A DNA stretch of 39,449 nt from Gammaproteobacteria bacterium (GTDB lineage: Bacteria; Pseudomonadota; Gammaproteobacteria; Pseudomonadales; Azotimanducaceae), in the NCBI GenBank assembly GCA_002728675.1, contig PBVL01000014.1:1-39449 (forward strand), written 5' to 3'. Below the pieces are notes generated by a model. The model saw only the letters and a program-made list of their open reading frames with translations. It ran no database searches and was not told where the DNA came from. A program made the position numbers and the translations under genes. Position 1 is the first letter of the stretch. Each line of letters opens with the position of its first letter. This document shows positions 1 to 39,449 of the stretch, one piece after another.

Positions 1-1812
1 AAGATCATGCAGCGCAACTGGATCGGCCGCTCCCACGGGGTCGAACTGACGTTCCCGCGTAACGGTGCGGACGGCCTGACCGTCTACACGACGCGGCCGG
101 ACACGCTGATGGGTGTGACCTACATCGCTGTCGCTCCGCAGCATCCGCTCGCCGCGCAGGCCGCGGCAGGGAACCCGGAACTTGCGAAGTTCGTCGAGGA
201 GGTCAGCCAGGTCAAGGTTGCCGAAGAGGATATGGCGAAGATGGAAAAGCGGGGGATGCCTACCGGCCTCACGGCTCAGCATCCGCTGACGGGAGCAGAC
301 ATCCCCATCTGGGTCGGCAACTTCGTCCTGATGGAGTACGGCTCAGGCGCGGTGATGTCGGTGCCTGGCCACGACCAGCGCGACTGGGAGTTTGCGCGCA
401 AGTACGGGCTGCCGATCGTCCAGGTGATCGCACCTGCGCCAGGCAGTTCCACCAAGTGTGATCTCGAACAGGCCGCGTTTGTCGATAAAGGCGTGTGCGT
501 CAACTCGGGTGAGTTCGACGGGCTCGCGTTCGAGGCCGCATTTGACGCGTTTGCGGGCGCCCTTGGCGACAAGGGGCTGGGAGAGAAGCAGACGAACTAT
601 CGCCTGCGCGACTGGGGTGTCTCGCGCCAGCGGTATTGGGGATGCCCGATCCCCGTGATTCACTGTGAGGCCTGTGGCGCTGTGCCCGTGCCCGCAGAGG
701 ACCTGCCTGTGGTGCTCCCAACGGACGTCGAGTTCGAAGGTGTCACGTCGCCGCTGACGAAAATTCCGGAGTGGTACAACACCTCCTGTCCCGAGTGCGG
801 CGGGGCCGCTGTTCGTGAAACCGATACGTTCGATACGTTCATGGAGTCGTCCTGGTACGCCGCGCGGTTCGCGAGCAGCGACCATGCGGGCGGGATCCTC
901 GACGAGCGTGCCAAATACTGGGGCGCGGTCGATCACTACGTTGGCGGCGAAGAACACGCAATTCTCCATCTGCTGTACGCGCGCTTCTTCTACCGCGTGC
1001 TGCGTGACGAGGGTTTTGTCGAAGGGGACGAGCCGTTCACGAACCTGCTTGCGCTTGGGATGGTGCTGAAGGACGGCACCAAGATGTCCAAGTCGGCTGG
1101 CGATGCCGGTGACCCTCAGAAACTGCTCGACAAGCACGGCGCCGACGCCGTGCGCATGGCAATGATGTTCGCGGCGCCGCCGGAGCATTCGTTCGAGTGG
1201 TCCGAGCACGGCGTTGAGTCGGCGGAGCGCTGGCTGCGGACGCGGCTGTGGAACAGCGTTGCCGCACATCTTGCAGACGGCTCAGTACCCGAACTCGACG
1301 CGTCTGCGCTGAATGACGATCAGCGCGCGATCCGGCGCACGACACACGAGACGATCGCAAAGGCGACGGACGACTACGGGCGCCGGTTGACGTTCAACAC
1401 GGTCATATCGAGCGTGATGTCGCTGATGAACGAGGTCAGCCGATTCGACGATCAGTCCGACCAGGGCCGTGCGGTACGGCACGAAGCGCTGTCCGCCGCC
1501 GTGTTGCTCATGTCGCCGATCACGCCGCACATTGCCCACGCCCTGTGGCCGCGCCTGACGGGGGAGCAACTCGAAGATGCCGCCTGGCTGCGCCACGACG
1601 ACGCCGCACTCGTGCGTGACTCCGTGGAAGTTGCCGTGCAGGTCAACGGCAAACTCCGGGGGCGGGTGGAGGTCACGGTCGACGCATCGGAAGACCAGGT
1701 CGGCGACGTGGCCAAGGCGAATGAAAACGTCGCGAAGTTCCTGGAAGGCAAGCAGATCCGCAAGGTGATCCATGTCCCCAACAAGCTCATGAACTTCGTG
1801 GTCGCTGGATGA
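1..1812 (+). CDS. leuS: Leucyl-tRNA synthetase, 3' part (gene truncated by left window edge)
   Basis: Frame open from base 1 (KIMQRNWIGRSHG); editing-domain GTGAHDQRD-like GSGAVMSVPGHDQRDWEFA; KMSKS motif (DGTKMSKSAGDAGDPQ); C-terminal VQVNGKLRGRVEV. Confidence 0.97.
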   Translation, partial: KIMQRNWIGRSHGVELTFPRNGADGLTVYTTRPDTLMGVTYIAVAPQHPLAAQAAAGNPELAKFVEEVSQVKVAEEDMAKMEKRGMPTGLTAQHPLTGADIPIWVGNFVLMEYGSGAVMSVPGHDQRDWEFARKYGLPIVQVIAPAPGSSTKCDLEQAAFVDKGVCVNSGEFDGLAFEAAFDAFAGALGDKGLGEKQTNYRLRDWGVSRQRYWGCPIPVIHCEACGAVPVPAEDLPVVLPTDVEFEGVTSPLTKIPEWYNTSCPECGGAAVRETDTFDTFMESSWYAARFASSDHAGGILDERAKYWGAVDHYVGGEEHAILHLLYARFFYRVLRDEGFVEGDEPFTNLLALGMVLKDGTKMSKSAGDAGDPQKLLDKHGADAVRMAMMFAAPPEHSFEWSEHGVESAERWLRTRLWNSVAAHLADGSVPELDASALNDDQRAIRRTTHETIAKATDDYGRRLTFNTVISSVMSLMNEVSRFDDQSDQGRAVRHEALSAAVLLMSPITPHIAHALWPRLTGEQLEDAAWLRHDDAALVRDSVEVAVQVNGKLRGRVEVTVDASEDQVGDVAKANENVAKFLEGKQIRKVIHVPNKLMNFVVAG

Positions 1813-2321
1813 TTCGAGGCGGTCGGCGAGTGCACATCGCGGTTGGCCTGCTGGTCGCGACACTGCTGGTGTCGGGTTGCGGGTTCCAGTTGCGGGGCCT
1901 CGCGACCGAGAGTTCGCTTGCGACGGTCTCGCTGTCTGTCGCCGATGCCTACGGGCCCTTCGATGCCGCCCTGCGCGAGGTGCTGGGCGAGTCGGACGTG
2001 CAGGTCGTGGCACCGGGCGCCGCGCCGTACCATGTCGAACTCAGCGGCGAGCGCAACACCCGACGGGCCCTTAGTTCCTCGAGCCGCGTTCAGGTGGCGG
2101 AATACGAGCTCAACCTCCAAATCACGCTCAGCCTGTTCGATGCGTCAGGCAACCCGCTCGACGGGCCGGTGATTCTCCGGCTCGCGCGGACGTTTGCTTT
2201 CGACCCGGGCAGTCTGCAGGCGACCAACGAGGAAGAGGAGCGCGTACGCGGCGAAATGCGGCGCGAACTTGCTTCCCGTATTCTGCGGCGAGTGGAAACG
2301 CGTGCGCGGCAGGCTGGCTGA
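1809..2321 (+). CDS. lptE: LPS-assembly lipoprotein LptE
   Basis: Lipobox LLVSGCGFQLRG, LptE-like length, ATGA overlap with leuS and conserved leuS-lptE-holA order. Confidence 0.92.
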   Translation: MIRGGRRVHIAVGLLVATLLVSGCGFQLRGLATESSLATVSLSVADAYGPFDAALREVLGESDVQVVAPGAAPYHVELSGERNTRRALSSSSRVQVAEYELNLQITLSLFDASGNPLDGPVILRLARTFAFDPGSLQATNEEEERVRGEMRRELASRILRRVETRARQAG

Positions 2322-2353
2322 ACCCCTGCGCGCATGCAGGCAAGGCGAGAGAC

Positions 2354-3406
2354 ATGCGCGTATATCCTGAAAAGCTCCAGGCTGATCTCGAAAAGCGGAT
2401 AGCGCCCCTCTATGTCGTCAGCGGCGATGAACCGCTCCTGGTGCAGGAGACGACCGATCGCATCCGCGCGCACCTCCGCGACAACGGTTTCACCGAACGC
2501 GAAGTGTTCCACGCCGAGGGTCGGGGCTTCGACTGGGATCCGCTGCTGTTCAGCGTTGGCAGCATGTCCCTGTTTGGTGACCGCAAGCTGCTGGACGTGC
2601 GCCTGCCGACCGGGAAGCCGGGAGACAAGGGTGGCAAGGCGCTCACGTCGCTTGCCGGCCAATTGTCCGCTGACACCGTGATGCTCCTGACGACTCCGAG
2701 GCTCGACGGCTCGACGACGCGGACCAAGTGGTACAAGGCCCTCGACGGGGCCGGTGTGGTCGTGCAGATCTGGCCGCTCGAGCGCAAGGACTTTCCCGGA
2801 TGGCTGAACAGCCGCCTGCGCGCGTCTGGCCTGCAGGCTGATCAGGACGCGGTCGAGCTCCTCGCCGAACGTCTGGAAGGCAATCTGCTGGCGGCCGTCC
2901 AGGAGATCGAGCGGTTGCGCCTCACGCAGGGTGATGGACATGTCGATGCCGAGACCGTCCTGGGGGGCGTGTCAGACAGTTCGAGATTCGACGTGTTCAG
3001 ACTGATTGACGCCGCGCTCGAGGGTGATGTGGCGCGCTCCCTGCGGATCGTCCGGGGACTGCGACAGGAAGGGGCTGAGATCCTCGCGTTGACGGGGATG
3101 CTCGCACGGGAGGTGCGTTCACTCGCGGCGATGTCGATCGAGCGGTCGAACGGTGCGAGTCCTGCCAGCCTGATGAAGAAGTACCGGGTGTTTCCCAAGC
3201 GGCAGGGCATCATGACGCGTGCCCTTGGCCGTCACACCGCGGAATCGGCGCAGGCGCTGGCCGAGCGCTTGTACCACATCGACAGCCGGGTCAAAGGTCT
3301 TGCCGTCGGCGACCCGTGGACGGAACTCGAAGGGCTGGTCGTCGAGCTTGGCGGCCTCGATCTAGGGCTCGCCGAGCCCGTGCCGGTCATTCGTCGCGAC
3401 GTCTGA
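2354..3406 (+). CDS. holA: DNA polymerase III subunit delta
   Basis: PLYVVSGDEPLLVQETTDRIR N-terminus, overall HolA length and leuS-lptE-holA synteny. Confidence 0.95.
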   Translation: MRVYPEKLQADLEKRIAPLYVVSGDEPLLVQETTDRIRAHLRDNGFTEREVFHAEGRGFDWDPLLFSVGSMSLFGDRKLLDVRLPTGKPGDKGGKALTSLAGQLSADTVMLLTTPRLDGSTTRTKWYKALDGAGVVVQIWPLERKDFPGWLNSRLRASGLQADQDAVELLAERLEGNLLAAVQEIERLRLTQGDGHVDAETVLGGVSDSSRFDVFRLIDAALEGDVARSLRIVRGLRQEGAEILALTGMLAREVRSLAAMSIERSNGASPASLMKKYRVFPKRQGIMTRALGRHTAESAQALAERLYHIDSRVKGLAVGDPWTELEGLVVELGGLDLGLAEPVPVIRRDV

Positions 3407-3661
3407 TTGCAGGGCGTCCCGCGCTCGCCGCACACCGTCCTCTACATGGAAATCGGGAGGATTACCCGCTATATTGGCGCGTCCGCCGGGCAGCGTCGCA
3501 CCCGTCGGACCTCGATTACCTCTCCATGCGCCGGCCGGACGCACCGCCGTTGGGTGGTTATTGATCGAAGTTCAGGTCCTGGCGTGCCTTCCGCGTGAAA
3601 GCGCTGCCGTGACGTCCGCGACACATTCAATGACAACGAGCGACATCAAGCAGGTTGTGAC

Positions 3662-4642
3662 ATGGCAGATGCAGCAGGGGCCCTCGACGGCTCCGGGATC
3701 CCCGACACCACAGTAGACGTGCGCGAGGTGTTTGGCCTCGATCGCGACATGACCGTACCCGCGTTCTCGGAAGCTTCTGAGCACGTGCCGGCCATCGATG
3801 ACAGCTATCTCTTCAATGAAGAGACGACGCTGGCCATCCTGGCGGGCTATGCACACAACCGGCGAGTCATGATTCAGGGCTATCACGGTACGGGCAAGTC
3901 GACCCACGTCGAGCAGGTCGCCGCGCGCCTCAACTGGCCCTGCATCCGGATCAACCTCGACAGCAATGTCAGCCGGATCGACCTGGTTGGCAAGGACGCG
4001 ATCGTCCTGAAGGACGGTCAGCAGGTCACCGAGTTCAAGGAAGGCCTGCTGCCGTGGGCACTGCAGCGCGCGTGCTCACTCGTATTCGACGAGTACGATG
4101 CCGGCCGGCCGGACGTCATGTTCGTGATTCAGCGTGTCCTCGAGGTGGAAGGCAAGCTGACCCTGCTCGACCAGAGCAAGGTAATCCAGCCACATCCGTC
4201 GTTCCGCCTGTTTGCCACAACCAACACGGTTGGTCTCGGCGACCCGACCGGTCTGTACCACGGTACGCAGCAGATCAACCAGGGGCAGATGGACCGCTGG
4301 AACGTCGTGACGACACTCAACTATCTCCCGCACGAGAATGAAGTGGCGATCGTGCAGGCGAAGGTGCCGGACGTTGCGAAGAAGACCATTGCCAACATGG
4401 TGTCGGTTGCGAAACTGACCCGACAGGGATTCATCAACGGTGACATTTCGATTGTCATGTCTCCGCGGACCGTGATCATGTGGGCTGAGAACGCCCGCAT
4501 CTTCGACGACTTCGGCTTTGCATTCCGGATGACGTTCCTGAACAAGTGTGATGAGACAGAACGAGCGATCGTCGCGGAGTACTACCAGCGTTGCATGGGC
4601 GAAGAGTTGCCCGAATCCAGCGCCAATGTGGTGCTCGCCTAA
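3662..4642 (+). CDS. cobS: CobS-like AAA+ ATPase (aerobic cobaltochelatase subunit family, MoxR class)
   Basis: Walker [10 protein letters not shown], Walker [40 protein letters not shown] sensor/arginine region typical of CobS; followed by CobT. Confidence 0.92.
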
Positions 4643-4666
4643 CCTCTAACCTGAAGGGGGTGGATC

Positions 4667-6517
4667 GTGTCCCAATACGACGATCCGACTGAAGTATTCA
4701 AACAGGCGGTGACGTCCACGATGCGGGCGATCTCCGGCGACGATGAACTGCAGGTGACCTTCGGTCGCGGCAAGCCCTATTTGCAGGGCAATCGCGCGCG
4801 GGTTCCGCTACCTGAGTCCGGTGTGGACGAAGAGGGTCTGGCGGCTCTGCGTGGAACGACCGATCAGTTTGCGCTGTCGGTTCGATATCACGACGAAGGA
4901 TTCCACCGGCGTCACCGGCCCCGGTCGGGAATCGCGCAGGACGTCTTCGACCGCGTAGAGGAAGCGCGCCTCGCGTGTATCGGCTCCTACCTCATGAAGG
5001 GGGTTGGCGACAATCTGAACGCCGCGCTCGAGCAGCACTGTCAGAACCATCGCTACCAGGATCTGACGGATCCGAGTCAAGCGCCCCTTGGTGAGGCCGT
5101 GGGGTTCATGGTGCGCGAAAAGGTCACCGGCGAACCGGTTCCCGACAGTGCAAAAGTCGTACTGGATCTTTGGCGGGACTACATCGAGGAGCGCGTGGGT
5201 AACACCCTCGACGGTCTCGAAGACCTGATGTACGACCAGGAGCAGTTCAGCGGCGCGATCCACGACATGATTTCCTCGCTTGGCCTCACGGATGAGTGGG
5301 GCCAGGAGTCCGACGACGCCGAGAACGAAGACGCCGAGGAGGACGAAGAGGAGTTCGACCCGGAAGCGGGTGAACAGGGTCCTGATGACGAGATGGCGGG
5401 CGACGCCGATCTCACCGATGCAATTGAGGGCGAAGTCCCCGTCGATATGGACTCCATGGAGCTGACTGAGGCCGAGGGTGAGGAGGACGAGGCGGGCTCA
5501 CCTCCGGACGCGTTCGGCGAGAAGAGCTGGGAGCGTCCGCGAGAATCTGACTACAAAGCGTTCACGACCCAGTTCGATGAGATCGTCTACGCCCACGAGT
5601 TGTGTGAGCCTCAGGAACTCGAGCGGCTGCGCGGCGTGCTCGACAAACACCTCCAGAACTCGCAGATCGTCATCTCTAAGCTGGCCAATCGTCTGCAGCG
5701 CAAACTGATGGCACAGCAGAACCGCACCTGGGAGTTTGACCTCGAGGAGGGCATGCTCGACACGTCGCGCCTGCCCAACATCATCATCGACCCGTTCCAC
5801 GCGCTCGCGTTCAAGCAGGAACAGGACATGAAGTTCCGCGACACGGTGGTCTCGCTGCTGATCGACAGCTCAGGCTCGATGCGCGGTCGTTCGATCACAA
5901 TTGCAGCCATGTGTGCGGACATCCTGGGCCGCACGCTGGAGCGCTGTGCGGTGAAGGTCGAGATTCTCGGATTCACGACGCGCGCATGGCGTGGCGGCGA
6001 GTCCCGAGAGCTCTGGCTGCAGCAGGCGAAGCCGGCTCAACCGGGCCGTCTGAACGACCTGCGTCACATCGTCTACAAGGCGGCTGATGAGCCCTGGCGG
6101 CGGTCTCGGCGCAATCTTGGGCTGATGATGCGTGAGGAACTCCTGAAGGAGAACATTGACGGCGAAGCGCTGCTTTGGGCGCACAACCGGATCGCCACGC
6201 GGCCCGAGGATCGCCGGGTCCTGATGGTGATCTCGGATGGTCTGCCGGTCGACAACAGCACCCTGCTCGTCAATCCCAGCAACTATCTCGAACAGCACCT
6301 GAAGTACGCGATTGATCAGATCGAGAACAAGTCGGACGTGGAACTGGTGGCGATTGGCATTGGCCATGACGTCACGCACCACTATCGTCGCGCAGTGACG
6401 ATCACCGACGCGGAACAATTGGGTGACGCGATGACCGAGCAATTGGTCGACCTGTTCGACGAGGACGCGAACAAGGGGCTTTCGACCTCGCGTCGGCCGC
6501 TGCGCAAATCCGCCTGA
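4667..6517 (+). CDS. cobT: CobT-like VWA protein (aerobic cobaltochelatase subunit family)
   Basis: GTG start after GAAGGGGG; acidic linker ([17 protein letters not shown]...); [20 protein letters not shown]-terminal [26 protein letters not shown] typical of CobT. Confidence 0.92.
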
Positions 6518-6535
6518 GTCAGGACGATCGGACGA

Positions 6536-7093
6536 ATGCTGGATGAGTCGCGGCAGGCCCTCAGTGCGCTGATCGAGCAATACGCGGGTCAGCATCCTGA
6601 AGAGGCGGTGACCTGCGAGCGGCTGCTGCAGTTTGTGCGGTCCCATCCGGACTGTTTCAGTCGAAGCTGTGTCCCCGGTCACGTGACGAGCTCGGCATGG
6701 CTCTTTGATACCACCGGTAAACGTGTCCTCCTCACACACCACAAGAAGCTGGACATCTGGGTACAGCTGGGCGGTCACATGGAGGGCGAGGCGCGCGTGC
6801 TCGACTCGGCCCTGCGTGAAGCCCGCGAGGAATCGGGGATCGACGGGATTCGTGTCTGTTCCGAGGCGCTGTTCGACATAGACATCCACGAGATTCCCGC
6901 GCGCGGCGAGGACCCGGCTCATCTTCACTACGACTGCAGGTTTGCGCTGCAGACGGAGATCACCGACGCGTTCGAGCTCACCGACGAGTCGCACGAGCTT
7001 CGCTGGGTCGCCGTGCACAAGGTGCGCGGCCTGACCGATGAGGAGTCCGTACTCCGGATGGTCCGCAAGAGTCCCGGCGTCGCACTGGCCTGA
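6536..7093 (+). CDS. Nudix hydrolase
   Basis: Nudix box GGHMEGEARVLDSALREAREESGI (GX5EX7REUXEEXGU). Confidence 0.9.
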   Translation: MLDESRQALSALIEQYAGQHPEEAVTCERLLQFVRSHPDCFSRSCVPGHVTSSAWLFDTTGKRVLLTHHKKLDIWVQLGGHMEGEARVLDSALREAREESGIDGIRVCSEALFDIDIHEIPARGEDPAHLHYDCRFALQTEITDAFELTDESHELRWVAVHKVRGLTDEESVLRMVRKSPGVALA

Positions 7094-7206
7094 AGGCTCA
7101 CCGAAAGGGACGTGCGCATCTCTGACCGAAAGGGGAGGCTGCAACACCCCGAACGGCCGGGAACACGTCGGTCCGGCAGGACCAATCGCCCTTCGACCAT
7201 CGGGAG

Positions 7207-7231
7207 CGCCGGGCAGGCGGTGTGCCTGGCG
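7207..7231. other. Inverted repeat between convergent nudix and sulfatase genes
   Basis: CGCCGGGCA-GGCGGTG-TGCCTGGCG: 9-bp stem with one G-T pair, 7-nt loop, no U-tract. Confidence 0.4.
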
Positions 7232-7253
7232 GGTTGATCGGCTCGGCCTGCAG

Positions 7254-8706
7254 CTAGTTGAGGCTGCCGGATTGCTTCACGTAGTCCCGGTAGCGCGCGA
7301 ACGCGGTCTGATCGGTGAGGGCGTCGAACGGTTCCATCCAACGGTCGAGCAGCTCGGTGGCGAGGCGCGTATCGAACACCCGGTTTTCCCGCTCATCCGG
7401 ATCCGCCTCGAGGTCGAACAACTGGTGCGGGCGCTTGTCGACCGTCCCGAAGACCAGCTTGTGGTGCCGCGTGCGCAACATGGTCTGTCCGAAGAGATCC
7501 GAGACGATGGCCTCTTTCCCGGTGCTGTCGGACGTAAGATGCTCACACAGTGAACAACCCATTGCGGAGTCGAGCGGCTCCGCCCCCGCTATGTCACGAA
7601 GGGTCGCCGGAACGTCGATCAGTTCGACAAGCGCGTTGCTCACCCGGCCCGTGATCCCACCGGGTGGGCGCAGGATGCAGGGTACAGTCACTGACTGGCG
7701 ATAGAAAACGGTCTTGCCCCAGAGCGCGTGGTCTCCCAGCATCTCGCCGTGATCGAAGATGAAGACGATCCAGGTGTTCGAAAGCCAGTCGCGGCGCCTG
7801 AGCACGGCGAGGATTTCGCCAATCCAGTCGTCGATCAGCGAGACGTTGCCGAGATACGCGGCCCGCCAGCGTTGGCGCTCACTGATCGTGGCGGCGCCAA
7901 TGGTGCGATTCCGTCGGAGCAGGGCGCGGATACGCCCCGGGACCGGATCATCAGGCGGTTCGGGGATCCCGGGGTCCAGTTCGTGCGCGTCGTATCGGGC
8001 GCGGTGTATGCGAGCGGGCCGTCAAACGGGTCGTGAGGGCCGGTGAATTGTGCCTGCAGGTAGAATGGCTGCTCGCCGTCGTGGCGCTCAAGCCAGCGCA
8101 CGACATTGCTGCCAATGAAGCTGTCGATGTCTTCGCCCTCGGGGACGGGCGACGGGCGCTGATCCCATGGGCGCACCTCACCTGAACGCATCTGGTCGAC
8201 CCACTCCTGGATGTAGGCCTGGTGTTCGGCGAGCCAACCGCGCGACTCCAGATAGTCCGTGTAGCTGCAGCCGGCGTGGCGCGTGCCGATCGGATCGTTG
8301 ACCTCCATGCGCTCGTCAAACCCCACGCCGCGAGGTTGGCGTCGCCGTCCCGGGTGTGGGTGCCGGCCGCCGTTGCGGGACCATCCCGGTACAGGTGACA
8401 CTTGCCGATGACCGCCGTCGTGTAACCCTGGTCGCGCACATCCCGCACATGACTTGGCCCTGCCGGGTTGGCGCCTGCGGCGTTGCTCCATACGCCGTGC
8501 TGACGCGGCAGCAGCCCGGTGGCGACGGACGCGCGGGCAGGAACACAGAGCGGAGCGTTCGAAACGCACTGAGTGAACAGGATGCCTTCGGCAGCGATCG
8601 CGTCAAGGTGAGGGGTCAGTGCCTGGCTACCGGGGTAGGCGCCGATCGCGTCGGCCCGTTGCTGGTCCGTCGCGATCACGAGGATGTTGGTGCGGGTCCC
8701 ACTCAT
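7254..8706 (-). pseudogene. Type I sulfatase/arylsulfatase broken by two frameshifts (or sequencing errors)
   Basis: Three ORFs in three minus frames join into one sulfatase: NILVIATDQQRADAIGAY...CVPARASVATG, then GFDERMEVNDPIGTRHAG...FYLQAQFTGPHDPFDGPLAYTAPDTT, then AHELDPGIPEPP...DHGEMLGDHALWGKTVFYRQSVTVPCILRPPG; breaks near 8320-8330 and 7985-8000. Confidence 0.85.
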
Positions 8707-9741
8707 CTGACGCGACGCGCGTGGTCAACCTCCGCCCGGATGGTCGTCGTGATGCGCGCGGCGTCGAAAGGCTTCGGTACGAACGGTACGGCCCGGAGGC
8801 GTGGATCGTTGGGTTCGCTGTATCCGCTCATCACGATGACGGGCAGCTCAGGCTGACGCCGGTTGATCTCAATGTACGCAGTTGCGCCATCCATCCTGGG
8901 CATGGAGCGATCGAGCAGCACGCAGTCGAATCGCGCGGACTCGATCTGAGCAATCGCGTCGACGCCGTCTTCGACTTTGACCACATCGGGGCCGGTTGCC
9001 CTCAGTATCGATGCGACTGTGGTCAGCACGATCGGATCGTCATCGGCAACCAGCACGTGCAGGCCTTTCGGCGAAGGATCGAGCAGGGACAACTGCCGAT
9101 GAGCAACCGCAATCGCGTCCCCGTCGCCGACCGGAAACAGGACCCTGATTTCCGTGCCGGCTTTGGGCTGCGAGTTCAACGCGATGCGACCGTCCAGTCT
9201 GCGAGCGATGCCCAGCGTCGCGGCAAGACCCAGGCCGCGTCCACCGGACTTCGTCGAGAAGAATGGGTCGAAGATCCTGGCAAGATGTGGCGTTTCGATA
9301 CCGACACCGTAACTTGGCATCCTGATTGGGGGCGGACAAGTCCCGCAGGACGAACATCATGACGCGCTCGCCGGCAAGAGGGAACGGTTGAATGAGGCAC
9401 TGCGTGACGAACAGGGTGCCGTCGGACCGGCGCACTTCGCGCGTGAACCAGTGCCCGCCTTCCTTGGCCGCAATCTCCGCGCGTGCTCGGCGCGTGCGAG
9501 TGCCTGCCACGGCTGGTATGTGGGCAGGAAGGTGCGGGCGGTAGTTGACGTCCTCGAGTCGCTGCGCCGGTGTCGTGCGCACCATGCGCTGCAGAGGCGC
9601 ATTGAGATAGACGGTCCTGTTTTCGTAGGGATCAGAGAGCAGGACGCCGTAGGGCAATGCGTCGAGTACGTGTCGGTAGGTGTCCGGTGACACGCGCTCC
9701 CCCGATCTGTGAGCGTCCTTGCAGACAGCGGCATCCCGCAT
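8703..9741 (-). pseudogene. PAS-containing hybrid histidine kinase/response receiver with HisKA and N-box region missing
   Basis: N-part PAS (YRHVLDALPYGVLLSDPYENRTVYLNAPLQRM...FVLRDLSAPNQDAKLR) joins out of frame to G1/F/G2 boxes (GVGIETPHLARIFDPFFSTKSGGRGLGLAATLGIARRLDGRI) plus REC domain (VLVADDDPIVLTTVASILRATG...VLLDRSMPRMDG...VIVMSGYSE). Confidence 0.8.
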
Positions 9742-9774
9742 GGAGTCTTGCGGTGTGCCGATATTAGTGCCTCA

Positions 9775-10554
9775 TCAGCGCCCCTGCCAATGGGGGTCGC
9801 GCTTCTCTGCGAAAGCTCGCGGACCTTCTGTCGCGTCGTCCGAGGCCTGGTGTCGTGAGAATGCCGGGTAGTCCGACTGATTGATCATCGCGGCGGCCAG
9901 ACTGGGTTCGTCGAGACCGCGCATGACCGCTTCCTTCGAGGCCGCAATCGCCAGCGGGGCGCAGCGCAGGATTCGCGTGCACCACGTGTCGACTGCCCCG
10001 TCGAGCGCCTCGGGCGCGACCACTTCGTTGACGAACCCCAGGCGGAAGCCCTCGGTTGCCGGAATCCTCTCGGCGGTCAGGATCAGACCCATCGCCTGCT
10101 TTTGACCAACCTGACGGGCGAGACGATGCAGGCCGCCGCCGAGTGCCACTGACCCGACGAGCGGTTCCGGCAGCCCGAACGCGGACCGCTCGGTTGCAAT
10201 GATCAGGTCGCAGGCAAGGGCAATCTCGAAGCCGCCGCCGAGCGCGTAGCCGTCGACCGCGGCGATGACCGGTTTAGCCAGATCGAATCGTTCGATCAGC
10301 CCGGCGTAGCCATGTTTCGGGTACGGCACCCGTCCCGTTGTGGCGATCGCCTTGAGGTCGCTACCTGCGCAGAATGCCCGACCGGCCCCCCGGATCACGG
10401 CGAGAAACGCGTTGTCGTCCGCCGCGAACGTGTTGAACGCGTCTTCGAGTTCTGCGTGCATTGGCGGGTTGATCGCGTTGAGCGATTCAGGCCGGTTCAG
10501 CGTGATGGTCGTGCGATGGTCGTCCTGCTGGACCTGGATGAACTGGTAGGGCAT
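9775..10554 (-). CDS. Enoyl-CoA hydratase/isomerase family protein
   Basis: Crotonase fold motifs: TTITLNRPESLNAINPPM, IRGAGRAFCAGSDLKAI, KPVIAAVDGYALGGGFEIALACDLIIA; start set at MPYQFIQVQQ. Confidence 0.93.
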   Translation of the reverse strand: MPYQFIQVQQDDHRTTITLNRPESLNAINPPMHAELEDAFNTFAADDNAFLAVIRGAGRAFCAGSDLKAIATTGRVPYPKHGYAGLIERFDLAKPVIAAVDGYALGGGFEIALACDLIIATERSAFGLPEPLVGSVALGGGLHRLARQVGQKQAMGLILTAERIPATEGFRLGFVNEVVAPEALDGAVDTWCTRILRCAPLAIAASKEAVMRGLDEPSLAAAMINQSDYPAFSRHQASDDATEGPRAFAEKRDPHWQGR

Positions 10555-10635
10555 TCGTCGTGTCTCGTCTGCGCGGTGGCGTCCCTGCGCCCGCAGGGCT
10601 GGCAAACATACCACCTCGCAAGGGCGTGGGTCGCT

Positions 10636-11585
<950 letters not shown>

Positions 11586-11586
<1 letters not shown>

Positions 11587-12653
11587 CAGTTGGCGCGCTC
11601 CGGTCGGGACGTACCGCCTGCCGCTTCGGGTCCGGGTGCATCCGGGTGATGCAGCCAACAGCGGGCGGTATGGCCAGCGCCGTTGCCCTGACCGAACTCG
11701 GGTGGCGTCTCCCGTCCGCAGACGCGCATCGCGTTCGGGCAACGTGCGAAGTAACCGCAGCCCGCGGGTGGGTCGAAGAGGTCGGGCGGGCTGCCCAGGA
11801 TGGGCTCCAGTTGTTTGTCGCGGTCGGCCCGGTTTGACGGCATGGCATCCTTGAGGCCCAGCGTGTATGGATGGCCCGATCGGTAGAAGATATCGTCGAC
11901 CGTGCCGGACTCGATCGCCTGTCCGGCGTACATGACGGCAACGGTGTCGGACATGCGTGCAACAACGGCAAGGTCGTGTGTGATGAGAATGATGGACATC
12001 CCGTCGTCACGCTGAAGCTCACGCATGAGTTCCAGGATCTGCGCCTGAATCGTGACGTCGAGCGCGGTGGTGGGTTCGTCCGCGATCAGGATCGATGGAC
12101 CGCACGCAAGACTCTGCGCGATCATCGCCCGCTGGAGCATGCCGCCGGAGAACTCGAACGGGTATTGGCGCGCGCGACGTTTGGCTTCCGGAATCCTGGT
12201 CTTGTCGAGGAGTTGCTCGGCGGCCCGGAGCGCCTCGCCGTGACTCTGACCGCGATGCACCATCAGCGTCTCGGCGATCTGCTCGCCGATGGTCATGGTG
12301 GGATTGAGCGATGTCATCGGGTCCTGGAAGATCATTCCAAGCTCAACGCCGCGGTATTTGTTCGCCTCGGCGGGGGGCAGTCCCAGCAGTTCGACGCCGC
12401 CGAGCTTCGCCGAACCCGCGGTGATGCGTCCGGGCGGCGTCGGGATGAGTCCCATGATCGACTGCACGGTCACCGACTTCCCGCATCCGGACTCGCCGAC
12501 GATCGACAGCGTTTGCCCCCTGGCGACCTCGAAGTCGACTCCACGCACCGCCTGCACGACGCCGCCGTAGGTTGCGAACTCCACGTGGAGGTCGCGTACC
12601 ACGAGGAGCGGCTCGGTCGCTTGCCGGGTCGTGTCGGAGTCGTTCATCGGCAT
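11586..12653 (-). CDS. oppD: Oligopeptide/dipeptide ABC transporter ATP-binding protein (OppD type)
   Basis: Walker A GESGCGKSVTVQ, FSGGMLQRAMIAQSLACGPSILIADEPTTALD, C-terminal CGYFARCPNAMRVC. Confidence 0.93.
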
Positions 12654-12654
12654 C

Positions 12655-14058
12655 TCAGTCCCGTGCCCGCAGGCGTGAGTCGAGCGCCTCGGTCAGACCA
12701 TCACCCAACAGGTTGAACGCGAGCACGGTGATGCTGATGAAGGCGGCGGGGAAGATGAGTTCGTGTGGATGACTGAGCATTGTCTTCACGCCTTCGTTGC
12801 ACATGGAACCCCAGGAGGGCGTGGGTGGCGCAACGCCCATCCCGATGAACGAGAGGAACGCTTCCGTGAAGATGGCCGACGGCACGGCGAACGTCAGTGT
12901 CACGAGGATCACGCCCATGGTGTTGGGGATGATGTGGCGGACGATCAGGTAGTGGTTGCGCGCACCAAGCAGTCGCGCCGCGTCGATGTAGCCTTCCTCC
13001 CGGATCTGCAGCACCTGGCCCCGCACCAGGCGCGCCGTCGCGGGCCACCCGAGCAGGACGAGCGCGATCAGCATCGGCAGGATGCCGGATTCCCCCGGAC
13101 CGATCCCGAATGCGATCTTGAAAATGATCATGAAAAGCAGGAATGGCAGCGCGACGACAAAGTCTGCAAATCGCATGAAGACCGCGTCGAGACGCCCGCC
13201 GAGGTAGCCGGCGAATCCGCCGTAGACGATGCCGAAGGTGACATAGAGCATCGGCGCCACGATGCCGATGAAGAGCGACACGCGCGCGCCCTGCATCAGC
13301 CTTGCGAGCATGTCCCTGCCGAGATAGTCGGTGCCGAACGGGTGAAACCCGAGGCTGATGGTGTCGCCCAGTGCCGCCGCTTCGTCGATGAGCCCCCGTT
13401 CCAGCGCCTCGCCACGCGTGATCGCGAGTTGCGGAACAACCGCAAGGGCGATGTAGTTGAACCCTTCATCCACGCCATCGGTGGGGACGATCGAATAGTA
13501 GTAGGGGATTGCGGAGAGGTTCAGGCGGTCCTCGTAGCTCACCTCGTTGCCGGCGTAGGTCGAGCCGAGGGGCAGACCCAGATCGTCCAGCGACTCGGGC
13601 GGCCTCTGGTTACGGTAGATGTTGTAGCCGGCTGCGCCCTCAGCAGGATCCCAGACGAGGCGCACCCGCTGCGTTGTGGCGCTGTCGACCGTCCTGAGGT
13701 TGGTGGGTGCGGGGATGTCTTCGACATAGTCATCAGGCTCAGCCGGGTAGTCGCTCAGGACCACACCCGGCCAGCGTTCCCGCGGGCCCACCAGGGTCGC
13801 CTGTTTTGGCCAGGCGGGCGCCTGGGAGATTTGGTTCAGGTCCTGCAGCGCCGGGTCTACGGTCCAGACGAGCGGGCCGAGCAGCGTGAAGGCCGCGAGA
13901 GCGACGACAATGTAGAGCGAGACGATGGCGCGCGGGTTCTTTTTGAGACGCAGCCAGGCATCCTGCCAGTACGAAAGCGACGGGCGTGACAGCGTTTCGA
14001 CGTGAATATCCGCTGTAGCGGGTTCAAAGTCGCCGGGCTGGGGTTGGTAGGTCCGCAT
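12655..14058 (-). CDS. oppC: Oligopeptide ABC transporter permease (OppC type) with an extra FN3-like periplasmic domain
   Basis: C-terminal HPFGTDYLGRDMLARLMQGARVSL...EEGYIDAARLLGARNHYLIVRHIIPN is canonical OppC; about 95-aa FN3-like insert between TM1 and that motif. Confidence 0.92.
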   Translation of the reverse strand: MRTYQPQPGDFEPATADIHVETLSRPSLSYWQDAWLRLKKNPRAIVSLYIVVALAAFTLLGPLVWTVDPALQDLNQISQAPAWPKQATLVGPRERWPGVVLSDYPAEPDDYVEDIPAPTNLRTVDSATTQRVRLVWDPAEGAAGYNIYRNQRPPESLDDLGLPLGSTYAGNEVSYEDRLNLSAIPYYYSIVPTDGVDEGFNYIALAVVPQLAITRGEALERGLIDEAAALGDTISLGFHPFGTDYLGRDMLARLMQGARVSLFIGIVAPMLYVTFGIVYGGFAGYLGGRLDAVFMRFADFVVALPFLLFMIIFKIAFGIGPGESGILPMLIALVLLGWPATARLVRGQVLQIREEGYIDAARLLGARNHYLIVRHIIPNTMGVILVTLTFAVPSAIFTEAFLSFIGMGVAPPTPSWGSMCNEGVKTMLSHPHELIFPAAFISITVLAFNLLGDGLTEALDSRLRARD

Positions 14059-14990
14059 CAGGCAAGCCTCACGCGCGGGTCGACCAGGCCGTACACAATA
14101 TCGACAACGATGACCATGAAGACGAGAAACGCGCCATAGAACACCGTTGTGCCCATGATGACGGTGTAGTCGAGTTGTTGTACCGCTTGTACGAAGTAGC
14201 GACCGAGGCCGGGGATCGCGAAGACCAGTTCAACGACGAAGCCGCCGGTCGTGATTGCGGCGATCTGAGGCCCAAGGACAGTAATCACAGGCAGGATCGC
14301 GTTTCGCAACTGGTGTTTGCAGAAGATGCGAACCGGGGAAAGTCCCTTCGCGCGCGCCGTGCGGATGTAGTCCTCGTTCACGACCTCGAGCATGGAAGAC
14401 CGCATCAGTCGGGTCAGCAAGGCCATCGTGCCGAGCCCGAGGACGAGTGAAGGCATCAGCATGTGCTGGAAGGTGCCCCAGCCGGCCACGGGGATGATCG
14501 ATGCACCAAAGAAGCTGTTGATGTTCACCAGCAGCAGTTGCCCCAGCGCCGCGAACACAAAGCTCGGCACCGAGATGCCGAGAATGACGAGGAACATGAT
14601 GATGATGTCCGGCAGCCTGTTTCGGTAGATGGCCGTCAGTGCGCCCCACAGGACGCCGCCGGCGGCGGCGATCACCACCGCCATGACGCCAAGCAGGGCT
14701 GACACCGGGAAGTGGTCGCGGATGATGTCGTTGACGCGCCGATTCTGCTGGGTAAACGAAATGCCGAAGTCGCCGTGCCAGAACATGTTGGTCATGTAGA
14801 GCACATATTGCTCGCCGAGCGGTCGGTCCAGCCCGTACTTGGCCTCGAGGTTCTGGCGAATCTCATCCGAGACCGCCTTGTCGTTCAGCAACGGGTCGCC
14901 CGGCACCGCGTGCATGGCGATGAACGTGGCGGTCGCAATGAACCAGACGGTGACGATGCCCTGCAGCAGCCGTTTCAGGGTATAGCTCAT
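14058..14990 (-). CDS. oppB: Oligopeptide ABC transporter permease (OppB type)
   Basis: MSYTLKRLLQGIVTVWFIATATFIAMHAVPGDP; EDYIRTARAKGLSPVRIFCKHQLRNAILPVITVLG EAA-type loop; ATGA overlap with oppC. Confidence 0.93.
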   Translation of the reverse strand: MSYTLKRLLQGIVTVWFIATATFIAMHAVPGDPLLNDKAVSDEIRQNLEAKYGLDRPLGEQYVLYMTNMFWHGDFGISFTQQNRRVNDIIRDHFPVSALLGVMAVVIAAAGGVLWGALTAIYRNRLPDIIIMFLVILGISVPSFVFAALGQLLLVNINSFFGASIIPVAGWGTFQHMLMPSLVLGLGTMALLTRLMRSSMLEVVNEDYIRTARAKGLSPVRIFCKHQLRNAILPVITVLGPQIAAITTGGFVVELVFAIPGLGRYFVQAVQQLDYTVIMGTTVFYGAFLVFMVIVVDIVYGLVDPRVRLA

Positions 14991-15054
14991 CACCGATTCA
15001 TCCGGATTCCTGAAACCGGTTCGCCTCGCGGGCAGAGTGTGGAGCGCGCTGCTG

Positions 15055-16665
15055 TCAACGAATGACCCTTGCGTAGGTGAAATCCGGGTCGGCGCCGGTG
15101 ACACGTCGCACGACGCCGCGCAGCTTGTGGTGCTGCAGGTAGATGACGCCCTGTTCGTACTGGGGCAGGACGACGGCATCCTCAAAGAGGATGCGCTGGA
15201 GCTCTCCCATGGCGTCCATGCGGATTTTCGGTACGGTGCTGTTCTGTGCAATCCGGACCTGTCTGTCGTACTCGGGGTTCTCGTAGCGGCCGCGGTTGTT
15301 CAGGTTCCAGGAAGCGAACAGGTCACCGAACGTCATGACGTCATCGAAGTCGGGGCCCCAGCCGGCGCCGACGATGTCGAAGTCACCGGAGGTCATCTTC
15401 GCCAGTCGCTGTTTGAACGTCTGGACGTCGATCTTGATATCGATACCGAGGCGCGACTTGAAAAGTCCCTGGATGTACTCGGCCTGTTTGATCGCGGTAG
15501 GGCTGTCGCTGACGAGCAGGACGAGGGGAGGAATCGACGACAGGCCGAGTTCCTTTTTGGCGGCGTCCATGAGGGTGCGCGCCTTCGCGTAGTTGAGTTC
15601 GGCTGTTGGCGCGGGGTACTCGTCGCGGAACTTGCCCGAAACGCCGTCGAGCCACACCGGGAACAGGCTGATGCCGGGTAGGTTGCCGGGAGTCGCGAGG
15701 ACCTTGTCGACCATTTCGTCCGGGTCGTACGCGTGCTGGATCGCGCGGCGCAGGCTGAGGCTTCTGGTCGGCCGGTCCGACCGGTGGTTGTACTCGAGGA
15801 AGAAGACCGACCCCGTCGTGAAGCGGCGGATTCGCAGACGTTGGGTGAGTGCATCCTTGTAAGTCTCGCCATTGAGGCGTGTGTGAACAATCTTGTCGTC
15901 TATGAACAGATTCAGCCGTGCACGGGTATCAGCCGTGATGTAGTCCGCATGGATGCCGTTGAGGGTGATCGCGTCACGGTCCCAGTAGCGGGTGTTTTTC
16001 TCCATCCTGAGGGATGCACTGTGGACCCAGTTCGTCATGGTGAACGGACCGTTGTACAGCAGGTCTCCGGCATCGGCGGCGTAGCGGTCCCCTCGGGAGC
16101 GGTAGAAATCCTCACGTACCGGGAAGTACGTCACAAAGGCAACGAGCTTGTCGAAGTAACCGGTGGGCGTTTCGAACTCCACTTCGAGTGTCGTGTCGTC
16201 GACTGCCGTGACCCCGAGGGCGGTGGTGGGCTGCTGTCCGCGGTTGACGGCCTCGGCGTTCTTCACCGGATACAGAATGAAGGCGTACTCGGATGCGGTG
16301 GCCGGGTCCAGCACGTTGCGCCAGGCGAAGACGAAATCCTGTGCGCGGACGGGCTTGCCGTCGCTCCAGTAGGCATCCGAACGCAGTTTGAACGTTGCTC
16401 CGTCTGGACGCATGTCCCAGGACTCGGCCACGCCGGGCACGATCCGCCCCCGGCGGTCGTAGCGCACGAGTCCCTCGGTGACGTGGCTCAGAACAAGGAT
16501 GCTGACCTGGTCGGTCGCCTTCATCCCGTTCAACAGTGGTGGCTCCTGGGTGAGCGCAATGCGGATGAGCTGTTTTCCGAAGTCGACGGCGTCATCGGCG
16601 AGTGCTGCAGCACTCGACAGGAGTGTCGCGAGGCTCAGCGCCGTGGCGGTCATCGTCCGCCGCAT
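15055..16665 (-). CDS. oppA: Peptide ABC transporter substrate-binding protein (SBP family 5, OppA type)
   Basis: Signal peptide MRRTMTATALSLATLLSSAAALA; VTEGLVRYDRRGRIVPGVAESWDMRPDGATFKLRSDAYWSDGKPVRAQDFVFAWRNVLDP typical of OppA. Confidence 0.93.
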   Translation of the reverse strand: MRRTMTATALSLATLLSSAAALADDAVDFGKQLIRIALTQEPPLLNGMKATDQVSILVLSHVTEGLVRYDRRGRIVPGVAESWDMRPDGATFKLRSDAYWSDGKPVRAQDFVFAWRNVLDPATASEYAFILYPVKNAEAVNRGQQPTTALGVTAVDDTTLEVEFETPTGYFDKLVAFVTYFPVREDFYRSRGDRYAADAGDLLYNGPFTMTNWVHSASLRMEKNTRYWDRDAITLNGIHADYITADTRARLNLFIDDKIVHTRLNGETYKDALTQRLRIRRFTTGSVFFLEYNHRSDRPTRSLSLRRAIQHAYDPDEMVDKVLATPGNLPGISLFPVWLDGVSGKFRDEYPAPTAELNYAKARTLMDAAKKELGLSSIPPLVLLVSDSPTAIKQAEYIQGLFKSRLGIDIKIDVQTFKQRLAKMTSGDFDIVGAGWGPDFDDVMTFGDLFASWNLNNRGRYENPEYDRQVRIAQNSTVPKIRMDAMGELQRILFEDAVVLPQYEQGVIYLQHHKLRGVVRRVTGADPDFTYARVIR

Positions 16666-16806
16666 GCTGAAGCGCGTTGGGAGAACGCTGCAATCGAAAG
16701 AACCGCCACGTGCCGTCGCCCAAATCGGTCGCTTCACCATACTCAAGTAATTGTCCACCACATCTCCATTACTCTAACAGCAATTATGTGATACGGGCTT
16801 AAGCTA

Positions 16807-16835
16807 GGGTACTTCTGTGTCTAGCAGAAGCACCC
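16807..16835. other. Hairpin in the oppA 5' upstream region
   Basis: GGGTaCTTCTG-TGTCTAG-CAGAAGcACCC: 10 paired bases with one internal mismatch, 7-nt loop, about 140 nt upstream of oppA start. Confidence 0.5.
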
Positions 16836-16944
16836 TTTGTGTTGATCTGGATTCGAGAACGGCAATCGCACGCCAGAACGGTGCCGGGAGTTGAATCTAT
16901 GGGGGAACTTGCGGCGCTGAGCCGCTGCTATCAAAGCGTAACAA

Positions 16945-17132
16945 ATGCGGATTCATAGCTTATCAGTTGGAATTGGCGTTGCCATGGTGGCGTCACTCAT
17001 GACGTGGGTCTGGACAACGTCCTGGACGAAGATCCGTCGCGGTTCCACAATGCGTTCAACGTCAACTCTTCACCCGGCACGTACGACACGCTGGGTCGCA
17101 AGATCTGGACGCGGATCAGCTACTCACTCTGA
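16945..17132 (+). pseudogene. TonB-dependent receptor relic: signal peptide joined to last about 43 codons
   Basis: Frame 1 MRIHSLSVGIGVAMVASLM (signal-peptide-like) then frame 3 DVGLDNVLDEDPSRFHNAFNVNSSPGTYDTLGRKIWTRISYSL-stop, a typical TBDR barrel C-terminus ending in aromatic-S-L. Confidence 0.7.
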
Positions 17133-17149
17133 TTCCGGGTTGAGTAACG

Positions 17150-17183
17150 AAAAAGGGGAGCCTCGGCTCCCCTTTTCTTTTGC
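17150..17183 (+). terminator. Rho-independent terminator downstream of the TBDR relic
   Basis: AAAAGGGGAGCC-TC-GGCTCCCCTTTT inverted repeat followed by a T-rich tract. Confidence 0.85.
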
Positions 17184-17274
17184 TCTTTCTGTTTGTTTTC
17201 TTTCTTTCTTTTCTCTTGCGCTTTTCTCGGGGCCAGTTCGCCCAGTGAATGCTTCCGGGGTTTTCGAAGAGAGG

Positions 17275-18735
17275 TCAGCTTGCGGAGCGCAGCAGGTTGC
17301 CAACGACGCGTTCGAGGTGCATGAGCGAGTTGCAGACCTCAACCTGATGGCAGGCGGGCGCGTACTTCTTCATCTCGGCATCGCCGACTGTCCAGCTCAT
17401 CTTCGGTTCTGGGTTGAGCCAGATGACACGCTTCGACTTGTCGTACATCTCGCGGAGGATCTCGGATTTCGGGTCCCCGTAGTTGTTCCTGGCGTCGCCG
17501 AGGATGATGATCGTCGTCTTGTTGTTGACGTCCCTCATGCAGTGGCTCTTGAAGTCCTCGAGCATCTGCCCGTAGTCCGTTGAGCCGTTCCCGTAGTCGC
17601 GCATCGTCTTGGCAATGGCGGTCTCGAGGTCCGACTGTTCGAACAACCGGGTGACCTCCCCAAGGTCTGAAGAGAACGCAAACGCGCGCACCTTCGGCAG
17701 TACCTCGGTGAGGCTGTAGAGGAACATCAGCAGAAAGCGGGAGTAGTTGCTCACCGAACCGCTGACGTCGCAGATGCACATGACCTTCGGGCGGTCGACC
17801 TTCTGTGCCTTCCAATGGATATCGAACAACGCGCCGTCGTACTGCATGTTGTTGCGCAGCGTCTTGCGCACGTCGAGTTGGCCGCGCTTGAAGGTCTTGC
17901 GGCGCTTGGAGTGGATGGCGATGAGTTTCTTCGCCATCTTCATGACCACCTCATGGACGTCTTTGAAGTTGCGCTTCTCGACGTTGGAGAGTTTGACCTT
18001 CTTGAGCAGTTCTTCGCGGAGCTGTTTGCCCTTCTCGTCGGCATGCAGAAAGAACTGCCGCTCGACGTAGTCCCGTACGGTCTCGCGGAGGCGATCGCGC
18101 CCGTTCTTGAGTACGTTCGACAGGCGCTTTTGCGGGATTCCGCCGTGCGCCCGCAGCTCACCGATCTCGTCGTTGAGCCCCTTCATGCCCATGGCGTCCA
18201 TGATCTTGCGGGTGTACAGGCCTTTCTGGGTGAAGACGACGATCTGGTTGACTTCGACTTCGCGTCCGGCCTCCGCGATCGCGATCATGATTTCGGTCTT
18301 GTTGCCCCGCATGAGCATCTGACCGAGCTCTGACTGTGGGGTCAGGGAGCTCTCGCCCGCCTCACTCTCCTCGACGTCGCCGCCGGCGCCGCCGCCCATG
18401 CCCTGGCCGGAGCCGCGCCCGCCTTCTCCGGAGCGCTCGCCCGAAGGGTCGAACTCGCCGTCGTCGGACGCATCGCCGTCGCCCCAGTCATCACTCTCTT
18501 CGCTCTCGCCTTCAGAGAACTTGTCGAAGGTAAAGAACCGATCGAAACAGGTGTCGAACGCTTCCTTCTCTTCCGGGTTCTTGGACAGAACGATGGATAG
18601 CGTGTCCTTGAGAAACCGCCGGTCTTCGTAGCCGACGATGACCATGGCGTGCATCGCGTCGAGCGTTTCGGCCGGCGACACCTTGATCTCTGCGGTGCGC
18701 AGCGCCTTCACGAAGTCGACGAGTGTACGTTCCAT
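17275..18735 (-). CDS. VWA-domain protein, CoxE-like
   Basis: MIDAS CICDVSGSVSNYSRFLLMFLYSL, Gly/Glu-rich linker, ATGA overlap with the MoxR gene. Confidence 0.88.
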   Translation of the reverse strand: MERTLVDFVKALRTAEIKVSPAETLDAMHAMVIVGYEDRRFLKDTLSIVLSKNPEEKEAFDTCFDRFFTFDKFSEGESEESDDWGDGDASDDGEFDPSGERSGEGGRGSGQGMGGGAGGDVEESEAGESSLTPQSELGQMLMRGNKTEIMIAIAEAGREVEVNQIVVFTQKGLYTRKIMDAMGMKGLNDEIGELRAHGGIPQKRLSNVLKNGRDRLRETVRDYVERQFFLHADEKGKQLREELLKKVKLSNVEKRNFKDVHEVVMKMAKKLIAIHSKRRKTFKRGQLDVRKTLRNNMQYDGALFDIHWKAQKVDRPKVMCICDVSGSVSNYSRFLLMFLYSLTEVLPKVRAFAFSSDLGEVTRLFEQSDLETAIAKTMRDYGNGSTDYGQMLEDFKSHCMRDVNNKTTIIILGDARNNYGDPKSEILREMYDKSKRVIWLNPEPKMSWTVGDAEMKKYAPACHQVEVCNSLMHLERVVGNLLRSAS

Positions 18736-19694
18736 CAGGCGGTCTGCCCTTCTTTGATGGCCTTGTTCGTGACGGTCTGAATCTCGGCGTCAACGGACTC
18801 GATGTCTTCCTGGAACTTTAGGATCACGTTCAGCGTCTGACGCACGAGGTCTGCGTCGAGCGACTCGCTGTGCAGGAGGATGAGCGTACGCGCCCAGTCG
18901 ATGGTCTCGCTGATTGCCGGAACCTTCTTGAGGTCCATCTCGCGCAGTTCCTGGATGAACGCGACAAGCTGGTTGCGCAGCTTCGCGGGAATGTCGGGTA
19001 CGCGCGCCTGAATGATCTGGCGCTCGAGGTCGGCGTCCGGGAACGGAATGTAGAGGTGCAGGCATCGCCGCTTGAGCGCGTCGCTGATCTCACGTGTGTT
19101 GTTACTTGTGAGGAACACGAGCGGTTTCCGGTCCGGGTTGGCCTTGACCGTGCCGATTTCAGGAATGGATACCTGGAAGTCCGAGAGCATCTCCAGCAGC
19201 AGCGATTCGAACTCGTGATCGGACTTGTCGACCTCGTCGATGAGCAGAACGCAGCCGTCTTCCTGGCCGAGGGCCTTGAGCAGCGGGCGCGGTTCGAGAA
19301 ACTCGTTGGAGAAGAAGATGTCGCCGAACTCGTGCAGTTTGCCGACCGACTCGGTCAGACCCTTCGCCCCATCGAGGATTTCGTTCAGCGTCTCCTTCAG
19401 GACCTGGGTGTACAGCAACTGCTTGCCGTATTTCCATTCGTAGATGGCCTTCGACTCGTCCAGACCCTCGTAACACTGCAGGCGGATGCACTCGAGGTCG
19501 AGCATGTCCGCCGTCGTCTTGGCGAGTTCGGTCTTGCCGACGCCCGGTGGGCCCTCAATGAGGATCGGCTTGCCCAGGTGGTAGGCAAGGAACACGGCGG
19601 TCGCGATCTGCAAGCTGCAGATGTAATGAAGGTCTTCGAAGTTCTGCTGAATGACCTCGACCGACTCGAGTTTGGATTCGTTTTTGATCGACAC
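18735..19694 (-). CDS. MoxR-family AAA+ ATPase
   Basis: Walker A IEGPPGVGKTELAKT, Walker B CVLLIDEVDKSD, sensor FLTSNNTREISDALKRRCLHLYIPFPD. Confidence 0.93.
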   Translation of the reverse strand: MSIKNESKLESVEVIQQNFEDLHYICSLQIATAVFLAYHLGKPILIEGPPGVGKTELAKTTADMLDLECIRLQCYEGLDESKAIYEWKYGKQLLYTQVLKETLNEILDGAKGLTESVGKLHEFGDIFFSNEFLEPRPLLKALGQEDGCVLLIDEVDKSDHEFESLLLEMLSDFQVSIPEIGTVKANPDRKPLVFLTSNNTREISDALKRRCLHLYIPFPDADLERQIIQARVPDIPAKLRNQLVAFIQELREMDLKKVPAISETIDWARTLILLHSESLDADLVRQTLNVILKFQEDIESVDAEIQTVTNKAIKEGQTA

Positions 19695-19916
19695 GCTGGT
19701 TCCTCGACAATGGGCAACACGACGGTGATGCAGACGCGCAAGAAGGTGCTTCGAGTGGCACCCTTCATTGCTGCCATTGCCCTGCTGATTGTTTGTGCTG
19801 CTTCGGCTGACAGGCCAGGGTCAGGACCGCGGCCCGAAAAGCGCATCATTATCGGGGTGTGGCGGAACGATGTACAGCACCCGGACGGGCCTCGATTAGG
19901 GGCCCATCATCTTGGT

Positions 19917-20783
19917 TTATCGGTGGTTTTTCGTGGCGTCCGCCGACGTTCGGTGGAGTCTGATCAGACCTTCCTGGGCAACCGATGCGACCAGTTCCCC
20001 GCTTTGGGTGAAGAAAGCGCCCCGGGCGAATCCGCGCGCGCCACCCGAGTTGGGACTGTCCTGTGCGTAGAGGAGCCACTCGTCCGTGCGGCAGGAGCGG
20101 TGAAACCACATGGCGTGATCCAGACTTGCGACGTGGAAGTCCTGATCGCGCCAGCCGAGGCCGTGGGTCCGGTAGCTCGTATCGAGGAGCGTCATGTCCG
20201 ATGCGTAGGCAAGCATGCAGCGATGCAGGAGATCGTGCACCGGCATCGCATCCACGGCGCGCACCCAGACGTGCTGCCAGGGCGGTGCCGGCTTGGGGTC
20301 GTATTCGTCGTATGGCTCGACGAAGCGCATTTCGATGGGCTGCGAACGCTCTTCGAACTCGACTGGCTGGTCGGCATGGGCGGGCTGCGGAGGGACGTCC
20401 TCCGGACCCGGGACGTCGGGCATTGGTACGCTGTGCTCGAGACCGGGTTCGTCGATCTGGAACGACACGGCCATGCTGAAGATCGCCGCGCCGCGCTGGA
20501 TTGCCACGACCCGTCGGGTGGTGAAGCTCCTGCCGTCCCGGATGCGATCAACGCTGTACAGGATCGGGATCGAGGGATCCCCTGCGCGCAGGAAGTAACC
20601 GTGCAGCGAGTGCGGTGGGCGGTCGTCGTCGACCGTCCGCGCTGCCGCGGTCAGGGCCTGCGCGAGGACCTGTCCTCCGTACACCCGCTCCCAACCCGCC
20701 GGGGGTGACACCCCCCGGAACAGGTTGTTCTCAATGGGCTCGAGATCGAGCAGATCGAGGCAGTCGGTCAGTTCCTGACGCAC
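19917..20783 (-). CDS. tesB: Acyl-CoA thioesterase II
   Basis: IENNLFRGVSPPAGWERVYGGQVLAQAL, HSLHGYFLRAGDPSIPILYSVDRIRDGRSFTTRRVVAIQ, SLDHAMWFHR: TesB hallmark motifs. Confidence 0.94.
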   Translation of the reverse strand: MRQELTDCLDLLDLEPIENNLFRGVSPPAGWERVYGGQVLAQALTAAARTVDDDRPPHSLHGYFLRAGDPSIPILYSVDRIRDGRSFTTRRVVAIQRGAAIFSMAVSFQIDEPGLEHSVPMPDVPGPEDVPPQPAHADQPVEFEERSQPIEMRFVEPYDEYDPKPAPPWQHVWVRAVDAMPVHDLLHRCMLAYASDMTLLDTSYRTHGLGWRDQDFHVASLDHAMWFHRSCRTDEWLLYAQDSPNSGGARGFARGAFFTQSGELVASVAQEGLIRLHRTSADATKNHR

Positions 20784-20785
20784 AC

Positions 20786-22147
20786 TCAGTACTTGTAGCT
20801 TTCCGGCTTGAAGGGGCCCTCGACCGGCACGTTGATGTAGTTGGCCTGCGCCTCGGTGATGCTGGTCATCATGCCGCCGAAGCCCTCCACCATCAGGCGC
20901 GCGACTTCTTCGTCCAGCGCTTTTGGCAGGACGTCGACACTGATCGGCTGACGCTGAGCCGGGTCATTGTCCGCCCAGCGTGCCTCGTACAGATGCATCT
21001 GTGCCAGCACCTGGTTGGAGAATGATCCATCCATGATGCGCGAAGGATGCCCCGTCGCGTTACCCAGGTTCACGAGGCGCCCCTCCGACAGCAGGATGAG
21101 GTAGTCCATGGGCTGATCGGATCGGTGAATCTTGTGGACCTGATCCTTCACCGTCTCCCACTGCCAGTTGTCGCGCATGTACTGGGTGTCGATTTCGGTG
21201 TCGAAGTGACCAATGTTGCAGACGATGGCACCGTTCTTGATGCGCTGCAGCAGGTTGCGGTCACACACGTGGACATTGCCCGTACAGGTGACGAGCAGGT
21301 CGGTCGTGCCCATGACGAGGTCGTCGACGTCTTCGAGCCTGCCGGTGTTTTGTCCGTTCTTGTAGGGCGAGACAACCTCGTAGCCGTCCATGCAGGCCTG
21401 CATCGCACAGATCGGGTCGATCTCGACCACGCGCACGATCATCCCCTCCTGGCGGAGCGACTGTGCGGAACCCTTGCCAACGTCGCCATAGCCGATCACG
21501 AGGGCCTTCTTGCCAGCCATGAGCATGTCTGTACCGCGCTTGACCGCGTCGTTCAGGCTGTGCCGGCAGCCATACCGGTTATCGTTCTTCGACTTGGTCA
21601 CCGCATCATTGACGTTGATCGCGGGGACTTTCAATTCGTCGCGTTCGAGCATTTCGAGCAACCGGTGAACGCCGGTCGTCGTTTCTTCCGTGATGCCGTG
21701 GATGCGATCCAGCAGGTCGGGGTAACGCTCGTGCACCATGAGCGTCAGATCGCCGCCGTCGTCCAGGATCATGTTGGCGTCCCAGGGCTTGCCGTCTTTC
21801 AGGATCGTCTGTTCGATGCACCAGTCGAACTCTTCTTCGGTCTCACCCTTCCAGGCGTAGAACGCAATGCCCTGGTCCGCGATGGCCGCGGCCGCGTGGT
21901 CCTGGGTCGAGAAGATGTTGCAGGATGACCAGCGCACCTCTGCACCCAGAGCGACGAGCGTCTCGATCAGAACTGCGGTCTGGATCGTCATGTGGATGCA
22001 GCCGAGGATTCTGGCGCCCGCGAGCGGCTGCTCACCCTCGTACTTGCGGCGCAGCGCCATGAGCGCCGGCATTTCCGCCTCGGCGAGCTGGATTTCTTTG
22101 CGGCCGAATTCGGCCAGGCTCATGTCAGCGACCTTGTAGTCGGGCAT
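20786..22147 (-). CDS. ahcY: Adenosylhomocysteinase
   Basis: [63 protein letters not shown]-terminal PFKPESYKY. Confidence 0.98.
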
Positions 22148-22156
22148 GGATTGCTC

Positions 22157-23161
22157 CTATCTGGATCGGGTTGAGTGAAGGTGAGGCTGGTCCGCGTGAC
22201 TGAACGCGTGGACCTGGACCTGGAAACCGTTCTTCATGGCAACGAAGCTCGCGCTCTGCGCAATCAGACCGGCAGCGTTCGCCCACTCGGTGACCTCGGC
22301 GGGCTCGAAGCCGAGCCAACGATCGCCGCACGCCTTTCTTGCCCAGGCCTGGTCGTGCGCGCACAGATCCGCGAGCAGCAGCGTGCCCCGCGCCGATAGC
22401 CGCGCCGCACAGGTCGCCATGGCGTTGGCGGGTGAGGACATGTGGTGGAGCACCATGTTGAGGACGATCAGATCCCAGTCGCCGGACAGGGATTCGAGAT
22501 CCCCCTCGAGGAAAGTGACGTTCGTGGCCGCCGCTCTCTGTCGCGCAAGGTCGAGCATGCTCGGCACGTTGTCGAGCGCTGTGACCGTGTTGTAGGCAGC
22601 GGCGAGCTCGGTCAGCAACGGGCTGTCGCCGGGACCCACTTCGAGCACCCTCGCGTCGTGATCGAGCCCGGCCTGCAGGCGGGCGCTGTCGAAACACTCC
22701 GCGTAGTTCGGGTATTCGGCGATGCGCGCCTGGTGTTCCCTGAGCTCGCTCGCATGTCTGGAAAAGAACGCCCGGGATTGGCGGGCGCGTTCGCGATGCA
22801 CTGCCGTAAGCCGGCGCGCGGGCCTGCCTGTCAGCGGCAGCTGATCCGCGCCGGCAAGCAGGCCCGCGTGCAGGTCCCGCACGGGGTCGTCGGTCTGGGG
22901 CACGGCCCGACGATAGAACACGTTCGCCGCCTCGCGTTTGGTGCGGACTAGGCCTGCATTGAGCATGATTTTCAGGTGGTGGCTCATGCGCGGCTGCGGG
23001 ATGTCGAAGATGCGGCACAGCTCGAGCACGCCCATCGACTCCTGGCGCAGTACCCGGAGCACGTCCAGCCGTACGCTGTCGCCCGCGGCCTTGCAGAGCG
23101 TGACGTAGCGCTGCGCCGGGTTCTCAGGGGTGTCGACTGCGTTGGCGGGATGCGGAGTCAC
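22157..23161 (-). CDS. ArsR-family HTH regulator fused to SAM-dependent methyltransferase domain (SahR-like)
   Basis: HTH SMGVLELCRIFDIPQPRMSHHLKIMLNAGLV; methyltransferase RVLEVGPGDSPLLTELA; 9 nt upstream of ahcY. ORF open to ATG 23203; GTG at 23161 favoured because the operator-like dyad lies just upstream. Confidence 0.85.
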   Translation of the reverse strand: MTPHPANAVDTPENPAQRYVTLCKAAGDSVRLDVLRVLRQESMGVLELCRIFDIPQPRMSHHLKIMLNAGLVRTKREAANVFYRRAVPQTDDPVRDLHAGLLAGADQLPLTGRPARRLTAVHRERARQSRAFFSRHASELREHQARIAEYPNYAECFDSARLQAGLDHDARVLEVGPGDSPLLTELAAAYNTVTALDNVPSMLDLARQRAAATNVTFLEGDLESLSGDWDLIVLNMVLHHMSSPANAMATCAARLSARGTLLLADLCAHDQAWARKACGDRWLGFEPAEVTEWANAAGLIAQSASFVAMKNGFQVQVHAFSHADQPHLHSTRSR

Positions 23162-23167
23162 GAACAG

Positions 23168-23191
23168 AAATATCAAATAGTTTGAATATTT
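23168..23191. promoter_or_regulatory. AT-rich imperfect palindrome, candidate SahR/ArsR-type operator
   Basis: AAATATCAAATAGTTTGAATATTT with perfect core TCAAA-TAG-TTTGA (23173-23185), immediately upstream of the favoured GTG start, in otherwise GC-rich DNA. Confidence 0.6.
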
Positions 23192-23319
23192 AAGATTGTG
23201 CATATCATAGTGCGCTGTGCCGCGAAATCAACCGTTTGACGCAGCGGCGGCCACACGGGGGTTGGGGACCGTATACTTGCCGACGACAGGGCAGTTTCAC
23301 CCAAAGGAGGCGACTACAC

Positions 23320-23841
23320 GTGCCCGGTTCGATCAACCAGATCCAGATCGCCTACAGCCCTGAAGAGGACCGCATCCTCTTTCGCGTCAACTCGATGGAT
23401 CGAAAGGAGTTTCGCTTCTGGCTGACGCGTCGCTTTACCGTGCTGCTGGTCAAGGTTCTGAGCGATCACCGCGCGCGGGATCCGGACGTCGTCACCCAGC
23501 ACACCCCGCAGGCGAAGGAGGCGGTGCAGTCCTTCAAGCAGGAGCAGGCAGTGGCCGGCGCGGATTTCAAACAGCAGTTCAGCCAGGACGGCAACGAGTA
23601 TCCGCTCGGCGCGGATTTCGTTCTCGCGCACAAGATCACCTACAAGATTGAAGGCGCCAACCTGCATCTGGCGATCCAGCCGAAGGAAGGGCAGGGGATT
23701 AACATGGTCCTTAGCCAGGACATCAACGCGACCGTAACCCGTTTGCTCGCCACCGCAGTGGGTCAGGCAGATTGGCGCATCGATGGCGGCAGCCCCGCGG
23801 AGCCCCCAGCGACCACCGAGGTGCCCAGGGTCATCAACTGA
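23320..23841 (+). CDS. Conserved hypothetical protein (173 aa)
   Basis: GTG start preceded by AAAGGAGG; coding-like sequence VPGSINQIQIAYSPEEDRILFRVNSMDRKEFRFWLTRRFTVLLVKVL. Confidence 0.75.
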   Translation: MPGSINQIQIAYSPEEDRILFRVNSMDRKEFRFWLTRRFTVLLVKVLSDHRARDPDVVTQHTPQAKEAVQSFKQEQAVAGADFKQQFSQDGNEYPLGADFVLAHKITYKIEGANLHLAIQPKEGQGINMVLSQDINATVTRLLATAVGQADWRIDGGSPAEPPATTEVPRVIN

Positions 23842-24085
23842 CCGGTCCAGATTGCCTCCATCTTGTCTCCATTGTCATTGCCTACACTTTGATTCCAAGA
23901 CTGTAGGGTGCAGTCGTGGTGGCCGCACGTTCCGCATGAAGTGACATGTTCGGAGGCCGTGCGCTCCCCCAGCGCATCGGGCAGCAGAAGCGACGACCTC
24001 CCTGACTGATGAGATTGCTTGGCCGTCGGGAAGGCCGAAGAGGATCCCGGACCATACCAGTTCGTTGGCCCATCACTTGGCTAAG

Positions 24086-24134
24086 AGTCCTAACTCATAC
24101 CCTTCCCCCCAAGACCGAGTTAGGACTTTTTTTT
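24086..24134 (+). terminator. Strong Rho-independent terminator
   Basis: AGTCCTAACTC ... GAGTTAGGACT 11-bp perfect stem, 20-nt C-rich loop, 8-T tail. Confidence 0.92.
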
Positions 24135-24175
24135 ACTTGAAGCGTTTGATCGGGGCTTCTGCTTCAGGTGCCCTG

Positions 24176-26302
24176 TCAGCCGGCCGCCGCGAGGGCTGCC
24201 CGGGGTTCGTGTTCGAGCGGGATGGTCACCCGTATGGTGACGCCCCGACCGTTCGGCAGGTTTTCCGCCTGTACGCTGCCGCCGTGATGTTTGGCGATGA
24301 TCCGCACGACGTAGAGTCCCATGCCGAAGTGCAAACGATTGTCGGGGTTGTTTGCTCGTACCGACACCATCGAGTCGAAGACGGTGCGCAGGCTGTCGGC
24401 GGGGATCGTGGGCCCGGGATTGCTCACGCTCAGTGTGATCTCGTGCGAGTTGCTTGCGAGGCCGACACGGATGACCGCGCCGGGCTCGCTGAAGTCGATC
24501 GCGTTGTCGATCAGCTTGTCGAGCAGTTGCTCGATCCGGAAATCCGATGCGGCAACGACCGCGGCGCGCTCGGTGCCAAAATACTCGAAGCTGCGGTCAG
24601 GATGCGCCGTGCGACAGTTGACGAGGTAATTCTCGACCAGCATGCGCAGGTCGAGCCGCTCGAACTCTTCGCTCTCGAGCGCTTCTTCGAGACTCGCGGC
24701 ATCCGCCAGATTCTGAACCAGCATGCCGATTCTCAGAACGGCGCGCTTGGCTGCTTCGAGGTACTTCTCCCGCCCTGATTCCGACTCCTCCAGTTCGAGG
24801 TTCTGCAGGGAAGTGGACAGCGCGTTCAGCGGATTGTTGATCTCGTGGCGGAGTGTTCGGGGCATGTTCTCCAGGAACTGATTGTGCTGGTGCAACCGCG
24901 TGAGCATGCCGGAGATCGACCGGGCAAGATCGCCGATTTCGTCGCCGGACCTGGTCTCGCTGCGAATCTCACTTGCGCGCAACCGGCCATACAGGTCGAT
25001 GGCGCTGTTTGCTTCGGCGCCCAGTTTGCGGATGCGCCGCGCCAGTCGTACGGAGAATCCCAGGATCAGCAGGACGAACACCAGCAGGGCGAGCACGGAG
25101 AAGCTGATGACGCGCAGGAGCGCGTCCCGACGGACTTCCAGAATTCGGTCGGTGTTCTGTTTCAGCACCACCGTGCCGATGATCTCCTCGTCGGCGATGA
25201 TGGGGTGCGCGGCGACGATGATCTCTCCCTCGTCGGTCCAGCGTCTCTGGGTACTGGGCACGCCATCGAGCGATCGGTTGACGACAACCTCCTCGGCGTC
25301 GGGGTTCGTTTTGCTGGCGGTGAATTCCAGCAGTTCGCGAACGACTCGGAACCACAGATCCGCGAGGAACGCGCCTTCGGCAGCGGACGGTCCGGCGCCG
25401 CGATAGTTGCCCACTTCCGCGCGAACGCGGCGCTGATCGTCGATCACCTGGATGTTTGCGCCGGAGTAGCCGAGGCCCTCGATGATCTGCAGCACCTCCG
25501 GCGACTTGAGCAGCGCCAGTCCGAACGCTTCGCGTCCGGCGCTGGGCAGCGTCCCGGTGACGGACGTGATCTCCCGCGTGTCCGGGTCGTCGACGTCGGC
25601 AACCGCGAGGCCAAACCGCTGCGTTGAACCGAACAGGTCGAGGGGCACACGGAATTCGAGCAGGTAGCCGTTGTCGACGGTGCTCATGAACCCCTGCACG
25701 CGGTTGTCGGAGTCGCCTTCGATCGCGTAGCGCCAGTCCTCGTCCATCGTGTATGCGCTGGTGACGCCGGGTTCGTTCATTGCGATGACGATTCGACGAA
25801 TCCGATTGTCGAGACCCGTAAAGGTGATCCGCGCGTGATCGGACACATCGAGGCGCAGGATGTCCCGGTCGCGGAAGACGAGTGAGTCGTCAATGACGTG
25901 CATGAGCGCGTACACCTGACCGTTGTGCTCGCCAAGGATCAGGTTGAACTGGTTGGCATCAGGCCCCGCGTCGGAGGCACCGAAGGTGACGGAGAAGTTG
26001 ATGACGTCTTCCCAGTCCGTGGGCTTGCCGTCGATGTTGACGGGCGTTTCGAGCGCATGCGCATAGAGCTGCTCGTATCCCTCAGGTGACAGCGGCAGCT
26101 CGTAGAAAAGGTCCGTGCGGCCGTTCAGGAGCGTCGAGATGCCTTCGGCGGTCAGCAGTTGCGCGTTCGCCTGGCTGTCGACCAGGAAGTCCTCCATCTC
26201 GGAGAGGTACTGATAGCTGAACCAGGGGAACGCAACCATCGCGACGCTCATCAGGATCAGCAGTTTAGTGCCGAGCCGCGGGCCGAAATAGGTTCCGTCC
26301 AT
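24176..26302 (-). CDS. Sensor histidine kinase with N-terminal CBM9-like sensor domain; resembles the proteobacterial dedicated sortase system kinase (PdsS)
   Basis: Two TM segments, H-box RTLRHEINNPLNALS, HATPase boxes LIDNAIDFSEPG, HFGMGLYVVRIIAKHHGG; periplasmic VNIDGKPTDWEDV...GYLLEFRVPLDLFGSTQRFGLAVADVDDP. Confidence 0.85.
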   Translation of the reverse strand: MDGTYFGPRLGTKLLILMSVAMVAFPWFSYQYLSEMEDFLVDSQANAQLLTAEGISTLLNGRTDLFYELPLSPEGYEQLYAHALETPVNIDGKPTDWEDVINFSVTFGASDAGPDANQFNLILGEHNGQVYALMHVIDDSLVFRDRDILRLDVSDHARITFTGLDNRIRRIVIAMNEPGVTSAYTMDEDWRYAIEGDSDNRVQGFMSTVDNGYLLEFRVPLDLFGSTQRFGLAVADVDDPDTREITSVTGTLPSAGREAFGLALLKSPEVLQIIEGLGYSGANIQVIDDQRRVRAEVGNYRGAGPSAAEGAFLADLWFRVVRELLEFTASKTNPDAEEVVVNRSLDGVPSTQRRWTDEGEIIVAAHPIIADEEIIGTVVLKQNTDRILEVRRDALLRVISFSVLALLVFVLLILGFSVRLARRIRKLGAEANSAIDLYGRLRASEIRSETRSGDEIGDLARSISGMLTRLHQHNQFLENMPRTLRHEINNPLNALSTSLQNLELEESESGREKYLEAAKRAVLRIGMLVQNLADAASLEEALESEEFERLDLRMLVENYLVNCRTAHPDRSFEYFGTERAAVVAASDFRIEQLLDKLIDNAIDFSEPGAVIRVGLASNSHEITLSVSNPGPTIPADSLRTVFDSMVSVRANNPDNRLHFGMGLYVVRIIAKHHGGSVQAENLPNGRGVTIRVTIPLEHEPRAALAAAG

Positions 26303-26352
26303 TCGTGTGAATCAGCGCGCGCGGGTCGCCGCGGCAGGTGTCGACGGCGACG

Positions 26353-27051
26353 TCACTTGACCGACCACCGGTACCCGAAGCCGTATTCGCTCTTGATGCA
26401 GTCGAACTCGGCGTCGATCGCCTCGAACTTTTTGCGGATGTTGCGCATGTGCGTGTTGATCGTGTTGTTCGTGACGAGACTCTGCATGGTTGCGTTCATC
26501 AGGGTGTCGTAGGAAACCGCGTGTCCGGGTACCCTGACCAGCTTCGCCAGCATGCGGAACTCAGTACCTGACAGGTTAATCGGCTGGTTGCGCCACGACA
26601 CCAGCAGTGCCTCCTGGTCGATGGACAGATCCCCGACCAGCTTGGCCGAGGACGTCCCCGAGTTGACCTGAACCCGCGCTTCGTTGATGCGCAGCAGGGA
26701 ACTGATGCGTTCAGCAAGATAGTCGAGCGTAATCGGCTTCGGCAGGTAGTCCCATGCGCCCAGACGCAGCCCGCTGATCTTGTCGATTTCGGCAATGCGC
26801 TCGGTCAGGAAGATGACCGGCAGGGAAGGCGAGCGAGACAGCAGATCGCGGCAGATCTCGAAGCCTGCGTCGACCTCGTCGCCGAGGATGATGTCGAGGA
26901 TTGCGAGATCCGGGAGTTCACGGCTGAAACCCTCGATCGCGTCCGTGCGATTGCTGTAGGCGGTGACCTCGTAGCCTTTCTTCGTGATCGCGTCGACGTA
27001 GTTGCTGCGCTGGTCTGGGTCGTCTTCGACAATTGCGATGGTCTTGGCCAT
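26353..27051 (-). CDS. OmpR-family response regulator (PdsR-like)
   Basis: REC IAIVEDDPDQRSNYVDAI...LAILDIILG...PVIFLTER...DYLPKPI; C-terminal winged helix NTINTHMRNIRKKFEAIDAEFDCIKSEYGFGYRW. Confidence 0.92.
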   Translation of the reverse strand: MAKTIAIVEDDPDQRSNYVDAITKKGYEVTAYSNRTDAIEGFSRELPDLAILDIILGDEVDAGFEICRDLLSRSPSLPVIFLTERIAEIDKISGLRLGAWDYLPKPITLDYLAERISSLLRINEARVQVNSGTSSAKLVGDLSIDQEALLVSWRNQPINLSGTEFRMLAKLVRVPGHAVSYDTLMNATMQSLVTNNTINTHMRNIRKKFEAIDAEFDCIKSEYGFGYRWSVK

Positions 27052-27212
27052 GGAGCGTTCCGCGGAGGGTTGGGTTCATTCTAACGCTTTGGCTTCGACG
27101 GGCACGTGGAGTTCCCCTGGTGCAGGTGGGTTCCGGCTGCTCGCCGCGCTGACGGTCCCGGCCGGACGAGCGGTCCCGGGCGGGGGACAGGCGTCGCATC
27201 GGCTGAGCTATT

Positions 27213-27234
27213 CATATTTTCTCCATATTCGCTC
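27213..27234. promoter_or_regulatory. Tandem 11-bp direct repeat, candidate OmpR-type response regulator binding site
   Basis: CATATTTTCTC|CATATTCGCTC (CATATTNNCTC twice, spacing exactly 11 bp) in the divergent intergenic region. Confidence 0.5.
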
Positions 27235-27321
27235 ACGCAGCTTTCATTTTCCTTCAATGGGGACTCTCAGGTTTCTGGGTTTACTGAGCAACGTAGCAGC
27301 ACCGACACAGGGACCGGCGAG

Positions 27322-27534
27322 ATGAAGGTCTTCACACCAATCAACGACAGCATGCTTTCCAGCATTTCCAGCAGGAAAGACGAGGTGGGGCGGGGACGCC
27401 TCGTCCCGTTTCATCCTGATTTCCTGCGTGGCGAGCGAGTTCCCGTACGGGAGGGCGTCAAGCCGTCGAACTGGATCGCCGAGTCGGATTACGCGTCAGC
27501 TTGTCGACGCCTTCGGGAGTCGGCGGCCGTCTGA
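27322..27534 (+). CDS. Small protein (70 aa), divergent from the PdsR-like gene
   Basis: MKVFTPINDSMLSSISSRKDEVGRGRLVPFHPDFLRGERVPVREGVKPSNWIAESDYASACRRLRESAAV; coding-like composition, position after operator-like repeats. Confidence 0.55.
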   Translation: MKVFTPINDSMLSSISSRKDEVGRGRLVPFHPDFLRGERVPVREGVKPSNWIAESDYASACRRLRESAAV

Positions 27535-27634
27535 CCCCGCACCCTGGCCTCCTGCCCGACCTGTCACGGGGCAGGATCAGGTACTGGACCGGCCGGGCAT
27601 TGAACCGGGCGTGTCTATCGGCCTGACCTGACTG

Positions 27635-28507
27635 TCAGGCGTCCACTTCTTCGCGTTTGGGAATCGACGTCGCGGCGCCGGGCCGTGTCACGGCGATGCC
27701 GGCTGCCCGACAAGCACGACTGAGACAGGCCTCCGGCGAGGCGCCGTCGACCCAGGCGGAGAGGAAGAATCCCGTAAACGTATCTCCGGCTGCGGTCGTG
27801 TCGACTGCATCGACCGGAGTCGCGCTCTGATGATGCCGGGTGCCGTGACCCGAGCACCATGCACCCGCCTCGCCCAGCGTCAGTACGGTGACCGCGCGGG
27901 GAAAGCGCTTCTCCATTTCGGTCAGGATGGCCGCGGGTTCGGTTTCCCCGGTTAGTCCTTCACCTTCGACCTCGTTCACGATGAACATCGAGATCGTCTC
28001 GAGCGGATAGCGTTCGACTTCGGCGGTGATGGGTGCCGCATTGAAGACGATGAACTGGCCTGCAGCGTCTGCGCGCTTCATCAGTTCGGGGAGTTCGCTG
28101 ATCTCGTTCTGAATCAGCAGCGCGTCTCCCGCGCTGCAGTCCGAGAGGACGCGTTCGAGGTCGGCAACCGTGATCTGCCTGTTGGCGCCGCCGAACAGCA
28201 CGATCGAGTTCTCTCCCTCGGGGGTTACCTGGATGTTGGCGTGCCCACTCGGGCCGTCGATGACTTCGAGCAATGACGTGTCGACCCCGGACTCGGTGAG
28301 CAGGTCCTTGAGGAACCGGCCGTCTTTGCCGATCTTGCCGGCGTGGCGCACCTCAGCCCCGCCGTTGACCAGGGCGAGCGACTGGTTCAGACCTTTGCCG
28401 CCCGGGTAGATGTCGTATTGGGTGCAGGGCAGGGTCTCGCCGGGCAGCACAAAGTGCGGTACCGCGTAGACGTGGTCGATGCAGCAGGAGCCGAAGTTGG
28501 TGATCAT
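27635..28507 (-). CDS. PfkB-family carbohydrate kinase (ribokinase-like)
   Basis: IYPGGKGLNQSLALVNGGAEV and VDAVDTTAAGDTFTGFFLSAW (PfkB signatures 1 and 2). Confidence 0.92.
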   Translation of the reverse strand: MITNFGSCCIDHVYAVPHFVLPGETLPCTQYDIYPGGKGLNQSLALVNGGAEVRHAGKIGKDGRFLKDLLTESGVDTSLLEVIDGPSGHANIQVTPEGENSIVLFGGANRQITVADLERVLSDCSAGDALLIQNEISELPELMKRADAAGQFIVFNAAPITAEVERYPLETISMFIVNEVEGEGLTGETEPAAILTEMEKRFPRAVTVLTLGEAGAWCSGHGTRHHQSATPVDAVDTTAAGDTFTGFFLSAWVDGASPEACLSRACRAAGIAVTRPGAATSIPKREEVDA

Positions 28508-28602
28508 CCGGCGATGGTACCAGAGCGGCGAGGCTGCCCGGCCCGGACAAGTGTGAAGCGGCCTCGTTACAATCGGCTCACACGGAACACGCCGCTCCCG
28601 TC

Positions 28603-29376
28603 TTGCCGCAGAAGCGCTATTCGATCGTCCTCGTCAACTACAAGACACGCCGCATCACGGCGGTGTGTCTCGAGTTGATTAGGCAACACCTCGACCTTGC
28701 GGAAGTTGACGTCTTGGTCGTCGACAATGACTCGGACGACGACAGCCTCGCCTACCTGCGTACTCTGGACTGGATCCGGCTGGTCGAACGACGCACTGCA
28801 GCGCCGGAAAAGGGCTTCGAAGCCCACGGCAGGGCACTTGATCTGGCGCTCGGGCACGTTCGGACCCGGGCCGTCGTGCTCTTTCACACGGATACCTTCC
28901 TGCACGATCCCCGCATCATCGAGGTCATGCTTGCGAGGCTGGAGCCGGGCGTCGCCGCGGTGGGTACCACTGAGCAGGTGAATCGGCCGTGGTACAGCAC
29001 GGCGTGGCGCGTTGCGCGCAGGGGGCCCCGCTACATCTACCAGCGGGCCATGCTGAAGCTTGGCCTGCGCGAACTGCAGGCCCGGCCCTGGCGCGAACGC
29101 CATCTGAAAAGCTTCTGCAGCGTTTGGGACGCCGAAGTCATTCGTAACGAGGGGTTGCAGTTCGCGCTTGGCATTCTCAACCCCGGCTATGTCATGCAGG
29201 ATGAACTGGAAGTTCGCGGCTACCGGTTCGTGCGGCTGCGGCCGAGCTGGGTGTTTCGCCACCTCGACCACGTACAGTCCGGGACGGTCGTCGAGATGGG
29301 GCGCCACGTGGGGAACACACGCCGAACAGGTCAATACGAGAAGCTGATGGAACGGTTCGACACGTTCGACAGCTGA
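28603..29376 (+). CDS. Family 2-like glycosyltransferase
   Basis: TTG start; YSIVLVNYKTRRITAVCLELIRQH...VLVVDNDSDDDS (GT-A N-terminus). Confidence 0.8.
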   Translation: MPQKRYSIVLVNYKTRRITAVCLELIRQHLDLAEVDVLVVDNDSDDDSLAYLRTLDWIRLVERRTAAPEKGFEAHGRALDLALGHVRTRAVVLFHTDTFLHDPRIIEVMLARLEPGVAAVGTTEQVNRPWYSTAWRVARRGPRYIYQRAMLKLGLRELQARPWRERHLKSFCSVWDAEVIRNEGLQFALGILNPGYVMQDELEVRGYRFVRLRPSWVFRHLDHVQSGTVVEMGRHVGNTRRTGQYEKLMERFDTFDS

Positions 29377-29392
29377 TCGCTGCGGGTACACG

Positions 29393-30805
29393 TTGGAAAG
29401 ACGAGAGCTACAGCTTGTAAGTCTGCTCCTGACGATCGCGCTCGGGTGCGTTGCCGTCCGGTTGTTCGGGCTCGGGCTCTACCCGGTGATGGACACGTCT
29501 GAGGCGCGTTACGCCGAGATCGCGCGCAAGATGGTCGAACTGAATGCGTGGCTCGTGCCCATGTATACGTACACGGAGCCATTCTGGGGCAAGCCTCCCC
29601 TGGCATTCTGGATGACCGCGCTTGGCCTCGAAGTATTCGGGATCAATGCCTTTGGCGCCCGCTTTCCGAACTGGCTGTTCGGTCTCGCAACAATGGCGCT
29701 GATGTGGCGGCTGGTTGGACATGACCGGACCCGCGGCGCGCTTGCACTGGTTGTGTTCGTGAGCGCCGACCTCGGTTACGAGGCGACGGGTGCGGTCAAG
29801 ACGGACCCGGCATTGATGTTTTCCGTCACGCTTGCGCTGACGGGGTTTTGGCTCGGGGTGGCGGAGCGCCGTCGCGGCTGGTACTGGGTGATGTTTGTCG
29901 GGATCGGTCTGACGCTCCTGGCGAAGGGCCCGGTCGGGCTCGTGTTGTGCGGGCTGACAGGCGTCATCTGGCTGATCTGGCAGCGCCGGCTACGCGAGTT
30001 TCTGCTGGATTGGCGCTGGGCTGCGGGGACTGCTCTGGCGGGGGCAGTGGCGGTGCCCTGGTATCTGCTCGCGGAAACCGCCTCACCGGGGTTTCTCCGG
30101 TATTTCCTGGTTGGCGAACACTACGAACGGTTTGTGGTCCCGGGTTGGTCCGGCGATCTGTATGGGGAGGGTCACGAGCGCCCACCCGGAATGATCTGGG
30201 CCTATCTCCTGGAGGCGATGCTGCCCTGGTCGTTGTTGCTGCCTGTCGTCCTCGTCGCGCGACGTCATGCGCTGAATCGGACCTGGGGTGACAGCTTCGA
30301 GAGATTTTGCTGGTGTTGGCTCGTTGGGCCGCTTGTCCTCTTCACGGCCGCCAGCAACCTGCTGCCGACCTACATCATGCCCGCGCTGCCGGCGGCGAGT
30401 ATTTTGATCGCCACGTGGTTGCTGCGCGTCTGTCCGCGGGGCGCGCGCGCGCGCGTCTGGATCGCGGCGCTCTGCGCGGCGGCGTTGCTGCTGCCCGTCG
30501 GACGCTTTGTCGGGTTGCTGGACCCTGATGCGTTGACGCGCAGCAGGAACCAGCAGCCGATCGTGGCGGCCTGGGCACACCATTCACAGAATGTTCCGGC
30601 GCCGTTGCATTATGTGGGGCGGCGAAGATTCTCGGCGGAGTTCTACGCCGGCGGGGCGATGACCTATCTCCCGCGAGCCGGCGATGTGCCTGATGCTGCC
30701 GTCTACGTCGTCTTGCACGAGAAATGGCGCCTCGATGCGCTGCCCGCCCGCTGTGGCCAGTTGCTCCATCGCAACGAGCATTTCCTGTTCTTCTGTCCTC
30801 AGTAG
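29393..30805 (+). CDS. ArnT/GT83-like membrane glycosyltransferase
   Basis: YPVMDTSEARYAEIARKMVELNAWLVPMYTYTEPFWGKPPLAFWM and multiple TM helices. Confidence 0.88.
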   Translation: MERRELQLVSLLLTIALGCVAVRLFGLGLYPVMDTSEARYAEIARKMVELNAWLVPMYTYTEPFWGKPPLAFWMTALGLEVFGINAFGARFPNWLFGLATMALMWRLVGHDRTRGALALVVFVSADLGYEATGAVKTDPALMFSVTLALTGFWLGVAERRRGWYWVMFVGIGLTLLAKGPVGLVLCGLTGVIWLIWQRRLREFLLDWRWAAGTALAGAVAVPWYLLAETASPGFLRYFLVGEHYERFVVPGWSGDLYGEGHERPPGMIWAYLLEAMLPWSLLLPVVLVARRHALNRTWGDSFERFCWCWLVGPLVLFTAASNLLPTYIMPALPAASILIATWLLRVCPRGARARVWIAALCAAALLLPVGRFVGLLDPDALTRSRNQQPIVAAWAHHSQNVPAPLHYVGRRRFSAEFYAGGAMTYLPRAGDVPDAAVYVVLHEKWRLDALPARCGQLLHRNEHFLFFCPQ

Positions 30806-31623
30806 CGCGCGACCGGGGGCCGGCTGATAACGCGCTGACTCGAGCGCTCGATGACGTCTGCATGAACGCCGTGTCTCGCCAGGGCGTTCGCCCGGCGTAC
30901 GGCGTTGGCGTGAACGCCAAAAACCCCCAGTGATACGCGCCCCATGTAGGGGCCGCGACCCAGCAACTGGTAGTGGCGGTCACCGAGGGACCTCAGGGTG
31001 CTCAGCACGTCGCGCGCGGCGCCAGTTGTCGCGACGATATAGCTGCTGCGTGGTTCGGTGCGGACCGCAGGCTGTGGCGGCACCGGCCTCGTCACAACGG
31101 GTACCGGTTTGGTGATTGCCGCCATCAGGGTGACGTCCGGCGGGGGTGCCGGGTTGTCGAAGCTACCGACCACCGGTGCGGCGACCAGGCGGCGCGTTGG
31201 GTCAGGCAACCGGATCGCAGGTCGTGTCCGCTCCCGAGGCTTCGGGGTCTGGTGCGCCCAGGCCGGCTGCCGCGGCCGCGGGTGCACAATTCGCGATGCA
31301 TGCACGAGTCCCGCCGCGTCCGAACTCGGACCGCAGCGGAGTACGAGCCGCCCACCCTGTTCGATCTTCTTGCACACATGCGGGACGGGCTGGCCGTTTT
31401 CAGCGGCGAGGCCGTGAAAGCTGCGCCCGCTCACGTTCTGTTTTAGCAGTGCAATTGCGCCCGGCAGGGTGTCAGCCGCGGTGGACCGGGCGGACGTGGA
31501 GATCGCGCCGGCGCAAACGAATCCTGCGATCAGCGCCCGCCAGCCGGTCCTGCTCTCTGGAACGGTAGACGAACGCGTCCCGGACGGTTGCGTCTCGTGC
31601 GTCCCGGATTCGCGTTCCCTCAT
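30799..31623 (-). CDS. Secreted/periplasmic SPOR-domain-like protein
   Basis: Start MRERESG; N-terminal hydrophobic segment; C-terminal YIVATTGAARDVLSTLRSLGDRHYQLLGRGPYMGRVSLGVFGVHANAVRRANALARHG matches SPOR pattern. Confidence 0.7.
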   Translation of the reverse strand: MRERESGTHETQPSGTRSSTVPESRTGWRALIAGFVCAGAISTSARSTAADTLPGAIALLKQNVSGRSFHGLAAENGQPVPHVCKKIEQGGRLVLRCGPSSDAAGLVHASRIVHPRPRQPAWAHQTPKPRERTRPAIRLPDPTRRLVAAPVVGSFDNPAPPPDVTLMAAITKPVPVVTRPVPPQPAVRTEPRSSYIVATTGAARDVLSTLRSLGDRHYQLLGRGPYMGRVSLGVFGVHANAVRRANALARHGVHADVIERSSQRVISRPPVARY

Positions 31624-31789
31624 GCCTGACTCCTGGAACCCCGTAATGGCGTTCTGCGGAAAGTATAGACAGCGGATCCGGATGCGCCGACCGTCTGACG
31701 AGCGGGCTCCGAGACGCCCCTCGGGGTCCCTGGCCGCGTCCGGTCGGATGCGTGTAAAGTCGAAGGCCAACCATCTGGTGGAGACAGCC

Positions 31790-33124
31790 GTGCTGACTGC
31801 CGAACAGAATGAGACGCTCGCGCGGACCGGCCCTGGTACACCCATGGGCGACGTGTTCAGGCAGTACTGGCAGCCCGCGTTGCTGTCGCGTGAACTCGTG
31901 CCGGATGGTGCACCCAAACGCATCCGAATCCTTGGCGAGGACTTCATCGCATTCCGCGACTCTGACGGTCGGGTGGGTGTCGTCGAGCCCCGCTGCAGCC
32001 ATCGCGGCGCCGAGTTGTTCTTCGGCCGAAATGAGCATTGCGGGCTGCGCTGCGCGTATCACGGTTGGAAGTTCGACGCGGAAGGAAACTGCGTAGACGT
32101 CCCGACCGCCCCCCCGGCGGTTGCGGAGAACATCAGGCCGAAGGCCGCGATTCGTGCACTGACGGTGCGGGAATGGGGCGACTGTATCTGGGTGTGGTTC
32201 GGTGAGGGTGAGCCCCCTGGGCTGCCTGAAATGGGCTTCGCGATGGTGCCTCCCAGTCATCGCTTCGTCTCGAAGAAGCTCCAGCAGTGCAACTGGGCGC
32301 AGGCTGTGGAGGGTGGCATCGACACCGCGCACTTCTCCTACCTTCACGCCGGAATGAAGGATGGTGAGAAGGTTGGACTACACGAGGTCATGGGGATGGC
32401 CGTCAAACCGGGCGAGAACGAACCTGCGAACATCGCGAGCTTCCGCTGGATGGTCGAAGACGGCGCGCCGTGCTTCACAGTGCAGGAGCATCGAGCGGGT
32501 TTTGTCATCGGTGCTGCGCGTCACGCCGACAACGATCAGGCCTACTGGCGGATGACCCAGTTTCTGATGCCCAACCACTCGTACGCGCCGGGCAACTTTC
32601 CGGGGTTCAACCAACTCGCAAACAGCTGGGTGCCGATCGACGATGAATCGTGCTGGATCTACTGCTACGCATGGAACCCCGACCGAGAGATTACCGACCG
32701 CGAGCGGGAGCGCTTCGCCGCCGGCTCCGGCCTCTTTGCAGAGGTGGACGAGAACTACGTGCCGATTCGGCGCCGGGAGAACGACTACCTGATCGATCGG
32801 GACTCGCAGCGGAGTGACAGCTACACGGGGATCGCGGGTATCTCCGAGCAGGACCAGGCCATTGCCGACAGTCAAGGCGTGATTGCTGATCGAAGCAGGG
32901 AACTGCTTGGGCAGACGGACCTCGCTATCGTGCGCTTCCGCCAACTGGTGCTTGGCGCCGCTGAGCAACTGCCGAACGGCGATTTGCCGCGGGGTGTCGA
33001 ACACCCGGAGGCCTACGACGTCAGCTCCGGGGACACGGTCGCGGCGCCGGACGCCGTGTTACCCGAAGTGCTGGCCGAACGTTTCGGCGAGAAGTGGGGT
33101 GTGGCGCTCGAGGCCACATCGTAG
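31790..33124 (+). CDS. Rieske-type aromatic ring-hydroxylating oxygenase, phthalate dioxygenase-like alpha subunit
   Basis: Rieske CSHRGAELFFGRNEHCGLRCAYHGWKFD (CxH..CxxH) and NWAQAVEGGIDTAHFSYLH mononuclear iron motif; GTG start. Confidence 0.93.
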   Translation: MLTAEQNETLARTGPGTPMGDVFRQYWQPALLSRELVPDGAPKRIRILGEDFIAFRDSDGRVGVVEPRCSHRGAELFFGRNEHCGLRCAYHGWKFDAEGNCVDVPTAPPAVAENIRPKAAIRALTVREWGDCIWVWFGEGEPPGLPEMGFAMVPPSHRFVSKKLQQCNWAQAVEGGIDTAHFSYLHAGMKDGEKVGLHEVMGMAVKPGENEPANIASFRWMVEDGAPCFTVQEHRAGFVIGAARHADNDQAYWRMTQFLMPNHSYAPGNFPGFNQLANSWVPIDDESCWIYCYAWNPDREITDRERERFAAGSGLFAEVDENYVPIRRRENDYLIDRDSQRSDSYTGIAGISEQDQAIADSQGVIADRSRELLGQTDLAIVRFRQLVLGAAEQLPNGDLPRGVEHPEAYDVSSGDTVAAPDAVLPEVLAERFGEKWGVALEATS

Positions 33125-33227
33125 ACTGCCGGTGGTCGGGAACTGCCCGTCCGCCTGTCCGAAGAGAAACGCTCAACAAGAACAGCCACAAGAACAACAA
33201 CCCCCAACTACAGAAATGGAGTAAGAG

Positions 33228-33659
33228 ATGACCCTGACACTGGATCAGGCGCGCGCGATCGCCGATGGAACGCTGGCCAAAGGCCGTGAAACGGATTGCC
33301 TGCCGCTTGCCGTGGCCGTGCTGGATGCGGGCGGGCATCCGAAAGTCGTCCTGCGTGAAGACGGCGCGGGCATCCTTCGCACGCAGATCGCGGAAGGTAA
33401 GGCGTACGGCGCGCTGGGTCTCGGCGGCAACAGCCGGGCATTCGGCGAGCGCCTGGAGCGTGAGCCTGCGACCGCGCCCACCCTGTTCAGCGCGTTTGCC
33501 AGCATGGCAGACGGCAAGGTTGTGGCGGTACCGGGCGGAGTGCTGATCAGGGACGAGGGCGGAGCCATTATCGGGGCGGTGGGCGTAAGCGGCGATCTCT
33601 CCGACAAGGACGAGGCGGCTGCCCTTGGCGGACTCGAGGCGGCCGGTTTCGGTAGCTGA
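33228..33659 (+). CDS. GlcG/HbpS-like heme-binding family protein
   Basis: LPLAVAVLDAGGHPKVVLREDGAG...PGGVLIRDEGGAIIGAVGVSGDLSDKDE typical of the family; GGAG RBS. Confidence 0.9.
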   Translation: MTLTLDQARAIADGTLAKGRETDCLPLAVAVLDAGGHPKVVLREDGAGILRTQIAEGKAYGALGLGGNSRAFGERLEREPATAPTLFSAFASMADGKVVAVPGGVLIRDEGGAIIGAVGVSGDLSDKDEAAALGGLEAAGFGS

Positions 33660-33796
33660 GCAGAGCCGACTACCCGAGAGGTAAGCGCCGCGTCCCTGTC
33701 GTGTCGACATCATCCTGACCAGGGGTAGCCGTGCGGCTGCCCCTGTCACATCCGGGCGACTCCGGCTCGCCCGTCCCGGAGCGCGACTGACCGGAG

Positions 33797-34123
33797 GTGC
33801 GCGTGGCGGAACGAATCTACCTGGTGGCGGCAATTGCGGGCGCAATAGTCCCGTACGTGTTCTTCATCAGCTTCTTTGCCGAACACGGCATTGCGCTGCC
33901 GTCCTTTCACGCTGGCGTGTTCGCTAACGGCGTGGCCGGCGGCTTCGCGGCGGACATCTTCATTTCGTCAGCGGTGTTCTGGACGCTGATGATGAGTCGG
34001 CGGACACCGTACCTGTGGGTCTACATCGTGGTGAATCTGACGATCGGGCTCTCATGTGCGCTGCCGCTCTGGCTCTGGCGCGAAGAAGTCCGCAAACGGG
34101 CCGAGCGTCAGGATGCCGTGTAG
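33797..34123 (+). CDS. Small membrane protein, DUF2834-like
   Basis: Three hydrophobic segments; PYVFFISFFAEHGIALPSF...FANGVAGGFAADIFISSAVFWTLM. Confidence 0.7.
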   Translation: MRVAERIYLVAAIAGAIVPYVFFISFFAEHGIALPSFHAGVFANGVAGGFAADIFISSAVFWTLMMSRRTPYLWVYIVVNLTIGLSCALPLWLWREEVRKRAERQDAV

Positions 34124-34941
34124 GTTGGTCTGAGCTCGCCCTTTGCCAACGCGCTGAGGTAGGCCAGTTCATGGGGAGACTCCCGAAGCCGCATCGGACC
34201 GTTGCGCAGGTCGGGCGGCATCCCAGACCGCTTCGGTGTATGGCTGTAGATCATCAGTCGACGCGGCCGGGCCGTCTCGTTTGGCGATGACGCGTGCACC
34301 AGGAGTGAGGAGAAGTACACCACGGATCCTGCCTCCGCAATGATCGGGGTCCAGGCGTCCGGATCGATGAGTCCCTCTTTTACCTGAAGTCCCAGCCGGA
34401 CCGATTCGTGTTCGAGGTGATGCCGGTGTGACGCCGGCCAGAAGCGCAGCGGTCCGTTCTCCGGCGTGCAGTCGTCCAGGAGGATGCATGAGGAGATGAC
34501 GGACGATGGATAGCCGTTCATCTTGTAGTACGCCCAGTCATTGTGGATCGGGAACCGGGTGTCATCGGGCCGTGGCGAGAGGGTGTCGTACCAGGCTCCG
34601 AGGCTCTGCTTGTAGTTGAGCTTCTCCTCCATGAGGACCGGCTCGTCTCCCAGCAACTCCGCAAGCGGGGTGAGGAACCGCGCGTCCGACGAGGCGCCCG
34701 CAAGCACCAGGGACAAATCGTTGATCGGCTGAATTTTGCGGACGATCTGCTCGCCATCCCGGTCGCGCAGGTCGAGCCGACCGCTGTGGCGACCGTTCGC
34801 GAGTGAAGAATTGACGATGAGTTCCAGTATCTCGTCCGCGGCGCTCCGCATCGCGGCGAGTTCGTCCTGACGGAAGACCGCGGGCACCGTCAGGTAGCCG
34901 GATCTGGCGTAGGTGGCGTGCTGTTCCGGGGTGAGGCTCAT
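34108..34941 (-). CDS. Phytanoyl-CoA dioxygenase family protein
   Basis: YLTVPAVFRQDELAAMRSAADEI, IHNDWAYYKMNGYPSSVISSCILLDDCTPENGPLRFWPASHRHH (Fe/2OG facial triad region). Confidence 0.88.
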   Translation of the reverse strand: MSLTPEQHATYARSGYLTVPAVFRQDELAAMRSAADEILELIVNSSLANGRHSGRLDLRDRDGEQIVRKIQPINDLSLVLAGASSDARFLTPLAELLGDEPVLMEEKLNYKQSLGAWYDTLSPRPDDTRFPIHNDWAYYKMNGYPSSVISSCILLDDCTPENGPLRFWPASHRHHLEHESVRLGLQVKEGLIDPDAWTPIIAEAGSVVYFSSLLVHASSPNETARPRRLMIYSHTPKRSGMPPDLRNGPMRLRESPHELAYLSALAKGELRPTYTAS

Positions 34942-35046
34942 TCACACGAGTATACGGCGTGTGGGTAAACCCGGCCGCAGGGACGTGAACCTGCAGGAGG
35001 GAACCGCGCCGTTACAATGGACGAATCGCACACAGGGAAAAACGCC

Positions 35047-36284
35047 ATGCCCGCGAAGCTGCTGGAAGGGATTCGGGTCGTCGACTTCACACACGTGCAT
35101 GCGGGGCCGCTTTGCACCTACCAGCTGGGCCTGATGGGGCCGAGATCATCAAGGTTGAAACCCCGGGCGCGGGCGATCAGATGCGTGGCATGGGGGTACA
35201 ACTCGAACCCGGCATGTCGCCGGGCTTCATGGGCCAGAGCGGCGGCAAACGATCTGTTGCCATCGACCTCAAGGACCCGCGTGGTCGCGAAGCGGTAGAG
35301 GCGCTGATCGGTTCGGCGGACGTCCTTGTGCTGAACATGCGCCCGGGAACACCCGAACGTCTCGGGATCGACTACGAGACCGTGCGGAGCTACAACGAAG
35401 GGATCGTCTACTGCGCCATCTCGGGCTACGGGCAGAGTGGACCGGAAGCCAGTCGGCCCGCGTTCGACCACCTCATCCAGGGCGAGTCCGGCATGTTCAT
35501 GGCAACCGGGACACCTGAGCAGTCTGTGCGCGTCGGGTTTGCAGTCGCGGACGCGGGCACCGCAATCGTCGCGAGTTCCGCAATCAATGCCGCGCTGCTC
35601 AGGCGGGAACGTACCGGCGAGGGCAGTTTCCTCGACGTCTCCATGCTCGAGTCCTGCATGACGCTGATGGGCCTCAACTTCTACAACTTCCTCGCGACCG
35701 GAGCGGTGGGGCCGCGGGTCGGGCCAAATCCACTGGCGCAGCAGGGATCCGCCGGGACGTTCGAAACGTCGGACGGGCGTCTGCTGATGGTCAACGCCAA
35801 TTCCCATCGGCTCTACGAGCGTTTGGCTCCGGCTGTGGGTCGGGAAGACCTGCTCGAGTCGGAGGCGTTCGGGACGCCGGAAGCCGCGTTCAACAATCGG
35901 GTCGCCCTGCGCGAAACGTTCGCCGGGATTTTCCGCACGAACACGGCCGGACACCGGGATGCCTTGCTGAAGGAGGCCGGAGTCCCGGCGGGGATTGCCA
36001 AGACGCCGGGCGAGGTGCTGGACAACCCCCAGCTTCGCTACCGGGGTGCGGTCACCACGTTGACCGGGGTACCTGGATTCGATGACGGGACTCTCGAGGT
36101 GCTGGGCGCGGGATTCCAGGTCGACGGCTCACCAACCGGGCCGGACGCTGCGCCTCCCCGGCTGGGAGAACACACGCGAGCCGTGTTGAGCAGCCTCGGC
36201 TACAGCGACGAGGCGCTCGGCGCACTCGAGGCCGCGGGGGTTATTGAGGTGTCGGAGTCGGGGACGGGCAGCCGTCAGGCCTGA
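35047..36284 (+). pseudogene. CaiB/BaiF family CoA-transferase interrupted by one frameshift (1-nt loss in a G run)
   Basis: MPAKLLEGIRVVDFTHVHAGPLCTYQLGLMG in one frame continues as AEIIKVETPGAGDQMRGMGVQLEPG in another; restoring one G after atgggg near 35138 rejoins them. Confidence 0.88.
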
Positions 36285-36407
36285 GCCGCGAGGTGTGCCG
36301 ATCAGTGGCGCGACGTTCTGCCGGGCGCCGAACCCGACGAGGTCGTGGGCGGCATGACCGAACAGGTCGAAATCGGCTGCGTCGGCGAGCTGGGCCGCGG
36401 CCAGCGC

Positions 36408-36878
36408 TCAGCTGTTGGGGTCGGCGTGGATCGGATCGACCCAGTGCAACCCTTCCGGGTCTTCGATGACGGGGATGTCGAGGTTCACGACCACTGGGTC
36501 CTGGTCGCTTCGCACCAGCACGCAGTTGAGGGGGTCGTCGGTGCTGGCGTTGATTTCCTGATGCGGCACGTAGGGCGGCACGTAGATGAAGTCGCCGGGG
36601 CCTGCCTCGGCGACGTATTCCAGTCCGTTCCCCCAGCGCATGCGCGCCCGGCCGCTGACGATGTAGATGATGCTTTCGAGTGCACCGTGGTGATGAGCAC
36701 CGGTCTTGGCGTTGGCGTGGATTTCCACCGTACCCGCCCAGAGTTTGCGAGCGCCTGCCGTGGCCTGGTTGATGGCCGCGGCGCGGGTCATGCCGGGGGT
36801 CTGGGGCGTGTTGAGGTCCAGATGTTCGCCGCTGACGACGCGTACCCCGTTGGTTGCATCCCAGGACTGCTCGCTCAT
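36408..36878 (-). CDS. Cupin-domain protein
   Basis: TVEIHANAKTGAHHHGALESIIYIVSGRARMRWG...GPGDFIYVPPYVPHQEINAS. Confidence 0.92.
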   Translation of the reverse strand: MSEQSWDATNGVRVVSGEHLDLNTPQTPGMTRAAAINQATAGARKLWAGTVEIHANAKTGAHHHGALESIIYIVSGRARMRWGNGLEYVAEAGPGDFIYVPPYVPHQEINASTDDPLNCVLVRSDQDPVVVNLDIPVIEDPEGLHWVDPIHADPNS

Positions 36879-36956
36879 GTTGATCTCACGATGGACTGAA
36901 TCGCGCAGACCCTAACAAGCCTTTTGGCGCGCGGCCAGCGGCCAGGGCGCGCGGCT

Positions 36957-38831
36957 CTAGCGGCTGTCGACCCACCGCGAGTAGAACGGTCGCTCACTCT
37001 CGATGAAGTAGATTCCGGTCTGGTACTGGAAACGTTCGCCCGAGAGCGGCGCGCGCAGTACCGTGATGGTCGGTGAATCGCCGCCCGCGACCCGGACGGT
37101 CCGAGACGCGGTGGCAGCCTCTGGCGTGCCAGGCCCGTCCCGCAACCGGACGTTCACCTTGAAGCTCTCCTCGGGCGGCACGTCCATCAACTGCAGGCGC
37201 ACCTCGAACAGCGTGTCTCCGGTTCGCCTCACGTTGGTTAGGATCTCGGGGATTTCCCCCGCTTCCCCGGCATAGTCCCCGAGGATGCGTTCCATCTCTG
37301 TGTTCACGCGGGTCAGATCGCAGCCGATGTGCCGGAGGCTCGCCTGCCAGAAGCGCTGGCCCCGCAGACGCTGCGGTGCATCGTCCCTGCCGATCGCGCG
37401 CAGGACGCTCCCCGGCGCGTCGATACCGCATGCCCGCGCGAGGCCGCTCACCCAGACTTCGCCGAGGGCGTAGATCAGATTCTGGTCGAACCTCGCCCCG
37501 AAACCCTCTGCGAACAGGATGTCGCCGAAACGCAGGTCGTGACGGTCCCAGGCCGCTGCCGCCAGCACGCGGAGCGCATGGCGTTGGGCCGGCAGATCGA
37601 GTGTCTCGTAGGAGACCCATTCCGCGAGCCCCTCGTTGAAGAATGCGGTGTACGCGCCGTGATCCGTCAGTCGCCCGTTCGCCGTGAGGTCCGCGAGCAC
37701 GTGGCTCGTCTCGTGGACGAACACGTGTGCGCGCTCGTCGGGATCGTACAGCGACTCCCTCGCGACGCGCAGACGTTTCCAGCCGGCGACACCCAGATGG
37801 AATTCCCCCGAATCCGTCAGGTCGGCAACGATCAGTTCATCGCTGGGAGGTGACTTCAGCAAAGACCGGACGCCGTCGTAGTAGGCGTCCGTCTCGAGTG
37901 ACAGGAGCTGCGCACGCGTGGTGTCTTCACGGTAGTAGGTCAGTTGATAGTCCCGGGTTCGGAGCTCCGCGAGGCCGGTGTCGGCGCCGGTCGGGTCCCC
38001 GAAACCGGGCGCGATGACGGACAGCGCATAGTTCAGGGCGATGAGGGTTCCGCCGAGCATCAGGGCGGACGCAACGAGTCGCGCGGTCGCCTTGCCCGGC
38101 TCCATTGCCCGTTCGCCGTAGCGTGTCCAGAGGAGGCCCCCAAGCAGAACCGCGCCGATTGCCGCGGCGCCTTGCACGAGCCATGGTGTACGCGGGATGG
38201 TGACTCCATCCCCCTGAATCTCCAGGTCTAGCAATGTGGTGGGGTTGAGATAGGTCAGCGCTGGGTTGAACTCGCCGATGTAGTACGTGGCTGTCCAGGC
38301 AATGATGAAGACGAGGATGCCTATCCACCTGAACCACGAAACGAGCACGCCGTATGGCACGGCGATCGCGTAGATGCCCACGATGAGCCCAAGTTCGAGC
38401 CACCAGTAGTCCCAGCGAAATTGTGTGACGGCGATGGAGTTGTCACCCATCGCGTACACGATCCAGGAGTCGATGTGTGAGACGGTCGTGAGCACCACGA
38501 GCAGGCCGAGACCGCTCCCGACCTTGACCGCAAAGATCTGCCACCGTGCGAGTGGCAGTGCCCACAGAAACCGCAGCGTCCCGTTGTCGTGTTCGTGCGG
38601 AAACAGCAAATAGCCGGTGACCATTCCCAGCAGGAAGGCGATCGTCGCCGCGCCGCCGGCAAGGGACAGGTCGAGAAGCACCGAAATGTCCGACCAGGTC
38701 ATGGTATCGGGCGAGCGGGAGACGAACGCTTCGGTCAGGGACAGCGCCTCGAGTAGGACGATGGCGACGATGACCGGTCGGAGGTGATAGAGCTCCTTCG
38801 TGGTCAGCGTGACGAGCGCGTGACGGCTCAT
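36957..38831 (-). CDS. ABC-2-type membrane domain fused to an extracytoplasmic HExxH (gluzincin-like) peptidase domain
   Basis: Six-TM-like N-terminal half (GYLLFPHEHDNGTLRFLWALPLARWQIFAVKV); C-terminal HVFVHETSHVLADL (HExxH at 37701-37715) and FFNEGLAEWVSYE; start MSRHALVTL. Confidence 0.8.
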   Translation of the reverse strand: MSRHALVTLTTKELYHLRPVIVAIVLLEALSLTEAFVSRSPDTMTWSDISVLLDLSLAGGAATIAFLLGMVTGYLLFPHEHDNGTLRFLWALPLARWQIFAVKVGSGLGLLVVLTTVSHIDSWIVYAMGDNSIAVTQFRWDYWWLELGLIVGIYAIAVPYGVLVSWFRWIGILVFIIAWTATYYIGEFNPALTYLNPTTLLDLEIQGDGVTIPRTPWLVQGAAAIGAVLLGGLLWTRYGERAMEPGKATARLVASALMLGGTLIALNYALSVIAPGFGDPTGADTGLAELRTRDYQLTYYREDTTRAQLLSLETDAYYDGVRSLLKSPPSDELIVADLTDSGEFHLGVAGWKRLRVARESLYDPDERAHVFVHETSHVLADLTANGRLTDHGAYTAFFNEGLAEWVSYETLDLPAQRHALRVLAAAAWDRHDLRFGDILFAEGFGARFDQNLIYALGEVWVSGLARACGIDAPGSVLRAIGRDDAPQRLRGQRFWQASLRHIGCDLTRVNTEMERILGDYAGEAGEIPEILTNVRRTGDTLFEVRLQLMDVPPEESFKVNVRLRDGPGTPEAATASRTVRVAGGDSPTITVLRAPLSGERFQYQTGIYFIESERPFYSRWVDSR

Positions 38832-39449
38832 GGGATCGTCAGCCTGGTGAGCCCGAGACGCACAGGGACAGCGAGGTCCGCGGGCGTGCATTCGAGTGCT
38901 CCCGCGATCCGGTTGCCAGAGCCGTAGATGCCGCTCAGCAGGGTCGTGATCGTCCGGTCGCCGTCCCGGACCGCGATCCGGGCTTCCCGCATTCCGCGGG
39001 GTGACAGCGGCGTGTCGTACCACGCGATGCGCGTGTGCAGAAGGCTGCATTCAGTGCCCGCCGCAAGCGGGCGTGACAGCGGAGCGCTCAGCACGATATC
39101 GCTGCCGAGGGGTCCGGGTTCGACGCTCAGACTGAATTCGGCGACCGGGAATCTGTCTGCGGCCTGACGCCACGCTGGCCGGCCCTCGAGGGCCTCGAAT
39201 CGCTCGCGCCATCGCGTGAGGTGCGTCTGCCACGTGATACCCGTGGCCTGGAGGAACTTGTCTTCCATCGGATTCAGGCTGTCGTGCCACCAGTCCCTGA
39301 CATCGCCGTGGTACGGCTGGCCGTAGATGTGCCGCGCGAGGTCCATGGCGCGCGCGTGGCCCACTTCGTCCACCAGACTGCGCCAACCGCTGTAGGTCAG
39401 CGCCAGGGCACTTGCGTCGCCCAGCGCCTCCATGGTCCGGTCGTAGCGC
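38828..39449 (-). CDS. C-terminal part of a protein running off the right edge; possibly peptidase-associated
   Basis: Frame open to the window end (RYDRTMEALGDASALALTYSGW...); ATGA overlap with the downstream permease-peptidase gene. Confidence 0.6.
   Translation of the reverse strand, partial: RYDRTMEALGDASALALTYSGWRSLVDEVGHARAMDLARHIYGQPYHGDVRDWWHDSLNPMEDKFLQATGITWQTHLTRWRERFEALEGRPAWRQAADRFPVAEFSLSVEPGPLGSDIVLSAPLSRPLAAGTECSLLHTRIAWYDTPLSPRGMREARIAVRDGDRTITTLLSGIYGSGNRIAGALECTPADLAVPVRLGLTRLTIP

Follow-up and report, generated by a model that had tools for sequence, protein, structure and literature searches.

The permease gene at positions 12655–14058 (minus strand) of the stretch analysed here, a window of 39,449 nucleotides from a gammaproteobacterium, raises the question of what an additional periplasmic segment does on a peptide importer. 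A sequence-only reading had described the gene product as a 467-aa OppC-type permease that carries a fibronectin type III (FN3)-like segment between TM1 and the HPFGTDYLGRD motif. The open reading frame is present as described, and the segment at 13435–13716 corresponds to residues 115–208, with the quoted peptide exact. In other respects the transporter is an ordinary Opp system. Type I importer permeases with folded periplasmic domains are rarely described; the precedent, and the textbook case, is MalF-P2.

An OppC-type permease in an oppABCDF operon

Based on the open reading frames and on Pfam, NCBIfam and phmmer searches, the 467-aa protein is the OppC of an oppABCDF operon that lies entirely on the minus strand. 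The operon comprises oppA (15055–16665), which encodes an SBP_bac_5 peptide-binding protein with a Sec signal and without a lipobox; oppB (14058–14990), a permease with a conserved scoop region after TM1 (HAVPGDP...KYGLD); and the ATPase genes oppD (11586–12653) and oppF (10636–11586). The ends of oppB, oppC, oppD and oppF overlap or adjoin. Across the 192 loci collected, the order oppABCDF is intact in 162, and most exceptions are contig ends.

In the Pfam scan of the 467-aa protein, residues 29–81 match OppC_N (55.6 bits, cut-off 23.9) and residues 276–464 match BPD_transp_1 (117.8 bits, cut-off 26.4), the transmembrane domain (TMD; 12667–13233), while residues 82–238 have no match. Among solved structures, E. 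coli OppC (8z21_B) is the closest relative (phmmer E 4.8e-58 over residues 238–462). By both domain scores, which exceed the gathering score, and by the make-up of the operon, the protein is a member of the OppC/DppC family. The top NCBIfam model, Opp3C (E 8e-86), aligns over two separate segments, of which residues 240–464 score better, and remains under its cut-off. The insert accounts for the size of about 460 aa of the OppC proteins of this clade, and it may help explain the sub-cut-off scores of annotation models built on OppC proteins of about 300 aa.

Three further observations concern the surroundings of the operon. A perfect 11-pair hairpin (AAAAGGGGAGCCTCGGCTCCCCTTTT) at 17151–17176, in the gap that separates the opp operon from the adjacent minus-strand gene (17275–18735), is likely a terminator. 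A sulfatase-like gene at 7835–8706 is split over two overlapping minus-strand frames and looks frameshifted, or reflects an assembly error. At 8703–9741, an apparent hybrid histidine kinase with sensor, ATPase and receiver parts extends over overlapping minus-strand frames, which suggests a frameshift near 9330.

Position and organization of the insert

All elements of OppC given here are on the minus strand. TM1 (residues 44–65; 13864–13929) was placed from an AlphaFold2 helix at 42–64 and the OppC_N match. It is followed by a conserved linker, DPALQDLNQISQAP (residues 66–84; 13807–13863), which is equivalent to the entire short loop of an ordinary OppC. According to AlphaFold2 and the alignment, the insert proper (residues 85–238; 13345–13806) then contains an extra strand (85–90), the FN3 core, a helix (215–220) and a strand (233–236). 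The canonical permease core begins with HPFGTDYLGRD (residues 239–249; 13312–13344). Conservation extends over about residues 82–238, a wider stretch than the 115–208 first noted, with conserved flanks on either side of the FN3 core, and the insert varies between 143 and 203 aa across its members.

The distance from TM1 to the motif is about 173 residues, compared with 21–24 in the nearest insert-free relatives, so the short TM1–TM2 periplasmic loop of the nearest OppC proteins is absent here. The earlier statement that standard OppC proteins have about 300 aa and a short loop holds for these nearest relatives. The source genome has 15 other OppC-type permeases, however, and in 9 of them, YejE-like and similar, the loop measures 77–93 aa; a short loop is typical of the nearest OppC and not definitional for the whole OppC/DppC family. 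The TM1-to-motif loop is a recurring insertion site in OppC-type permeases, as seen in these YejE-like and other paralogues (L090, L097–L100, L164–L167). Moreover, genome G846 has an insert of another kind, about 100 aa long and apparently helical, in the same loop (L284; also L285).

The insert is predicted to adopt an FN3 fold

To characterize the fold, we modelled the insert alone and within full-length OppC. AlphaFold2 predicted a beta-sandwich for the insert alone (residues 67–238, 63 relatives) with a pLDDT of 92.7 and a pTM of 0.83. The seven strands of the core (residues 115–208; 13435–13716) lie at 119–123, 132–137, 144–150, about 163–167, 174–177, 186–193 and 203–207, and additional elements outside the core occur at 85–90, 212–220 and 233–236. 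In the full-length model (70 relatives), the insert folds alike in place, with a pLDDT of about 86–94 over residues 90–210; confidence drops in the membrane part, and with a pTM of 0.51 the model does not reveal how the domain is oriented. Foldseek recovers OppC/DppC for the membrane part and FN3 for the insert.

Against the PDB, the 50 Foldseek matches listed for the insert model are FN3 domains or FN3-containing proteins throughout. They include the designed FN3con (4u3h; E 4.7e-5, TMt 0.71), neogenin FN5-6, adnectin, tencon, monobodies and a bacterial Fn3-like protein, 3mpc (TMt 0.68). The last is also the best match of the insert profile among PDB sequences (E 0.019). Pfam fn3 (PF00041) is matched by 4 of the 63 insert members, at best with E 0.02 and below the gathering threshold, and the insert of the source genome has no match to this family; the insert is accordingly classified as an FN3-fold domain without PF00041 membership. 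GH85_C and DUF4992 were considered as its Pfam family and rejected, as their matches were weak and none was significant.

The hallmarks of FN3, namely the core Trp of strand B and the aromatics of strands C and F, are present. Among 152 distinct sequences, W136 and Y188 occur in all, Y186 in 148 and Y145 in 142 (otherwise F or H). Collectively, the predicted structure indicates that the insert has a fibronectin type III fold, and the sequence, a weaker line of evidence, points in the same direction. The FN3 identity proposed from sequence is thus supported by the predicted beta-sandwich, by the FN3 proteins at the top of the structural matches and by a weak profile match.

Distribution and single origin

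A scan of 84,980 species genomes placed the insert in all 80 of the closest relatives kept. With the insert profile, strong matches were found in 109 of the 121 genomes of the family of the source genome, with G824 as a weak 110th; the insert occurs in about 63 of 392 genomes of the order. In a phylum-wide draw of 399, it is confined to the source genome and a single family of another class (f38, four genomes). Named carriers include Pseudohongiella sp. O18 and MAGs labelled OM182, K189A and SAR86, and the lineage consists mostly of marine bacteria. No insert-bearing copy was found in the plasmid collection. Other profile matches at E 1e-6 to 1e-3 were counted as other FN3-like proteins (one of them checked); the lipoprotein match in G585 (E 1.2e-6) proved to be a separate Lcl_C-domain protein with an FN3-like N-terminal part and no permease. 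In family f108, represented mostly by complete genomes of the order (L132–L134), the insert is shortened and strongly diverged (E about 1e-10 to 1e-17) and retains the W, YR and D core.

A search with the membrane domain only returned 28 genomes with a copy of at least 60% identity, all in frames of at least 444 aa, and the next tier has 45–49% identity and frames of 295–318 aa. Among 229 genomes drawn from the class, only the source genome has a clade member (others at best 43–49%). In a maximum-likelihood tree of the membrane domain alone (62 rows), the 34 insert-bearing proteins lie on one side of a 100/100 branch, and presence of the insert requires one change, compared with 20.7 in shuffles. 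With midpoint rooting, the sister group is ordinary OppC with 21–24 aa from TM1 to the motif. Because all insert-bearing proteins fall into this one clade, the insert arose once. For the 12 family genomes that lack a strong match, an insert-free orthologue was sought and not found; the best copies reach 40–46% identity, and the gene itself is absent. Collectively, these results make the insert a trait of single origin that defines one OppC clade and that was never lost alone in the sampled genomes. Chance, an assembly artefact and a frameshift fusion are ruled out, as the insert is common to about 190 loci and its dN/dS is far below 1.

The sequence-only reading had allowed that the insert might be common to the OppC proteins of the clade and have a role already described. 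It is indeed clade-wide, whereas a described role was not found: the open-access literature, outside which most subscription journals fall, yielded no paper that connects FN3 to OppC or to the loops of ABC permeases.

Conservation and selection

Five residues of the insert, W136, R149, G161, D177 and Y188, are invariant in 152 of 152 distinct sequences. Arg and Asp at the places of R149 and D177 are also present in 3mpc, while LGLPL (residues 160–164; 13567–13581; G161 in 152 and P163 in 143 of the 152) is a clade-specific signature and a candidate contact surface. The median dN/dS of the insert is 0.106 (29 close pairs), compared with 0.018 for the membrane domain, and sequence entropy is 2.26 bits for FN3 and 0.74 bits for the TMD. 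The insert is under purifying selection, yet freer than the membrane core.

Possible roles of the FN3 domain

A domain with a predicted FN3 fold was inserted once, into the first periplasmic loop of the OppC of a clade ancestor, between TM1 and HPxGTDxxGRD, and has since been kept under purifying selection inside the oppABCDF operon. In the model that we favour, this domain stands on the periplasmic face, beside the substrate entrance, where it would provide a second contact for the soluble OppA besides the scoop loop of OppB. It may hold or orient OppA on OppBCDF and thereby prolong its residence time or convey a loading signal to the ATPases. The arrangement would be that of the maltose importer, with the scoop on one permease (OppB, compare MalG) and a beta-domain on the other (OppC, compare MalF). 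We infer the FN3–OppA contact from the position of the domain, anchored at the periplasmic side of the permease near the substrate entrance, and from three precedents. In the cryo-EM structure of DppABCDF, DppA caps this same face, and a scoop in DppB enters the DppA cleft (PMC12136057). E. coli DppA binds DppBCDF only transiently, unlike the stably bound SBPs of M. tuberculosis (PMC12136057). MalF-P2 (residues 91–271) directly contacts MalE (PMC3150292), while the scoop loop of the maltose importer is on MalG (PMC8134467).

Several observations count for docking. Beyond the A-B-C-D-F gene order, a lipobox-like motif is missing from OppA in 174 of 177 loci, and OppB is conserved in sequence at the position of the DppB scoop. 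In f38 (L136, L137, L207; G002, G022, G057), the operon with the FN3 insert consists of oppBCDF, and oppA is not adjacent to oppB; a sole OppA homologue (E <=1e-10, 55–57% identical) is nevertheless retained in 4 of 4 genomes, on another contig or some kilobases away. Furthermore, 10 of the 12 family genomes without the FN3 permease also have no matching OppA at E<=1e-60. Separately, one family genome without the permease has an orphan OppA of this type (L294, G850:C152; 52% identity) with no oppBCDF beside it.

Other observations count against docking or are neutral. Mean-field DCA of paired OppC and OppA (152 sequences) was uninformative at an effective number of 95: the coupling between FN3 and OppA is no higher than that of the impossible FN3–OppD pairs used as a control (top z 8.4 vs 8.1), and even the top pairs within OppC do not resemble contacts. 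Additionally, the FN3 sequence is more variable than the TMD, co-inheritance with OppA is expected of any operon subunit, and OppA/DppA serves ordinary Opp/Dpp importers that have no such domain. Weighing both sides, we consider OppA docking as the main role of the domain to be an evenly balanced proposition.

The main rival to docking is stabilisation of OppBC, in which FN3 would pack on the periplasmic loops of OppB and OppC and, with no contact to OppA, stabilise the heterodimer or the outward-facing state. The strict GLPL segment and the flanking linkers (66–84 and 209–238) suggest fixed packing on the permease, and the insert was never lost in the sample and is kept in f38 despite an unlinked oppA; however, ordinary OppBC pairs are stable without FN3, and the outer surface and loop lengths of the domain vary, as its size range shows, so that we regard this role as unlikely. 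The insert might also be a passive spacer or a leftover that a permissive loop has tolerated, with no function of its own. The other insertions accepted by the TM1–TM2 loop of OppC-type permeases (77–93 aa in YejE-like paralogues and about 100 aa, helical, in L284) and the faster evolution of the insert relative to the TMD fit this explanation, which nonetheless appears quite improbable given an omega well under 1, the five invariant residues and the finding that no sampled family has lost the insert alone.

Extracellular proteins of bacteria commonly use FN3 domains for binding or as spacers. In line with the alternative in the sequence-only reading of peptidoglycan or some partner, the domain might conceivably bind another envelope component (peptidoglycan, an outer-membrane channel or a periplasmic peptidase) and thereby place the importer near a source of peptides. 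A consistently attached extra gene was not found, the conserved block examined being just oppABCDF; Pfam searches matched no known peptidoglycan-binding motif; and a single FN3 domain spans only about 35–40 Å. We consider an envelope partner improbable. A lid or selectivity element, with FN3 loops that project over the entrance to select for peptide length or block back-escape, is the slimmest prospect: the domain adjoins the TM2 entrance and the role proposed for the DppB scoop offers a precedent (PMC12136057), but the scoop region of OppB is already there and conserved, and direct support is absent.

Returning to docking, a stronger version, which we advance tentatively and judge rather doubtful, is that a beta-sandwich captured once by an oligopeptide permease converted OppA from a soluble, transient binder to a stably docked subunit in much of a bacterial order, as a second, independently evolved form of the maltose importer's solution. 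If so, the SBP–permease affinity of type I importers would be an evolvable, modular trait. A single domain capture in an OppC clade of many uncultured marine gammaproteobacteria provides a natural experiment in the tuning of binding-protein docking, and the FN3-bearing importer probably feeds on dissolved peptides in the sea.

Comparison with known systems

Opp3C and E. coli OppC (NF045475, NF011935; 8z21_B) share with the 467-aa OppC the TMD family, the operon make-up and the HPxGTDxxGRD core. In contrast, they have no FN3 domain, and the 467-aa protein does not reach the NCBI equivalog cut-offs. The nearest solved sequence to the insert, the Fn3-like 3mpc of Clostridium thermocellum, has a common R...D pattern; it differs in that it has no GLPL segment and stands outside any permease. 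The scoop of DppB in E. coli DppABCDF is likewise periplasmic, follows TM1 of an Opp/Dpp permease and engages the binding protein. However, it is a short helical motif on the B subunit, whereas the insert is predicted to be a folded domain on the C subunit, and OppB here retains a scoop region of its own.

MalF-P2 is an Ig-like beta-sandwich located between TM3 and TM4, whereas the FN3 insert lies between TM1 and TM2. It is absent among the Foldseek matches listed for the insert, and the relationship is one of analogy, not homology. Its contact with MalE is demonstrated, while that of FN3 with OppA is proposed; similarly, the beta-domain is predicted on OppC, and a scoop on OppB is suggested by conserved sequence at the position of the DppB scoop. 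In both systems, one permease of a type I importer carries an extra periplasmic domain, of about 180 aa in MalF, and the partner permease bears the scoop, or here the region at its position.
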